Shown piece by piece: positions 1 through 64,000 of a DNA stretch of 64,000 nt. Every line of letters starts with the position of its first letter. Position 1 is the first letter of the stretch. This stretch comes from Pseudomonas paeninsulae (GTDB lineage Bacteria > Pseudomonadota > Gammaproteobacteria > Pseudomonadales > Pseudomonadaceae), in NCBI RefSeq assembly GCF_035621475.1, contig NZ_CP141799.1:1104501-1168500 (forward strand), read 5' to 3'. The notes below the pieces were generated by a model. The model was not told the DNA's origin. It saw only the letters and a program-made list of their open reading frames with translations, and made no database searches. Made by a program: the position numbers and the translations under genes.

Positions 1-1597
1 TGCTGACCGGGAGCACCGGCTCGCCGAGCATGCACCAGCAGGTATCGGTCACCAGTTGTGCGCCAAACACATCGAGCGTCGCCAGGTAGCCAGCCGCGCT
101 GGCTTGTTGCTGCACATGCCGTCCGCAGGTGATCACCAGGGCGACGTCGGGGTGTTTGCTGCGGCCCTCACACAATGCGGCCAAGGCGGCGAACTCGCTC
201 AAAGAGAAGTGCGGATTGCCTAGGGCTACCAGGCCCAGCTGCGGAGACGGCGCACTGTTGAGTTCGTTCCAACTATCGAGCAAGCCGGCTGCGCTGACTG
301 TTGCAATGTGCTGGGGCGGGAGGCCGGCCAGCGCCTGCTCTATGCTGGCGGCTTCTGGGGTAACCCCGGCGATGTGGAACATCGGGGCGCCGGAGGTGGT
401 CGCAAACGCGGCGCCAAAGGCCTTTAAGTCGTCCCGCGTAGGCGCCGCGTTCTGCAGCCCGTTGAGCACGGGGATCTGGCTGCCCGACAACGCGCCGACG
501 TGATAACCGAGCAGTGGATAGAACGCATCATCGAGTGGGCCGAGCGGCGCTACGTCAATTAGCAAAGTGGCCAAGCGCCCGGCATCCAGATGACAGCCGG
601 TGAGTGGTGCGCGACCGGTCAGGGCGATGCAGATATCCAGATAGTCCGGGTATTTCTGCGTCCGGGCGCCGAGTACGCTGTTGGCATACACCACGGCGTT
701 GGATTCAGCCCAGACCACTTGTTCATTGGCCTGCGGCGCGCTGTCGAGCAGGTACGGTGCGCAGGTGTAACTCAGTTGCGCACCCATTGCCATATACGCC
801 TCACCGAGCTGGCTGGCGGGTTCGCCGAATGCCGGATCGATGCCTTGCTGGCGCCAGAGACGCTGGTCGACCGAGATCGAGTTGAGCGTGGTCGGGACTT
901 TGACGGCGGCCCCCCAGGAAAGCAATTGTTCGGCAAAGCGCAGGCTGGCCGGACCGGTATAGATGCAGCCATCGATGTGCGCCTGGCTGATATCGATCAA
1001 TTCGTCGGCGCCCTGTAGCTCGGCCATTTGCAAGACGATCTGCATGGCGACCTGGGCGGCCTTGCCGTGTTTGCCCGTGAGCAAGTCGCGGTCACTGTCG
1101 TTCAGGGCAATTGGGCCAGTGGCCCACTGTGTGGCGCGGGTATCTGGCGTGGTCGCTTGCCAGTTATCCGCAGGGCTCTGGCTGAAGGCGCTAACCCGAT
1201 CATCTGCAACGCGGACAAATGCGCAGTCATGCAGCCGGGAAAAGGCTTCAGGGCCGATGCAGACGACCGGCAGGCCACAGTCAAACAAGGTCTGGGCGAT
1301 CAGCACGCCCAGGCTGAGAATTTCTTCGGGGTGCGCCACGACCAGTGCGGCCGGTGCATGACCGTTGAGAATCAGTTCCAGGAGTACGCTGCTGCCGGTG
1401 CAGGAGCCGCGGCCACTGGGGATGGCCAGCACACGTCCCGCAATTACCTGGCCGCTGAGTGGATGGTGGCGATCGATCACCTCGCCGCTAAAGGGATCGA
1501 CGCCGCCCCAGAAGCTCAAGCCGACGTCGGCATAGAGCAATTCGCCTTGTGCATTGCCTGCAACCAGGCTGCGTGCCGTTACTGCGAATTCAGGCAT
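1..1597 (-). CDS. cis-3-hydroxy-L-proline dehydratase, aconitase X type (swivel + catalytic domains fused), 3' end outside window
   Basis: Aconitase X enzymes of this kind dehydrate cis-3-hydroxy-L-proline in the cytoplasm, giving delta1-pyrroline-2-carboxylate after tautomerisation. Reading leftward from ATG at 1597 (ribosome site GGGAG 8 bases upstream) the frame is open to the window edge for 532 codons. Residues about 5-130 form the DUF126 swivel domain, with LSFWGGVDP near 27-35 and PSGRGS at 60-65, the conserved serine loop. From about 150 on the DUF521 catalytic part follows, with SYTCAPY at 276-282 and ESNAVVYANSVLGART at about 298-313. Swivel and catalytic parts are one chain; in some relatives they are separate proteins. 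Context strongly supports the hydroxyproline role: epimerase and dehydrogenase genes lie upstream on the same strand. Other AcnX members act on mevalonate-5-phosphate or trans-3-hydroxyproline, so the exact substrate is inferred. Confidence 0.88.
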   Translation of the reverse strand, partial: MPEFAVTARSLVAGNAQGELLYADVGLSFWGGVDPFSGEVIDRHHPLSGQVIAGRVLAIPSGRGSCTGSSVLLELILNGHAPAALVVAHPEEILSLGVLIAQTLFDCGLPVVCIGPEAFSRLHDCAFVRVADDRVSAFSQSPADNWQATTPDTRATQWATGPIALNDSDRDLLTGKHGKAAQVAMQIVLQMAELQGADELIDISQAHIDGCIYTGPASLRFAEQLLSWGAAVKVPTTLNSISVDQRLWRQQGIDPAFGEPASQLGEAYMAMGAQLSYTCAPYLLDSAPQANEQVVWAESNAVVYANSVLGARTQKYPDYLDICIALTGRAPLTGCHLDAGRLATLLIDVAPLGPLDDAFYPLLGYHVGALSGSQIPVLNGLQNAAPTRDDLKAFGAAFATTSGAPMFHIAGVTPEAASIEQALAGLPPQHIATVSAAGLLDSWNELNSAPSPQLGLVALGNPHFSLSEFAALAALCEGRSKHPDVALVITCGRHVQQQASAAGYLATLDVFGAQLVTDTCWCMLGEPVLPVS

Positions 1598-1666
1598 GTG
1601 TAACTCCCGCACGGCCGGGTTGGCGACCGTGCGTTAACCAGTGGATGGATGTGTGGCGCGCGGGGC

Positions 1667-1884
1667 TAGCAGGCCGTTGAAAAACTACTGCGCTCGGCTA
1701 TGCGGCGTTGAAAGCGGCCCGGGACGCGGCGTCTCAAAATGCTCATTTACACCACGTAAACTGCGCTTTTGATTCGCTACGCTCACCCTGCGGGCCAGCC
1801 TCCGGCCGTTACTCCGCTTCGCTGTGTTGCGGCCGTTTTCGCCTTGCCTAGCCTTCGCTCGCTACATTTTTCAACGACCTGTTA
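1667..1884. repeat. MITE-like palindromic element abutting the stop codon of the binding-protein gene
   Basis: The two ends are imperfect inverted repeats: the left begins TAGCAGGCCGTTGAAAAA and the right, read on the other strand, TAACAGGTCGTTGAAAAA. Each then continues with GC-rich matching sequence containing GCG..CG..GGCT. Both ends carry TA, as expected for an element that duplicates a TA target, but no empty site is available to prove it. The middle holds a second palindrome: CTCAAAATGCTCATTTAC facing GTAAACTGCGCTTTTG at about 1733-1773. No coding capacity is visible. The last three bases supply the TAA stop of the minus-strand gene at 1882-2697. Relatives lie at 2997-3199 and inside the epimerase at 6928-7061. 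Confidence 0.75.
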
Positions 1885-2697
1885 GTAGTAAACGCCTGGA
1901 ACCGTCAGCTCCACCGGAGCGCCGCCGATCCACTTCTGGTACAGCTCGGCATAGCGGCCTGAACGGACCTGTTGATTGACGAAGAGGTTGAGGTAGTTGA
2001 TCAGACCGTACTCGTTGCGCTTGGCCGCCAGGGACACGTAGTCGATGGTGTAGGGCGCATTGCCGGCCACTTTGAGGCCTTTGTATTTGCCTGACTTGAG
2101 GGTCGAGGCCGCCACTGTGTTGGTCACGACAGAGGCATCGATGTGACCCTGAGTAACGGCGAGGATGGTGTCGTTCTGGCTTTGGTAAGCGCGGAAGCTG
2201 GCGTCATTGCCCCAGCTTTTGACGTCTTTTTCCAGCGCGATAGCCTCGAAGGTGCCACTGGTGTTACCCACTGGGCGACCCTTGAGGTCTGCGTATTTCT
2301 CAATGCCACTGTCTTCTCGGGTCAGTACGACCATCTGGAAGGCAAAGTAGGGCACGGTCATCGCCACAGTTTTTGCGCGTTCTAGGGTGTCGGAGGTTGA
2401 GGCGACGATAACGTCGGCCCGGCCTGAGATCAGCGCGGGAATCCGGTCCGGGAACGGTGTTTCGACCACTTCAGGGGTTACCCCAAGGACTTTCGCCAGG
2501 TCAGCGCAATAGTCGACGTCAAAACCGGCGGGGTTGTTACCTTCATCGCGAAAGCCCATGGGTGGGAAGTCCAGGGTCACGGCGCAGCGCAGTTTGCCCG
2601 ATTGGATGATGTCGTCGAGTTTGTCGGCCTGGGCTTGGCCAATCAGGGACGCGCTAAGAGCAACGGTGAGGGCTACGGCAGTTGTTGGATTTTTCAT
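1882..2697 (-). CDS. Periplasmic amino-acid binding protein (SBP family 3)
   Basis: This is the substrate-binding component of an ABC importer for polar amino acids and would act in the periplasm. The 271-residue product has a signal peptide (positively charged start, hydrophobic 8-20, cleavage near AQA-D at 22-25). The mature start LDDIIQSGKLRCAVTLDFPPMGF and the later GFDVDYCADLAKVLG are classic family 3 motifs; RADVIVASTSDTLERAKTV follows in the middle. No permease or ATPase gene lies beside it in this window, so it must work with components elsewhere or be an orphan. Its place between the hydroxyproline dehydrogenase block and the dehydratase suggests hydroxyproline or a related imino acid as ligand, which is inference. 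The stop codon is formed by the edge of the repeat element downstream. Confidence 0.85.
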   Translation of the reverse strand: MKNPTTAVALTVALSASLIGQAQADKLDDIIQSGKLRCAVTLDFPPMGFRDEGNNPAGFDVDYCADLAKVLGVTPEVVETPFPDRIPALISGRADVIVASTSDTLERAKTVAMTVPYFAFQMVVLTREDSGIEKYADLKGRPVGNTSGTFEAIALEKDVKSWGNDASFRAYQSQNDTILAVTQGHIDASVVTNTVAASTLKSGKYKGLKVAGNAPYTIDYVSLAAKRNEYGLINYLNLFVNQQVRSGRYAELYQKWIGGAPVELTVPGVYY

Positions 2698-2761
2698 AGG
2701 GGCCTCGTGGAGTGGTGGGGTCGAGCAATTAAAGGGTGCTGTGTCTTTCGTATCAATGATT

Positions 2762-2771
2762 TCGTATACGA
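2762..2771. promoter_or_regulatory. Possible GntR/FCD operator upstream of the binding-protein gene
   Basis: TCGTATACGA is a perfect 10-base palindrome about 65 bases upstream of the start codon. A partial copy, TCGTATCA, lies just before it at 2748-2755. The same core occurs as TTGTATACGA upstream of the GntR-family gene at 18945-19625. FCD-type regulators commonly bind TNGTATACNA-like palindromes, so this may be an operator. The surrounding AT-rich stretch ATATTTTATATG at 2771-2782 would suit a promoter. The rest of the roughly 300-base spacer 2698-2996 shows nothing else I recognise. Confidence 0.45.
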
Positions 2772-2996
2772 TATTTTATATGCATTGGCTGTGCCAAGAG
2801 CCGATCGGGTGCGGGTGGGCAGGTAATAAACGGCGCTGTCGGGCCGCGCGAGCCGCTGAGGGCGGGCACAGGGCGTATTCGTGAGGTTTTCTTGCTGAGC
2901 CGCGCCGCCCAGCCCGCAGACAGCCCGCGCTGGGACGGGGTGTCACCTAAGGGAGCAGCGCGCCCCAGGGATGTGCGTTTAGGCTACGAATCGAGG

Positions 2997-3199
2997 TAAC
3001 AGCCTGGGCAAGTCATTGAAACATGTAGCGAGCGAAGGCTAGGGCCGTACCCGTTCCCTAGGGGTACGGCATTTCCCACATCCCTGTGGGGCACAAGGCG
3101 AAACGGCCGCAACGCTGCGCTTTGGTGAGGCTGATTGACTCGCTTCGCTCTGTTGCAACGCCGCATAGCCGAGCGCAGTAGTTGTTCTGCTGCTTGCTA
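2997..3199. repeat. Degenerate relative of the 1667-1884 element, ending at the stop codon of the AraC-type regulator
   Basis: Read on the plus strand this stretch starts TAACAG and soon shows ATGTAGCGAGCGAAGGCTAG, also present at the right end of the 1667-1884 element in reverse complement. It continues with AAGGCGAAACGGCCGCAAC and ends GCCGCATAGCCGAGCGCAGT, matching the other end. The centre differs: the hairpin core is missing and about 45 bases of other sequence (GGGTACGGC palindromes at 3037-3070) are present. The right end overlaps the TAG stop of the gene at 3197-3946. It is probably an old, internally rearranged copy. Confidence 0.6.
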
Positions 3200-3946
3200 A
3201 GCGGCGCGCAGACGCTCGCGGTACTGACTGGGAGACAGCCCGGTGAGGGCCTTGAACTGACGGCTGAAGGCGCTGTGATCGGTGTAGCCGCAGCGCAGGG
3301 CGATGTCGGTGATCGGCAGGTGATCGGCCAGCAACTGCGAGGCCGCGCCCAGGCGCGCCTTGTGGATCATCTGCCGTGGGGTGAGCTGGAAGATGCGTTT
3401 GCAGTGGCGCTCCAGCTGGGCGACGGACAGGCCGGTGATGGCGGTGAGGTCTTTGAGGCTGATGGGCTGGGCGAAGTGCTGGCGGATATGCGCGTCGACG
3501 GCGGCCAGTTGCTGATAGGCCGGGTGGCTGGCTTGCGGGGCCTGCAGGTCGTAGGAGATGCCGGCCATGCCGATGATCATGCCATGCAGGTCACGCAGCG
3601 CCAGCTTATGGGTCAGGCACCAACCCGGCTGACGGCCGGGGTACAGGTGTAACTCCAATTGGTCGCTGAGCTGCCCGCCGCCCTCCAGTACCCGACGATC
3701 CTGCTCGGTGTAGAGCGGGCCGAAGCGTGAGGGAAACACCTGCTCGGCGGTCTGGCCCAGCAACTCATGGTGGTTGTTTACCGCACAGCGCTGGCTCAGG
3801 GTCTGGTTGACCAGCACATAGCGGGCGGCGGTGTCCTTGATGAAGAACACCACGCCGGGCATGGCATCCAGCAGGGGCGTGATCTGTTGCAGGCTGCCCA
3901 GCAGCTCGGGCAGATCGCGCGGGGTGGGCAGCGGCAGGGGCAGCAT
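3197..3946 (-). CDS. AraC-family transcriptional regulator with PAS sensor domain (likely hydroxyproline operon regulator)
   Basis: The 249-residue protein is a one-component regulator. Residues about 25-125 look like a PAS_4 domain (MPGVVFFIKDTAARYVLVN at the start and GMAGISYDLQAP at its end). Residues about 145-245 are an AraC-type double helix-turn-helix with LSVAQLERHCKRIF and the family signature DIALRCGYTDHSAFSRQFKALTG. It follows the dehydrogenase gene at 3977 by only 30 bases on the same strand, so it may be the last gene of that operon. P. aeruginosa controls its lhp genes with an AraC-type activator (LhpR), which suggests the same role here; equivalence is inferred. Its 3' end touches a degenerate palindromic element. 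Confidence 0.82.
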   Translation of the reverse strand: MLPLPLPTPRDLPELLGSLQQITPLLDAMPGVVFFIKDTAARYVLVNQTLSQRCAVNNHHELLGQTAEQVFPSRFGPLYTEQDRRVLEGGGQLSDQLELHLYPGRQPGWCLTHKLALRDLHGMIIGMAGISYDLQAPQASHPAYQQLAAVDAHIRQHFAQPISLKDLTAITGLSVAQLERHCKRIFQLTPRQMIHKARLGAASQLLADHLPITDIALRCGYTDHSAFSRQFKALTGLSPSQYRERLRAA

Positions 3947-3976
3947 GCAAGGAATCCAGGCGAGACGGGAAGCCCT

Positions 3977-5296
3977 CTACTCTAAGTCGGTCTGCACGGC
4001 GCTGGGAAGCGTCGCGACTTTGCCTGGAGTGGGGGTCGGCGCCGGTTCGGATTCGTCGGCCAGGTGCAGCAGGGTCTCACAGCGCGCTGGGGAGAACGGC
4101 GGGCGCGGCGCCGGGGCCGGCCAGTCGAACAAGAATTGCGTCGCGCCGCCACAGATCCGCCCCTGGCAGGCACCCATGCCGCAACGGCTGCGCAATTTGG
4201 CGTCGACCCAGTCGTCGCGCCCGGCGAGTGCGGCATAGGGCACATCCTCGCAGCGGCAGACCAGGGTGTCCGGCGCAGCCAGTTGCTTGAGTCGCGGATC
4301 GAGGACGAAGCTGCGCCCGAGACGGTCGGCGAAGGCTTGCCAATGCTGGCGCTGTGGCCACAGCGCGCGGGCTTTGGCCTGTTCGCCGATGGCGCTGTGA
4401 CCGGCGATGGCGCCTTCGATCAGGGCCAGTTCGCTGCCGCCGAAGCCGGTGCATTCACCCGCCGCGTAGTGATCGCTGAGGCTGCAGGCTTGCCATTGAT
4501 CGACGGCGATGGCCTGCCCGGCGATGCGGCAGCCCAGGGCCTGGCCCAACTGGATGTTGGGCAGCAAACCGAAACCACAGGCCAGGCGCTCGCAGGGGAT
4601 CTCCAGCACTTTACCGTTCTGCAGCAGGCGCACAGCTCCCAGACGTTCCTCGCCGAGCGCGGCCAGTACATGGCTGTTGCTGCGGTAGCGGGCATCGAAC
4701 AACTGCAAGGCCTGCAGCAGCTTGCTCGGCCATTGCCCCAGGCTCAGGGCGAACCCGGCCAAGGCAATCGCGGGCGCCTGTTCGGCGATGCGCAGCACTT
4801 GTGCGCCGGCCTGCTTGGCACTGGCGGCGCTGGCCAGCAACAGTGGGCCGCTGCCGGCGATCACCAGCCGCTCACCGGCCACCGGTACGCCACCTTTGAT
4901 CAGCGCCTGCAGGCCGCCGGCGCCAGTGACGCCGGGCAAGGTCCAGCCGGGGAAGGGCAGCAGCAACTCACGCGCGCCGGTGCAGAGCATCAACTTGGCG
5001 TAGCGCACGCGCCAGGCGCGTTCGGCATCTTCCAGGAGCAACTGCTGCGGCCCGGCGATGGCGACCACCCGGGTCGAACTGAACACTTGGATATTGCGCG
5101 CCGCCGCCAGTGCCGCGCGATGGCGTCGGGCATTGGCGGGCAGCTGGGCCTGCACGCCGTCGCGCCAGATCTGCCCGCCGGGGAGTGGGTTGTCGTCGAT
5201 GACGCCAATGCGCAGGCCACTGGGGGCTGCAGCCAGGGCGGCGGCCATGCCGGCGGGCCCGGCGCCGATGATCAGCAGGTCGAAATCTTCGCTCAT
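3977..5296 (-). CDS. lhpE: D-hydroxyproline dehydrogenase, FAD/NAD(P)-binding large subunit
   Basis: This is one of three subunits of a flavin-dependent dehydrogenase that oxidises cis-4-hydroxy-D-proline to a pyrroline carboxylate. The protein (439 residues from ATG at 5296) begins with a dinucleotide fold (DLLIIGAGPAGMAAALAAA, residues 5-23) and has a second GxGxxG-like segment (LVIAGSGPLLLASAASA) near 150. The C-terminal part has a Cys cluster of the [2Fe-2S] type, with CRCEDV and CGMGACQGRICGG; this pattern is shared with the A subunit of opine, octopine and HcnB-type oxidoreductases. It overlaps the ferredoxin-like gene upstream by 4 bases (ATGA). The symbol follows P. aeruginosa usage as I remember it. 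HcnB/OoxA-type function is the alternative, but the epimerase partner argues for hydroxyproline. Confidence 0.82.
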   Translation of the reverse strand: MSEDFDLLIIGAGPAGMAAALAAAPSGLRIGVIDDNPLPGGQIWRDGVQAQLPANARRHRAALAAARNIQVFSSTRVVAIAGPQQLLLEDAERAWRVRYAKLMLCTGARELLLPFPGWTLPGVTGAGGLQALIKGGVPVAGERLVIAGSGPLLLASAASAKQAGAQVLRIAEQAPAIALAGFALSLGQWPSKLLQALQLFDARYRSNSHVLAALGEERLGAVRLLQNGKVLEIPCERLACGFGLLPNIQLGQALGCRIAGQAIAVDQWQACSLSDHYAAGECTGFGGSELALIEGAIAGHSAIGEQAKARALWPQRQHWQAFADRLGRSFVLDPRLKQLAAPDTLVCRCEDVPYAALAGRDDWVDAKLRSRCGMGACQGRICGGATQFLFDWPAPAPRPPFSPARCETLLHLADESEPAPTPTPGKVATLPSAVQTDLE

Positions 5297-5529
5297 GCGT
5301 GGGTCTCCACGCACATGCCGGGTTGGCACAGGGTTTGGCAGGCCAGGCGGCGCTGGCCGTCGATGCTGACCCGGCACTCCTGGCAGATGCCCATGCCGCA
5401 TACAGGGGCGCGGCGCTGACCGCCGACCGAGGTGCGGCTGCTGCCGTCGCCACCCAGATAGAGGGCGGCGGCTACTGTGCTGCCCTCTTCGACACGCAGC
5501 GGAAGGCCATCGAGGCTGAGTTCGATCAT
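5293..5529 (-). CDS. lhpF: Small [2Fe-2S] ferredoxin-like subunit of D-hydroxyproline dehydrogenase
   Basis: This short gene encodes 78 residues. It starts [21 protein letters not shown] and has the plant-type ferredoxin cysteine pattern PVCGMGICQECRVSIDG followed by ACQTLCQPGMCVE, so it should hold a [2Fe-2S] cluster passing electrons between the flavoprotein subunits. It overlaps both neighbours by 4 bases (ATGA at 5526-5529 and 5293-5296), a sign of translational coupling. Proteins of this size and pattern occur as the gamma subunit of heteromeric proline, hydroxyproline and opine dehydrogenases. The longer reading frame to 6453 in the same phase is only the shadow of the upstream gene. 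Confidence 0.85.
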   Translation of the reverse strand: MIELSLDGLPLRVEEGSTVAAALYLGGDGSSRTSVGGQRRAPVCGMGICQECRVSIDGQRRLACQTLCQPGMCVETHA

Positions 5530-6647
5530 GCACTGTGCTCCATGGGCCGGGGCGCCGGCAGAAAGCGTCTCGGTAGATAAGGGGTAGGGTCGATGGCCGC
5601 GGGTTCCTTGAACAGTTGCGCGGCGAGCAATTGGGCGCTGCCCGGCGCCGTGGTGACGCCCAGCCCTTCGTGGCCGACCGCTAGCCACAGACCGGGCTGC
5701 TGCGGATGCTCGCCGAGCAGTGGCAGGCCGTCCGGGGTGGCGGCGCGAAAACCGGTCCAGCTGCGGATGGCATTCAGCTCGGCCAGCCCCGGCAGGTAAT
5801 CCAGGGCGCGGCGCAACATGCGCGCCAGTACCGGGCCTTCCACGGCCGGGTCGAGGCTGTCGAACTGGCGCGACGAGCCGAGGAAGATCTGTCCGGTCGG
5901 CCGTGGCTGCGCATTGAAGGCCACCGAAGTGCCTGTGCTGGCGTGGGCGCTGGCGGCGTAGCCGAGTTCGACCAGTTGATGCTGGATGCGTCCGGGGTAG
6001 CGGTCGGTGATCAGCAGATGACCCTTCTTCGGCCGGATCGGCAACTCGGGGCACAGCTCGGTGGCGTGGATGCCGTTGGCCAGCACCACGGCCTCGGCCG
6101 TGAGCCAGCGGCCATCGACCAGGCGCACGCGGTTGCCGTCGACCTCGCTGACCTGCTCCTGGCGTCGGGTGATGCGTACGCCGCCCTGTTGCAGCAGCCA
6201 GTGCGCGGCATTCGGCGCGTAGAGGATGCTGTCGCCGCCGACTTTCAGCGCGCCGAGTAGACCCTTGCGCAGCATCGGCTCGGCTTGGCGCAGGGCGTTT
6301 GCATCGAGCATCTGGCAGGTGATGCCCTGGGCGCTGAGGGTTTCCCGTTTGTGTTCGGCGGCCTGCAACTCCTCGCGGTTGGCGGCCAGCCACAGGGTGC
6401 CGCAATTGCGGTAGGCGCAGCCCGCATCGAGTTGCGGCGCCCACTGCCGCCACAGCTCGATGGAGTAGCGGCTCAGAGCCAGTTCCGCCGGGTTGTCGTC
6501 CATCGCCACCAGATGGCCCATGCCGACCGCCGTGGCGCCGCCGCGCTGGCTGTCCAGCACCAGTACGTCGAGGCCGCGGCGGGCGAACTCATGGGCGCAG
6601 GCGCTGCCGACTATGCCGGCACCGACGACGATGATGTCGGCATTCAT
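5526..6647 (-). CDS. lhpB: D-hydroxyproline dehydrogenase, DAO-type FAD subunit
   Basis: A 373-residue flavoprotein of the D-amino-acid-oxidase (DAO) fold, expected to carry the substrate site of the hydroxyproline dehydrogenase. The N-terminus has the FAD-binding motif [19 protein letters not shown] (residues 4-22), then the E/D-ending strand [19 protein letters not shown]. Near the C-terminus [19 protein letters not shown] and [18 protein letters not shown] are typical of glycine and sarcosine oxidase relatives. The start at 6647 was chosen because it begins at the FAD motif and overlaps the epimerase stop by 4 bases; longer starts run through the epimerase gene. It is related to HcnC and OoxB, so only the operon context fixes the substrate. 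Confidence 0.85.
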
Positions 6648-7720
6648 GGACGAATGCCCCAGGCGAAGGGATCGTCGTCCTCCAGCAGCAGGGTGGCCTC
6701 GGCGCTGAGGTGGGCGCGACCGCGAATGGTCGGGACGATGCGCCCGTCTGCCTGCCACTCATAGCTGGCCTCGAACTGGCTGCCGATCACGCTGGCCTGG
6801 CGCCACAACTGACCGGGCTGCAGTTTGTCGTCGGCGGCCAGGCAGGCCAGCTTGGCGCTGGTGCCGGTGCCGCAGGGCGAACGGTCATAGGCCTTGCCCG
6901 GACACAGCACGAAGTTGCGGCTGTCGGCTCGCAGTGAAGCTGCTGCGCTCGATGATGCTGCGTTAAGAGCAGGCTCAAAATGCTCATTTACGCCTTGTAA
7001 ACTGCGCTTTTTCGCCTGCTCTTGCCTTGCCTCCTCTTCGCTCGCGACGCTTGGCTGCGAGCCGATCGGCGTTTCGGGATCGGCAAACAGCTCGATGTGG
7101 TCGATCTCGCCGCCATCCTCGCCGCGGATACCGTGTTGCCCCAGCGCCTGACGCACGGCCCAGCAATAGGCGGTCAGCGTTTCGAGGTTATCGCCAGCAA
7201 TGCGCTGGCCGTGTTCGCCAATCAGGAAGAACCAATTGCCGCCCCAGGCGATATCGCCGCTGACCCGGCCCAGGCCGGGCACTTCCAAGGTGACCGCCTG
7301 ACGGTAGCGGTAGGCGGGCACGTTGCGCACGCTGACCGAACGATCCTCATGCAGGGTGGCCTCGACCGTGCCGACCGGGGTTTCGATGCGGTGCAGGCCG
7401 GGCTGGATGCGGCCGAGGTGAGCGAGGGAAATTATCAGGCCGATGGTGCCGTGGCCGCACATGCCCAGATAGCCGCTGTTGTTGAAGAAGATCACCCCGG
7501 CACTGGCGCTGGGGTCCACTGGCGCGCACAGCAGCGCGCCGACCAGTACGTCGCTGCCGCGCGGTTCGAGCATGCTGGCGGCGCGCCAGTCGTCGAAGCG
7601 TTCGGCCAGTAGCTGGCGGCGCTCGCTCATGCTGCCGTGGCCCAGGTCCGGAAAACCGTCGATCACCAGGCGGGTCGGTTCACCGCCGGTGTGTGAGTCG
7701 ATGACGCGGATGCGTTGCAT
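6644..7720 (-). CDS. lhpA: Hydroxyproline 2-epimerase with an in-frame internal insertion
   Basis: The enzyme interconverts trans-4-hydroxy-L-proline and cis-4-hydroxy-D-proline with two catalytic cysteines and is the first step of the pathway. The start [20 protein letters not shown] at 7720 has a strong ribosome site (GGAGG). The first catalytic motif MCGHGTIG puts Cys at residue 88, as in the P. aeruginosa enzyme. The second, [13 protein letters not shown], puts Cys at 283 rather than about 236. The difference is a low-complexity block at residues about 219-264 (for example [17 protein letters not shown]), which no family member I know contains and which is encoded by a repeat element at 6928-7061. 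The product is 358 residues against about 310-315 usual. No stop or frameshift is present, so it may still fold with an extra surface loop; activity is uncertain. Confidence 0.85.
6928..7061. repeat. Palindromic MITE-like element inserted in frame within the epimerase gene
   Basis: The ends are imperfect inverted repeats: CTCGCAGTGAAGC on the left and, on the other strand, CTCGCAGCCAAGC on the right, each continuing with GCG..CG. The core CTCAAAATGCTCATTTAC followed by GTAAACTGCGCTTTT at about 6980-7014 is nearly identical to the core of the element at 1667-1884, so both belong to one family although their outer ends differ. The insert leaves the reading frame open on the minus strand. No clear target duplication was seen. 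Confidence 0.75.
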
Positions 7721-7730
7721 GGCTGCCTCC

Positions 7731-7751
7731 TGCACTGGAAAGGTCAGTGCA
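7731..7751. promoter_or_regulatory. Perfect inverted repeat just upstream of the epimerase ribosome site
   Basis: TGCACTG and CAGTGCA form 7-base perfect arms around a 7-base spacer, starting 11 bases upstream of the epimerase start codon and touching its Shine-Dalgarno region. It could be an operator for the operon regulator or an mRNA hairpin limiting translation. The remaining spacer, 7752-8101, shows no gene or further signal I can name. Confidence 0.35.
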
Positions 7752-8101
7752 AGAGTGGCCGTTCAGGGCGCTGGCGGCTTGAGGGATTTCCTGGAGGGAG
7801 ATGACGAAAACGGCATAGTGGTGGCGGAGCGGGAGGGGCTGATAAGGCAGACTGGGCGGGCTTTCTGCTGGCAAAGCATGGGGTGGTTGGCAGGTGAAAG
7901 GCAGGTAACGGCCAAAAGCAGCCCCTTATCCTTAATCAGTCCAAAGCCGCTACATACCCCGCCGCTCCATTGCTCGTTGGCGAGCAACTGGGATGTCGCG
8001 CTCACTTGCCTTAATCATGCCGACTCTTGATTAGGCTGTGTCAAAAGACTGCATGGGATAACCTTGCACCACGAATCAACCATGAAGCTGCGAACTGAAC
8101 G

Positions 8102-8611
8102 ATGGGTTTTGAACAACTAGCTGAGCTACGCGACCGCCTGCGGGCCGAAAAAGTGCAGGTAAAAACTGATAGTACGAAGCAGCGTATGCGGAAGCCTTCT
8201 CCGCAGACGAAGCCTCGCGAGCAAGATCCTGCGGTGGAAGCGATCTGGCGATTGCAGAAGCACTTTCCATTGGCCTTCCCGGTCAATCCGGCCCCCAAGG
8301 TTCCGCTAAAGGAGGGCATTTTCAAGGATGCCGAGCAACACCTGGAGCTGCTCGGAATATCCAGCGAACAGCTCAAACAGGGCATCGCTACCTGGTGCCG
8401 AGGAAGTCGATACTGGGCAAGCATGACGGAGAATGCGCCGCGCTTGGACTTGAGCGGCCAGGCAGTTGGCATGGTGACGGCGGCTCAGACGCTGCATGCG
8501 AAGCAGCAGGCTAAGCGGCAGCGCGGACAAGCACGACGTAATCAGACAAAGCCGAAAGAGCGTATACAGGACAAGGCCGTCGATACCGCTGTGGAACATA
8601 TTGTGGATTAA
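8102..8611 (+). CDS. ProQ/FinO-family RNA-binding protein
   Basis: A 169-residue protein with a FinO/ProQ RNA-binding domain at about residues 45-125 (AIWRLQKHFPLAFPVNP, KEGIFKDAEQHLELLG and WCRGSRYWASMTENAPRLDL are typical ProQ features). A basic, Lys/Arg/Gln-rich tail (HAKQQAKRQRGQARRN) follows. ProQ proteins bind structured 3' ends of mRNAs and small RNAs and act as RNA chaperones in the cytoplasm; plasmid FinO relatives stabilise antisense RNA. The N-terminus MGFEQLAELRDRL matches the start of pseudomonad ProQ proteins I recall. It stands alone on the plus strand at the left edge of the lower-GC island, so it may be chromosomal proQ or a mobile relative. Confidence 0.82.
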   Translation: MGFEQLAELRDRLRAEKVQVKTDSTKQRMRKPSPQTKPREQDPAVEAIWRLQKHFPLAFPVNPAPKVPLKEGIFKDAEQHLELLGISSEQLKQGIATWCRGSRYWASMTENAPRLDLSGQAVGMVTAAQTLHAKQQAKRQRGQARRNQTKPKERIQDKAVDTAVEHIVD

Positions 8612-8990
8612 AATCACTCGCGCTCGGCACCGAGTCGCCCAATCACTGACAAGGTGCGCGAGGCGATGGTGAGGCGGTTCGAAGAGCAGCAAGTGGCCGG
8701 TACCACCTGTCAGATGTGCCCGCTGCCGGCCAATAGCTGACGTTTAACCGTTCTAAAGTCGCTGCCTTCTTAACGTAATAGTTGTGGGTATACGGTCAAA
8801 ATCGTGACTGTCATGCGGATTGGGCGAGTGATGGTCGTTCGATTTTTCCAGGCATTAATCTTCCCCAAAAAAAGACATTAACTTCCCCAAAGACAGCATG
8901 CAAGCCAACAAATTTGAGGGATTACACAGAAATACTGTGTGGAGGATACTGCGGACACACAAACGAAATGCGGATGTCTGGAGCCGGAAA
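8612..8990. other. Intergenic stretch at the island's left part, no confident gene
   Basis: This 379-base stretch separates the ProQ-like gene from the small gene at 8991. A short open stretch at about 8645-8740 reads DKVREAMVRRFEEQQVAG and ends in a stop at 8741. It looks like the C-terminal remnant of some protein but is too short to assign. The sequence becomes AT-richer from about 8760, consistent with foreign DNA. No promoter or terminator was clear. Confidence 0.4.
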
Positions 8991-9275
8991 ATGGATAGGT
9001 CTAACTTGACTAGGCACGGAATGGTTCGAGCACAGCAGCGAGCCATACCACACCAGATCATTGAGTGGCTGCAAGCTTATGGTGCAGAAGAGTATGACCA
9101 TCATGGCGGCTGCATTCGCTACTTCGATCATTCCGCTCGCCGCCGCCTCGCTAAAGAAGTGGGCCCGCAAGTCGTGAGCGACCTAGGCGCTCTACTGAAC
9201 ACCTACGCTGTACTAAGTTTAGATGGCGAAGTGATCACGCTCGGGCATCGGCAGAAGCGAATTAAACACCACTAA
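8991..9275 (+). CDS. Small protein resembling DUF4258, function unknown
   Basis: A 94-residue basic protein starting MDRSNLTRHGMVRAQQRAIP, with GGCIRYFDHSARRRL in the middle and LSLDGEVITLGHRQKRIKHH at the end. The pattern (RHG..R..QR at the start, a central beta segment, and a final V-IT-GHR strand) resembles DUF4258 and other small RelE-fold-like proteins, several of which are toxins; this is a weak resemblance judged by eye. The start at 8991 was preferred to a longer one at 8898 because GGAG lies 6-10 bases upstream and similarity starts there. It sits 16 bases before the interrupted gene at 9292, which has its own strong ribosome site, so the two probably share a transcript. Confidence 0.6.
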   Translation: MDRSNLTRHGMVRAQQRAIPHQIIEWLQAYGAEEYDHHGGCIRYFDHSARRRLAKEVGPQVVSDLGALLNTYAVLSLDGEVITLGHRQKRIKHH

Positions 9276-9291
9276 GGAGGTTCTGGCGGAT

Positions 9292-9658
9292 ATGGATACT
9301 AAAGAACGTAGGGCTGAAATTGTAGTCACGAATGTTCTTGATCGCATTCAAGCAGAAAACAGAGCCTGGCAGGCAGACGGCAAGGATGCATGGTCCGCTT
9401 TGCGCAGTTTAGGAAGCGGAAACCTGCCGCGTGGTGATGAGTTAGTCATCGCTCGGAATCTGCATAGTGAATATCCAACATTGAAGAAGGCTCTGAAAGC
9501 CCAAGCAACTAGTTTGGGGAAATTCTGTACTGATTGTGGGCTCGGAGGTGAGGGGGGCTACACAAAGGAGCTTCATCGGATGATGTTGCCACCAGCGACC
9601 TCCCCTGAAAAAGTACGTTTACGTCTAAATGCGAATAAATACCGGGCGGTTGCAGGAG
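9292..9658 (+). pseudogene. 5' part of an unknown gene split by the IS30 element
   Basis: From ATG at 9292 (preceded by TAAGGAGG) about 122 codons run into the IS30 end at 9659. The peptide has an acidic/basic helical start (MDTKERRAEIVVTNVLDRI), a small Cys-rich spot (FCTDCGLGGEGG), and ends LRLNANKYRAVA at the junction. Residues beyond that are encoded by the insertion sequence. The matching 3' part resumes at 10743 in an open frame, so the original protein would have had roughly 500 residues. I do not recognise the family. Confidence 0.65.
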
Positions 9659-10742
9659 CTGAGTGCAACACGGTTATTGAATTGAAGCGGGCGCATCATG
9701 TTGCATCGTCATCGCTTTTTCCATCATCTCTGACATCACCTCAATTGGGCACTTCCAGTTGAAGCGCTTACGTGGACGAATGTTCAACTCATAAGCGATG
9801 GCATCCAGCTGTTCCTGGCTACATACAGACAAGTCCGTGCCCTTGGGCAGATACTGGCGAATCAGGCCATTGATGTTCTCGTTGCTGCCGCGCTGCCAGG
9901 GGCTGTGCGGGTCGCAGAAGTAGATTGCCACCCCTGTTTTCTGGGTGATCTCAGCATGCCGGGTCATTTCCCTGCCCTGGTCGTAGGTCATGCTCTTGCG
10001 CACAGCCAGCGGCATCCGGTTGAGGGCCGCACTGAAACCCTCAACCGCCGAAGTTGCCGTTGCATCGTTCATCTTGATCAGCATCAGGTAATTGCTACTG
10101 CGCTCGTTCAGCGTGCCCACAGCAGAGGCGTTGGCCTTGCCTTTGATCAGATCACCTTCCCAGTGCCCCGGCATCAAGCGGTCTTCAATCTCTGGCGGAC
10201 GCAGATGGATGCTCACCATCTCCGGGATCTGGTTGCGCCGATCAACGCCCCCTGCACGCGGCCTACGCGTACTCTTGCCCTGGCGCAGGCACTGGATCAG
10301 CTCCTTGCGCAGCTCGCCCACAGGCAGGGCATAGACCGCGCTGTAGATCGTCTCGCGGCAAACGTAAGCATCTTCAAAACTGGGAATATCCATGCTGCGC
10401 AGCTTGCCGGCAATCTGTTCGGGAGAGAAGTTTTTTCGCAGCAACTCCACCACCAACTCAAGCAGTTCGCTGCCCGGCACTAGCTTCTTTTGCGGGCGAC
10501 ACGCCTCTCGACGTTGACGCATATGCCCCTGGGCCGTAGGTGCGTGATAGATGCCGTTGGAGCCGGTGTTACGTCGCAGTTCACGACTGATCGTGGAGCG
10601 GTTGCGACCAAGTGCTTGGGCAATTGCTTGCTGGCTCATGCCATGCAACCGACCCACTTGAATCGTGGCGCGCTCTTCAATGCTGAGTTCGTGATATTCC
10701 ATTGGGCCGCACCTTACCGGAAAGGTCAGGTGTTGCACTCAG
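9659..10742 (-). mobile_element. IS30-family insertion sequence, copy 1
   Basis: The ends share the terminal inverted repeat CTGAGTGCAACAC (9659-9671, and reversed at 10730-10742). The element is 1084 bases with a single transposase on the minus strand. It interrupts a plus-strand gene. No convincing direct duplication flanks it: the left flank is GCAGGAG and the right flank TTTCCGCGG. A related but clearly different copy occupies 46297-47381 with the same end sequences. Confidence 0.88.
9674..10702 (-). CDS. IS30-family transposase
   Basis: A 342-residue DDE transposase. The N-terminal helix-turn-helix reads LSIEERATIQVGRLHGMSQ and ALGRNRSTISRELRRN. The catalytic core shows LMPGHWEGDLIKG (first Asp), MTYDQGREM (second Asp) and FCDPHSPWQRGSNENINGLI, which holds the final Glu in the family signature N-E-N-x-N. 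The start MEYHELSIEER at 10702 was chosen to match the copy at 46312-47340, which has the same length. The gene appears intact. Confidence 0.9.
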   Translation of the reverse strand: MEYHELSIEERATIQVGRLHGMSQQAIAQALGRNRSTISRELRRNTGSNGIYHAPTAQGHMRQRREACRPQKKLVPGSELLELVVELLRKNFSPEQIAGKLRSMDIPSFEDAYVCRETIYSAVYALPVGELRKELIQCLRQGKSTRRPRAGGVDRRNQIPEMVSIHLRPPEIEDRLMPGHWEGDLIKGKANASAVGTLNERSSNYLMLIKMNDATATSAVEGFSAALNRMPLAVRKSMTYDQGREMTRHAEITQKTGVAIYFCDPHSPWQRGSNENINGLIRQYLPKGTDLSVCSQEQLDAIAYELNIRPRKRFNWKCPIEVMSEMMEKAMTMQHDAPASIQ

Positions 10743-11894
10743 TTTCCGCGGCCGCCCCGTAATCTACTTCAAGGCATCGCTAGCGTTTATGGTGTCAGTG
10801 TATCCACTTTGGCAAATCGTCTAATGGTCGGAATGTCCTTGCATCCAGCAAATGCAGACGTTCGCAATGATGTATGGCAGGTTCAGGCCACCCTACAGGG
10901 TATTGTTGATCGAGTAGATAATGAGTTTGGATTATTTGCCTTATTCAAAGAAACGGCTGAACTTAAAGCCAAACATGCCGAATCAGGGGGGGCATGCAGG
11001 TGGCCGCATTGGGATGTTGAGACCCGATATCACAACTATTTTCCAAGCGATTACAGTCCATACGGTACAGATTCTATGGAGGCGGGGAATCACTTGAGGG
11101 AGATGTATCCTGAGATTGATATACCTATTAGACCTCTTAAAGTTTATTCAGATGAAGAACCTATTGCGTTTGAAAATGCCGCAAGAAGCGCTGAGTTGGC
11201 ATCTGCAATGGATACATCACGCGCCTACTGGGAGATACCCGTTACTAGCAAAATGAAGCCGGTAGACATTTGGATGGGTGGATGGTTTGTTTGCGGATGC
11301 TCGGTGGATGATAGTTTTTTTCATATTCCACATACTTATATTGGCTGTGGATATGCATTTTATGAAACAGAAATCGACATTAAGCGCAGCGCACAAGATA
11401 TTGAAGATTTGGCTCGAAAGTCATTGGAACGGCATAAAAATAGCGGCCCTATACCGGATGCTGGGTGGGATACATGGGATGAGTGCGCGCAAAAGCCTAT
11501 AGGTCCACTTTCATCCCATCCATTCGTGTATGGGGGTGTGGCCGAAAGTTATGCTTGGATCATCATTTACCCATCTCCTGACAATACAAAATTGATGCCT
11601 ATGCTTCTGGTTCCAGGTGAAGAATGTGGTCCAATATTAATACCGCTTGATACGGTCGCGCTTAGCTGGCTTAGAAGAATATATTGGATAGGTGAAAATG
11701 GTCAGATTTCAAATTTCTTCGAGCGTATAAAAACACTTATTGGTTTCAGATCGGGTGAGTCAGAGTCGATTTTTGATGGCCTTCGATTAACTGCCCCGTG
11801 GTTCAAAAAAAATCCGTTCATGAAAATGAAAGAGGCGGCCGAGCAGGATAGTGACGATATGCGGGCATATTGCCTCAGGATGGCAATTAAATAA
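10743..11894 (+). pseudogene. 3' part of the unknown gene split by IS30; possibly still translated from TTG 10809 or ATG 10824
   Basis: The frame is open from the IS30 boundary to the stop at 11894. Codons before the first possible start already look coding (RNLLQGIASVYGVSVSTLANRL, a helix-turn-helix-like run at about 10758-10823), which shows the gene was longer and has lost its 5' part to the IS. Downstream are about 360 residues, rich in Trp and Tyr (CRWPHWDVETRYHNYFPSDY, IWMGGWFVCGCSVDDSFFHI), with no family I recognise. GC content is low compared with the backbone. It precedes the tandem nuclease-like gene by 73 bases on the same strand, so the two may be functionally linked. Confidence 0.6.
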
Positions 11895-11967
11895 ACTATG
11901 GCTGTGCCTTAGTTGCAGTATGGCCCTGTATAAATCGTGTAGTGAATATTTCTAGGCGGAGAGATAA

Positions 11968-13104
11968 ATGAATATCACCAATATGCTTCTTGCCAACGTT
12001 TTTTCTGACTCCGGCCTGTTTTGCGGAAAAGAAGATGTAGTCCACGCAATTATTCATCATCAATTGGTTAAATCGGGTATCTCATCGCAGCGTATTGCCC
12101 GTGAGCAAGCCCTCTCTGGTAATCGCGTAGACATCGTGCTTTTCGGCGATGGCTTTGAGGGGGACTTTGCTACCACGCAAAGCATTCCTGTAGCTGCAGT
12201 GGAGGTCAAAGGAGGAGCTTATGGCTATCGAAACGCCTTAAAAGTCGAGATAGATGCCAATGGGTACTGCGCCGACATGGCGAAACTCCGTGATGATGCT
12301 GCAAAGGGCATTGAGTGCTGGTTTTTCTGTGTAGATATGGCGGAGCTTGGTCGTGCGATTTCACCGCACAGAATTGAACTGATCTCCGCGCAAAGCAACT
12401 CTCATGGCCTTTCGTTCGCTTACTACTGTCAAGGAGAGGATTTCTTCTATGTCTCTAGACCTAAGCAGAAGCTAACTCAGGCCCCAATTGCAAAAAAGAT
12501 AGCCAATAACTGCAAACCGAAAAGTGCCTTTGAGCTCGAGAGCAAGGCCTTTAAGTTGGACCAGTTGGCCCGTGAGTGCCTTGCAGTGACTGGGCACGAG
12601 GCCAATACTACCGCACGCCTTTATCACCGCTTACGCGATGCCGGGTTTGGAGCAGAGCAGCTCTCACTTGAGACCTATTTTTCATTTGCTGCGCCTGCAG
12701 GCAGTCGCATGCAGGAACGACCGGATCTTGTCGTATTCAGTGAAGGTTTTGATGGGCGTTTCAACTTATACAGGGGCGGTGACATGCGCCAATCTAACGA
12801 CGCACACAAACTCGCCCACATTGATACTATTTTTGAAGTGAAAGCAGGCGCTGCGCTAGATAAGAAAGGTGACAAAGCAGTGATGCAGGCTTACCTAAAC
12901 GATATCCATAAGCTGGTTCGTTGGCGTGACGGAGCCGCAAGCGCGCGCAAGGGAACCCGTGTAAAAACTATGTTTATGGGTGTCGACGGGCGATCTGGTG
13001 GTTTACCTGTTGCACCTGTGACATTACTTGTCGAAGAGTGTCGAAAGAACAGTGTTGGCTTGATCTACATTAGTCGGGATCGAGTGGAAACCGTCCAGCC
13101 TTGA
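11968..13104 (+). CDS. Protein with two PD-(D/E)XK nuclease-like cores in tandem
   Basis: The 378-residue protein appears to contain the same fold twice. In the first half GNRVDIVLFG (Asp55) is followed by VAAVEVKGG (Glu79-x-Lys81). In the second half QERPDLVVFSEGF (Asp253) is followed by DTIFEVKAG (Glu290-x-Lys292). Each is preceded by a helical segment about 20-30 residues upstream (HAIIHHQLVKSG and ARLYHRLRDAGF). This D-(x)n-ExK spacing is the hallmark of PD-(D/E)XK nucleases such as restriction enzymes. Both active-site triads look intact, so two cutting centres or one pseudo-dimer are possible. The start has GGCGGAGAG upstream. No methyltransferase gene is in the island. Family name unknown to me; nuclease assignment rests on motifs only. 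Confidence 0.65.
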   Translation: MNITNMLLANVFSDSGLFCGKEDVVHAIIHHQLVKSGISSQRIAREQALSGNRVDIVLFGDGFEGDFATTQSIPVAAVEVKGGAYGYRNALKVEIDANGYCADMAKLRDDAAKGIECWFFCVDMAELGRAISPHRIELISAQSNSHGLSFAYYCQGEDFFYVSRPKQKLTQAPIAKKIANNCKPKSAFELESKAFKLDQLARECLAVTGHEANTTARLYHRLRDAGFGAEQLSLETYFSFAAPAGSRMQERPDLVVFSEGFDGRFNLYRGGDMRQSNDAHKLAHIDTIFEVKAGAALDKKGDKAVMQAYLNDIHKLVRWRDGAASARKGTRVKTMFMGVDGRSGGLPVAPVTLLVEECRKNSVGLIYISRDRVETVQP

Positions 13105-13268
13105 TTCGGCGGTTTAATCTATCACTGCGAGGAGATCTGATGCTTTCTCGTGTAGTCAGGATCAGATAGAAGCCTTCGATACCAACTGTAAACCAGTAGC
13201 TGACTAGGATTCTAGGAGTTAGTGGGTATGAGTCCACCTTAAATTTTACATGATAAGGATATTGCTGA

Positions 13269-13916
13269 ATGAACAGCCCAACTACTGTGAAAGCACTTGA
13301 AGATCTCGGCCGGGTGCGCCTCTCGGAAAGTTTTTTTATGCGGGATTTTCTCTACTCAGAAATTAGTCAGATCGAAGGTATTGCCAATATTCCCGAGCAG
13401 CCTGAAATAGCTATTGCCGCAGGAAAACAGCTCTGCGAACTACTGCTTGAGCCCTTGCAGGCCCGTTTCGGTCGTATTGCTATTCGCTCGGCCTATCGGA
13501 GCCAGGAAATCAACGCCAAAGGTGCGGAGAAAGGGAATCAATACAATTGTGCGGCCAACCCTAATAACTATGCCAAACACATATGGGATTGCCCTGACAG
13601 TGATGGGTATATTGGCGCAACCGCCTGCATCGCAGTACCCGCCCTGCTACCTTGGTACGAGAAAACCGGTGATTGGACACCACTTGCTTGGTGGATTCAC
13701 GACAACCTGCCCTACAGTAGCCAGTATTGGTTTCCAAAACTTGCTGCCTTCAATCTTGGTTGGCGGGCCAATCCAGCAGTAAAAAAATCAATCAAAACAT
13801 ACGTTGCTAATCCACATACGGGGGATAAGAAAGCTTTGGTAAAAAATGGAAGTGCCTGCCTTAACCAGCATCAGCGTAGCACGCTGATAACGCCATGGGT
13901 TACCAGCCTAAAATAA
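13269..13916 (+). CDS. Protein with M15-peptidase-like (D-Ala-D-Ala carboxypeptidase fold) features
   Basis: The 215-residue protein has no signal peptide. RIAIRSAYRSQEIN (70-82) resembles the SGYRS motif of peptidase M15, NYAKHIWD (100-107) could supply the first His and an Asp, and WWIHDNLPY (141-149) the second His of a zinc site. TACIAVPALLPWY lies between. The C-terminus (AAFNLGWRANPAVKKSIKTY) is typical of a widespread family of unnamed proteins seen near restriction or defence genes, as I recall. With no export signal, action on cell wall would be odd unless it is released or used against phage; the fold call is by eye. It is 164 bases after the nuclease-like gene and probably co-transcribed. 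Confidence 0.5.
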   Translation: MNSPTTVKALEDLGRVRLSESFFMRDFLYSEISQIEGIANIPEQPEIAIAAGKQLCELLLEPLQARFGRIAIRSAYRSQEINAKGAEKGNQYNCAANPNNYAKHIWDCPDSDGYIGATACIAVPALLPWYEKTGDWTPLAWWIHDNLPYSSQYWFPKLAAFNLGWRANPAVKKSIKTYVANPHTGDKKALVKNGSACLNQHQRSTLITPWVTSLK

Positions 13917-14021
13917 TTGTTATTTTCATTTTTATTCAAAATTACTGGCTGTGAGAAGCTTAGGCTAAGTAATCAGTTTTCCTTACATATTAATAAATTT
14001 CAAATACTCTTGGAGATACTT

Positions 14022-14426
14022 ATGTCAGGCATCGAGTTCTACGCTCCTGGTGATTATGGAAATCCGTTCGCGGGCACAGACCGTTCTCGGACAATTTCTG
14101 CGCTTTATATTGCTCAAGGTGATGTTGGAAATTTATCAAAAAAAGAAATGCGCCGTGATGTGTTAACTAAACTTATGAGTCCAAGCGCCGTAAACTATTG
14201 GCTCAATGAAAAGGGGTGGCTTGAGAAAACCCGAAAGATTGGAAGAATACAACTTTTACGGCTAACAACTTCCGGCTTGAGCACCTGCTCAATCAGTATT
14301 GGTGGCCTCGGAACATCGCAGGCCAATAATGAAATTTCTGAATGGCGGCGAAAAATTAAGTACGGCGCTCCACTATTTAAAAAAGTACATTTTGCGCAAT
14401 TAGAAGACCCTGAATTAAAGATTTGA
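14022..14426 (+). CDS. Small protein of unknown function, last gene of the island cluster
   Basis: A 134-residue protein starting MSGIEFYAPGDYGNPFAGTD; GGAG lies at 14012-14015, which favours this start over the longer frame from 13917. The middle segment (NLSKKEMRRDVLTKLMSPSAVNYW, then EKGWLEKTRKIGRIQLLRLT) looks like a winged helix with a helical bundle and beta wing, so DNA binding is possible. It has no membrane segment or signal. It follows the M15-like gene by 105 bases on the same strand and shares the low GC of its neighbours. I do not recognise a named family. Confidence 0.55.
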   Translation: MSGIEFYAPGDYGNPFAGTDRSRTISALYIAQGDVGNLSKKEMRRDVLTKLMSPSAVNYWLNEKGWLEKTRKIGRIQLLRLTTSGLSTCSISIGGLGTSQANNEISEWRRKIKYGAPLFKKVHFAQLEDPELKI

Positions 14427-14703
14427 GGGTGGGCATTATCCATGCGACAAGTAGTGAGCAATGAGAAAAGGGGACAGATTTATTTCTCTACTCTAACGTC
14501 TGCTTTTGGCCGATTCCTGCCTGTCACGACCGGCAGGAAAGGGGCGACTTCGGCCTGTAATGACCGGCCGCAGCCGGCCTTAAACAGACCATCGGCGAGA
14601 AGACCAATTGATCTGTTTATCGGTAGATACTCGGCGCCAGTGCCCGCCGATAGCCCCCACGTCCAATCAACCGCCAAGGCCTTCGACCAAAACAGCTGGA
14701 GCG
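14427..14703. other. Island right-hand border region, no gene seen
   Basis: GC content rises back to backbone level within this spacer. It contains GGGGACAGATTTATTTCT at 14469-14486, a phrase often found near IS scars, and GC-rich short inverted repeats (CGACCGGCAGG and CCGGCCGCAGCCGG, 14528-14577). No open frame here looks coding. The island end probably lies near 14440-14480, but no direct repeat with the left side was found. Confidence 0.35.
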
Positions 14704-15603
14704 TTACGCCAGCTCACTATCGCTGCCGGTCAGGCAGTCGACCAGGTCAGCCGCAAATCGCGACAACAGCTCGCGCTTGCGCACGCAGACCTTCAGGTCG
14801 CGCTGGGCCCAGGGCTCTTCCAGTTCGACAACGGCCAGCGGCAAGCGCGGCGTGTCACCGGCGATGGCGCTGCGCGGCACCAGCCCCAGGCCAACACCGG
14901 CGCTGACCATCCGGCATACGGCCTCGAAACTGCGCACCTGAATGCGCACCTCGAGGTGTCGGCCGAGCGCGGCGGCCGCGTTCATGGTGAAGGTATGAAT
15001 GGCCGAGCCGGAATGCAGCATCACGAAGGGGTAATCCAATACCTCGGCAAAGGCCGTGCTGGGCCGTTGGGCCAGCGGGTGATCCGCAGGGGCGATCAGC
15101 ACCAGGCGGTCGGCGCGGTAGGGAATCAGTTCCACGTCGGCGCCGGCAAGCGAATCCGCCACGACGCCGACCTCCACCTCGCCGCGCGCCACCGCCAGGA
15201 CGACTTCGGGGCTGGTGTGCTCTTCCAGGGAAATACTGACTTGCGGGTGACGCCGCAGGAAGGCCGCCAGGCTGTCCGGTAGAAAGGCATGGGTCGCGTG
15301 GGTGTTGGCCCACAGGCTGACGTGGCCGCGCACGCCTTGGGCATAGGGCGTGAGGTCGGCATGCATCTGTTCGAGTTGGGCGAACACCTGGCGCGCATGG
15401 CGTAGCAGCACGTCGCCGGCGCGGGTCAGGCTGACGCCGCGGGGCTGGCGAACCAGCAGCGGGGTGCCGATCGAGTCTTCCAGCAGGCGGATGCGGTGAC
15501 TGGCCGAAGACGCCGCCAGATGCACGCGCTCGGCGCCACGGGTGAGGTTCTGCGCTTCGGCAATCGCGACAAAGAGCCGGAGGTCGGTCAGGTCATAGTG
15601 CAT
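14704..15603 (-). CDS. LysR-family transcriptional regulator
   Basis: A 299-residue LysR regulator with an N-terminal winged helix-turn-helix (TDLRLFVAIAEAQNLTRGAE, then SASHRIRLLEDSIGTPLLVR) and a periplasmic-binding-protein-like effector domain from about 90. It is divergent from the EamA transporter gene 105 bases away, the usual arrangement for LysR control of the neighbour. The effector is not evident from sequence. Confidence 0.88.
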   Translation of the reverse strand: MHYDLTDLRLFVAIAEAQNLTRGAERVHLAASSASHRIRLLEDSIGTPLLVRQPRGVSLTRAGDVLLRHARQVFAQLEQMHADLTPYAQGVRGHVSLWANTHATHAFLPDSLAAFLRRHPQVSISLEEHTSPEVVLAVARGEVEVGVVADSLAGADVELIPYRADRLVLIAPADHPLAQRPSTAFAEVLDYPFVMLHSGSAIHTFTMNAAAALGRHLEVRIQVRSFEAVCRMVSAGVGLGLVPRSAIAGDTPRLPLAVVELEEPWAQRDLKVCVRKRELLSRFAADLVDCLTGSDSELA

Positions 15604-15707
15604 AGGCTTGGTTAAATCCGAACGCTACGTTGCGAAAAAGCCAATTTAACGGCGATTCTACACCCGCGATCATTCGGCTCAGGACAACTCTTTGGGATAT
15701 ACCTGCT

Positions 15708-16700
15708 ATGGCGTGGAAAACCTGGTCGGCCGAACGCTGGGGCATCGTGTTTGCGATTCTGGCGGCATTCGGTTTTTCGTTTAAGGCGATTTTCGTCAAG
15801 TTGGCCTATGCGCTGGCGCCCGTGGATGCCATCACCCTGTTGACCCTGCGCATGACCATCGCCTTGCCAATAGTGCTGTGGGTCAGCCTGTCGTTTTTCC
15901 GCTCCGCGCCACCGCTCACGCGCAAGGACTGGGGCCTGTTACTGGTGCTGGGGCTGCTCGGTTACTACGGCGCCAGCATCCTCGACTTCGTGGGCCTGCA
16001 GTACATCTCTGCCGCGCTCGAACGCTTGATTCTGTTTATCTACCCGACCCTGACCGTGCTGATCGGTGTGCTGTTTATGGGCAAACGCCTGGAGCGGCGG
16101 CAAATAGGCGCACTGCTGCTGTCATACGCGGGCATCGGCCTGGCGTTTGCCCACGACCTGCAGGTAGCGAGGGACATCGATGCCGTGCTGATCGGCGCGG
16201 CCTTCGTCTTCGGCTCGGCGCTGTCCTATGCGCTGTACAGCGCTGGCGCCGAGATCGCCATTCGGCGTATCGGCTCGATCCGCTTTGCCGCACTGGGGAT
16301 TATCGTTTCGACCCTGGCGACGCAGATCCATTTTCTGATTAGCCAGCCCTTTTCCGCCCTGATCCTGCCCGCACCGGTTTACCTGTATGCGGCGGCTATG
16401 GCCCTGTTTTCCACGGTATTGCCGGTGTTCTGGCAGTCCGCCGCGGTGCAACGCATCGGTGCGGCGCGTACCGTGCTGATCGGCACATTGGGCCCGATGC
16501 TGACGATTTTCTTCGGTTGGCTGTTGCTCGCCGAGCCGGTTTCTCTGGCGCAATTGGCCGGGGCCGGCTTGGTGCTGGCGGGGGTGTTGCTAGTGGCGCG
16601 GCGCACTAGCTCGCCCCAGCAGCAGGAGCCTGTTGCTGAGGGTGCTTGCGCTCAAGGTGCCAAGCAGGCCACGGCCGTACTCGCCTCATCGGGCCGCTAG
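15708..16700 (+). CDS. EamA/DMT-superfamily inner-membrane transporter
   Basis: The 330-residue product (start MAWKTWSAERWGIVFAILAAF) has about ten hydrophobic helices arranged as two EamA repeats, the second beginning near IDAVLIGAAFVFGSALSYAL. LERLILFIYPTLTVLIGVLF is the typical end of the first repeat. Proteins of this superfamily export amino acids, nucleosides or metabolites across the inner membrane; the substrate cannot be told. A longer start at 15630 would overlap the promoter region shared with the LysR gene, so the one at 15708 was preferred although its ribosome site is weak. Likely regulated by the divergent LysR protein. Confidence 0.85.
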   Translation: MAWKTWSAERWGIVFAILAAFGFSFKAIFVKLAYALAPVDAITLLTLRMTIALPIVLWVSLSFFRSAPPLTRKDWGLLLVLGLLGYYGASILDFVGLQYISAALERLILFIYPTLTVLIGVLFMGKRLERRQIGALLLSYAGIGLAFAHDLQVARDIDAVLIGAAFVFGSALSYALYSAGAEIAIRRIGSIRFAALGIIVSTLATQIHFLISQPFSALILPAPVYLYAAAMALFSTVLPVFWQSAAVQRIGAARTVLIGTLGPMLTIFFGWLLLAEPVSLAQLAGAGLVLAGVLLVARRTSSPQQQEPVAEGACAQGAKQATAVLASSGR

Positions 16701-16869
16701 GGGGCGGCACCGACCTTGCGCAACAGCAGCGGAGACAAGTGGAGTAAGGTCGTGGTGACGGCTCTGATCAAGGTAGGAGGGCGCTGATGCAGCAGTCGAG
16801 CGGTGGCGGACCGCGGATTGGCGCGGCCATGGGCCTGGGGCCAACCGGCTTGGCCGGGCAGGTGGCCCC

Positions 16870-18759
16870 ATGAGCATTCCCGACCAGCAGCCAGCGGCGT
16901 CGCCAACCCGCTCGCCCGAGCCTGCCGCGAGCGACACCTCGGACAGTGGACCCACCGCCGCGGTTGCCCGCGCGGCCGGTGCCCGCGGCGACTTCAGGGT
17001 GCTCGCCGAGCTGCTGCCCTACCTGCGGCCCTACGTCGGCCGCATCGCCTTGGCGCTGGTGCTGATCGTCGCCGCCAAGCTGGTCAACCTCTATGTGCCG
17101 GTCGCCCTCAAGCAGATCGTTGATGGGCTGAATGTCGAACCCAGCCTGGTGCTGCTGCCGGTCGGCCTGCTGCTGGCGTACGGCGCGGCGCGCATCGGCG
17201 TCACCCTGTTCAACGAACTGCGCCAGGTGGTGTTCGCCCGCGTGATGGCGCGGACCTCGCGCCAGGTCACCCTGAAAGTATTCGGCCACCTGCTCGGCCT
17301 CAGCTTGAAGTTCCACCTCGATCGCCGTACCGGTGGCGTGGCCCGTGATGTGGAACGCGGCGGCAGCGCGATTTCCGAACTGCTCGACTGGACGCTCTAC
17401 AGCATAGTGCCGACCCTGCTCGAGGTGCTGCTGGTGACGGCGGTGCTGGTCTGGGCCTATGACTGGGGTTTCGCCTTCATCACCCTGGGCACACTGTTGG
17501 CCTACAGTCTATGGACCCTGGCGGTGACCGAGTGGCGTACGCGCTTCTACCGCGCCGCGGTGGAGGCCGATACCCACGCCAACGAGCGCGCGGTGGACTC
17601 GCTGCTCAACTACGAGACGGTCAAGTATTTCAACAACGAGGCGCACGAGGCCGGGCGCTACGACCAGAACCTGCGCCACCTGGAGAACGCCAAGGTCAAG
17701 GCGACCCAGTCGTTGGCCTTGCTCAATCTCGGGCAGTCCACGGTGATCGCCGTCGGCGTCAGCGCCATGATGTGGCGGGCTGCCGCGGGAGTGGTGGCCG
17801 GCGAGCTGAGCATCGGCGATCTGGTGCTGGTCAACGCCTACCTGTTGCAGCTGTCGGCCCCGTTGTTCGTGCTGGGCATGATGTACCGCCAGGTGAAGCA
17901 GGCGCTGACCAATATGGAGCGGCTGTTCGGTCTGCTCGACCAGCGTCAGGATGTGCAAGACGCGCCGACCGCCCAGCCGCTGCTGACCAGCCGTCCGCGG
18001 CTGAGCTTCGAGCAGGTGCATTTCGGCTATGACCCGCGCCGCGAGATTCTGCATGGCGTGAGCCTCGAAGTCCCGCCCGGCGGCACGGTGGCGGTGGTCG
18101 GTCATTCCGGCTCGGGCAAGTCGACCCTGGCGCGGCTGCTGTACCGCTTCTACGACGTCGACTCCGGGCATATCCGTATCGACGGCTTGGATCTGCGCGA
18201 GTTGACCCAGGCCTCGCTGCGCGCGGCCATCGCCATCGTTCCGCAGGACACCGTGCTGTTCAACGAGAGCATCTATTACAACATCAGCTATGGCCGTCCC
18301 GAGGCCTGCCGTGACGAGGTCGAAGCCGCCGCCCGCGCCGCGCATATCCACGAGTTCATCCTGGGCCTGCCGGATGGTTACCAGACCCAAGTCGGCGAAC
18401 GCGGCCTCAAGCTGTCCGGCGGCGAGAAGCAGCGCGTGGCGATCGCCCGGGCCTTGCTGAAAAACCCGGCCATCCTGATTTTCGACGAGGCCACCTCGGC
18501 GCTGGATTCCAAGTCGGAGAAGGCCATCCAGGCCGCGCTCGAACGCATCCAGGTCGGCCGCACCACCCTGGTGATCGCCCATCGCCTGTCCACGGTGATG
18601 GAGGCCGACCGCATCCTGGTGCTGGACGCCGGGCGCATCATCGAAAGCGGCAGCCACCGCGAGTTGCTCGCGCTCGACGGCAGCTACGCGCAGATGTGGA
18701 CGCTGCAGCAGCAAGAGCCGGCAGCGCAGCCATCGCCGCGGCCCGAGCCTCCGCGCTAA
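16870..18759 (+). CDS. ABC transporter, Atm1/HMT1-type half transporter (membrane + ATPase)
   Basis: The 629-residue half transporter has a Pro/Ala-rich cytosolic start (1-45), six membrane helices up to about 340, and an ATPase domain with Walker A GHSGSGKST, the signature LSGGEKQR, Walker B ILIFDEATSALD and the H-loop VIAHRLSTV. The segment NERAVDSLLNYETVKYFNNE is characteristic of the Atm1/HMT1 group, homologous to mitochondrial exporters of glutathione-linked sulfur compounds; bacterial members are tied to heavy-metal or glutathione-conjugate export. It should work as a homodimer in the inner membrane. No obvious metal regulator lies beside it. The ATG at 16870 overlaps a glycine-rich upstream run, so the exact start is moderately sure. 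Confidence 0.88.
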   Translation: MSIPDQQPAASPTRSPEPAASDTSDSGPTAAVARAAGARGDFRVLAELLPYLRPYVGRIALALVLIVAAKLVNLYVPVALKQIVDGLNVEPSLVLLPVGLLLAYGAARIGVTLFNELRQVVFARVMARTSRQVTLKVFGHLLGLSLKFHLDRRTGGVARDVERGGSAISELLDWTLYSIVPTLLEVLLVTAVLVWAYDWGFAFITLGTLLAYSLWTLAVTEWRTRFYRAAVEADTHANERAVDSLLNYETVKYFNNEAHEAGRYDQNLRHLENAKVKATQSLALLNLGQSTVIAVGVSAMMWRAAAGVVAGELSIGDLVLVNAYLLQLSAPLFVLGMMYRQVKQALTNMERLFGLLDQRQDVQDAPTAQPLLTSRPRLSFEQVHFGYDPRREILHGVSLEVPPGGTVAVVGHSGSGKSTLARLLYRFYDVDSGHIRIDGLDLRELTQASLRAAIAIVPQDTVLFNESIYYNISYGRPEACRDEVEAAARAAHIHEFILGLPDGYQTQVGERGLKLSGGEKQRVAIARALLKNPAILIFDEATSALDSKSEKAIQAALERIQVGRTTLVIAHRLSTVMEADRILVLDAGRIIESGSHRELLALDGSYAQMWTLQQQEPAAQPSPRPEPPR

Positions 18760-18944
18760 GGCGGCGCTGAAACGGGCGATGAACGGGCATGTCCTGGGCC
18801 ATGCAGAACTGCTTGGCTATTACCAGCGGCGGCGCTAGCGCGCTCGTCGGTGCCAGCGCCGCCGGTCCGCCAGAAGGCTGCCCCAGTCATAAACGAGGAC
18901 GGCCCCAGTGCAATTGCGCACTGTCGTTGTAGTGCGCAGCCCGG

Positions 18945-19625
18945 TCAGTTCGGCGTCAGGCGATTGGGCAGGTGCTCATAGAGGGTGCGGCAGACGCCGA
19001 TGATGTGTTGTTCGATCAGTTCGGCGGCCTTGTCGGCATCGCCCGCACGGCAGGCCGTGAGGATCTCACGGTGCTCGTGGTCGGCGCGGTCCTTGCCTGC
19101 GGACAGGCTCATCTGCATGCGCAGGTAGCGTTCCACCTTGTCGTGGATGGAGCGAATCAGGTTGAGCAGGAAGGGCCGCTGCGCCGGTTCGTAGAGGCAG
19201 GCGTGCAGTGCCCAGTTCAGCTCGGCCCAGCGGCCGATGTCGGTCTCGCCGATGAACTCCTCGCAGATGCGTTCGGCGCGGACGAAGGTCGCCGCGGTCA
19301 TGTTTGGCACGGCCAGGCGAATCGCCTGGACTTCCAGCAGCACCCGCACCTCGAAGATCTGCGCCAGTTCCGGCTCGGAGATCTTGGTCACCACCGCGCC
19401 CTTGTTGCGCTGGAATTGCACCAGTCCTTCGGCCTCCAAGCGCTTGAGCGCTTCGCGCACCGGAATCTTGCTGACATTGAAGATTCGCGCGATGTCGTCC
19501 TGGCGGACCGGCTCATTCTCGGCGAAATGGCCGCCGATGATTGCGTCGCGTAGGTGCTTGGTGATGACTTCCGAGGCGGTCGGGGTGACGCCGAGGTTGG
19601 GGGCGGTGAAGGTGGGCAATGGCAA
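18945..19625 (-). CDS. GntR-family regulator, FadR/FCD subfamily
   Basis: The 226-residue protein has a GntR winged helix (residues 20-85, with QDDIARIFNVSKIPVREALKRLEAEGLV) and a helical FCD ligand domain (residues 95-215) including the metal-binding pattern with His at ALHACLYEP and HEHREI. FCD regulators respond to small organic acids or amino-acid-derived ligands. The palindrome TTGTATACGA in its own upstream region suggests autoregulation, and the related TCGTATACGA upstream of the amino-acid binding-protein gene at 2697 suggests a target. Those links are inferred from the shared sites only. Confidence 0.88.
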   Translation of the reverse strand: MPLPTFTAPNLGVTPTASEVITKHLRDAIIGGHFAENEPVRQDDIARIFNVSKIPVREALKRLEAEGLVQFQRNKGAVVTKISEPELAQIFEVRVLLEVQAIRLAVPNMTAATFVRAERICEEFIGETDIGRWAELNWALHACLYEPAQRPFLLNLIRSIHDKVERYLRMQMSLSAGKDRADHEHREILTACRAGDADKAAELIEQHIIGVCRTLYEHLPNRLTPN

Positions 19626-19659
19626 GGGAGTGGCCCCCGGTTAGTTAGTGTTGGTGAAT

Positions 19660-19671
19660 ATTGTATACGAT
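19660..19671. promoter_or_regulatory. Probable autoregulatory operator of the GntR regulator
   Basis: ATTGTATACGAT is a near-perfect palindrome 35 bases upstream of the GntR start codon, close to the canonical ATTGTATACAAT bound by several FCD regulators. One position differs from perfect symmetry. The same core occurs at 2762-2771. Confidence 0.5.
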
Positions 19672-19837
19672 GAGTCGGGCGAGCCGCGCCTGCTTACGCG
19701 TAGCCCGTTCGCCGCGGCATGAATCAGTGAGTCTGCCCAGCTATTGCTCCTCTGCTTAATCGGTTGATGCGTTGAGCCACTAGGTTCGCCAGAGGTACAC
19801 TGCCGGCCCCGTGTGGCCAGCCGAGTTGGAGTGAACA

Positions 19838-20125
19838 ATGCGTAAAGACAAGAAACAGGTGATTGGCGAAGAGATTGGTGATGAGCCGATCAAGCTGTTC
19901 CTCGCCGTGGAGCCGGCTGACGCCACGCCGCCGTCGTTGCATAAACTGATCAAGGCCTATCGCGGCCTGCGCGTCGACGATTTCACGCGGTTCGTCGGCT
20001 TCTTCGTCGAAGCTGGTTACGACCTCGAGGCCAAGGATGCCCAGGGTCGCGACTTCATCGCCCTGGTCCAGGAACAGCGCTTTGCCGAACCCTATATCGA
20101 GGTGATCAAGGCCGCGCGCGGTTGA
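19838..20125 (+). CDS. PA4642-family conserved protein
   Basis: A 95-residue protein beginning MRKDKKQVIGEEIGDEPIKLF, the signature start of the pseudomonad PA4642 family as I remember it. HKLIKAYRGLRVDDFTRFVGF and GYDLEAKDAQGRDFIALV follow, the latter looking like a degenerate ankyrin-like helix pair. Function is unknown. The gene ends at a strong intrinsic terminator, directly behind which a group II intron is inserted. Confidence 0.85.
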   Translation: MRKDKKQVIGEEIGDEPIKLFLAVEPADATPPSLHKLIKAYRGLRVDDFTRFVGFFVEAGYDLEAKDAQGRDFIALVQEQRFAEPYIEVIKAARG

Positions 20126-20137
20126 TCATCTTGGTCG

Positions 20138-20167
20138 CAAAAAGCCCGCTCGTTCGCGGGCTTTTTT
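20138..20167 (+). terminator. Intrinsic terminator of the PA4642-family gene
   Basis: AAAAAGCCCGC and GCGGGCTTTTTT form a long perfect hairpin around TCGTTC, with a T run on the plus strand and a matching A run on the other side. The group II intron begins 5 bases after it. Confidence 0.92.
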
Positions 20168-20171
20168 GTGG

Positions 20172-22091
20172 GTGCGCCAGGCATGGCGCGTTGCGCGCAA
20201 GCGCAACCAGTTTGGCTGTGGTGGCCACGCTGGTGACTTGGAGGTGCAAGTCCTCTACACACCCGGCAAGGGGAAGTGTTAGCCAGAGGCAAGGGTGTCG
20301 TGGGTGACTGCGAATCTGAAGGAAGCCCGAGGCAAAATGCTGGCCTGACGAACAGGAAGCGGATAGAGGCGGCGCAGCGGGGTGAGACGGCCCATACCGT
20401 CAAAGCCCAATACTTGCACGGAACGCTGCGACGTAGATCCGACAGGCATAAGCAGGAAGGTCGCGCGAATTACCCTGGGAGATCTGCATGTTTGCCAGTG
20501 TGCTACCGAGCGCCGCGAGGCGTCGGGATGAGCGTGCAGAAGTCAGCCGACGCCGTAATAAGTGGTGAATAACCGCGCCACCAAGGGCCGAACAGGTTAT
20601 GCCGCCAGTAGGCGTCAGAGTCTCGTCGAATGTTGAAACGCAGAATATTCTCCAAGAGAAAACTGTTACCCCAGGTCCCGGACGGTATCCGAGGATGACG
20701 GCTGACAGGGCGCAAGCATCGACGGCGTCTGTGGCGTGGACGAACGCGGAGCCGGACACGCTGATGGAGCGGGTGCTTGCACCTGCCAACCTCAAACGTG
20801 CGTATCGCCGCGTGGTCAGCAACAAGGGTGCGCCGGGTGCCGATGGCATGACGGTCTACGAATTGGCGGGCTACGTGAAACAGTATTGGCCAACCCTCAA
20901 GGCGAGGTTGCTGGCCGGCGAGTATCACCCGCAAGGTGTGCGCGCCGTTGACATCCCCAAGCCCAAAGGCGGCACAAGACAGCTGGGTATCCCCAGCGTC
21001 GTGGATCGCCTGATCCAACAGGCTCTGTTGCAACAGCTCACGCCGATCTTCGACTCGCTGTTCTCGGACTACAGCTACGGCTTTCGTCCGGGCAGAAGCG
21101 CCCACCAAGCCATCGAAACAGCCCGTGCCCATGTGGCGGCAGGCCACCGCTGGTGCGTGGAACTCGATCTGGAGAAGTTCTTCGATCGGGTCAACCACGA
21201 TGTATTGATGGCCCATGTGCAGCGCCAGGTTGAAGACAAGCGAGTGCTCAGGCTGATTCGCCGTTATCTCGAGGCCGGGGTGATGTCGGGCGGGGTCACC
21301 AGCCGCCGGCAGGAAGGGGCGCCGCAAGGCGGCCCGCTCTCGCCGTTGCTGTCGAACATCCTGCTCAACGAACTCGATCGCGAGCTGACAAAGCGGGGCC
21401 ATCGCTTCGTACGCTATGCCGATGACGCGAACATCTATGTGCGCAGCCAGCGAGCCGGTGTGCGCGTAATGGCCAGCGTTGAGCGCGTCCTGAACCGGCG
21501 GCTGAAACTGACGCTGAATCGGGAAAAGAGCCGAGTGGCACGCCCCTGGATCTGCGACTACCTGGGCTATGGGATGAGCTGGCACCAGCAGCCGAGACTG
21601 AGAGTGGCAACCATGAGCCTGCGTCGCCTGCGCGACCGACTCAGAACGCTTCTGCGTAGCAACCGGGGACGCAAGATGGCGCATGTCATCGAGCGATTAA
21701 ATCCGGTACTACGAGGCTGGAGCGGGTACTTCAAACTGAGCCAAAGCAAACGACCGCTCGAAGAGCTTGATGGCTGGGTGTGCCATAAACTTCGCTGTGT
21801 AATCTGGCGACAATGGAAACGGCCCTTTACGAGGGCGCGTAACCTGATGCGTTTAGGACTCAGTGAAGTGCGCGCCTGGAAATCGGCAGTCAACGGTCGG
21901 GGGCCATGGTGGAACTCAGGGGCATCGCATATGAATCAGGCGCTGCCAAAGAAGCTGTGGGATCGGCTTGGGCTGGTCTCAATACTGGATACGATCAACC
22001 GGCTTAGCCGCATAGCCTGAACCGCCGTATACGGAACCGTACGTACGGTGGTGTGAGAGGACGGAGGCCGTGAGGCCTCCTCCTACTCGAT
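20172..22091 (+). mobile_element. Group II intron with encoded reverse transcriptase/maturase, inserted behind a terminator
   Basis: The 5' end GTGCG at 20172-20176 is the conserved group II start. The 3' part after the maturase stop folds as domain V (ACCGCCGTA at 22021-22029 pairing with TACGGTGGT at 22044-22052). Domain VI follows (GGAGGCC, loop, GGCCTCC), ending CTACTCGAT at 22091 with the expected AY end. Total length is 1920 bases. Position right behind a rho-independent terminator matches the target preference described for class C introns. The long 5' part 20172-20598 holds the ribozyme domains. Exact ends are judged from consensus only. Confidence 0.85.
20695..22020 (+). CDS. Group II intron reverse transcriptase/maturase, no endonuclease domain
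   Basis: The 441-residue protein has the reverse transcriptase blocks in order (NKGAPGADGMTV, PKPKGGTRQLGIPSVVDRLI, YGFRPGRSAHQAI, ELDLEKFFDRVNHD, EGAPQGGPLSPLLSNI and the catalytic RYADDANIYV). The maturase X domain follows from about 340 (RGWSGYFKLSQ, WRQWKRPFTRARNL). There is no HNH domain, as in class C and related introns, which use nicked or single-stranded DNA at replication forks. Frame and catalytic residues are intact, so it may be active. The frame extends upstream to 20599, within intron RNA domain IV; the ATG at 20695 was chosen because recognisable protein begins there. Confidence 0.9.
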   Translation: MTADRAQASTASVAWTNAEPDTLMERVLAPANLKRAYRRVVSNKGAPGADGMTVYELAGYVKQYWPTLKARLLAGEYHPQGVRAVDIPKPKGGTRQLGIPSVVDRLIQQALLQQLTPIFDSLFSDYSYGFRPGRSAHQAIETARAHVAAGHRWCVELDLEKFFDRVNHDVLMAHVQRQVEDKRVLRLIRRYLEAGVMSGGVTSRRQEGAPQGGPLSPLLSNILLNELDRELTKRGHRFVRYADDANIYVRSQRAGVRVMASVERVLNRRLKLTLNREKSRVARPWICDYLGYGMSWHQQPRLRVATMSLRRLRDRLRTLLRSNRGRKMAHVIERLNPVLRGWSGYFKLSQSKRPLEELDGWVCHKLRCVIWRQWKRPFTRARNLMRLGLSEVRAWKSAVNGRGPWWNSGASHMNQALPKKLWDRLGLVSILDTINRLSRIA

Positions 22092-22096
22092 CTATG

Positions 22097-22239
22097 TCCC
22101 TGTACGTGTTGCAAGAGATACAGGGCGTTTGTGAGAGCGGATTTATCCGCGAAAACCGTCGATACAGCAACAAAACTTCGCGGCTAAAGCGGGGTGCCGC
22201 CCAGCCGCTCCCACGAGACTGCGGCTAGCTCAACATCTA
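22097..22239. repeat. REP-like palindromic sequence between intron and IS1595 element
   Basis: CCCTGTA and TACAGGG form an inverted repeat at about 22097-22124. GCGGATTTATCCGC at 22138-22151 is a perfect short palindrome. TCGCGGCTAAAGC and CCGCTCCCAC at about 22178-22218 look like the halves of a common pseudomonad REP unit separated by about 15 extra bases. No gene is visible. Confidence 0.45.
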
Positions 22240-23305
22240 ACGGGGATATAGCCTTTCCTGATTACGCATAAACCTCAGCCAGCTTGAGGAGCCGGTAAGG
22301 CATAGGCGGTGTCCTCAGTGCGGCATAGCTGAACCGCTCTATCATGGCACCAAGGTCGAAGCGCCGGTTGAAGCGGTACTCGAACTCGGCCAGATAGCGC
22401 GGAGCATGCTTGAGATCGAACGCATGGAAAGTCCCGGTCAGGGCGTTTTTGACGTTGCCCAGCAGGGTGTTGACCCACTTGAAGGTCGGATGCTGGGCAC
22501 TGGCCCGACCACTCCCTGTCACGATGGGCAAATGCTGGCACTCCCGCGCATCGAAAGCCCGGAAACATGCAAGACCGTCGCTGAATACGGTGCTTCCCGG
22601 CGCCACCGACTGCTGCGCGTAACTGCCGATCGCCTTGAGCGTGAAGGCCCGTACACGGCGTATCTGCAAATACTGAGGGTGACCTTCTGCGCTGGTCTGC
22701 ACCGCCGCGATGAAGGGAACCTTGTTCTCCGAGCCGCGACCGCGCTTTCCCGGCCGCTCACCACCGAGATAGGCATCATCGACTTCAATGCGGCCACTGA
22801 GCACCGTGTTCCGTTCACGCTCGAACATCACCTGCATGATCTTGTGCTTGAGCTGCCAGGCCGTGTTGTAGCTCACGCCCAGTTCACGCGAGAGCTGCAA
22901 GGCCGACAAGCTGTTCTTGCGTTGAGTCAGCAGGTAGATCGCCAGGAACCAGGTGGTCAGAGGGAGCTTGGTACTGTCAAAAATCGTCCGCGCGGTCAGC
23001 GAGGCCTGATGATGGCAGCGGTTGCACTGATACAGCCGCCGCGCCAATTGGCAGCAGGCGCCCTGATGGCCACACTCGGGGCAGATGAAACCGGCTGGCC
23101 AACGTAGCTTGAAGAGCGCTTCGCGACACTGCTCCTCGGTTGCGTAGCGCTTAAGGAAGTTAGTGAGCGAAAGACCGGGCTGGAATTGAACCTGATTACG
23201 GGCCATGGGACACCTACTACTGGTTATTCATACAGTTAACCGTAGCAGGGGGTTTCAATGAAGCAACTGAGCTTGGTACGTAATCAGGTAGCCTTTTGGG
23301 GCGCG
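22240..23305 (-). mobile_element. IS1595-family insertion sequence (approximate ends)
   Basis: One transposase gene on the minus strand is flanked by short inverted repeats: CCTGATTACG at 22257-22266 and CGTAATCAGG at 23279-23288, each with a partly matching GGCTA/AGCC-containing outer segment. Ends are uncertain by about 10-20 bases and no target duplication was confirmed. The element ends within a few bases of the DUF58 gene stop at 23310. Confidence 0.75.
22262..23206 (-). CDS. IS1595-family transposase
   Basis: The 314-residue protein has an N-terminal zinc ribbon (FICPECGHQGACCQLARRLYQCNRC with four Cys in CxxC pairs) and an ISXO2-type DDE catalytic domain (GRIEVDDAYLGGERPGKRGRG with the first Asp, STVFSDGLACFRAF with the second, then FEYRFNRRF near the end). 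It has full length for the family and no stop, so it may be functional. Confidence 0.9.
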   Translation of the reverse strand: MARNQVQFQPGLSLTNFLKRYATEEQCREALFKLRWPAGFICPECGHQGACCQLARRLYQCNRCHHQASLTARTIFDSTKLPLTTWFLAIYLLTQRKNSLSALQLSRELGVSYNTAWQLKHKIMQVMFERERNTVLSGRIEVDDAYLGGERPGKRGRGSENKVPFIAAVQTSAEGHPQYLQIRRVRAFTLKAIGSYAQQSVAPGSTVFSDGLACFRAFDARECQHLPIVTGSGRASAQHPTFKWVNTLLGNVKNALTGTFHAFDLKHAPRYLAEFEYRFNRRFDLGAMIERFSYAALRTPPMPYRLLKLAEVYA

Positions 23306-23309
23306 GGGA

Positions 23310-24641
23310 CTACAACACCCCGGCCTTCTTCCAGGCCAGATAGCGGCTGACCAACTGCGGGCCCAGTTCGCTGGGCCGGGCGTCGAGTACCGGCACGTTG
23401 TGCACGGCCAGACGTTCGTGCAGGCCGGCGCGGTCGTTGAGGTAGTCGACCGTGCCGCAGTAGCTCAGGGCTGTTGCCAGATCCTCGACCGGTGTGTGGC
23501 GCAGGCTGTCGAGCACCTCTTCGCGCAGGCTGGCGATCAGTACGCGGTGCTGGCGGCCGATGCGTTTGACTGCAGCGAGCAACTCCTGATCGTCTTCGTC
23601 GCGCAGGTTGGTGACCAGCACCACCAGGGCGCGGCGCCGCTGGCGGGCGAGCAGGGCGTCGGCCGCAGCGGCGAAGTCGGCCGGCTGCAGGGTGCTGCTC
23701 AGGTCGTACACGGCATTCAGTAGCACATTGAGTTGCGCCGAGCCTTTGACTGGCGCGAGGAAGCGCTGCTGTTCCCCGGCAAAGGTTGCCAGGCCCACCG
23801 CATCGCCCTGGCGCAGCGCCACATAGCTGAGCAGCAGGCAGGCATTGAGGGCGTGGTCGAAGTGCGCCAGTTCGCCATCCTGGCTGCGCATACGGCGGCC
23901 GCAGTCGAGCAGAAAAATGATCTGTTGGCCGCGCTCGTCCTGGAACTCCCGGGCGATCGGCGTGCGCTTGCGGGCGGTGGCTTTCCAGTCGATCTGGCGC
24001 AGGCTGTCGCCGTCACGGAATTCGCGCAACTGGTGAAACTCCAAGCCGAGGCCGCGCCGCGGGCGCTGGCGCACGCCAAGCTGGCTGAGCCAGTCGTCGA
24101 CCGCCATCAGTTGCGCGCCATGCAGGCGGGCGAAGTCCGGGTAGACCCGGGTTTCTCCGGGCAACGCCAGATAGCGGCGAGCCTGCCACAGGCGCAGCGG
24201 GCTGGGCAGGCTGATTTCACATTGGTCGAAATGGAAGTGCCCGCGGAGCAGCGGCCGCACGCGGTAGGCGAATTGGGTCTGTTCGCCCGGGTGCAGATCG
24301 ATACGTTGCGGCAGGTGCTCGAAGGCCATGCCGTCGGCCACATGATCGAACACCTCCAGCGCCACGGGCTGGGCATAGGCGTGGTGCAGAGTCAGCTGCA
24401 CCTCGCTCCAGCGGCCCAGCGGCAGATTGCCTGGCAGCTGGCGCTCGAGACGTGGCGAGGGCAATTTTCCCAAGCGCAGGGCATCGACCAGCGCCGCGCC
24501 GGTCAGTGCCAGCAGCAGCCCCCACCAGAGCGCCTGCAGGCTTTGCGGCACCTCGACTGCCAGTGCCTGCAAGGTGCCGAGCACAATGGCCAGGCCGAGC
24601 AGGACGCCGAGCAGAATCAGCAACGCGCGCGCGGGCTTCAT
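23310..24641 (-). CDS. DUF58 protein with von Willebrand-like domain, end of the MoxR cluster
   Basis: The 443-residue membrane-anchored protein has two hydrophobic helices near the N-terminus (residues 5-55), a middle beta-rich part, and a DUF58 core around DGDSLRQIDWKATARKRTPIARE followed by a von Willebrand-like segment (IIFLLDCGRRM, a partial metal-site sequence). DUF58 proteins are found next to MoxR ATPases and are thought to be their partners or substrates in assembling complexes; the exact job is unknown. The start MKPARALLILLG at 24641 was chosen because the upstream frame overlaps the MoxR gene and is not coding. It follows the MoxR stop by 25 bases. Confidence 0.85.
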   Translation of the reverse strand: MKPARALLILLGVLLGLAIVLGTLQALAVEVPQSLQALWWGLLLALTGAALVDALRLGKLPSPRLERQLPGNLPLGRWSEVQLTLHHAYAQPVALEVFDHVADGMAFEHLPQRIDLHPGEQTQFAYRVRPLLRGHFHFDQCEISLPSPLRLWQARRYLALPGETRVYPDFARLHGAQLMAVDDWLSQLGVRQRPRRGLGLEFHQLREFRDGDSLRQIDWKATARKRTPIAREFQDERGQQIIFLLDCGRRMRSQDGELAHFDHALNACLLLSYVALRQGDAVGLATFAGEQQRFLAPVKGSAQLNVLLNAVYDLSSTLQPADFAAAADALLARQRRRALVVLVTNLRDEDDQELLAAVKRIGRQHRVLIASLREEVLDSLRHTPVEDLATALSYCGTVDYLNDRAGLHERLAVHNVPVLDARPSELGPQLVSRYLAWKKAGVL

Positions 24642-24666
24642 GCGCCAGCACCCTGGGTAGAGCGGT

Positions 24667-25694
<1,028 letters not shown>

Positions 25695-25698
<4 letters not shown>

Positions 25699-26888
25699 AG
25701 GGCATTCCTGAGTGTTTGCAGGTGGGCGACCTGGCGGGTGAAATCGACGGCGGACAGACGCTGCTTAGGTAGCGGCCCCATGGCTTGGCTGATGGCGCGG
25801 CTGGGCAAGCGGGTCAGGCGCCCCAGCACCTGCCATTGATCGGTCACGCCGAGGCGTTCGAAGCCGGGATGACGGCGACGCGCACGGCGCTGGATGTCCT
25901 GTTGCAAACCCTGCAGCAGGCTGTGTTGGCCGCCGCGGCGGAGGAGGAAATCGGCACTGCCGCGCAGGTGTTCCTGCAATTGCCGGCGATTCGGGCTGGC
26001 CGGCGCTTGCAGCGGGCCCTCACGCATACCGACGCGCCACAAGCCGAGGCCGACCAGCAGGGCCAGGGCCAGCAAGGCCTGGGGGAAGTAGCGCAACAGC
26101 AGGCTGAGCAGGTTGTCGCGATCGGCGTGGTAGAGCAGGGTCACGGCGCTGTCCTGACTCAGGTACCAGAGCAGCCAGGCATTGTCGTAATCGGCGATCT
26201 TGTCGTTCTGCCAGATCCAGCTGTCGCTCAGCACGCTGATCAGACCGTCGCCATGATAGAGCTGGACCAGGTGGGTCGCCGCAGCGCTGTTGGCCCAGGC
26301 ATGCGCGCGATTTTGCGCATCGTAGAGATGAAAGCCGGTATCGAAACTGAAGTAGGCCGGCGCTTGCTCGTTTTCCAGGTAAAGCTGGGTCAGCTCGGGG
26401 TAGGCCTTGGCCGTGGCATCGTCTGCCTCTGGCGTGGGTTCCTCGATCTCGTTCTCAGGCTCGTCGAGATCGTCGCTCTGGTACTGCTGCAGGCCCAGGC
26501 TATCGAGCAGCAGGTCACCGCTTTTGCCCTCATCCTCATCCCACAGGCGTTCGGCAACGAACACCAGGTGCCCACCCTTGGCCGCCCAGGCCCGCAGGCG
26601 TGCGACCTGGCGTGGGCTCATGCGTTGGCGGTCGCCCAGCAGCAACAGGGTCTGTCCGGCGCTGGGCAATGTCGATAGTACCTGCAGGTCATCGGCGCGC
26701 TGCACCCGCAGGTCCTGCTGGCGGAGAAAGTGCTCGGCGGCCAGGTATGGGTTGGTCTGCGCTTCGGGTGCCGGGCCGTGCTCGACGGTTTCTTGATAGG
26801 GCTGGGCGCGGCTCAGCAGATAGAGACCGAGCAGGCCCAGGCCAAGCACAAGCGCGCTGCCGAGGATGAACTGGCGGCGTCTGCTCAT
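25695..26888 (-). CDS. DUF4350 membrane protein
   Basis: The 397-residue protein has one hydrophobic helix at 8-25, a large extracytoplasmic region with GATase-like alternation (ADDLQVLSTLPSAGQTLLLLGDRQRM, GGHLVFVAERLWDED), and a second helix near 265-285 (FPQALLALALLVGLGLW) before a basic cytosolic tail. This is the usual DUF4350 layout. Function is unknown; its constant position beside MoxR and DUF4129 suggests a part of the same membrane complex. Confidence 0.82.
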
Positions 26889-28468
26889 GCTCGCACACCG
26901 TCATTGAACAGGCGCCGCCAGTCTTGGCACAGCGCCTGGCGCAGATCATCCGGCGGCAGGCGATGGCCATAGGCGAGGTTCTGCCAGTGCAGGGTCAGGG
27001 TTTGGCTGAGGTCGCTCAGTTCGGCCTGATCCAGGTCCTGAACCAGGCGCAGTACTTCGCTCTCGGTGTGGGCGCTGTGCAGGGGCAGGTGATAGTCGTG
27101 CAGCAGGCGGCTGAGCAAGGCGCGATAGAGCAGGCCGAGGGCCGCGCGCGGTTGCTCGGCCCAGAGCCGCTCGACTTCGCCGGCGACATCCGCCGGCAAG
27201 CTTTGTGGGGTCACTTCCAGACCGAATAGCTGGCTGCTGGGCGGCGTTACGGCGCGCTGAGCCAGGCCAATACGCCCGGCGAAGGCGCCGAGCCATTGGC
27301 GATAGCGCCAGATCAGCAGCGCCACCAGGCCGAGCAGGGCTGCCCAGAGCAGGGCCTCGAAAAACAGTGCGACGGCGTCGATGCTGTTCCAGAACTCGGC
27401 CAACTTGAAGAATTTCTCGAGCAATTCCAGCAGGCCGCTGATCGGCTCTTCGTTCGGTTGTGCGGTCTCTTCCTCGCCGAAGCGCCAGCGGGTGACGGTT
27501 TCGCGGTGCTCAAAGGGTGGCCGATCCAGCAGTTGCCCGATGCTGTCTTGGGCGGCCTGGCTGCTCAGCGGTTGTTTGAGCAGGCGTGCGGCCTCGGGAC
27601 CGATGGGGTCCGCCTCCGGCAGCGGGCAACTGCCGATCTCGGCAGCCATGGCCGGCAGGGGGGCTTGCAGCAGTAACAGACCGCAACCGAGCAACAGGGC
27701 ATAGGCCACGCCGGTCAGGCGTTGGCGCAGTTGGCGGAACACCAGTTCGATATCCCAGCCCTCCAGGGCGGTGCGCCGATTCAGGTAGAGGGTAAAGCCG
27801 CAGGCGACATAGACCGGCTCCCAGGCGATCAGCACCAGGACATACAGCAGGTTGGACAGGTGCTCCAGCCACAGCCATTCGCCGGCCGCCGCGTTGGCCA
27901 GGCTCTGCCAGCTCCAGTCCAGCTCGATCTGCGCCGGCAGCAGCAGGTAGAACAGGCTGGCCAGGCCCAACCACAGGGCCATTTCCAGGTGCATGCCGAC
28001 TATGGTCAACCAGGTCGCGGCGCCGGCATCGCGTTGCCCCAGTACCACCAGGCGCTGGCTGCGTGCCTGGCCGGACAGCCCTTCCAGTTGCATAACCGGC
28101 AGGTCGAAGCTGCGCGTGAGACTGAAGCGGCGCCAGGTCAGGCTGGCCAGCAGTTGTGGCTTGAGCAGGCCCGGCAGGGCTTTGAGCGCGTGCTTGAGGC
28201 TTGGCGTGTCGCCGAACAGGGCGCGCGCGAGGATATGCAGCGGCAGGCGTTCGAAGGCCGGTTTCAGCCACCAGAAGGCGAATATCGCCCAGCCCGGGTA
28301 GTCCCACAGCAACAGGCAGAGCAGGGCGAAGATCGGCAGGCTGACCAATGCCCAGCTGGCCATCAGCAGGCCGGCATGCCGGCGCGCCAGGAGCACGCCT
28401 AGGTCCAGTGCTTCCCAGGGGCTGCGCGGGCGGATCGCCACGCTGGCATCAGTCAGGCGCATGGGCAC
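26885..28468 (-). CDS. DUF4129-containing membrane protein
   Basis: A 527-residue protein with several membrane helices in the first half (near 30-65, 160-185, 205-230 and 250-270), a further helix around 365-385, and a cytosolic C-terminal DUF4129 region (ALGLLYRALLSRLLHDYHLPL, then SEVLRLVQDL). An internal start at 28462 is equally possible. It overlaps the SpoIIM-like gene by about 20 bases and the DUF4350 gene by 4. Function is unknown; part of the MoxR cluster. Confidence 0.8.
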   Translation of the reverse strand: MPMRLTDASVAIRPRSPWEALDLGVLLARRHAGLLMASWALVSLPIFALLCLLLWDYPGWAIFAFWWLKPAFERLPLHILARALFGDTPSLKHALKALPGLLKPQLLASLTWRRFSLTRSFDLPVMQLEGLSGQARSQRLVVLGQRDAGAATWLTIVGMHLEMALWLGLASLFYLLLPAQIELDWSWQSLANAAAGEWLWLEHLSNLLYVLVLIAWEPVYVACGFTLYLNRRTALEGWDIELVFRQLRQRLTGVAYALLLGCGLLLLQAPLPAMAAEIGSCPLPEADPIGPEAARLLKQPLSSQAAQDSIGQLLDRPPFEHRETVTRWRFGEEETAQPNEEPISGLLELLEKFFKLAEFWNSIDAVALFFEALLWAALLGLVALLIWRYRQWLGAFAGRIGLAQRAVTPPSSQLFGLEVTPQSLPADVAGEVERLWAEQPRAALGLLYRALLSRLLHDYHLPLHSAHTESEVLRLVQDLDQAELSDLSQTLTLHWQNLAYGHRLPPDDLRQALCQDWRRLFNDGVRA

Positions 28469-29429
28469 CTCGGCCGGCCAGCAGCAGATAGCTCAGCACC
28501 AGCAGCCACAGGCCTGCGCCAACCGCATATTTGACGGTTGGCGCGGCGAAGGTCATCGACGACCAGTAGGCCTCGATAAACGCGGCCAGAAGCAGAAATA
28601 CTATGACCCCGCCGACCAAGCGCACGCTGCGCCCGGCGGCCAAGCGCAAGGCTTCGCTACGTGGCAGGCGACCGGGCGCGAGCAGTGCCCAGCCGAGCTT
28701 GATACCGGCGCCGCCAGCCAGGGCGATGGCGGTCAATTCGAAGGCGCCGTGGCCGATGACGAACGACCAGAAGGTCTCGCCGTAGCCGATCTGGGTCAGG
28801 TGGCCGGCCACCGCGCCGATCATCAGGCCGTTGAACAGCAGGAAGAACAGGCTGCCCAGGCCGAACAGCAGGCCGCTGGCGAAGGTCTGAAAGGCGATGC
28901 CAATGTTGTTCATGATGTAGTAGCCGAACATCAGCCAGTCGTCGCCCGAGTGGCGTTCGCCGAAGCGTCCGAGGCGCCGGGCATCGGGGTCGTACATCTG
29001 CTCCATGCTCGCGACTTGCTGCGGATCGACCAGGCTGTAGAGCAGCTCGGGGAACAGATAGACCAGTACTCCCATGCTCAACAGGCTGCCGAAAAACACC
29101 AGGCTGGCGATTAGCACGCAGCGCCATTCGGCCCGCACCAAACGGGGGAAACCGGCGAGTAGGAAACCGATCAACTGCGCGCCCAACGGGCTGCGATGGC
29201 GATAGAACTGCTGGTGACCGCGTAGTGCCAGATGCTGCAACTGCTCGATCAAGTGATTGCTGTAGCCGCGTGCCTGGGCCAGGGCCAGTTGCTGACAGAG
29301 GCGTCGGTACGCGGCGGCGAAGCCCTTGCTCTGCTGGCTGTCGGTCTTGCCGCGTTCGAGCGCGTCGAGTTGTCCGGCGAAGGCTTGCCAGGCGGCTTGG
29401 TGGCGGCTTTCGAACAGGCTCTGTTTCAT
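28449..29429 (-). CDS. Stage II sporulation protein M-like (SpoIIM/DUF95) membrane protein
   Basis: The 326-residue protein has a cytosolic N-terminal helical region (residues 1-95), then about five membrane helices. The sequence NNIGIAFQTFASGLLFGLGSLFFLLFNG and the motif VIGHGAFELTAIALAGGAG are hallmarks of the SpoIIM family. In a non-sporulating pseudomonad the family name says nothing about spores; it forms part of the MoxR cluster and overlaps both neighbours. Confidence 0.88.
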   Translation of the reverse strand: MKQSLFESRHQAAWQAFAGQLDALERGKTDSQQSKGFAAAYRRLCQQLALAQARGYSNHLIEQLQHLALRGHQQFYRHRSPLGAQLIGFLLAGFPRLVRAEWRCVLIASLVFFGSLLSMGVLVYLFPELLYSLVDPQQVASMEQMYDPDARRLGRFGERHSGDDWLMFGYYIMNNIGIAFQTFASGLLFGLGSLFFLLFNGLMIGAVAGHLTQIGYGETFWSFVIGHGAFELTAIALAGGAGIKLGWALLAPGRLPRSEALRLAAGRSVRLVGGVIVFLLLAAFIEAYWSSMTFAAPTVKYAVGAGLWLLVLSYLLLAGRGAHAPD

Positions 29430-30172
29430 GTCGGCCCCAGCAGGCCGCGGGCGATGCCATTAATCCGCTGTTCCGCCTGCTCGCGCGGTACCAGCAGTGG
29501 CTCGGCAAGAATCGCCGCCAGCTCGGTGCGGCGTTCACTGGACAGGCTGGCGCCGCGCTCGGCAAATCCGAGCAAGGCCCGTTGCTCGACCAGGTCGAGG
29601 GCGAAGGGTGCATGCAGCGGTTCGGCCTGCGGCAGGCTCGGGCGCGCGGGCAGGGTGTCGCGGTAGACCACCAGGGTGCCGGCGGCGATATCGCCGAGGC
29701 GCTTGAACGCCGGGTGATTGAGGCAGCTGAGAATACCCAGGGTGTAGCCGAACGGCAGGATATCGACGAAGCGCAGCAGGTTGCGGGTCAGCGAAGCGGC
29801 CCAGCCGACCGGGGTGCCGTCATCGTGCACCACGCGCAGGCCGAGCATCTGCTTGCCGGGCGAGCGGCCCTGGTTGAACACCTCGAACAACACCATGTAC
29901 CACCAGGTCACCAGGAACAGCAGGATGGTCGCCAGGCCCATGCCGAACTTGCCGAGCAGACCGAGGACGACGTACGTCACCAGCAATAGCAGGCCGCGAA
30001 TCAGCAGGTCGATGGTAAAGGCCAGGGCACGCGGCACTACACCTGCCGGACGCAGGAGCAGATCGATACCTTCCGGGGTTTCCACCTGGTAGCGGGTATC
30101 CAGCAACGCAGTTGGCTGCCGAACGGGTGGTCGAGGCGGACGCGGAGATGGCGAGGTGGCGGAATGCGGCAT
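29426..30172 (-). CDS. RDD-family membrane protein, first gene of the MoxR cluster
   Basis: The 248-residue product starts MPHSATSPSPRPPRPP (start at 30172; the frame continues upstream to 30238 but without coding character). It has the RDD domain at about 45-180, with RALAFTIDLLIRGLLLL giving the R and D residues and GRSPGKQMLGLRVVHDDG giving the second conserved stretch. RDD proteins are small membrane proteins of unclear role, some being Na+/H+ antiporters. Being most upstream, it likely carries the operon promoter in 30173-30330. Confidence 0.85.
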   Translation of the reverse strand: MPHSATSPSPRPPRPPVRQPTALLDTRYQVETPEGIDLLLRPAGVVPRALAFTIDLLIRGLLLLVTYVVLGLLGKFGMGLATILLFLVTWWYMVLFEVFNQGRSPGKQMLGLRVVHDDGTPVGWAASLTRNLLRFVDILPFGYTLGILSCLNHPAFKRLGDIAAGTLVVYRDTLPARPSLPQAEPLHAPFALDLVEQRALLGFAERGASLSSERRTELAAILAEPLLVPREQAEQRINGIARGLLGPT

Positions 30173-30330
30173 CGGCGGTCTGCGCTGAATAAACCCCGAT
30201 GCTAGCCAGCGACAGGCGGCGAAGCAACCAATCTGCATGCAAACTGCGCTCGAGGCGGCAATCCGTGCCTGCCGGATGGCCGTGCGGGCAATGCTAGACT
30301 GGATTCGCCCACTGCCTATAGGAAGCCGCC

Positions 30331-31761
30331 GTGACCTCCAGTCTGTTCTGGTACGACTACGAAACCACCGGTATCGATCCGCGCCGCGACCGGCCGCTGC
30401 AAGTCGCCGGGATTCGCACCGACGAAGACCTCAATGAAATCGGCGAGCCGCTGAACATCTACTGTCAGCCCAGTGACGATATTCTTCCGCATCCGGCCGC
30501 CTGCCTGATAACCGGCATCACGCCCAGTCAGTTGGCGGGAAAAGGCTTGAGCGAGGCCGAATTCATGGCCCGCGTGCATGCCGAAATGGTCCAGCCGGGC
30601 ACGTGCAGTGTGGGTTACAACAGCTTGCGCTTCGACGATGAAGTCACCCGCTACACCCTGTACCGCAATTTTTTCGACCCCTATGCCCGCGAGTGGCAAG
30701 GAGGCAACAGCCGCTGGGACCTGATCGATCTGGTGCGCGCGGCCTATGCCTTGCGCCCGGATGGCATCGTCTGGCCGGAGGAAGAAGGTCGCGTCAGCCT
30801 CAAGTTGGAGCGCCTGACCGCGGCCAACGGCATCGAGCATGGCCAGGCCCATGACGCCCTGTCCGATGTGCGCGCGACCATCGCACTGGCTCGGCTGATT
30901 CGCAGTAAGCAGCCAAAACTGTACAACTACCTCTATCAACTGCGCAGCAAGCAACGGGTGCTCGACCAAGTTCGGTTGTTACAGCCCCTGGTGCATATTT
31001 CCGGACGTTTCGCCGGTGCGCGGCATTATCTGGCTTTGGTGATGCCGCTGGCCTGGCATCCGCGCAATCGCAACGCACTTATCGTCTGCGACTTGCACGC
31101 CGATCTGGCGCCATTGCTCGAGGAAGATGGCGAGTCCTTGCGTCGGCGCCTATATACCCGGCGCGAGCAACTGGGCGAGGGTGAGTTGCCGGTACCCTTG
31201 AAGTTGCTGCACATCAACCGTTGCCCGGTGGTGGCGCCGTTGAATGTGCTGCGTGGCGAAGATATTCAGCGTTTGCAGTTGGACATGACCGAGCCTCTGC
31301 TGCACGCCGATCAATTGGTTGCCGCTCAGGCGCAATGGCAGGACAAACTCGCCCTGATATATGGCGAAGAAGGTTTTGCGCCCAGCGAGGATCCCGAGCA
31401 ACAGCTATATGATGGTTTTATCGGTGATCGCGACCGGCGTTTATGCGAACAGGTGCGCAGTGCCGATCCAGCACAGTTGGCCCAGAATGTCTGGCCGCTC
31501 GATGACGCGCGCTTACCTGAATTATTATTTCGTTATCGCGCGCGCAACTTTTCTTCCAGCCTGGACGCAGCAGAACAGCAGCGCTGGGTGATATTTTGTC
31601 AGCAGCGGTTAACCCGGCCCGAGTGTGGCGCGCCCAATACCTTGGCGAATTTTGAGACGGCGCTCGGCGAAATATTCGCTCAGGCCACGCCGAAGCAGCA
31701 GGCCATACTCACTGAGTGGCGTGACTATGCGCAGCAATTGCGTCTGCGCTATGCCTTGTAA
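30331..31761 (+). CDS. sbcB: Exodeoxyribonuclease I
   Basis: Exonuclease I degrades single-stranded DNA 3' to 5' and takes part in recombination and mismatch repair. The 476-residue length fits the family. The N-terminal DEDDh exonuclease shows WYDYETTGIDP (first Asp and Glu), RFDDEVTRYTLYRNF, and HGQAHDALSDVRATI, which holds the last His/Asp. SH3-like and C-terminal domains follow (NKCP-like HINRCPVVAPLNVL). Translation starts at GTG 30331 with AGGAAGC upstream. It ends at a shared bidirectional terminator. Confidence 0.93.
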   Translation: MTSSLFWYDYETTGIDPRRDRPLQVAGIRTDEDLNEIGEPLNIYCQPSDDILPHPAACLITGITPSQLAGKGLSEAEFMARVHAEMVQPGTCSVGYNSLRFDDEVTRYTLYRNFFDPYAREWQGGNSRWDLIDLVRAAYALRPDGIVWPEEEGRVSLKLERLTAANGIEHGQAHDALSDVRATIALARLIRSKQPKLYNYLYQLRSKQRVLDQVRLLQPLVHISGRFAGARHYLALVMPLAWHPRNRNALIVCDLHADLAPLLEEDGESLRRRLYTRREQLGEGELPVPLKLLHINRCPVVAPLNVLRGEDIQRLQLDMTEPLLHADQLVAAQAQWQDKLALIYGEEGFAPSEDPEQQLYDGFIGDRDRRLCEQVRSADPAQLAQNVWPLDDARLPELLFRYRARNFSSSLDAAEQQRWVIFCQQRLTRPECGAPNTLANFETALGEIFAQATPKQQAILTEWRDYAQQLRLRYAL

Positions 31762-31877
31762 TGGGCTGTGAGGCGTCAGGCGCTAGATAGCAAGGGCTGT
31801 TGTCTGTCGACTCTGTAGGGTGGCTCACCGCCAGAGCCTCCTTGCGTTTTGCCAGCAACATAGCGTTGTTACAGAAT

Positions 31878-31909
31878 AAAAAAACGCCAGCAAGGCTGGC
31901 GTTTTTTTA
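31878..31909. terminator. Bidirectional intrinsic terminator between sbcB and mvaT
   Basis: AAAAAACGCCAGC and GCTGGCGTTTTTTT form a perfect hairpin with A and T runs on both sides, so it can end transcription of the plus-strand exonuclease and of the minus-strand mvaT. Confidence 0.93.
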
Positions 31910-31940
31910 TGCGCTGAAATCGACGACTCAAGCGTAGAGC

Positions 31941-32318
31941 TTAATCCAGCAGGGTTGCCCAGCTTTCAACAACATCGCCGCCCCACTTGGCTTTCCACTC
32001 TTTCAAGGTCTTGTGGTTGCCACCTTTGGTTTCGATCACTTCGCCGGTGTTCGGGTTCTTGTACTGCTTAACTTTGCGAGCACGCTTGACCCCGGTGGTC
32101 TTGGCGCCAGCGCGCGGTGCCTTGCTGATTTTGGCGTCCGGGTCGAGCATGGCGATGATGTCACGCAGGGACTTCTGGTATTCGCCCATCAGCGTGCGCA
32201 GTTTGCCTTCAAATTCCAGTTCTTTTTTCAGCTTGTCGTCTTGCGACAGATTTTTCAGGCGCTCTTGCAGTTCTTTGATGGCTTCTTCTGTAGCGCGGTA
32301 TTCGTTGATCAGCGACAT
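31941..32318 (-). CDS. mvaT: MvaT-type H-NS-family nucleoid protein
   Basis: MvaT silences AT-rich, foreign DNA in pseudomonads. The 125-residue protein starts MSLINEYRATEEAIKELQER (coiled-coil oligomerisation region 1-60) and ends with the DNA-binding domain RARKVKQYKNPNTGEV, KGGNHKTLKEWKAKWG, nearly identical to P. aeruginosa MvaT as I recall it. MvaU is the close alternative. It would be expected to bind the AT-rich island at 8.8-14.4 kb, which is inference. Confidence 0.92.
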   Translation of the reverse strand: MSLINEYRATEEAIKELQERLKNLSQDDKLKKELEFEGKLRTLMGEYQKSLRDIIAMLDPDAKISKAPRAGAKTTGVKRARKVKQYKNPNTGEVIETKGGNHKTLKEWKAKWGGDVVESWATLLD

Positions 32319-32660
32319 GCGGCTTACCTTGAATTGAGTAGGTGGTGGCTAAGTGTCAGTAATAATAGTCAGACACTTTTGACAAGTAAACCGCTTTGCA
32401 AGATTTTGCCACGCTTTATCAAACAAAGTTTTAAATATGCGGCTGCGATAACTCCATGATTCCGCCAGTCAGTGTTTATCGGTTGCCTCTCGAGGTTCGC
32501 GCAAGGCCACTATCTTCAACAAACGCGTATAGCCTGGCGTTGTCAGGTCGAGGTGGCTCGGTTGTCTGGCAAGACGTGGTTGAGCTGGATTTCAGGAATA
32601 CTGCAGTTTTCTCGCACTGTGGCTAGAATGACCGACTTTGCCGCTTCTCTGGAGTTTCCC

Positions 32661-33512
32661 ATGCGTACTTTTCGGCTGGTAATAGCCTGTCCGGACCGCG
32701 TTGGTATTGTGGCCAAGGTCAGTAACTTTTTAGCCACCTACAATGGCTGGATCACCGAGGCGAGTCATCACTCGGATAATCACAGCGGTTGGTTCTTCAT
32801 GCGCCATGAAATTCGCGCCGATTCCTTACCGTTCGATTTGCCGGGGTTTCACCAAGCCTTTGCGCCCATCGCCCGTGAGTTTTCCATGGAATGGCGGGTC
32901 ACTGATTCGGCACAGAAAAAACGCGTGGTGTTGATGGCCAGTCGCGAGTCGCATTGCCTGGCTGACTTGCTGCACCGTTGGCACAGCGATGAATTGGACT
33001 GCGATATTGCCTGTGTGATTTCCAACCATGACGATTTGCGCAGCATGGTCGAGTGGCATGGTATTCCCTATTTCCATGTGCCGGTCGAGCCGCAGAACAA
33101 GCAGCTGGCCTTCGATGAAGTTGAGCGGCTGGTCAAAGCGCATGCCGCGGACGTCATAGTGCTGGCGCGTTATATGCAGATTCTCCCGCCACAACTGTGT
33201 CGCGACTTTGCCCAGCGGGTGATCAACATTCACCACAGCTTCCTGCCGTCGTTCGTCGGCGCCAAGCCTTACCATCAGGCCTCGCTGCGCGGGGTCAAGC
33301 TGATTGGCGCGACTTCGCACTATGTGACCGAGGAGCTGGATGCCGGGCCGATCATCGAGCAGGACGTGGTGCGCGTCAGTCACCGCGACAGCATCGAAGA
33401 AATGGTCCGTCTGGGTAAGGATGTGGAAAAAATGGTGTTGTCCCGTGGGCTACGCTATCACTTAGAGGACCGTGTATTGGTTCACGATAACAAGACCGTG
33501 GTGTTCGACTAA
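32661..33512 (+). CDS. purU: Formyltetrahydrofolate deformylase
   Basis: PurU hydrolyses 10-formyl-THF to formate and THF, balancing one-carbon pools. The 283-residue protein has an N-terminal ACT domain (FRLVIACPDRVGIVAKVSNFL) and a formyltransferase-fold catalytic domain (CVISNHDDLRSMVEWHGIP, INIHHSFLPSFVGAKPYHQA with the catalytic His, and TEELDAGPIIEQD with the Asp). The start at 32661 follows a TGGAG ribosome site. It would help recycle THF when the glycine cleavage operon at 48-57 kb is active. Confidence 0.93.
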   Translation: MRTFRLVIACPDRVGIVAKVSNFLATYNGWITEASHHSDNHSGWFFMRHEIRADSLPFDLPGFHQAFAPIAREFSMEWRVTDSAQKKRVVLMASRESHCLADLLHRWHSDELDCDIACVISNHDDLRSMVEWHGIPYFHVPVEPQNKQLAFDEVERLVKAHAADVIVLARYMQILPPQLCRDFAQRVINIHHSFLPSFVGAKPYHQASLRGVKLIGATSHYVTEELDAGPIIEQDVVRVSHRDSIEEMVRLGKDVEKMVLSRGLRYHLEDRVLVHDNKTVVFD

Positions 33513-33558
33513 TTGCCGTGTCGTGCATTAACCAAGTGCAGGTTGAAGGAGTTCGCTA

Positions 33559-33984
33559 ATGCTCAAATCTATTAAGGTGCGCGATTACATGACTCGCCAT
33601 CTGGTGACCTTTCGGTCCGACACCGATCTGTTTACCGCCATTAATCGGCTGTTGGAGCATCGCATTGCTGGTGCCCCGGTGGTTGACTCCCAGGGACACC
33701 TGATTGGCTTGTTATCCGAGGGCGATTGCCTGCGCGGCATCCTGTCGGGGGCTTATTACGAGGCGATCGGTGGTGTGGTCAGTTCTTACATGAATACCGA
33801 GATTGAGACCATTTCTCCGGAAACCGACGTCATTGAGGTCTCCGAGCGCTTTTTGCGTGGTCGCCTGGGGCGCATCCCGGTGGTGGAGAACGGGCGCCTG
33901 GTTGGCCAGATCAGCCGCAGCGATGTGCTGCGTGCGGTCAAGGAGTTCGCCCAGCACGATCAGGGCAAAGCCCTTTCGAAATAA
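33559..33984 (+). CDS. CBS-domain pair protein
   Basis: A 141-residue cytosolic protein made of two CBS domains (about 5-65, with HRIAGAPVVDSQGHLIGLLSEGD, and 75-135, with LGRIPVVENGRLVGQISRSD). Such stand-alone CBS pairs bind adenine nucleotides and act as energy sensors for partner enzymes. It is 46 bases after purU and probably co-transcribed. No partner can be named. Confidence 0.88.
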   Translation: MLKSIKVRDYMTRHLVTFRSDTDLFTAINRLLEHRIAGAPVVDSQGHLIGLLSEGDCLRGILSGAYYEAIGGVVSSYMNTEIETISPETDVIEVSERFLRGRLGRIPVVENGRLVGQISRSDVLRAVKEFAQHDQGKALSK

Positions 33985-33995
33985 GGTAACAAGTC

Positions 33996-34027
33996 GCCTG
34001 CAGGCCCGTGTTCCAAGCCCTGCAGGC
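33996..34027. terminator. Hairpin between the CBS gene and the convergent pirin gene
   Basis: GCCTGCAGG and CCTGCAGGC are perfect 9-base arms. The loop is 14 bases and there is no clear T run, so termination efficiency is uncertain. Its place between two convergent genes fits a bidirectional terminator. Confidence 0.5.
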
Positions 34028-34036
34028 ACCGAAGTT

Positions 34037-34717
34037 TCATACCGCAGGCAAGTCGAACAGCAGCGCCTCGCCCTGACCCTGCAGGTTGAGTGTGCCGGGC
34101 TCGCGCACTTGCAGGCCATCGCCAGTGGCCAGGTGTATGCCTGGACCGTTCAGCTGGCCCGTCAACAGCTGCAAGTAGAGCCAGCGCCCCGGGGCAAGCA
34201 CATAGTCGAGTGGGCCGCCCTGCCAGCGGTAGAGGGTCATGTCCTGGGCGATCTGCAGGCTGCCGTCGGCGCCGTCCGGGGTGGCGATGATCTGCAGGCC
34301 TTCCTGCGTGGCAAAGGCGCGCTGCTGATAGCCCGGCGCCAAGCCGCGTTGCGCCGGCTCTATCCAGATTTGCATGAAGTGCACCGGCTCGCTCGCCGAG
34401 GCGTTGAACTCGCCGTGACGGATGCCGGAGCCGGCGCGCATCAGCTGGAATTCCCCGGCCTGGATTTCTTCGCGGGTGCCCAGCGAATCCTGGTGCGCCA
34501 AGGTGCCTTGGCGAACATAGCTGATGATTTCCATGTCACGGTGGCCGTGCGTGGCAAATCCGGCACCGGCCAAGACGCTATCTTCGTTGATCACCCGCAG
34601 GTGCGAGAAACCCTGAAAGCGCGGGTCGTAATACTCGCCGAAGGAAAAACTGTGGTAACTGTTCAGCCAGCTCAGTTGCGAATGGCCACGTTCGGCAGCG
34701 GGGCGAATCTGGTACAT
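34037..34717 (-). CDS. Pirin-family cupin protein (YhaK/quercetinase type)
   Basis: A 226-residue bicupin. The N-terminal motif SWLNSYHSFSFGEYYDP and FATHGHRDMEIISYV (metal-binding His, His, Glu), with GIRHGEFNASASEPVHFMQIWI completing the site, are typical pirin features. Related enzymes act on quercetin or serve as redox-sensing proteins. The start MYQIRPAAERGHSQ at 34717 has AGAGGTG upstream. Confidence 0.88.
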   Translation of the reverse strand: MYQIRPAAERGHSQLSWLNSYHSFSFGEYYDPRFQGFSHLRVINEDSVLAGAGFATHGHRDMEIISYVRQGTLAHQDSLGTREEIQAGEFQLMRAGSGIRHGEFNASASEPVHFMQIWIEPAQRGLAPGYQQRAFATQEGLQIIATPDGADGSLQIAQDMTLYRWQGGPLDYVLAPGRWLYLQLLTGQLNGPGIHLATGDGLQVREPGTLNLQGQGEALLFDLPAV

Positions 34718-34854
34718 GATCACCTCTGGGAAGTACGTCGAGGTGGTCATTGTGGGAAGTGGAGTGATCGATAAAAAGCGTAAATTTGCGCTGATATCGA
34801 TCGATTTAAATGATGTATTGGGCGCTGATGTGGGCGCTAGCGAAGGTGCACAGC

Positions 34855-35058
34855 ATGCAAGACCCCCTGGATCGCGCTACCTCGCAGCCACCGCCGACCC
34901 TGGGTGAGGGCTGCGTCAGGCGTTATGACCCGGATGCCTTGAGCCCGCAGAGCGGTACTGAATTTGCCGATGCCGCCGAGCTGTGGCGCAAGCTGCAGGA
35001 GCCGGCTGGCGAGCAACTGGAACCCGCGGACAAAGAAACAAAAAAGGGCGCCGAATAG
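34855..35058 (+). CDS. Small hypothetical protein
   Basis: A 67-residue frame starting MQDPLDRATSQPPPTLGEG, with VRRYDPDALSPQSGTEFADA in the middle and an acidic/basic end. Composition is non-random and codon use resembles neighbours. No family is recognised. Its 3' end overlaps the stem of a terminator (35043-35066), so coding status is moderately uncertain. Confidence 0.5.
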   Translation: MQDPLDRATSQPPPTLGEGCVRRYDPDALSPQSGTEFADAAELWRKLQEPAGEQLEPADKETKKGAE

Positions 35059-35066
35059 GCGCCCTC
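35043..35066. terminator. Probable terminator for the chemoreceptor and/or the small gene
   Basis: AAAGGGCGCC and GGCGCCCTCTT form an 8-base stem around GAATA. A run of A precedes it (35037-35045), giving a T run for the minus-strand chemoreceptor transcript. Confidence 0.7.
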
Positions 35067-35081
35067 TTGCTGTCGACGATT

Positions 35082-36959
35082 TCAGATGCGGAAACTGTCG
35101 ACCAGTAGCTTCAGGCGCGAAGCCTGTTGTTCCAGATCGCCGCAGGCGCGCAGGGTGGCCTGCAGGTTTTCCACGCCATCCTGGTTGAGGGTGTTGATCT
35201 CGGTGATGTCCATGTTCAACGACTCGATCACCGAGGTCTGTTCTTCGGTGGCGGTGGCCACCGACTGGTTCATGCCGTCGATCTCGCCGATACGCAGGGT
35301 TACGCTGCTCAGGCGCTCGCCGGCCTGGTTGGCGATCTGCACGCTTTCTTCGCTGTAACGCTGGCTCTCGGTCATGGTGGTGACCGACTCGCGCGAGCCG
35401 ACCTGCAGTTCCTCGATCATTTTCTCGATTTCCTGTGCCGATTCCTGGGTGCGGTACGCCAGGTTGCGCACCTCGTCGGCGACCACGGCAAACCCGCGGC
35501 CCGCTTCGCCGGCCCGGGCCGCTTCGATGGCGGCGTTGAGCGCGAGCAGATTGGTTTGCTGGGAGATGCTCTTGATCACCTCGAGAATCTGGCCGATGTT
35601 CACCGTTTTGCCGTTCAGCGTTTCGATGTGGCCACAAGAAGTGCGGATCTTTCCGGACAATTGATTCATCGCCTGGATGGTTTTTCCCACCACTTGGCGC
35701 CCGTCTTCGGCCTGCTCCCGAGCATCGGAGGCCTGGGTCGAGGCATCTGCGGCGTTGCGCGCGATTTCCTGGGCGGCGGCGCCTAGCTCGTTGATCGCAG
35801 CGGCCACGCTGTTGGTGCGGCTGGCCTGTTCGTCGGAGTTGATCATCGAGGAGTTGGAGGCGGCCACCACCAACTTGGCCACCTCGTTGACCTGGTGGGT
35901 GGCCGAGGACACTTCGCGGATCGAGCCGTGAATCCGTTCGACAAACTGGTTGAAGGCTTTGCCCAGGGTGCCGAATTCGTCGTTGGACTGGATCGCCAGG
36001 CGCTTGGTCAGGTCACCGTCGCCTTGGGCGATGTCCTGCATGGCCTTACCCATCAGGGTCAGCGGTTGCAGCAGCAGGCGGATCAGCATGCTCAGCAGGA
36101 GGATGATCAGCACCACCGCGATCAGCGTGGCGACTATGGCCGAGGCGCGGAAGTCACTGAGCGCCGCATACGCCTTGTCCTTGTCGATGGACAGGCCGAC
36201 GTACCAGTTGACCGAGGGCAGGCCCTTGACCGGGGCGAAGGTGAGGATGCGGGTCTCACCATCCATTTCTGTCTCGCTGAAGCCGGAGGTGATGCGCGGC
36301 GTGTCGCTCGGGTAGAGGTCCCTGAGCGTCTTCATCACCAGTTCTTTCTGCGGGTGCACCAGGATCTTGCCATCGGCACTGACCAGGAAGGCATAGCCAA
36401 TCCCGTCAAAGTTCAGCGAGTTGATGATGTTGACCAAGGTGGTCAGGCTCAAGTCACCGCCTACAACGCCGGCCGATTGAGCTGGTGAGGCGATGGCGAT
36501 GATTAGTTCGTTGGTCGCTGCATCGACAAAGGGTTCGGTAAGAATAGTGCCACCCGCATTCTGAGCATCCTTGTACCAAGGGCGGGTGCGTGGGTCGAAG
36601 TCTTTAGGCATCGCACTGTTTGGGCGCATGGTGAAGGCGCCGTCGTCGCTACCCAGGTAGGTAAAGGCGAAGGTTGAATTGAGGGCTTTCTGTTCCAACA
36701 CGCGAACGACCTTGTCGGATGATGCGTCTTGGGCAATTGTCTGAGCTGTGCTTTCTACCAACAAGATGCGACCGGACAACCAGTTTTGGATAGTGCCAGC
36801 GGTTACCTCACCCATTTCATTTAGGTAGTTTTCCAGATTGGCGCGAATTGCATGACGTTGCAGGTAATCGTTGTATAGGGTGAATAACGAGAAGGCGGCG
36901 ATTACCACCAGGGAAGCCGCAAGCAGAATCTTGTGACTGAATTTCAGATTGTGGGTCAT
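35082..36959 (-). CDS. Methyl-accepting chemotaxis protein, PctA-like amino-acid receptor
   Basis: A 625-residue receptor. Helix 1 spans residues 10-29 and helix 2 about 275-297, enclosing a periplasmic double Cache domain. The amino-acid-binding signature is visible: [11 protein letters not shown] places Arg126, Trp128 and Tyr129 exactly as in P. aeruginosa PctA, and GVVGGDLSL supplies the Asp (169). A HAMP domain follows, then the signalling hairpin tip [26 protein letters not shown]. It should sense alpha-amino acids and direct chemotaxis through CheA. No C-terminal CheR-binding pentapeptide is evident. Confidence 0.9.
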
Positions 36960-37092
36960 GTTTTATGTTGTTCACTATGGTCAGCTGCCAGTCGTAGCTG
37001 GCTGTAAGTTGCACGCAGTCTGTGGCGCTAGGGTCCGCAGTCTTGCTATCTCGGCACCCGTGGACGAATCCTTTAACCTGGGAGACACCGAA

Positions 37093-38565
37093 ATGTCCGT
37101 ATCAGAGCAGTTTGTTTTCGGCGCTGACCTTGCTGGTCAGCCGGTCGTTCAGGCCTTGCGCTTGGCCAATCGGCATGGGCTGGTGGCGGGTGCGACCGGC
37201 ACCGGGAAAACCGTGACCCTGCAGCGTCTCATCGAGGGCTTCAGCGATGCCGGGGTGGCGGTGTTCGCCGCGGATGTCAAAGGTGACCTATGTGGTCTCG
37301 GCGCCGCCGGTGCGCCTCAGGGAAAAATCGCCGAGCGGATCGCCAGCATGCCCTGGCTTGAGCATCGACCGACGGCCTACCCGGTTACGCTATGGGATAT
37401 CCATGGCCAGAGCGGTCATCCGTTGCGCACCACCCTCAGCGAGATGGGCCCGCTGCTGCTCGGGGCTTTGCTGGAATTGACCGACAGCCAGCAGGCCGCC
37501 CTCTATGCGGCGTTCAAGGTGGCGGATCGCGAAGGGCTGCTATTGCTCGATCTGAAAGACCTGAAAGCATTGCTGGCGTACCTGAAGAGCACGCCGGCGG
37601 TGCTCGGCGAGGACAGTGCGCTGTTCACCACAACCTCTGCCCAGGCCCTATTGCGCCGCCTGTCGAGCCTCGAGCAGCAGGGCGCCGAAGCCTTGTTCGG
37701 CGAGCCGGCACTGCAGCTGGAAGACATTCTGCAGCCGGATCGCGACGGGCGCGGGCGCATTCATCTGCTCGACGCCAGCCGTCTGGTACATGAGGCACCG
37801 AAGGTCTACGCGACCTTCCTGCTGTGGCTGCTGGCCGAGTTGTTCGAGCAGTTGCCGGAGCGCGGCGATGCCGACAAACCGCTGCTGGCGCTGTTCTTCG
37901 ATGAGGCGCACCTGCTCTTCGCCGACACCCCGAAAGCCCTGCAGGAACGCCTGGAGCAGGTGGTTCGGTTGATTCGTTCGAAAGGCGTGGGCGTCTACTT
38001 CGTCACGCAATCGCCCAGTGACTTGCCCGATGGCGTGCTGGCCCAGCTTGGCCTGCGGATTCAGCACGGCTTGCGCGCTTTCACCACCAGGGAGCAAAAA
38101 TCTCTGCGCGCGGTAGCGGATGGTTTTCGTCCCAACCCCTCGATCGATACCTTGACAACCCTGACCGAGCTCGGCATCGGCGAGGCCCTGGTTGGCACCC
38201 TGGAAGACAAGGGCACGCCGGCCATGGTCCTGCGCGTAGCCATTGCGCCGCCACAGTCGCGCATCGGCCCGTTGAGCGAGAGCGAGCGGGCCGCGCTGAT
38301 TCGGCAGTCGCCGCTGGCCGGGCGCTACGACAAGCCGATCGACCGCGAGTCGGCCTACGAACGGCTCACCGCCCGTGTCGCACAAGCCAGTGTCGAGGCG
38401 GCGCAACAGCAAACCAAGGAGAGTCCCGCAGGCGGCATTGGCGGCATGCTCGGCGGCCTGGCCGGGCAGGTGATGAAAAGCGCCGTACGCCAGGCCGCCA
38501 ACCAGCTTGGTCGGCAGTTGGTGCGCGGTCTGCTGGGCTCGTTGCTGGGCGGCAAGAGACGATAA
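37093..38565 (+). CDS. HerA-like ATPase (DUF853)
   Basis: A 490-residue protein of the HerA/FtsK ATPase superfamily. Walker A is GATGTGKT at 33-40 and Walker B is LLALFFDEAHLLF around residue 270. IRSKGVGVYFVTQSPSDLPD carries the sensor Gln and a conserved DUF853 segment. The Gly-rich end (GGIGGMLGGLAGQVMKS) is typical. Its physiological role is not known; no NurA nuclease gene is nearby. The start MSVSEQFVFGADL at 37093 has GGGAGA upstream. Confidence 0.88.
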   Translation: MSVSEQFVFGADLAGQPVVQALRLANRHGLVAGATGTGKTVTLQRLIEGFSDAGVAVFAADVKGDLCGLGAAGAPQGKIAERIASMPWLEHRPTAYPVTLWDIHGQSGHPLRTTLSEMGPLLLGALLELTDSQQAALYAAFKVADREGLLLLDLKDLKALLAYLKSTPAVLGEDSALFTTTSAQALLRRLSSLEQQGAEALFGEPALQLEDILQPDRDGRGRIHLLDASRLVHEAPKVYATFLLWLLAELFEQLPERGDADKPLLALFFDEAHLLFADTPKALQERLEQVVRLIRSKGVGVYFVTQSPSDLPDGVLAQLGLRIQHGLRAFTTREQKSLRAVADGFRPNPSIDTLTTLTELGIGEALVGTLEDKGTPAMVLRVAIAPPQSRIGPLSESERAALIRQSPLAGRYDKPIDRESAYERLTARVAQASVEAAQQQTKESPAGGIGGMLGGLAGQVMKSAVRQAANQLGRQLVRGLLGSLLGGKRR

Positions 38566-38636
38566 CGCCACGCCGTCAATAACCACGGTTATCGAGCGTT
38601 ATCCCTGCGGGGCTAAATACGTTCTGCAGAGGGCAG

Positions 38637-38861
38637 TCAGCCGCTGTGCTCGTCGTGTTTGGCTTGCAGGTCTTTTTCGATCTTTTCGATTTCTTTTTCA
38701 AATGCTTGGTCAAGAAGGTTGGCCTTCTTGCGCCAGGGCTTGCGCTCGGGTTCCGGTTGAGCGGCGTAAGTAATGATTTCTCCGCCTTGTACATCCTTGT
38801 AACGCTGCGCCTGGCGCTCGAGTTCGGCGCGCAGTTCGTCTTTCGTCACGTGATTACCCAT
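38637..38861 (-). CDS. Small conserved hypothetical protein
   Basis: A 74-residue hydrophilic protein starting MGNHVTKDELRAELERQAQR, with IITYAAQPEPERKPWRKK and a highly charged C-terminal helix. I recall similar proteins in pseudomonads but know no function. It is convergent with the HerA-like gene. The spacer 38862-39145 on its upstream side is AT-rich and shows nothing definable. Confidence 0.6.
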   Translation of the reverse strand: MGNHVTKDELRAELERQAQRYKDVQGGEIITYAAQPEPERKPWRKKANLLDQAFEKEIEKIEKDLQAKHDEHSG

Positions 38862-39145
38862 GGTGTTGAAGAAGTAGTGTGATGACAACGTAAGGCAATG
38901 GCCTTACTGCTGCGGTCATCAATCGGGTGGCTGTGGCAATGGCAGATGCAGCGGTCGAACAGGCCTGAATATGTTTACCTGAGGCTGAGTTTTATTGGAA
39001 AACAGCCACTAAGCTTAATCAAGCAGGTGCTCTTAAATTATCCATTGCGTACAGTTTAATACAATTATGGTCAATGCCGTTTAAAAGTCTAGGGGGGTTA
39101 AGTAGTACTGGCGAGGCGATTGATCATTAACTGTTTCATCTGACA

Positions 39146-39571
39146 GTGAATAAGACCGTTCTGTTCAATGCAGTGCTCGATAGTGCATCAGGCAGGTGTT
39201 CAACTGTGACTGATCGGTCAGTCCTGCAAGCCGAAGTGCAGGCTGGCGGATTGTCCGTGGCGCAGTTAACGCAAGCCGGGACGACCAGGCAGGTGATGGG
39301 CATTGGCCGGCTGAGTGACCGAACTGTCGCGGTGGATTCGCGCCGCTGTGATCAGCGCGGCGACAAGCTGCCAACCGAGTCAGCGATCATGGAAAAGCAG
39401 GGCGTCAGTCGCACCGTGGCGAGCGCGGCGTTGTCGCGCTTGCAGGCGGCTGGCCTGGTGGCAACCCGTCACGCTATCGCCACCTTCGTGTTGGGCACGC
39501 CGAGGCCCAGTGGTATCCGCATCGCCCCGGCGACCCTCGCCACCCTGCGCGATGTGTTGGCGATGCCTTGA
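39146..39571 (+). pseudogene. Degenerate GntR-type regulator fragment
   Basis: Residues about 68-120 read RRCDQRGDKLPTESAIMEKQ, then GVSRTVASAALSRLQAAGLV and TFVLGTPR, clearly the winged helix of a FadR-type GntR protein in which the usual VREALSRL has become VASAALSRL. The segment before it resembles a decayed upstream part and the FCD ligand domain is absent: the frame stops at 39569, soon after TLRDVLAM. It is likely a remnant. The following 39572-39857 stretch holds GC-rich direct and inverted repeats but no gene I can support. Confidence 0.55.
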
Positions 39572-39857
39572 GCCAAAACGTCAGCGGTTTTGTCCGGCGT
39601 ACCTATCACCCACCGCGCTGGCACAAGCGTCGCGGCTGTTCTTCCTGCAAAGCAACCGGCGCCATTACCGGCGCGCCACTCCGTGAAGGGTTTCTGCGTT
39701 CGCGCAGGAGCGGCTGCGGTCGTGAAGTCTGCCGAGGCCGATGGCGTCGATGTGCATGCGCATGCTTCTGTAGGGCGTGCTCGCGTAGGAGTGCACCGTT
39801 GTCCTTGACGAGCAGGCGGCCTACGCTGAGCTTCGCACCAGCCGAAGGGAGGGGATC

Positions 39858-41102
39858 ATGAACGCCGCTGACGGGATGCACGAGCTGCTGGCCAGCCTCT
39901 ACCGTGACGAGTCGCGGCGGGTGCTGGCGACCCTGATCCGCCTGCTGGGCGATATCGACCTGGCCGAAGAGGCGCTGCACGAGGCGTTTCGGGTGGCGCT
40001 GGAACAGTGGCCGCGCGATGGCGTGCCGGCCAATCCACGCGCCTGGCTGGTGTCGGCGGGGCGCTTCAAGGCCATCGACAGCCTGCGCCGACAGGCCCGC
40101 TTCGAACCGCTGGATGCCCGCCTGGCCGACTCTATCGCCGCGCGCGATCAGCCAGTGTGGGACGGTGACAGCGTCGAGGATGATCGCCTGCGCTTGATCT
40201 TCACCTGTTGCCACCCGGCGCTCGCCGCCAATGCCCAGGTCGCCCTGACCCTGCGCGAGATCTGCGACCTCAGCAGCGAAGACATCGCCCGCGCCTTTCT
40301 CACCAGCCCGAGCACCGTGGCCCAGCGCATCGTGCGGGCCAAAACCAAGATTCGCGATGCGCGCATCCCCTACGAAGTGCCGGGGCGTGGCGAATTAGCC
40401 GAGCGTCTGGAGTCGGTGCTGCAGGTGATCTACCTGGTGTTCAACGAGGGCTACTTCGCCAGTTCCGGCGACTCGTTGACCCGCAGCCATCTGTCCAGCG
40501 AAGCCATTCGCCTAGGGCGTCTGCTGTTCGAACTGCTGCCCGAGCCAGAAGTCATGGGCCTGCTGGCATTGATGCTGCTGCATGAAGCGCGGCGCCCGGC
40601 GCGGACTGCGGCGAGCGGTGCGCCGGTGTTGCTGGAACAGCAGGATCGTTCGCTCTGGTCGGCCGAGCTGATTGCCGAGGGCGCTGCCCTGGTGCTGCAG
40701 GCCCTGCGCTCGCGGCGGTTCGGCACCTATTCGCTGCAGGCCGCGATCGCCGCCGTGCATGCCGAGGCGGCGAACGCCGTGGCCACCGATTGGCCGCAGA
40801 TCGTCGGGCTCTACGATGCACTGCTGCGCATTGCGCCCTCGCCGGTGATCGAACTCAACCGCGCGGTGGCGCTGGCCATGCGTGACGGTCCACGCGTCGG
40901 ACTGGCCTTGATCGAGGCCCTGCTCAAGCGCGGCGAACTGGCCGATTACCACCTGGCCCATGCCGCCCAGGCCGATCTCTATCGACGCCTGGGGCGCACC
41001 GGCGAAGCGCGCGGCGCCTATCTGCGGGCCCTGCAGTTGGCCCAGCAGGAGCCGGGTCGGCAGTTTCTTGAGCGGCGCTTGCAGGCCCTGAAGGACGCCT
41101 GA
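39858..41102 (+). CDS. ECF42-type sigma factor with C-terminal TPR-like extension
   Basis: A 414-residue ECF sigma factor, more than twice the usual ECF length. Region 2 lies near 10-75 (LATLIRLLGDIDLAEEALHE, AWLVSAGRFKAIDSLRRQ), region 4 near 110-165 (LTLREICDLSSEDIARAFLT, STVAQRIVRAKTKIRDA), and a TPR-like helical tail from about 190 (VLQVIYLVFNEGYFAS, IELNRAVALAMRDGP). This architecture defines ECF42, which lacks a classical anti-sigma factor and is linked to YCII/DGPF-domain genes; such a gene follows at 41243. The signal it responds to is unknown. Confidence 0.9.
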   Translation: MNAADGMHELLASLYRDESRRVLATLIRLLGDIDLAEEALHEAFRVALEQWPRDGVPANPRAWLVSAGRFKAIDSLRRQARFEPLDARLADSIAARDQPVWDGDSVEDDRLRLIFTCCHPALAANAQVALTLREICDLSSEDIARAFLTSPSTVAQRIVRAKTKIRDARIPYEVPGRGELAERLESVLQVIYLVFNEGYFASSGDSLTRSHLSSEAIRLGRLLFELLPEPEVMGLLALMLLHEARRPARTAASGAPVLLEQQDRSLWSAELIAEGAALVLQALRSRRFGTYSLQAAIAAVHAEAANAVATDWPQIVGLYDALLRIAPSPVIELNRAVALAMRDGPRVGLALIEALLKRGELADYHLAHAAQADLYRRLGRTGEARGAYLRALQLAQQEPGRQFLERRLQALKDA

Positions 41103-41242
41103 TCGGTGGGCTTTAGCCGCGACTTACTAGACCGATCCGCACCACTGGTCGGCCATGAAAATATATTCAGCGGCGCTGTCGATTTGCCGCACGGCCGCAC
41201 GACTAGTGATTACCAACAATGAGAAAGACGCTGGAGGACACC

Positions 41243-41587
41243 ATGAAATACCTCTGCCTGGTCTACAGCACCGAACAGCTGCTGCACGACTCCCCCGACA
41301 GCCCGCGTGACGAGGAGTGCTTGGCCTACGCCGAGTCGGTGCGCCACAGCGGTCGTATGCTCGCCGCCGAGGCGTTGCAGCCGGTGGCGGCCGCGACCAC
41401 GGTGCGCATGCGTGGCGGCAAACTGTCGATCACCGACGGCCCCTTCGCCGAGACCAAGGAGCAGCTGGCCGGGTTCTACCTGGTCGATGCCCGCGACCTC
41501 AACGAAGCCATCCAGCTTGCCGGGAAGATTCCGGCGGCGCGAGTTGGCAGTGTCGAAGTACGACCGGTGCGCCAGCTGGATGTGTGA
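41243..41587 (+). CDS. YCII/DGPF-domain protein, partner of the ECF42 sigma factor
   Basis: A 114-residue protein with MKYLCLVYSTEQLLH at the start and the DGPF motif in SITDGPFAETKEQLAGFYLVDA (about 66-87). YCII-related proteins have a ferredoxin-like fold and possible small-molecule enzyme activity. Genes of this type are the usual neighbours and targets of ECF42 sigma factors. The start at 41243 has TGGAGGAC upstream. Confidence 0.88.
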   Translation: MKYLCLVYSTEQLLHDSPDSPRDEECLAYAESVRHSGRMLAAEALQPVAAATTVRMRGGKLSITDGPFAETKEQLAGFYLVDARDLNEAIQLAGKIPAARVGSVEVRPVRQLDV

Positions 41588-41622
41588 GCCACCCCGGCAA
41601 ATCCATCCTGGGCGTGCACGCC

Positions 41623-41748
41623 ATGAGCCGCAATGACTGCCCGAATACCGTCAGCCGCGAGCAGTGGTTGCTGGCGCGCCAGCACGATGTGTTCAACGTC
41701 GAACGTCGGCAACTGCCGATGCTGGTGGTAACCGAGGATGACCGCTAA
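41623..41748 (+). pseudogene. Remnant of a DUF899 (thioredoxin-like) gene
   Basis: The 41-codon frame reads VSREQWLLARQ, then VERRQLPMLVV, which correspond to the N-terminal VSREEWLAARK and ERRxLPMVxV segments of DUF899 proteins with the stretch between them shortened. The frame then ends. DUF899 genes are common companions of ECF42/YCII loci, so this looks like a decayed member of the same set. Confidence 0.5.
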
Positions 41749-41843
41749 CACGCGGCGCCGGAGCAGGCGCCCAACGGCTGCAGCGGCGCGACGAAAGCGC
41801 CTGAAACAGCGATCCAGCGAACGACTCCCTGAGGAGAACGGAA

Positions 41844-42290
41844 ATGAGTACTGCAACTCGTCTGCAAGACCCCCACAGCCAGGTTCAGGCCCTGCTGGAC
41901 AGTTGGGCCAAGGCCGTACAGGCCAAGGACGTCGCGCGCATCGTCGACCACTATGCAACCGATGTGGTCGCCTACGACGCCATCCTCCAGCTGCAGTTCA
42001 AGGGCCGCGAGGCCTATGCCGCGCACTGGCAGGCTTGCATGGAGATGTGTTCGGGGCCGGGCGTCTTCGAGGTCCATGAGCCGACCTTGCTGGTCGGTGG
42101 CGACCTGGCCCTGGGCTATTACCTGTGCCACTGCGGCGGCACCGACGACAAGGGCCAGGAGCAGTCGTCCTGGATGCGTGTGACCCAGGGCTATCAGCAG
42201 CGCAACGGCCAGTGGCTGATCGTCCATGAGCACTTCTCCGCGCCCTTCGATATGGAAAGTGGAAAAGCCTTGTTCGATCTCAAGCCGTGA
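41844..42290 (+). CDS. SnoaL-like/DUF4440 (ketosteroid-isomerase fold) protein
   Basis: A 148-residue protein of the NTF2-like fold: QVQALLDSWAKAVQAKDVARIVDHYATDVVAYD is the classic SnoaL start, and GQWLIVHEHFSAPFD the final strand pair. Members are isomerases, hydrolases or stress-linked proteins. It lies third in the ECF42-YCII group with a GGAGAACGG ribosome site, so it is a likely target of the sigma factor. Confidence 0.85.
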   Translation: MSTATRLQDPHSQVQALLDSWAKAVQAKDVARIVDHYATDVVAYDAILQLQFKGREAYAAHWQACMEMCSGPGVFEVHEPTLLVGGDLALGYYLCHCGGTDDKGQEQSSWMRVTQGYQQRNGQWLIVHEHFSAPFDMESGKALFDLKP

Positions 42291-42455
42291 CGTAATGACG
42301 GGCCGCTAGCCAGGCTTCGCGACCAAAGAGGGTCGCCCGACGTGCTGATGACGTCGGGAAGTGATCTTTAGGTCGCACAGCAGTACCGCCTTCAATAGCC
42401 GCCCGCCCTCGTACCTGCAGTGCCCGCAACCGCTAATGAGGGGCCAGCGACACAT

Positions 42456-43013
42456 TCAGGGCAATGTCGTCAGCGCCGTGCAGCTGACCTCATAGTTCTG
42501 CTTGCAGGCGCTTTGGAACAGCCGGCGAGCCTGGTTGGCATCACGCGGTACGCCTCGTTGGCCCTTGAGGTAGAGGTTGCCGAGAATATGCTGGGCCATC
42601 GGGTTGCCGCCGGCGGCCGATTGGTTGAGGTACTTGAGCATGCCCTGCGGGTTGGCGAAGTCGGGATTGTCGCGGCCGGTATACAGATAGGCCAGGCTGA
42701 CCGCGGCCATGGCGTGGCCCTTGTCGGCGGCCTGCTTCCACCAGTACTCGGCTAGCTTGAGGTCTTTCTCTGGCTTGCCGACGAAGTAGAAACTGCCCAA
42801 CTGGAACTGACTGTCGAGGTCGCCGCGATTGGCTTGGCTGCGCAGCTTCGCCAGGGTGGCCGCTGCGTCCTCAACCGGTGATGCGCCGGCCACGGCTGAT
42901 CCCGTCTGCGGCACAGTGCGGGTGTCCGCTTGCTGGTTGGCGCAACCGCCCAGCAGCAGGGTTGTGCAGAGGAGTGCCGGGAGTGTCGTGCGTAGCCATC
43001 GATGAGCGTTCAT
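42456..43013 (-). CDS. SEL1-repeat lipoprotein
   Basis: The 185-residue product has a lipoprotein signal (LCTTLLLGGC with the lipobox Cys at 24) and about three SEL1-like repeats (QFQLGSFYFVGKPEKDLKLAEYWWKQAADKGHAMA, ILGNLYLKGQRGVPRDANQARRLF). It should sit on the outer or inner membrane facing the periplasm. SEL1 repeats mediate protein contacts; the partner is unknown. Followed in its 5' spacer by 16-base tandem repeats. Confidence 0.85.
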   Translation of the reverse strand: MNAHRWLRTTLPALLCTTLLLGGCANQQADTRTVPQTGSAVAGASPVEDAAATLAKLRSQANRGDLDSQFQLGSFYFVGKPEKDLKLAEYWWKQAADKGHAMAAVSLAYLYTGRDNPDFANPQGMLKYLNQSAAGGNPMAQHILGNLYLKGQRGVPRDANQARRLFQSACKQNYEVSCTALTTLP

Positions 43014-43066
43014 GGTCTGTCACTTCTTCTGGAGTGGATGCGGGTGACTGCGCCCGTCTGTTTATA

Positions 43067-43110
43067 AAAGGACAATGCTATGAAAGAGCAATGTTATGAA
43101 AGGACAATGC
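43067..43110. repeat. Three tandem 16-base repeats upstream of the SEL1 lipoprotein gene
   Basis: The unit AAAGGACAATGCTATG occurs at 43067-43082, with variants AAAGAGCAATGTTATG at 43083-43098 and AAAGGACAATG starting at 43099. The array lies 54-97 bases upstream of the lipoprotein start. The rest of the 43014-43546 spacer is GC-rich, has short inverted repeats such as GGCCGGGGCGAAGCCCGG near 43168-43185, and no gene I can support. Confidence 0.6.
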
Positions 43111-43546
43111 CCTGACTGCCTCGGCCTGTTACCTATGCTCGCTCGGTGTCTGCCTGTACCACGTAGGCCGGGGCGAAGCCCGGCTGCTGCAGACTAGAAG
43201 ACCCCGCCAGCGCCAGCAAGTTGTTCGGTTCAGCGCTGCGCGGATTGCTCGACCGGGCTTGCTGCAGGGTAGGCCGACAGCCTGCTGTTGTCGTTCGCCG
43301 CGTGCTCCACACGAATGAGGGCGCGGATCTCTAGAGAGGCGTGCGGCGTGCCGCGCTTTTGTAGGCGGCACCCCGGCGCGATATTCTTCGGCCGTCGGGC
43401 AGGCCGCCCATCGCTTGCCTGGCGCGTGGACATGCCCAAGACATGCAATGCATCTCTGTTTGTCGCCTCTGGCGTTTCTTCCGGCGGGCAGACCTGCGAT
43501 TCTTGCGGGCACAGGTGCAGCGCACCATCAGGCCCGCGAGGTATCC

Positions 43547-44677
43547 ATGAACATCAGCTGCAATTTCGACAGTGGCAATATCGAGGTGCTCGACGCCAGC
43601 AATCCGCAGCAGGTGCTGCTGGCCATGCGTCCTGATCTCAACAGCTATCACTTCCAGTGGTTCCACTTCAAAGTCGACGGCCTAACCCCGGGCCAGCGCT
43701 ACGGCTTTAGCCTGACCAACGCGGGCGAGTCTGCCTACAGTCATGCCTGGACCGGCTACAACGCCGTTGCCTCTTACGACCATATCAACTGGTTCCGCGT
43801 GCCCAGCCGTTTCGAGGAGGGCGCGCTCAACTTCGCCATCGAGCCGAGCGAGGCGCAGGTCTGGTTCGCCTACTTCGAACCCTACAGCCGCGCGCGGCAT
43901 GACGGACTGATCGAGCAGGCGCTGAACCAGGCCGGTGCCGAACTGTTCGCCAGTGGCAAGAGCATCGAGGGCCGCGATATCCCGTTGCTGCGGGTCAGCC
44001 GTAACCCACAGGCTCCGCGCAAGATCTGGATCATCGCCCAGCAGCATCCCGGCGAGCACATGGCCGAATGGTTCATGGAAGGCCTGATCGAGCGCCTGCA
44101 GAACCGCGACGACGCCGAACTGAATGCCCTGCTGCAACAGGCCGACCTCTATCTGGTACCGAACATGAACCCGGATGGCGCCTTCCGTGGCCACCTGCGT
44201 ACCAATGCCGCCGGCAAGGACCTCAACCGCGCCTGGCAATCGGCCAGCGAGGCGGAGAGTCCCGAGGTGTTCTTTGTCCAGCAGCAGATGCGCAGCGTCG
44301 GCGTCGATCTGTTCCTCGACATCCATGGCGACGAGGAAATCCCCCATGTGTTCACCGCCGGCTGTGAAGGCAACCCCGGCTACAGTCCGCGCCTGGAAAA
44401 ACTGGAGGAGGAATTCCGCAGCCGTCTGATCACCCTCGGCGCCGAGTTCCAGACCGCGTTCGGCTACAAGCGCGATGCCCCCGGCCAAGCCAATACCACC
44501 CTGGCCTGCAACGCGGTCGGCCTGGAGTTCGACTGCCTGTCCTTCACCATCGAAATGCCGTTCAAGGACCACGACGACAGTCCCAATCCGCTTACCGGCT
44601 GGGACGGCAAGCGCTCGATGCAGTTGGGCCAGGATGTGCTCAGTGTTGCGGCGGCTATGGTGGGGGCGTTGCGCTAG
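43547..44677 (+). CDS. M14-family carboxypeptidase (cytosolic carboxypeptidase-like)
   Basis: The 376-residue protein has an N-terminal beta domain (1-110, SYHFQWFHFKVDGLTPGQRY) typical of cytosolic carboxypeptidases, and a zinc peptidase domain. QQHPGEHMAEWF gives His167-x-x-Glu170, LDIHGDEE gives His260, and SFTIEMPFKD holds the catalytic Glu near 340. DLNRAW is the substrate-carboxylate region. No signal peptide is seen. Bacterial substrates are unknown; eukaryotic relatives remove glutamates from tubulin. Confidence 0.88.
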   Translation: MNISCNFDSGNIEVLDASNPQQVLLAMRPDLNSYHFQWFHFKVDGLTPGQRYGFSLTNAGESAYSHAWTGYNAVASYDHINWFRVPSRFEEGALNFAIEPSEAQVWFAYFEPYSRARHDGLIEQALNQAGAELFASGKSIEGRDIPLLRVSRNPQAPRKIWIIAQQHPGEHMAEWFMEGLIERLQNRDDAELNALLQQADLYLVPNMNPDGAFRGHLRTNAAGKDLNRAWQSASEAESPEVFFVQQQMRSVGVDLFLDIHGDEEIPHVFTAGCEGNPGYSPRLEKLEEEFRSRLITLGAEFQTAFGYKRDAPGQANTTLACNAVGLEFDCLSFTIEMPFKDHDDSPNPLTGWDGKRSMQLGQDVLSVAAAMVGALR

Positions 44678-44887
44678 GCAAGACCTGTCTTGCTGGCGTC
44701 CGGCTGTGGCGTGGAGGCCAGCCGGTTGTCGGGTTGGTCCTCGGCGTGGACGACCAGCGAGCAGAGTCCACCTAGGTGTCTGACGCGGCATTGCTGGTCA
44801 GGGCAAGCTGGGGTTGCCGCGGCATCTGCGCGCAGCAAGCGATTGGCGTGAGCTAGCCCATTGCCAACCTGAGGCGAATGCGCCGAG

Positions 44888-45319
44888 TCAGACCCCACTC
44901 GCGATGAGCGCGGCGACGTACAGAGCAGTTGCCAGGAGGATGCCGCGGTAAGGCGTGCTGAACCAGTAGCGCTTGCCGAGGAAGGCGTAGCCACACAGCA
45001 GCACAAGCCCAACGCCCAAGAGGTATGGCGAGGCAAACAATAGGGGACCATGCACGAGAGCAAGGTAGGCATAGACCGAACCAAACAGCAGAGCACCGAA
45101 GCTATGGCTGGCATTGAAGCCAACCCAGGCCTTCCACATGCTTGTTTCGCGGGTGATCTTCGGTGAAATCTCATGCATGCGGGCCATCAGCACCTCGTCC
45201 CGCGGTTGCAAGGAGCTACCCGTGAATGTGAGCAGCAGATGCACCGCGCCCAGGGCGAAGATAACCAGCGCGCTCGCAGTAACCAGATACTGGGCCAGGG
45301 TAAGAGCTATTGATGACAA
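44888..45319 (-). CDS. LIC_13387-type small integral membrane protein
   Basis: A 143-residue protein with four predicted helices (7-30, 65-85, 92-112 and 122-140). MWKAWVGFNASHSFGALLFGS in the middle and FSLGAVHLL-like FALGAVHLLLTFTGSSLQPRD near the N-terminus match a family I remember under the name LIC_13387; the role is unknown. It lies in the possible cassette region left of the attC-like site, on the same strand as the DUF302 gene. The flanking spacers 44678-44887 and 45320-45475 show no gene. Confidence 0.7.
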   Translation of the reverse strand: MSSIALTLAQYLVTASALVIFALGAVHLLLTFTGSSLQPRDEVLMARMHEISPKITRETSMWKAWVGFNASHSFGALLFGSVYAYLALVHGPLLFASPYLLGVGLVLLCGYAFLGKRYWFSTPYRGILLATALYVAALIASGV

Positions 45320-45475
45320 GGCGAACTCCTCAAAAGACCATCCAGCGGTTTACCTGAGCGGCTGCATGAGGCGGCAGGATGGAACAGGCCGGCTCTATGG
45401 CAAGCATGGGCTGTTGGTTCTGCATGCACAGGCATCAGCCATCGCTTGGCCGCTGGTTGGCGACCGCCACGGGCA

Positions 45476-45712
45476 TTACTCAATGCTCAAGAACTCGATC
45501 CAGCGCACTCCAGGGGCAATCTCGTCGCGCAACTCCGGTTGGTAGGGCGGCTGCTCGGGGGTGTCTGACGGAGCGCTGAGGTAGTTGAGGTCAATTGCTT
45601 GCGGCATGCCCCGCAAGCCTTGTTCAGTAGGCTCCAGTTGGAGGTACAAACCATTCCACCGCTTGGCCTTTAGCGCCGAAAGCATCGAACCCAGCAGGGG
45701 CAGACCACGCAT
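45476..45712 (-). CDS. Small hypothetical protein
   Basis: A 78-residue frame starting MRGLPLLGSMLSALKAKRWN, with a Pro-rich middle (SDTPEQPPYQPELRDE) and ending IAPGVRWIEFLSIE. It begins 14 bases after the DUF302 gene stop on the same strand with only a weak ribosome site. Composition looks coding, but no family is recognised. It could be a second open frame of the same cassette. Confidence 0.4.
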   Translation of the reverse strand: MRGLPLLGSMLSALKAKRWNGLYLQLEPTEQGLRGMPQAIDLNYLSAPSDTPEQPPYQPELRDEIAPGVRWIEFLSIE

Positions 45713-45726
45713 AAAGATCTGTCGCG

Positions 45727-46179
45727 CTACTTGGCAGTTGCCGCTTCGGCCAGGCCACTCAGGGCTTTACCAATGTTCTCGATCGCGGGGCACTGAGCAG
45801 TTGCATGACGCTGACCGAGGTAGGCCGGATCGTTGTAACCAAGCCAGACCTGAGCGTTGGCGTCTTCCCAGAACAGTGCCTTCAACGGCAGGTCGATTGC
45901 GACCGTTTGGGAGCACTCTATGAATGGCGTGCCAGCCTTTGGGCTGCCGAAGATGAGCAGCTCTGTCGGACGCAGCGATTTGCCAACCTTCGCCGCGCCG
46001 GCAGCGTGATCGATGCGCGCGAAAACGGTCAGGCCGCGCTGCTTGGCGAGCGCCTCAAATTTGTCGGCGGTGGTTTTGACTGAATACGGGCTCTTGACTT
46101 GGATTAGACCGTCCGCTGCTGCGCAGAGTGTTGAGATGCTCGCGAGCAGTACGGCGGCGACTACCTGCACTATTTTCAT
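45727..46179 (-). CDS. DUF302 protein with signal peptide
   Basis: The 150-residue protein starts MKIVQVVAAVLLASISTLCA, a clear signal peptide with cleavage near AAA-D, followed by a DUF302 domain (KTTADKFEALAKQRGLTVFARIDHAAGA and LLIFGSPKAGTPFIECSQTVAIDLPLKALFWED). DUF302 proteins are found in the periplasm and some are linked to sulfur or redox metabolism. The start at 46179 has AAGGAGTC upstream. It sits directly downstream, in its own reading direction, of an attC-like site, so it may be an integron gene cassette. Confidence 0.8.
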   Translation of the reverse strand: MKIVQVVAAVLLASISTLCAAADGLIQVKSPYSVKTTADKFEALAKQRGLTVFARIDHAAGAAKVGKSLRPTELLIFGSPKAGTPFIECSQTVAIDLPLKALFWEDANAQVWLGYNDPAYLGQRHATAQCPAIENIGKALSGLAEAATAK

Positions 46180-46220
46180 AATCGAGACTCCTTGGCGATA
46201 CACGAAGGGTTCAGTATGAC

Positions 46221-46286
46221 GCCAAACGATTGGCTCAGGGGCGGGCTTCAGTGAGCGCAGCGAGCGACTTGAGTCGCTTGTTATGC
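46221..46286 (-). other. attC-like integron recombination site
   Basis: Read on the minus strand the site opens GCATAAC (R'' box, close to RYYYAAC), continues AAGCGACTC, has the internal palindromic phrase GCTCGCTGCGCTCACTG often seen in attC sites, then GAGCCAATC and closes GTTTGGC (R' box, close to GTTRRRY). Length is 66 bases, within the attC range. The DUF302 gene starts 41 bases further on. R boxes deviate at one position each, so the call is probable rather than certain. Confidence 0.55.
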
Positions 46287-46296
46287 GGTGCAGGAG

Positions 46297-47381
46297 CTGA
46301 GTGCAACACGGTTATTGAATTGAGGCTGGAGCATCATGCTGCATTGTCATGGCCTTTTGCATTACTTCCCCAATAACTTCGATCGGGCATTTAAAGTCGA
46401 AGCGTTTACGGGGACGCATATTCATTTGCAAGGCAATGGCATCCAACGTTTCCTGGCTATGCACCGACAAGTCCGTTCCTTTGGGCAGGTACTGACGGAT
46501 CAGGCCGTTGATGTTTTCGTTGCTGCCGCGCTGCCAGGGACTGTGTGGGTCGCAGAAGTAAATTGCCACCCCGGTCTGCTGGGTGATTTCAGCATGCCGC
46601 GCCATTTCTCGACCCTGGTCGTAGGTCATGCTCTTGCGCATCGCCAACGGCATGCCATTGAGCGCTGCACTGAAGCCCTCCATCGCCGAGGTTGCCGTCG
46701 CGTCATTCATCTTCACCAGCATCAGGTAGCCACTGGTGCGCTCCACCAACGTGCCTACAGACGAGGCGTTGGCCTTACCCTTGATCAGGTCGCCTTCCCA
46801 ATGCCCCGGCATCAGCCGGTCTTCGATCTCCGGCGGGCGCACATGAATGCTGACCATCTCGGGGATCTGTCCGCGCCGATCCACGCCGCCAGAACGCGGT
46901 CTGCGCGTCGTCTTGCTTTGGCGCAGGCAGATGATCAGCTCCTTACGCAGCTCGCCGACCGGCAAGGCATAGATCGCGTTATAGATCGTCTCGCGACAGA
47001 CGTAGGCATCTCTGAGGCTGGGAATGTTCATGCTGCGCAGCTTGCCGGCAATCTGCGCGGGAGACAAACGCTCACGCAGCATATGGGCCACCAACTCGAA
47101 GCGCTCGCTACCCGGCAACAGTTTTCGCATCGGTCGACAAACCTGACGGCGGTCCTGCATCTGCTGCTGGGCCAAGCGGGCCGAGTAGCCGCCACAGGCA
47201 TCTCGATTGCGGCGCAGCTCACGGCTGATGGTCGAAGGGGATCGGGTGATTAAGCAGGCAATCTTGCGCAGGCTGAAGCCTTGGGCACGACCGATTTGAA
47301 TGGTGGCGCGCTCTTCAACGCTGAGTTCTGAATAAGACATAGGGGCAGCACCGTACCGGAAAGGTCAGGTGTTGCACTCAG
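46297..47381 (-). mobile_element. IS30-family insertion sequence, copy 2
   Basis: The terminal repeats CTGAGTGCAACAC at 46297-46309 and its reverse at 47369-47381 match those of the copy at 9659-10742, and the flanking GCAGGAG on the left is also shared. It is 1085 bases with one transposase on the minus strand. It lies between the attC-like site and the truncated integrase, and no target duplication is visible, so a deletion next to the IS is likely. Confidence 0.88.
46312..47340 (-). CDS. IS30-family transposase
   Basis: A 342-residue DDE transposase with the same motifs as the gene at 9674-10702 (LMPGHWEGDLIKG, MTYDQGREM, FCDPHSPWQRGSNENINGLI) but many substitutions in the N-terminal DNA-binding part (IGRAQGFSLRKIACLITRSP). 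The two are therefore separate arrivals or old duplicates, not a recent copy of each other. Frame intact. Confidence 0.9.
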   Translation of the reverse strand: MSYSELSVEERATIQIGRAQGFSLRKIACLITRSPSTISRELRRNRDACGGYSARLAQQQMQDRRQVCRPMRKLLPGSERFELVAHMLRERLSPAQIAGKLRSMNIPSLRDAYVCRETIYNAIYALPVGELRKELIICLRQSKTTRRPRSGGVDRRGQIPEMVSIHVRPPEIEDRLMPGHWEGDLIKGKANASSVGTLVERTSGYLMLVKMNDATATSAMEGFSAALNGMPLAMRKSMTYDQGREMARHAEITQQTGVAIYFCDPHSPWQRGSNENINGLIRQYLPKGTDLSVHSQETLDAIALQMNMRPRKRFDFKCPIEVIGEVMQKAMTMQHDAPASIQ

Positions 47382-47833
47382 TTTTTGCCGCCGCCCGTTT
47401 TCATCGCTATCGTCACCCTCTCGAGATGGGGGCGGCTGAAGTAGAGGCTTTCCTATCTGATCTCGCGGTAGGCAGAAATGTGTCCGCTTCCACGCAGAAT
47501 CAGGCGTTGGCTGCTCTGTTGTTTCTCTACAAGCAGGTGTTCAAGCTGGATCTGCCGTGGCTCGGGGAAATCGTCCGGGCGAAGAAGCCTGTGCGTTTAC
47601 CAGTGGTGCTAAGCATCGCCGAGGTTCGTCAGGTGTTGGCAGGGCTCAAGGGCGAGCTTTGGCTGGTTGGCAGTCTGCTGTAAGGCTCGGGCATGTGCTT
47701 GATGGAGGTTATGCGCTTGCGGGTCAAGGATGTGGACTTTACCCGCGGCGAGATTCTGGTACGTGATGGCAAAGGCCAGAAGGACTGCGGTTATGCCCGC
47801 CAAGCATCGAGGCGATGCCTGGGTGCGCGATAG
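47382..47833 (+). pseudogene. Integron integrase (IntI) remnant
   Basis: The frame starts at the IS30 edge with RFHRYRHPLEMGAAEVEAFL, then NVSASTQNQALAALLFLYKQ and DLPWLGEIVRAKKPVRLPVVLS, the SAM-like and linker segments of an IntI tyrosine recombinase. After VGSLL a TAA stop at 47681 replaces the usual Tyr of LYGSG. Reading on gives [19 protein letters not shown], where the catalytic Arg of GMRLMEV is Cys. The sequence then shifts frame and fades after GKGQKD. The N-terminal about 50 residues are missing at the IS junction. It is clearly non-functional. Confidence 0.82.
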
Positions 47834-48244
47834 GCGCGTCACCGATCCCTTTGACAGTCGGCTGGGTTTCATCCGCGAATAGCCAGGAGCGTAGGGCGGA
47901 TGACGCTTACCCATCCACCAACAACGATGGTCGATAGCAAAGACGTCACCGACCTATCCGGATCGGTCCATCCAGGTATCTCGAATGCCTGGTGGCTTGT
48001 ACGGTTCGGATCCGCAGGCGTGAGTCCTCCCTGTGGGAGGCCCGTCCTCAAGGCGAAGCCTTTGTCTGTACCGCAACCGCACAACCCGGCAGCCCTGCAG
48101 GCTGCATTCGCCGCGGGGCGCGCCTTCTACAGGTAGTCGGGATGCAAGCGGGGTAGGAGAGGGCGTTTCGAATTTCCCGGATTGCACCCGGGCTAGCGGG
48201 AGCGCAGGCTGCGGATTGCGCCGCAGCCTGCGCTGGCCAGGGCC
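47834..48244. other. Intergenic region with repeat-like sequence and a strong hairpin
   Basis: This 411-base stretch contains GTAGGGCGGATGACGCTTAC at 47890-47909, a phrase recurring in many pseudomonad spacers. GC-rich inverted repeats follow, and a perfect 14-base hairpin at 48201-48234 (AGCGCAGGCTGCGG and CCGCAGCCTGCGCT). The hairpin is 10 bases beyond the gcvT stop and may end the glycine operon although it lacks a T run. No gene is supported. Confidence 0.5.
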
Positions 48245-49366
48245 TTAGCCGCGATAGTAGCGCTGCGGCACGAACGGGGTCTTGGCGACTTTCATCGGCA
48301 CGCGCTTGCCGCGCACCATGGCCCAGACTTCGCTGTCCACGGCGATGTGGCTGCTCTGCACATAACCCATGGCCACTGGTGCCGCGAGGGTCGGGCCGAA
48401 GCCGCCGCTGCTGACCGAACCGATTACGTTGCCATCGGCATCAACGATTTCCGCGCCTTCACGCACCGGCACGCGCTCCTGCGGCAGCAGGCCGACGCGC
48501 TTGTTGGCGACGCCTTGTTGCTGCTGGGCGAAGATCCGCTCGGCGCCGGGGAAGCCACCGGCGCGCGCGCCATCGGCGCGGCGCGTCTTGGAGATAGCCC
48601 ACAACAGGCTGGCTTCGATCGGCGTGGTGCTGGTGCTCATGTCGTGGCCGTACAGGCACAGGCCGGCTTCCAGGCGCAGTGAGTCGCGCGCGCCGAGGCC
48701 GATGGCCGCGACTTCCGGCTCGGCCAGCAGGCTGCGCGCCAGGGTTTCGGCGTGGTCGGCCGGCACCGAGATTTCATAGCCGTCTTCGCCGGTGTAACCG
48801 GAGCGGCTGACGAAGCAGTCGACGCCGAGCAGGCGCACCGGGGCGAACTGCATGAAAGTCATCTTCGCCACTTCCGGGGCCAGGCGCGCCAGCACGTCGA
48901 CCGCCTTCGGGCCTTGCAGGGCGAGCAGGGCGCGGTCGAAGCAGGGTTCGATCTGGCACTGGCTGGCGATCTGCAGTTGCAGGTGCATCAGGTCCTGGTG
49001 CTTGCAGCCGGCGTTGACCACCAGGAACAGGGTGTCGTCGCCCAGGTTGGCGACCATCAGGTCGTCGAGAATGCAGCCCTGCTCATCGGTGAACATGGCG
49101 TAGCGCTGCATGCCCACTGGCAGGTCGATGATGTCGACCGGCACCAGGCTTTCCAGGGCTTTTGCCGCATTCGGGCCACGCAGGATGATCTGGCCCATGT
49201 GCGAGACGTCGAACAGGCCGGCCGCTTCACGGGTGTGCAGGTGTTCTTTCATCACGCCGAGGGGGTATTGCACCGGCATGTCGTAGCCGGCGAAGGGCAC
49301 CATGCGTGCGCCCAGTTCCAGGTGCAGGGCGTGTAGCGGGGTTTTCGCCAGGGTTTCGCTGGTCAT
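48245..49366 (-). CDS. gcvT: Glycine cleavage system T-protein (aminomethyltransferase)
   Basis: GcvT transfers the methylene group from the lipoyl arm of GcvH to THF, giving methylene-THF and ammonia. The 373-residue protein has MVPFAGYDMPVQYPLGVMKEH, FDVSHMGQI, SRSGYTGEDGYEISV and ARDSLRLEAGLCLYGHD, all typical GcvT motifs including the Asp that activates THF. It is the last gene of the operon and follows sdaA across a REP pair. Confidence 0.93.
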   Translation of the reverse strand: MTSETLAKTPLHALHLELGARMVPFAGYDMPVQYPLGVMKEHLHTREAAGLFDVSHMGQIILRGPNAAKALESLVPVDIIDLPVGMQRYAMFTDEQGCILDDLMVANLGDDTLFLVVNAGCKHQDLMHLQLQIASQCQIEPCFDRALLALQGPKAVDVLARLAPEVAKMTFMQFAPVRLLGVDCFVSRSGYTGEDGYEISVPADHAETLARSLLAEPEVAAIGLGARDSLRLEAGLCLYGHDMSTSTTPIEASLLWAISKTRRADGARAGGFPGAERIFAQQQQGVANKRVGLLPQERVPVREGAEIVDADGNVIGSVSSGGFGPTLAAPVAMGYVQSSHIAVDSEVWAMVRGKRVPMKVAKTPFVPQRYYRG

Positions 49367-49400
49367 GCGGTTACTCCAAGTCTAAAAAATAGCTGCGATC

Positions 49401-49466
49401 TGTAGGCGCGGGGCATGCCCACGATGCTTTGTGTGAAGGCTTTTCGCGGGCATGGCCCGCTCCTAC
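49401..49466. repeat. REP/REPIN pair between sdaA and gcvT
   Basis: TGTAGGCGCGGGGCATGCCC and, inverted, GGGCATGGCCCGCTCCTACG form an imperfect palindrome with a loop of about 25 bases. The sequence matches the second pair at 50901-50953 and is a common pseudomonad repeat. In an operon it may stabilise upstream mRNA. Confidence 0.8.
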
Positions 49467-49483
49467 GGGATTGATGAGGGGCA

Positions 49484-50860
<1,377 letters not shown>

Positions 50861-50900
50861 GCTGATCTCCGGCTTCTGGTCAGGCCGCGGTACGGTTTGT

Positions 50901-50953
50901 CTGTAGGAGCGGGCCATGCCCACGACTATCGCGGGCATGGCCCGCTCCTACAG
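50901..50953. repeat. REP/REPIN pair between glyA and sdaA
   Basis: CTGTAGGAGCGGGCCATGCC and GGCATGGCCCGCTCCTACAG form a nearly perfect 25-base palindrome with a 3-4 base loop, one G-T mismatch only. It lies 24 bases past the glyA stop and 41 bases before the sdaA start. Confidence 0.88.
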
Positions 50954-50976
50954 TCGGCACTGAACCAGTGCGTTGC

Positions 50977-52230
50977 TTATGCAGAGTAGACCGGGAAAGA
51001 CGCGCAAAGGTCGGTGACCTGACCACGAACCCGTTCGATCACGCTGGGGTTGTCCAACTCGGCGAGGATGTCGCAGATCCAGCCGGCCAGCTCGCGGCAC
51101 TCGCCTTCCTTAAAGCCGCGGGTGGTCACTGCCGGGGTGCCGATGCGCAGGCCGGAGGTGACGAACGGCGATTGTGGGTCATTCGGCACCGCGTTCTTGT
51201 TTACCGTGATATGCGCGGTGCCCAGCGCCGCGTCGGCGGCCTTGCCGGTCAAGCCCTGCTTGATCAGGCTGAGCAGGAACAGGTGGTTGTCGGTGCCCCC
51301 GGAAACCACGTCATAGCCGCGGCCGATGAACACTTCGGCCATGGCTTGGGCGTTCTTGATCACCTGCGCCTGGTAGTCCTTGAAGCTCGGTTCCAGCGCT
51401 TCCTTGAAGCACACGGCCTTGGCGGCGATCACATGCATCAGCGGGCCGCCCTGGGCGCCAGGGAAGACTGCTGAGTTGAGCTTCTTCTCGATCTCGGGAT
51501 TGCTCTTGGCCAGGATCAGGCCGCCACGCGGACCGCGCAGGGTCTTGTGGGTGGTGGTGGTGACCACGTCGGCGTAAGGCAGCGGGTTGGGGTACAGGCC
51601 GGCGGCAACCAGGCCGGCGACGTGGGCCATGTCGACGAACAGCAGGGCACCGACCTTGTCGGCGATGGCGCGGAAGCGCGGGAAATCCAGGGTCTTGGAG
51701 TAAGCGGAGAAGCCGGCGACGATCATCTTCGGCTGGCACTCGACGGCCAGGCGCTCGACTTCGTCGTAGTCGATCAGGCCTTCGCTATTGATGCCGTATT
51801 GCACGGCGTTGTACAGCTTGCCGGAGGAGCTGACCTTGGCGCCGTGGGTCAGGTGGCCGCCGTGGGCCAGGCTCATGCCAAGCAGGGTGTCGCCGGCCTG
51901 CAGCAGGGCCAGGTATACCGCGCTGTTGGCCGAGGAGCCGGAGTGCGGCTGGACGTTGGCGTAGTCGGCGCCGAACAGTTGCTTGGCCCGATCGATGGCC
52001 AGCTGTTCGACCACATCGACGTGCTCGCAGCCGCCGTAGTAGCGCTTGCCCGGGTAGCCTTCGGCGTACTTGTTGGTCAGGCCGGTGCCCTGGGCCTGCA
52101 TCACCGCCGGGCTGGTGTAGTTTTCCGAGGCGATCAGCTCGATATGGTCTTCCTGGCGGCGCTCTTCCGCCGTTATGGCTTCGGCCAGGGCCGGGTCGTA
52201 GCTGTTCAGGGTCAGGCTTTTATGGAACAT
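50977..52230 (-). CDS. glyA: Serine hydroxymethyltransferase
   Basis: GlyA interconverts glycine plus methylene-THF and serine plus THF, using PLP. The 417-residue protein (start [20 protein letters not shown] at 52230) shows [30 protein letters not shown] and the PLP lysine in [16 protein letters not shown]. Position in the gcv operon makes it the catabolic isozyme, like glyA2 of P. aeruginosa. A perfect 11-base hairpin lies at 52252-52276 between it and agcS. Confidence 0.93.
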
Positions 52231-52251
52231 CGGGATCAATCCTGTACTAAG

Positions 52252-52276
52252 GGCGCGACCGCCTAGCGGTCGCGCC
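52252..52276. other. Strong hairpin in the glyA leader
   Basis: GGCGCGACCGC and GCGGTCGCGCC are perfect 11-base arms around CTA, between the agcS stop and the glyA start. No T run follows on the minus strand, so it is more likely an mRNA processing or stability element than a terminator. Confidence 0.55.
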
Positions 52277-52290
52277 GAGAGGGGTATGGT

Positions 52291-53667
52291 TTAGCGTTGC
52301 GCCGGTGCGTCGCCGGTGACACGGCCGTCGCGGGCGAAATATTCCTTGGTCAGCTTGACCACCACCGGGCTGAGCAGCAGCAGCGACAGCAGGTTGGGCA
52401 GCGCCATCAGACCGTTGAGGGTGTCGGCGACCAGCCAGGCGAAGTCCAGCTGGGCGACGGCGCCGAACGGCACGGCCAGCACCCAGACGATGCGGAACGG
52501 CAGGATCGACTTGGTGCCGACCAGGTACTCCCAGCACTTCTCGCCGTAGTAGCTCCAGCCGAGGATGGTGGTGAAGGCGAAGACCACCAGGGCAATGCTG
52601 AGGATCGCTCCGCCGAAACCGGGCATGGCCGATTCGAAGGCCGCCGCCGACAGGCCGGCACCGCTGGCGCCGCTGGTCCAGACACCCGAGGAGATGATCG
52701 CCAGACCGGTCAGGGTGCAGATGACCAGGGTGTCGATAAAGGTCCCGAGCATGCCGATCAGACCCGAGCGTACCGAGCTGTGGGTGGTGCCGGCGGCCTG
52801 GGCGATACCGGCGGTGCCGAGGCCCGCCTCGTTGGAGAAGATGCCGCGCGCTACGCCGAAGCGAATCGCCGCCATCACTGCTGCACCGGCGAAGCCACCA
52901 GTGGCGGCGGTCGGGGTGAAGGCATGGGTGAAGATCAGCTCGAAGGCGCCCGGAATGGCGTCGACATTAACGATCAGGACCACGATGGCGGCGGCGACAT
53001 AGATCACGCACATGGCCGGCACCAGCGTCGCGGCGACTTTACCGATACGCTTGATACCGCCGAGGATCACCAGGCCGACGAAGACCATGGCCACCAGGCC
53101 GGTGACCCAGGACGGTATGCCGAAGGTGTCCGTCAGGGCATGGGCCATGCTGTTGACCTGGACCATGTTGCCGATGCCGAAGCCGGCGAAACCGCCGAAG
53201 ATGGCGAAGGCGGTGCCGAGCCACAGCCACTTCTTGCCCAGGCCGTTTTTGATCGCGTACATCGGCCCGCCGACGTGCTCCTTGCGCCCATCGGTCTCGC
53301 GGTAATGCACCGCCAGGACCACTTCACAGTATTTGGTGGCCATGCCAACCAGGGCCGTGCACCACATCCAGAACAGCGCGCCTGGGCCGCCGAGGAAGAT
53401 AGCGGTCGCGACGCCGGCGATATTACCGGTACCGACGGTCGCCGCCAGGCAGGTCATCAGCGCCTGGAACGGGCTGATTTCGCCGCTGGCTTCGTCGTCT
53501 TTCTTGCGCCCTTGCCACAACAGGCGAAAGCCCGCGCCTATCTTCGCCAGAGGCATGAATTTCAGACGCAGCATGAGGAACAGACCGGTGCCGAGGATTG
53601 CCACCAGCATCGGTGGACCCCAGACCAGTCCGTTGATTTGATTGGTTAGGTTGTTGATGAATTCCAT
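52291..53667 (-). CDS. Sodium:alanine/glycine symporter (AGCS family)
   Basis: A 458-residue inner-membrane transporter with about eleven helices. Family signatures: WGPPMLVAILGTGLFLMLRL, the GTGNIAGVATAIFLGGPGA segment, YCEVVLAVHYRETDGRKEHVGGPMYAIKNGLG, and ARGIFSNEAGLGTAGIAQAA. It takes up alanine or glycine with Na+. Placed between gcvP and glyA it probably feeds glycine to the pathway; the P. aeruginosa gcs2 operon, as I recall, has no such gene inside. The start at 53667 has AGAGGTG upstream. Confidence 0.9.
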   Translation of the reverse strand: MEFINNLTNQINGLVWGPPMLVAILGTGLFLMLRLKFMPLAKIGAGFRLLWQGRKKDDEASGEISPFQALMTCLAATVGTGNIAGVATAIFLGGPGALFWMWCTALVGMATKYCEVVLAVHYRETDGRKEHVGGPMYAIKNGLGKKWLWLGTAFAIFGGFAGFGIGNMVQVNSMAHALTDTFGIPSWVTGLVAMVFVGLVILGGIKRIGKVAATLVPAMCVIYVAAAIVVLIVNVDAIPGAFELIFTHAFTPTAATGGFAGAAVMAAIRFGVARGIFSNEAGLGTAGIAQAAGTTHSSVRSGLIGMLGTFIDTLVICTLTGLAIISSGVWTSGASGAGLSAAAFESAMPGFGGAILSIALVVFAFTTILGWSYYGEKCWEYLVGTKSILPFRIVWVLAVPFGAVAQLDFAWLVADTLNGLMALPNLLSLLLLSPVVVKLTKEYFARDGRVTGDAPAQR

Positions 53668-53865
53668 CTGGAGCACCTCTTTATTGTTGTAAGTGCGCGG
53701 GTTGACCCGCGTCAGATAAGGGCTGGTGCGCGCGTGTAGCGCGAAGGAAAAACCTGTAGAGGGTTATGCTGAATCCGCGTGAATGGTGAACTGTGTTCCT
53801 GGCCTGCGCGGTGAACGCCATGAGCGCCGACACAGGGCGCGCACCGCGCAGGTCAAAAACGCCTG

Positions 53866-53892
53866 GCCCTCTCTCTCGCCGAGAGAGAGGGC
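53866..53892 (-). terminator. Possible internal terminator/attenuator behind gcvP
   Basis: GCCCTCTCTCTCG and CGAGAGAGAGGGC are perfect 13-base arms with almost no loop, 9 bases past the gcvP stop. On the minus strand a GTTTTT stretch follows about 5 bases later, so part of the transcripts may stop here and separate gcvHP from agcS-glyA-sdaA-gcvT. The spacer 53668-53865 shows no other signal. Confidence 0.6.
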
Positions 53893-53900
53893 GTTATTGC

Positions 53901-56762
<2,862 letters not shown>

Positions 56763-56772
56763 GCCAGCTACC

Positions 56773-57156
56773 TCAGGCGTCGTCATTGGCTTTGAGCAGG
56801 CGGTCGTAGCCGGCCTGGTCGAGCAACTCGGCAACGGCGCCGGCGTTGTCCGGACGGAAGCGGAAGAACCAGCCCTGGCCCTGCGAGTCTTCGTTGACCA
56901 GCTCCGGGCTGGCTTCCAGCTCGGCGTTCACTTCGACGATTTCGCCTGCAAGGGGCATGGCGATGGTGCTGGCGGCTTTGACCGACTCCAGCACGGCGAC
57001 TTCGGCGCCTTCGGCATAGGACTGCGCGTCCGGCAGCTGCACGAACACCACGTCACCCAGTGCTTCTTGGGCATAAGCGGTGATGCCAACGGTAACCAGG
57101 CCATCGGCGTCCTGACGCAGCCATTCGTGATCGACAGTAAAACGCAACTCGCTCAT
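56773..57156 (-). CDS. gcvH: Glycine cleavage system H-protein
   Basis: The 127-residue H-protein carries the lipoyl arm: [20 protein letters not shown] holds the lipoylated Lys, and [37 protein letters not shown] is the classic start. It is the first gene of the operon and lies behind a sigma-54 promoter. Confidence 0.95.
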
Positions 57157-57250
57157 GTGGATTCCTCAAGTAGTCAGACTCGCCCGATTCTTGTTTGGGC
57201 GATGATCAAGGTGCTCGTGCCAGGCAGCGAGCGCTTTGGGTAGAGACCTT

Positions 57251-57266
57251 AGCAAGTGCGATGCCA
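57251..57266 (-). promoter_or_regulatory. Sigma-54 promoter of the glycine operon
   Basis: Read on the minus strand TGGCATCGCACTTGCT matches the -24/-12 consensus TGGCAC-N5-TTGCW with correct spacing (GG and GC 10 bases apart). It lies 95 bases upstream of the gcvH start codon. The P. aeruginosa gcs2 operon is known to use sigma-54 with the activator GcsR. Confidence 0.85.
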
Positions 57267-57331
57267 CTGTAATTTTTATGAATTAAATCAATAACTTATG
57301 ATTTATAGGCGGCGGTTGGGAGAAATGCCTG

Positions 57332-57349
57332 TGTAGCGAATTCGATACG
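57332..57349. promoter_or_regulatory. GcsR-like activator site, proximal
   Basis: TGTAGCGAATTCGATACG resembles the reported GcsR consensus TGTAACG-N4-CGTTCCG with three mismatches, and lies about 65 bases upstream of the sigma-54 promoter, as expected for an enhancer-binding site. Confidence 0.5.
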
Positions 57350-57422
57350 GATGAGGCGGGTGGGTGCAAAAACGCCCTGGCAAGGCCTTTGATGTCGCGG
57401 GTTGGCAGGTTCATGTCGTACG

Positions 57423-57440
57423 TGTGTTGCTTTCGTTACG
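57423..57440. promoter_or_regulatory. GcsR-like activator site, distal
   Basis: TGTGTTGCTTTCGTTACG matches the same consensus with four mismatches and lies about 90 bases beyond the proximal site. The third site reported for P. aeruginosa was not recognised. Between here and 57611 the spacer has a (GCAG)5 run at 57471-57490 and no gene. Confidence 0.4.
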
Positions 57441-57611
57441 CTGTATTGATTTAGCTACGGATGGCTCGCGGCAGGCAGGCAGGCAGGCAGTCGGGTGGGC
57501 CGGGCGGCGGTTCGCTTCAGCCCAGCACCAGCGTCTATTGGTGGTGGGTGGGCTGCAGCCCGGATCGCCGCTCGCCCCTCGACCTGGCCGGCCATGGACA
57601 GCAGCGGTCGC

Positions 57612-59021
57612 TCAGCGCATCAGTCCTTCCAGCAGGTCCGCCAGCCTGGCGGCCAGGGCGCGGCGCCAGGCAGGGCTGTGCGGGTTGGCGAGCACCCGGT
57701 CTTCGGCGGCGAAGCTGTGCATGATGGCGGTGTAGCCGAGCCAGCGGCAGGGTTCCGGCTCCCAGGCTTTGAGGGCTGACAGGGGGCGTTCGCCGAGCAC
57801 CCAGGGTTGCCTGGTCAACTGGCTGCTACGGCCGAGAATCAGGTCGGCCAGGGTGCGCCCGCCAAGGTTGCTGGCGCCGACACCTTCACCGCCGTAGCCG
57901 CCGGAGAGGGCGATGCGGTTGGTGCGGTCGAGCAGCATGTGCGGCTGGAAGCGCCGCGCCATGCCGAGGTTGCCGCCCCAGCCATGGCTGATCGCGACGT
58001 TGCGCAACTGCGGGAACAGCTCGCCGAACAGGTAGCGGCGCAGGCCGATTTCCTCGGCATTCAGGTTGAAGTCCTGGCGCAGCTTGCCGGCGAAGCGGTA
58101 GCCGCCACGGGCACCGAACACCAGGCGGTCGTCGGCGCTGCGCTGGCCGTAGGTGACCTGGCGGCTGAATTCGCTGAAGGCCTGGCCGCGATCGAGGCCG
58201 ATCTCGTCCCACTGGCTGACCGTCAGCGGTTCTGTGGCCAATAACAGGCTTTGCACCGGCAGCTGATAGCGCCGTAGCAGCGGCAATTCGGCGGCATAAC
58301 CTTCCAGCGCCGGCACCACCCAGTCGGCGTGCAGTTCGCCCTGGGCGGTGCGCAGCAGGCCCGGCTGCCAATGCGTCACGCGGCTTTGCTCGAACAGCTG
58401 CACGCCGAGGCGTTCGACCGCCTGGGCCAGGCCGCGCACCAGTCTGGCCGGCTGGATGGTCGCGCAGTGCGGGCTGTGGATGGCGCCGAGCGGGCCGTTG
58501 ATGCGCAGCTGTTGGTTCAGTTCGCCCGGCGTCAGCCAGCGGTAGTCGGCTGCGCTGAGGCCTTCGTCGTACAGCGAGTCGAGCCAGGAACGCAGGCGAG
58601 GCTCCTGCTCCGGGTAACGCGCCGCGCAATAGAGCACACCGCCCTTGCGGTAGTCACAGGCGATGCCTTCGCGTTGCAGCACTTCGGCGACTGCGTCGGG
58701 AATACCGTGCAGCAGGTCGAAGGCATCACGCCGCTGTTCGGCGGGCAAACCGGCGAGCAGGCGGTCCTCGCCGAGCAGGTTGCCCATCAGCCAGCCGCCG
58801 TTGCGCCCGGAGGCGCCAAAGCCGGCGTACTCGGCTTCGACTACGGCGATGCGCAGTTCGGGCGCCTGGCGTTTGAGGTAGTAGGCGGTCCACAAGCCGG
58901 TGTAACCGGCGCCGATGATCGCCACATCGACCTCCAGGCGGCCCTGCAGCGCCGGGCGCGGCGTCAGGGGCTGGTCGAGTTGATCCATCCACAGGCTGAT
59001 GGGCGGGTGTGGCGACATCAT
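57612..59021 (-). CDS. FAD-dependent amine/amino-acid oxidase-like protein (DAO family)
   Basis: The 469-residue flavoprotein has the FAD motif VDVAIIGAGYTGLWTAYYL (about 33-51), a matching E-ending strand VVEAEYAGFGASGRNGGWL, and YGGEGVGASNLGGRTLADLI near the C-terminus that closes the FAD site. It resembles gamma-glutamylputrescine oxidase and other amine oxidases. The start MMSPHPPISLWMDQLDQ at 59021 has GAGGAT upstream. Its neighbour set (DUF1302, DUF1329, LuxR) does not reveal the substrate. Confidence 0.82.
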   Translation of the reverse strand: MMSPHPPISLWMDQLDQPLTPRPALQGRLEVDVAIIGAGYTGLWTAYYLKRQAPELRIAVVEAEYAGFGASGRNGGWLMGNLLGEDRLLAGLPAEQRRDAFDLLHGIPDAVAEVLQREGIACDYRKGGVLYCAARYPEQEPRLRSWLDSLYDEGLSAADYRWLTPGELNQQLRINGPLGAIHSPHCATIQPARLVRGLAQAVERLGVQLFEQSRVTHWQPGLLRTAQGELHADWVVPALEGYAAELPLLRRYQLPVQSLLLATEPLTVSQWDEIGLDRGQAFSEFSRQVTYGQRSADDRLVFGARGGYRFAGKLRQDFNLNAEEIGLRRYLFGELFPQLRNVAISHGWGGNLGMARRFQPHMLLDRTNRIALSGGYGGEGVGASNLGGRTLADLILGRSSQLTRQPWVLGERPLSALKAWEPEPCRWLGYTAIMHSFAAEDRVLANPHSPAWRRALAARLADLLEGLMR

Positions 59022-59280
59022 GTCTATCCTCGGGTGTACATGCGCCGCCAGCCTAGCCGACGCAAGGCGTCTTGTCCCGGCGCGTCCGTTGCGGGCGCCA
59101 TTCACCGGCGCTATGGCAGCTCATCGAGCCGGCTCATGGGGCGGCGGGCATGCTGCGTAGTAGAGCGGCATTCACTCTTTCGGTTGACAGGCTAAATCCC
59201 TCTTTCGGGCGCTTATCCGCACGGGTGGTGCTGGGTAGCTTGGGGGCTCAACACGAAACCATGCTTTCCAGGAGAGCCGC

Positions 59281-61050
59281 ATGACAACAAAAACAAGGCA
59301 TGCAATCTTCCAGCCGTGCGCACTGGCAGTTGCCGTCGCTCTGGGCTGTGTCGCGCCGGTCCAGGCGATCACGTTCAATGTCGGCGAACTCGAAGCGCAG
59401 TTCGATTCCGCGCTGTCGGTCGGTGCCAGCTGGGGTGTGCGCGCTGCCGATCCGGAGTTCGTCTCGGTCGCCAGTGGCGGCAAGGCCTCCTCGCGGACCT
59501 CTGACGACGGGCGCTTGAATTTCAAGAAAGGCGAAACCTTTTCGAAGATCTTCAAGGGTATTCATGACCTCCAGGTGACGTACGGCGACACCGGGGTGTT
59601 TATCCGTGGCAAGTATTGGTACGACTTCGAGACCAAGGACGAAAGCCGGCAGTTCTATGACATCCAGGACCACAATCGCAAGGAGGCGGCGCAGTCTTCC
59701 GGCGCGCAGATTCTCGATGCGTTCATCTACCACAACTACAGCATCGGCGATCTGCCGGGCAGTGTGCGGGTCGGTAAGCAGGTGGTCAGCTGGGGCGAGA
59801 GCACCTTTGTGCAGAACTCGATCAACTCGATCAACCCGGTTGATGCGGCCGCTTTCCGTCGTCCCGGCGCGGAGATCAAGGAAGGTTTGATCCCGGTCAA
59901 CATGCTCTACCTGTCGCAGAGCCTGACTGACAGCCTCAGCATGGAGGCCTTCTACCAGCTGGAGTGGGACCAGACCGTCGCAGACAACTGCGGCACCTTC
60001 TTCTCCACCGCCGATGTGATCGCCGATGGTTGCGATGATCGCCTGGTGGTGTTCGGCCCGGATCTGCCGCCGGGCGAGTCGAACAACAGCTTTGCGCCAG
60101 GCGAAAACGTCTACATTCCGCGCGCCGGCGACCGCGATGCGCGTGACAGCGGTCAGTACGGCCTGGCCTTGCGCTGGTTCGCCGAGCAGCTGAACAACAC
60201 CGAGTTCGGCCTCTACGCCCTGAACTACCATAGCCGCGGCCCGGTATTCAGTACCATCCGCACCACCACCCCGTCGCCGGCCTTCATCCCTGGTTCGTCG
60301 AACGCCCGCTACTTCATCGAGTACCCGGAAGACATCCGTCTCTACGGCATGAGCTTCCAGACCAATGTCGGCGGCACCGCATTGTCCGGTGAACTCAGCT
60401 ACCGGCCGAATATGCCGATGCAGATCAACTCCACCGATCTGTCCTTCGCTGCGCTCGGTTTGCCTGTTTCGCCAGTATTTACCAGCGGCAATTCGCAGAA
60501 CGTTTCTGCTGGTGATATCCACGGCTACGAGCGCAAGCCGTTCACCCAGGCGCAGATCACCGCATTGCAGTTCTTCGACCGGGTACTCGGCGCCAGCCGC
60601 CTGACCGTGATCGGAGAGGTCGCTTATAACCACATCAGCGGCATCAGCGACGATGTCGGCGAACTGCGCTTCGGTCGTGACCCGATCTTCGGCGCGGGCG
60701 AGTTCAGCGCGCCGGGTGTGTGCGCCGCGTTCAACTCGGCCAATCCCGATGAGTGCCAGGGCGATGGGTTTTACACCAGTAGCTCCTGGGGCTACCGCCT
60801 GCGCGCCAGTGCCGATTACAGCAACGTGGTGGCCGGGATCAACCTGACCCCGAGTGTCTCCTGGTCGCATGACGTCGATGGTTACGGCCCGAACTTCAAC
60901 GAAGGCAGCAAGGCCGTCAGCCTCGGTCTGAGTGCCGACTACCAGAACACTTACAACGCCAGCCTCAGCTACACCGATTTCTTCGGTGGCGACTACAACA
61001 CGACCACCGACCGTGACTTCGTGGCCCTGAGTTTCGGTATGAACTTCTGA
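59281..61050 (+). CDS. DUF1302 outer-membrane-type protein
   Basis: A 589-residue protein with a signal peptide (CALAVAVALGCVAPVQA, cleaved near residue 29) and many alternating beta strands ending in an aromatic residue (FVALSFGMNF), as for an outer-membrane beta barrel. GDLPGSVRVGKQVVSWGES and SINPVDAAAFRRPGAEIKEG are DUF1302 hallmarks. Genes of this family sit with DUF1329 and are linked in pseudomonads to uptake or handling of hydrophobic compounds; this is inferred from context. RBS AGGAGAG at 59269-59275. Confidence 0.88.
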   Translation: MTTKTRHAIFQPCALAVAVALGCVAPVQAITFNVGELEAQFDSALSVGASWGVRAADPEFVSVASGGKASSRTSDDGRLNFKKGETFSKIFKGIHDLQVTYGDTGVFIRGKYWYDFETKDESRQFYDIQDHNRKEAAQSSGAQILDAFIYHNYSIGDLPGSVRVGKQVVSWGESTFVQNSINSINPVDAAAFRRPGAEIKEGLIPVNMLYLSQSLTDSLSMEAFYQLEWDQTVADNCGTFFSTADVIADGCDDRLVVFGPDLPPGESNNSFAPGENVYIPRAGDRDARDSGQYGLALRWFAEQLNNTEFGLYALNYHSRGPVFSTIRTTTPSPAFIPGSSNARYFIEYPEDIRLYGMSFQTNVGGTALSGELSYRPNMPMQINSTDLSFAALGLPVSPVFTSGNSQNVSAGDIHGYERKPFTQAQITALQFFDRVLGASRLTVIGEVAYNHISGISDDVGELRFGRDPIFGAGEFSAPGVCAAFNSANPDECQGDGFYTSSSWGYRLRASADYSNVVAGINLTPSVSWSHDVDGYGPNFNEGSKAVSLGLSADYQNTYNASLSYTDFFGGDYNTTTDRDFVALSFGMNF

Positions 61051-61075
61051 TCAACGACGCGCAAAGGATCCGTAC

Positions 61076-62449
61076 ATGATGAAAACTACAAGAATCCTGC
61101 AAACCGGAGCGCTGGCCCTGACCTTGCTGGCCAGCAGCGTGATGGCGGCGGTCTCCGAGCAGGAGGCCGCCCAGTTGGGCAGCAGTCTGACGCCGCTTGG
61201 CGCGGAAATGGCCGGCAACGCCGATGGCAGCATCCCGGCCTGGACGGGTGGCCTGCCAGCCAACGCTGGCGCGGTCGACGGCAAGGGCTTCCTCGCTGAC
61301 CCGTTCGCCAGCGAGCAGCCGTTGTTCACCATCACCGCCGCCAATGCCGAGCAGTACAAGGACAAGCTGTCCCCCGGGCAAATGGCGATGCTCAAGCGCT
61401 ATGCCGACTCCTACAAGATCCCGGTCTATCCGACCCACCGCAGTGTTGCGCTGCCCGATGAGATCTATGCCGCGGCGAAGCAGAGCGCCCTCAACACCGT
61501 TACAGTGGACGGCGGTAACGGTCTGCAGAACTTCAGTGACAGCCGCTACTACGCCTTCCCGATCCCGAAGAACGGGGTCGAGGTGGTGTGGAACCACATC
61601 ACCCGTTACCGCGGCGGCAACGTCCGCCGCTACATCACCCAGGCCACGCCACAAACCAATGGCTCCTACAGCCTGGTCAAGTTCGAGGACGAAATTGCCT
61701 TCCCCGCCGACATGCCCGATGTCGACCCGGTCAAGGCGAGCAATATCCTGCTCTACTTCAAGCAGCGGGTGACCGCACCTTCGCGCCTGGCCGGTAACGT
61801 GCTGCTGGTGCATGAGACCATCGATCAGGTCAAGGAACCGCGCCTGGCGTGGATTTACAACGCCGGCCAGCGCCGCGTGCGCCGCGCCCCGCAGGTGGCC
61901 TACGACGGTCCGGGTACCGCCTCCGATGGCATGCGCACCGCGGACAACTTCGACCTGTTCTCCGGGGCGCCGGATCGTTACGACTGGAAGCTTGTGGGCA
62001 AGAAGGAGATGTACATCCCCTACAACAGCTACAAGCTGGATTCGCCCGGCCTGAAGTACGACGACGTGATCAAGGCCGGGCATATCAACCAGGACCTGAC
62101 CCGTTACGAGCTGCACCGGGTCTGGGAAGTGGAAGCCACGCTGAAATCGGGCGAGCGGCATATCTACGCCAAACGCCATATGTACTTCGACGAGGACAGC
62201 TGGCAGTTGGCCCTGGTCGACCACTACGACGGCCGCGGCCAGTTGTGGCGTATTGCCGAGGGGCATACCCAGAGCTACTACAACCACAAGATGACGGCTT
62301 ACACCCTGGAGGCGCTGTACGACGTCGTCGCTGGGCGCTACCTGGCCCTGGGCATGAAGAACGAGGAGAAGTCTTCCTACGTGTTCGGTTTTGAGGCCAG
62401 TGCCGCCGACTACACCCCGGCAGCCCTGCGCAGCTCCGGCGTGCGGTAA
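61076..62449 (+). CDS. DUF1329 exported protein (LolB-like fold)
   Basis: The 457-residue protein has a signal peptide (ALALTLLASSVMA, cleaved near 24) and the DUF1329 core with NADGSIPAWTGGLP near the start, GNVRRYITQATPQTNGSY, and RRVRRAPQVAYDGPGTASDGMRT. It is always paired with DUF1302 and thought to act in the periplasm in passing lipophilic ligands. An ATG one codon later is equally likely. It begins 25 bases after the DUF1302 stop. Confidence 0.9.
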   Translation: MMKTTRILQTGALALTLLASSVMAAVSEQEAAQLGSSLTPLGAEMAGNADGSIPAWTGGLPANAGAVDGKGFLADPFASEQPLFTITAANAEQYKDKLSPGQMAMLKRYADSYKIPVYPTHRSVALPDEIYAAAKQSALNTVTVDGGNGLQNFSDSRYYAFPIPKNGVEVVWNHITRYRGGNVRRYITQATPQTNGSYSLVKFEDEIAFPADMPDVDPVKASNILLYFKQRVTAPSRLAGNVLLVHETIDQVKEPRLAWIYNAGQRRVRRAPQVAYDGPGTASDGMRTADNFDLFSGAPDRYDWKLVGKKEMYIPYNSYKLDSPGLKYDDVIKAGHINQDLTRYELHRVWEVEATLKSGERHIYAKRHMYFDEDSWQLALVDHYDGRGQLWRIAEGHTQSYYNHKMTAYTLEALYDVVAGRYLALGMKNEEKSSYVFGFEASAADYTPAALRSSGVR

Positions 62450-62479
62450 GGCCGGCAGAGTCATCGCTCCTGCATAATT

Positions 62480-62505
62480 GGGCGGCCTTCGGGCCGCCCT
62501 TTTTA
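62480..62505 (+). terminator. Intrinsic terminator of the DUF1302-DUF1329 operon
   Basis: GGGCGGCC, loop TTCG, GGCCGCCC followed by TTTTTATT, an ideal tetraloop terminator 30 bases after the DUF1329 stop. Confidence 0.95.
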
Positions 62506-62602
62506 TTGTTGGCTATCAGCAATGCTGATGTTGCTATTGCATACCTGCACTCAGGTCTAGCCTCGATAGGACTGCTCCCATACAAAATCAATAAGAGCCG
62601 TC

Positions 62603-64000
62603 ATGACCGCCTACGCGCCATCTCCGCCCATCGCATTGCCATCCTGCGCCAAGGGCCTGTTACCGCGCCAACCGCCAGGGCATGTTCAGCGTGAGCAGCT
62701 ACAGCGCCGTTTGCTCGCCCAGGACTGTCGCTTGCGTTTGCTGGTCGCCCCGGCAGGGTTCGGCAAGTCGGTGCTGCTCGCCGACTGCGCCCGCGAATGC
62801 CCGCCCGAATACTCGCCGCTGTGGCTCAACTGCGCAGGGCAGCTAGCCTCGCCAGCGCAGTTCTGCCGGCTACTGGCGGTCACCCTGGGCTATCCGTCGA
62901 GCTTGAGTGAAGTGGATCTGTTGGCGGCGCTGCAGCAGGAGGAACGCGCGCTGTGGATCATGCTCAACGACTATCCGCGCGAGCCCGATGGCGAACTCGA
63001 TGCCTGTCTTGATCGTCTGCTCTGCGCTTCGCCGGCCAACCTCTGCTGGTGGCTTGGCAGTCGGCGGCGGCCGCTATGCAACTTCCCGCGCCTGTTGCTG
63101 GAGGGCGAGTTGTTCGAACTGGGCGGCGCAGACCTGGCCTTCACTCCGGGCGAGGTTGGCGCCTGGTTGCAGGATGTGGATACGCTGCGCTCCAGCCGCG
63201 CGGACAGCCTGTTTGGCCTGACCCGTGGCTGGCCGGCGGCCCTGCGTCTGCTGGCTGCCCAGGGCGAGCGCGAGGGAGCGGGGCCACTGTTGTGTGAGGA
63301 ACATAACGCGTTGCTGCGCGATTATATCGAGCATGAGGTGCTGCAGGGCCTGCCTGCTGAACTGGGCCACGCACTCTGCCAGTTGGCGCAGATTCCGCGT
63401 TTCAACGAGGCACTCTGCGAACACTTGCTCGGCGTGGGGGAGGGGGCGGCCTGGTTGCAGGCGTTGCGCGCCCGCGGCCTATTCATCAATGAAGTGGAGG
63501 GTGCGGCGGACTGGCTTGAAGTCTTCCCGCCGCTGGCCCAGCTGCTGCAGCAGCGGACCAAGGCCGCACCCTGCACCAGCCTGCACCTGCATGCCAGCCA
63601 GTGGTTCGCCGCCCACGGCGAAGTGCGCGCGGCGGTGGAGCATGCGCTCAAGGGCGGCCAGCCGGAAGTCGCGGCCAGTTTTCTCGAACGCTTCACTGAA
63701 GAACAGTTGCTCCAGGGCCAGGACCTGGCTTTGATTCTGCATTGGCGCAACGAGCTGCCCGAGAGTCTGTTGGCCAGCACGCCACGCCTGATTTTGCTCA
63801 ACGCCTGGGCATTGTTGCTGGTCGGGCGCCCGGAGGAGGCGCAGGTCTGCGTCGATCAGCTGGCGCGCTTTCAGCCGCGAGGCGATGCCGAACGCCTGAC
63901 TGAGCTGTTTGCCCAGTGGCAAGCGATCCGCGGGATTGCCGCCTACGGTCGTGGGAATGGGACAGAGGCGCGCGCGCATTTGCTTGAGGCGCTGCCGGCA
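62603..64000 (+). CDS. MalT-type LuxR-family regulator, 3' end outside window
   Basis: The visible 466 residues begin MTAYAPSPPIALPSCAKGLL and hold a STAND-type ATPase core: Walker A APAGFGKSVLLADC at about 49-62, ALWIMLNDYPREPDGELDA as Walker B-like region, then FEL-type segment LLLEGELFELGGADLAFTP and TRGWPAALRLLA, all typical of MalT relatives. The C-terminal LuxR helix-turn-helix is expected beyond the window, so the class is inferred. Such regulators flank DUF1302/DUF1329 operons in pseudomonads and likely control them. Confidence 0.82.
   Translation, partial: MTAYAPSPPIALPSCAKGLLPRQPPGHVQREQLQRRLLAQDCRLRLLVAPAGFGKSVLLADCARECPPEYSPLWLNCAGQLASPAQFCRLLAVTLGYPSSLSEVDLLAALQQEERALWIMLNDYPREPDGELDACLDRLLCASPANLCWWLGSRRRPLCNFPRLLLEGELFELGGADLAFTPGEVGAWLQDVDTLRSSRADSLFGLTRGWPAALRLLAAQGEREGAGPLLCEEHNALLRDYIEHEVLQGLPAELGHALCQLAQIPRFNEALCEHLLGVGEGAAWLQALRARGLFINEVEGAADWLEVFPPLAQLLQQRTKAAPCTSLHLHASQWFAAHGEVRAAVEHALKGGQPEVAASFLERFTEEQLLQGQDLALILHWRNELPESLLASTPRLILLNAWALLLVGRPEEAQVCVDQLARFQPRGDAERLTELFAQWQAIRGIAAYGRGNGTEARAHLLEALPA

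Follow-up and report, generated by a model that had tools for sequence, protein, structure and literature searches.

A palindromic MITE-like element in frame within a Pseudomonas 4-hydroxyproline epimerase gene

Rickettsia palindromic elements (RPEs) are dispersed repeats of about 105-150 bp which, in the sections of the literature drawn on here, are described as lying in frame in genes for conserved proteins (PMC2229807, PMC10969869). The same sections describe a fusion of one such element with Rickettsia guanylate kinase that is translated and active, with a changed affinity for substrate (PMC2229807, PMC10969869). Other small hairpin MITEs, ERIC/RU-1 and Correia/NEMIS, are at times fused in frame to ORFs, according to the part of the review that covers them (PMC2229807). 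Within the genus considered here, the cited portion of a Pseudomonas fluorescens survey presents intergenic repeats (R0, R2, R178, R200 and others) and REPs as dispersed families, several of which contain inverted repeats and are predicted to form hairpins (PMC2718517), and nematomorph mitochondria are described, in the excerpt used, as keeping long inverted repeats inside working protein genes (PMC6649704).

Rickettsia provides the best record of palindromic elements lying in frame in enzymes; we describe here an element of this form in a free-living genus, found in a 64,000-nt stretch of Pseudomonas paeninsulae DNA (the window). It lies in the gene for 4-hydroxyproline epimerase and belongs to a dispersed family. 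A literature search by sequence words, titles and the beginnings of abstracts, its scope excluding most subscription papers, returned no description of the element or the insert. Closely related natural alleles that are full, partial or empty at one site, in an enzyme whose structures have been solved, allow a direct test of what such an element costs, what it brings and how it decays, and the same set of alleles helps to tell a constraint on the peptide from one on a nucleic-acid hairpin.

The insert and its enzyme

The epimerase ORF runs from 6644 to 7735 on the minus strand, opening with a GTG at 7735 and with a likely start at the ATG at 7720 that gives 358 amino acids; in the ORF list no stop interrupts its frame, insert included. 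Read from the GTG, the protein matches the NCBIfam model PRK13970 in two stretches (the best spanning 6-220, 533.4 bits against a cut-off of 442), and the neighbouring model NF052296 gives 422.8 bits, below its cut-off of 450. Alignments place the Cys88 codon at 7457-7459 and the Cys283 codon at 6872-6874 (both minus strand), in columns that are invariant among 32 and among 102 aligned sequences. We take these to be the two catalytic cysteines, which the first-pass annotation had rightly called intact, along with the open frame. It had also counted about 46 extra residues (219-264): the extra block is real, but against 311-residue homologs it amounts to 47 residues, placed by alignment before the second conserved cysteine, and the element itself covers residues 220-265. 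The suggested alignment with PA1268-type epimerases confirmed a clean insert: PA1268 (2azp), of the same family and fold and lacking the insert, aligns by phmmer with residues 1-215 and 264-357, one chain residue lying between.

At the DNA level the insert is a 138-nt palindrome with 9-bp arms at 6926-7063 (minus strand), within 2 nt of the 6928-7061 with inverted ends proposed initially; the net gain over empty alleles is 47 codons (141 nt). The outer arm GGCTCGCAG (6926-6934, plus strand), common to all 11 inserted epimerases for which the DNA was read, and its reverse complement CTGCGAGCC (7055-7063, plus) enclose the core common to the dispersed family (profile match 6937-7049, plus), and the apical hairpin ATTTAC-GCCTT-GTAAAC (6986-7002, plus) sits in the family's best conserved part. 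Two copies of TCGGC, at 6924-6928, overlapping the arm, and at 7066-7070 (both plus), may tentatively be read as a target-site repeat; they stand 142 nt apart, one more than the net gain. Folded as RNA the insert reaches -66.5 kcal/mol (z -5.7), a stability equalled by none of 200 shuffles, and as DNA -36.3 (z -4.25), equalled by one of 200. No Rfam family covers the element at its gathering score, two mir-3926 matches lying far under the cut-off (18.9 and 18.6 bits against 82). Since 41 of the 192 reading frames in 32 family copies are free of stops, the epimerase copy among them, an open frame through the element is unremarkable.

An AlphaFold2 (AF2) model built on 102 aligned sequences (pLDDT 88.7, pTM 0.83), which replaced an earlier run on 32 close homologs (pLDDT 64.4), places the insert after strand 208-213 and before strand 267-272; a helix of moderate confidence spans 225-241, and 244-261 scores below 50. 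Trimmed of low-confidence stretches, the model fits PA1268 over 311 residues at 1.1 A. The added loop suggested earlier, with a structure model as its check, is thus predicted outside the fold: the insert is likely a tolerated surface loop on an unchanged fold. With the insert left aside, dN/dS averages 0.182 for 55 inserted pairs and 0.190 for 64 of the 66 pairs of 12 hand-picked empty alleles, values which indicate that the enzyme is kept in both. The retained cysteines, purifying selection and a confident model make the insert-bearing enzyme look functional.

A dispersed family and its copies

The genome of origin holds at least 34 blastn matches to the element (40 of 77 candidates scored), and an iterated profile built from the window's core gives 39 matches across the window and 31 own-genome loci; family matches occur in 32 of 57 genomes, own genome counted. 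What the copies have in common is a core around ATTTAC-N5-GTAAAC or near variants; their outer arms vary. An intergenic copy at 1667-1884 (plus; arms TAGCAGGCCGTTGAAAAA, an extra inner segment, profile match 1682-1865) agrees with the epimerase insert over 38 nt at 92%, and one profile finds both, as expected from the shared hairpin core reported at the outset. A degenerate copy at 3009-3199 (minus) passes the profile only at 3149-3183. At least one compensatory change is found in 28 of 36 consensus pairs among 22 copies without long inner insertions. The longer copies (window 1682-1865; L127, L129, L132, L136 and L138) carry varied inner segments, for example GATTCGCTACGCTCACCCTGCGGGCC in the window. 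The family shows the traits of MITEs: it is short, multicopy, without a transposase gene and bounded by terminal inverted repeats. A plasmid search with the intergenic copy returned three records, each matched only in part and with no feature annotated beneath the match.

One copy (L155), taken from a second genome of the species, has a left flank that matches the own genome in one place and an element that matches elsewhere. Of 14 copies fetched from that genome, six match an own-genome locus near full length and eight around the element only, a comparison against 31 own-genome loci that does not prove absence elsewhere; together with the split match, the element-only matches fit mobility of the family. 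The commonest arm, the A-type, has 58 matches and a sequence other than that of the epimerase arms. Its forward-to-reverse spacings are at most 328 nt, save for two, of 1743 and 1625 nt, that each separate a pair of complete copies, and no partner transposase was seen by eye in the ORFs inside these two. Complete A-type pairs flank about 1.4 kb of ordinary-looking genes at G000:C1:656200-658000 and 3631000-3632700 (L200, L201), and at G000:C1:3923018-3923056 a 39-bp sequence consists of two inverted A-type arms without a core, perhaps a near-precise deletion remnant.

It had been proposed to look for the same element in other ORFs. Among the 39 profile matches in the own genome, only the epimerase copy was judged to be internal to a recognised gene and flanked on either side by coding sequence. 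In four others a frame stays open across the element and for at least 240 nt ahead of it (L119, 392; L134 on the minus strand; window 3149-3183; and L138, 478); these frames are putative, being read from their own sequence only, and the L134 frame is antisense to a long frame ending at the element. In seven of 30 copies the left end of the core lies at most 7 nt from the stop of an open frame of at least 240 nt (L110, L114, L117, L128, L133, L134 and L136; four TGA, three TAA), as if the element adjoined or supplied the ends of putative genes.

The window contains further repeats and mobile sequences. Parts of a group II intron lie at 20298-22091 (plus; RF02001 at 140 bits, RF01998, RF00029). 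Two diverged copies at 9651-10757 and 46289-47396, 82% identical over 300 nt, have inverted ends and a putative transposase gene, presumably of IS30 type. A near-perfect 25-bp inverted repeat at 50901-50953, beginning CTGTAGGAGCGGGCC, is in our judgement similar to the REP/IR1_g type.

Insert alleles, ancestry and constraint

In a scan of 398 genomes of the genus, at least eight among the matches listed carry the element at the same site, in the same orientation and frame, and in a ninth (G188) a contig end cuts it off after its first part; of 54 epimerase loci taken for parsing, eight are full, 43 are empty and share one short loop, two were left unparsed and one is cut. The natural empty ortholog of G060 shares 94% identity with the inserted enzyme over the first 217 residues. 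The armed element was also sought in 84,980 species genomes, where it turned up in seven stretches, all seven in frame in an epimerase ORF, in Stutzerimonas azotifigens, P. punonensis, P. alcaligenes RU38D and strains CC6-YY-74, PA27(2017), SJZ079 and F(2018). As four of these seven recur in the genus scan, 11 genomes with distinct inserts are known by DNA. Among 120 listed homologs, ten have the full insert at the same place (P0001-P0006, P0008-P0010, P0015). The element's rarity, asserted beforehand, holds at the scale of genomes but not in the sense of a unique or recent event. The same repeat is present in all 11 relatives whose DNA was read, and the extra block was never seen among them without homology to it; that several species share the insert goes beyond what a single window could show. 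Intermediate lengths occur in 18 of 169 homologs, whose states were assigned from length only (a remnant being 11-44 residues); 17 keep recognisable insert residues by eye, and P0034 is doubtful. With one shortened protein as query, no shortened allele was found as DNA among the matches listed from the 398 genomes. A search with the insert peptide, which saw only proteins 0.55-1.75 times the length, gave five matches among 134 candidates, all epimerases. Between L009 and both L059 and L060, the 3' arm of the insert differs by six bases in length and by adjoining base changes (SS versus CAKP).

On a gene tree from which the insert columns were omitted (133 empty, 18 full and 18 intermediate in 169 rows, counting near-copies), the three states take 23 changes, a number below that of all 200 shuffles, and the starred branches by themselves force six changes for the full insert; the states are clustered yet patchy. 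By blast against the loci examined, the inserts agree with one another from end to end, the arms too, at 82-99%, whereas other copies, in the rows shown, match them only in the core, at no more than 88% over shorter stretches. Taken together, the two epimerase arms have at least three mismatches in every one of 173 other loci, and because the exact outer arms are absent from the other copies examined, a single origin of the inserts is the most likely reading of their sequences. Flanks beside the insert are not clearly more alike in inserted than in empty clades, although the right flank is slightly more so in G1-ALC inserted pairs (0.84/0.89 versus 0.79/0.76), and this comparison of flank similarity gave no clear gene conversion tract around the insert. 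Empty alleles inside inserted clades (ADDDT, ADDAE) bear no likeness to excision products of inserted ones (DPExP..GSQ), so that simple loss fails to account for them.

Several alternatives to one old insertion have to be weighed. A recent one-off insertion in the source strain, or an error of assembly, has next to no probability: a recent unique event is ruled out by the 11 distinct insert-bearing genomes, and an assembly error is very unlikely because independent assemblies carry the insert. Repeated invasion of this one site, by site-specific or homing-like spread, would fit the patchy states, the finding of exact armed elements in the epimerase gene only, flanks that are hardly more alike in inserted clades, and an insert far less diverged than its gene. 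We nevertheless hold it to be quite unlikely, given that insert distance follows gene distance (Mantel r 0.71; 1 of 2000 permutations), that no same-armed source appears among the matches listed for eight genomes, in the 173 loci or in the seven scan stretches, and that the commonest arm type has no visible partner transposase.

The remaining alternatives turn on what holds the sequence of the insert. Mean distance is 0.102 inside it and 0.283 at third positions of the gene, and this roughly 2.8-fold slower change is unexpected for a purely passive passenger. That the peptide was domesticated as a useful loop might explain its 69-100% identity across the 11 genomes and the predicted helix; but variable columns fall at codon positions 6/15/14, as against 64/51/187 in 265 gene codons, without the third-position excess of the gene (p 0.017), dN is near a low dS in many pairs, and the insert is absent or short in many close homologs. 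Of the two terms first offered, domesticated or tolerated, only the latter thus stands, and domestication is decidedly improbable. Variation instead avoids the stem: 17 of 98 paired columns vary and 18 of 40 unpaired (p 0.0012), and the window fold's pairs are kept across the 11 inserts at 96.7%, compared with 76-90% in eight overlapping, identically treated windows of the same gene, in two of which unpaired columns also vary clearly more. With paired positions spared and no third-position excess, conservation tracks the hairpin more than the peptide. The hairpin may therefore have a job in the mRNA, for example as a site of RNase III cutting or of attenuation within the leading gene of a hydroxyproline operon, a possibility we judge somewhat unlikely. 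It gains from the low dS, from the gene order, in which the epimerase looks from the ORF list like the first of several leftward genes in a putative operon, and from signs of compensation: both sides have changed in 17 cells, where shuffles give 7.6, and the covariation score is 0.082 against 0.045 (0 of 500 shuffles each, kinship ignored), while RNAalifold finds five pairs with compensatory change. Yet the number of pairs with a double change, 4, is close to the shuffled 3.7 and is equalled or passed in 295 of 500 shuffles; further pair types, at 5, fall short of the 8.2 that shuffles give; the few double changes probably trace back to few events; and template-switch repair of quasi-palindromes can also make matched changes in the arms. 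Empty and shortened alleles are common as well, and the structure is conserved across the family, so that a role in the epimerase gene is not required. In favour, RNase III is described, in the part of the source concerned, as cutting structured MITE RNAs in Neisseria (PMC10969869). Function, element biology or quasi-palindrome repair may each lie behind the pairing-biased conservation; selection on the nucleic acid within a working enzyme's frame, probably acting in the hydroxyproline-operon mRNA, with the peptide only tolerated, seems unlikely.

We consider it quite probable that one old MITE-like insertion has been tolerated as a loop, diverging with its gene and shortened or replaced in some lineages. 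A non-autonomous palindromic element would have entered a surface turn of the epimerase once, long ago, in a Pseudomonas ancestor, where its stop-free frame and orientation would let it be translated as a 47-residue loop, partly helical and mostly disordered. Lying outside the folded core, the loop would leave the enzyme working under normal purifying selection, and the insert would then have diverged mostly with its host gene, its sequence held by the hairpin more than by the peptide. Frame-keeping deletions, possibly promoted by the hairpin, would have shortened it in several lineages; in others empty alleles may have replaced it by recombination, through an exchange between inserted and empty alleles, or sorted against it.

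Comparison with known elements

As far as the cited excerpts describe them, known elements resemble the insert to differing degrees. In the nematomorph palindromes both arms encode conserved protein, whereas the epimerase element is an added loop. ERIC/RU-1 and Correia/NEMIS, compared by description only, belong to other hosts and are mainly intergenic, and the likeness of the P. fluorescens R0, R2, R178 and R200 families and REPs is likewise one of description. The closest precedent is that of the RPEs, a likeness of form in the described features that does not class the insert among them. They come from another organism and have entered many genes, while the epimerase is the only clear case in the Pseudomonas family, and its insert shows intermediate lengths and pairing-biased conservation. 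Like the RPEs in the portions cited, the epimerase insert is palindromic, belongs to a dispersed family and lies in frame in a conserved gene.
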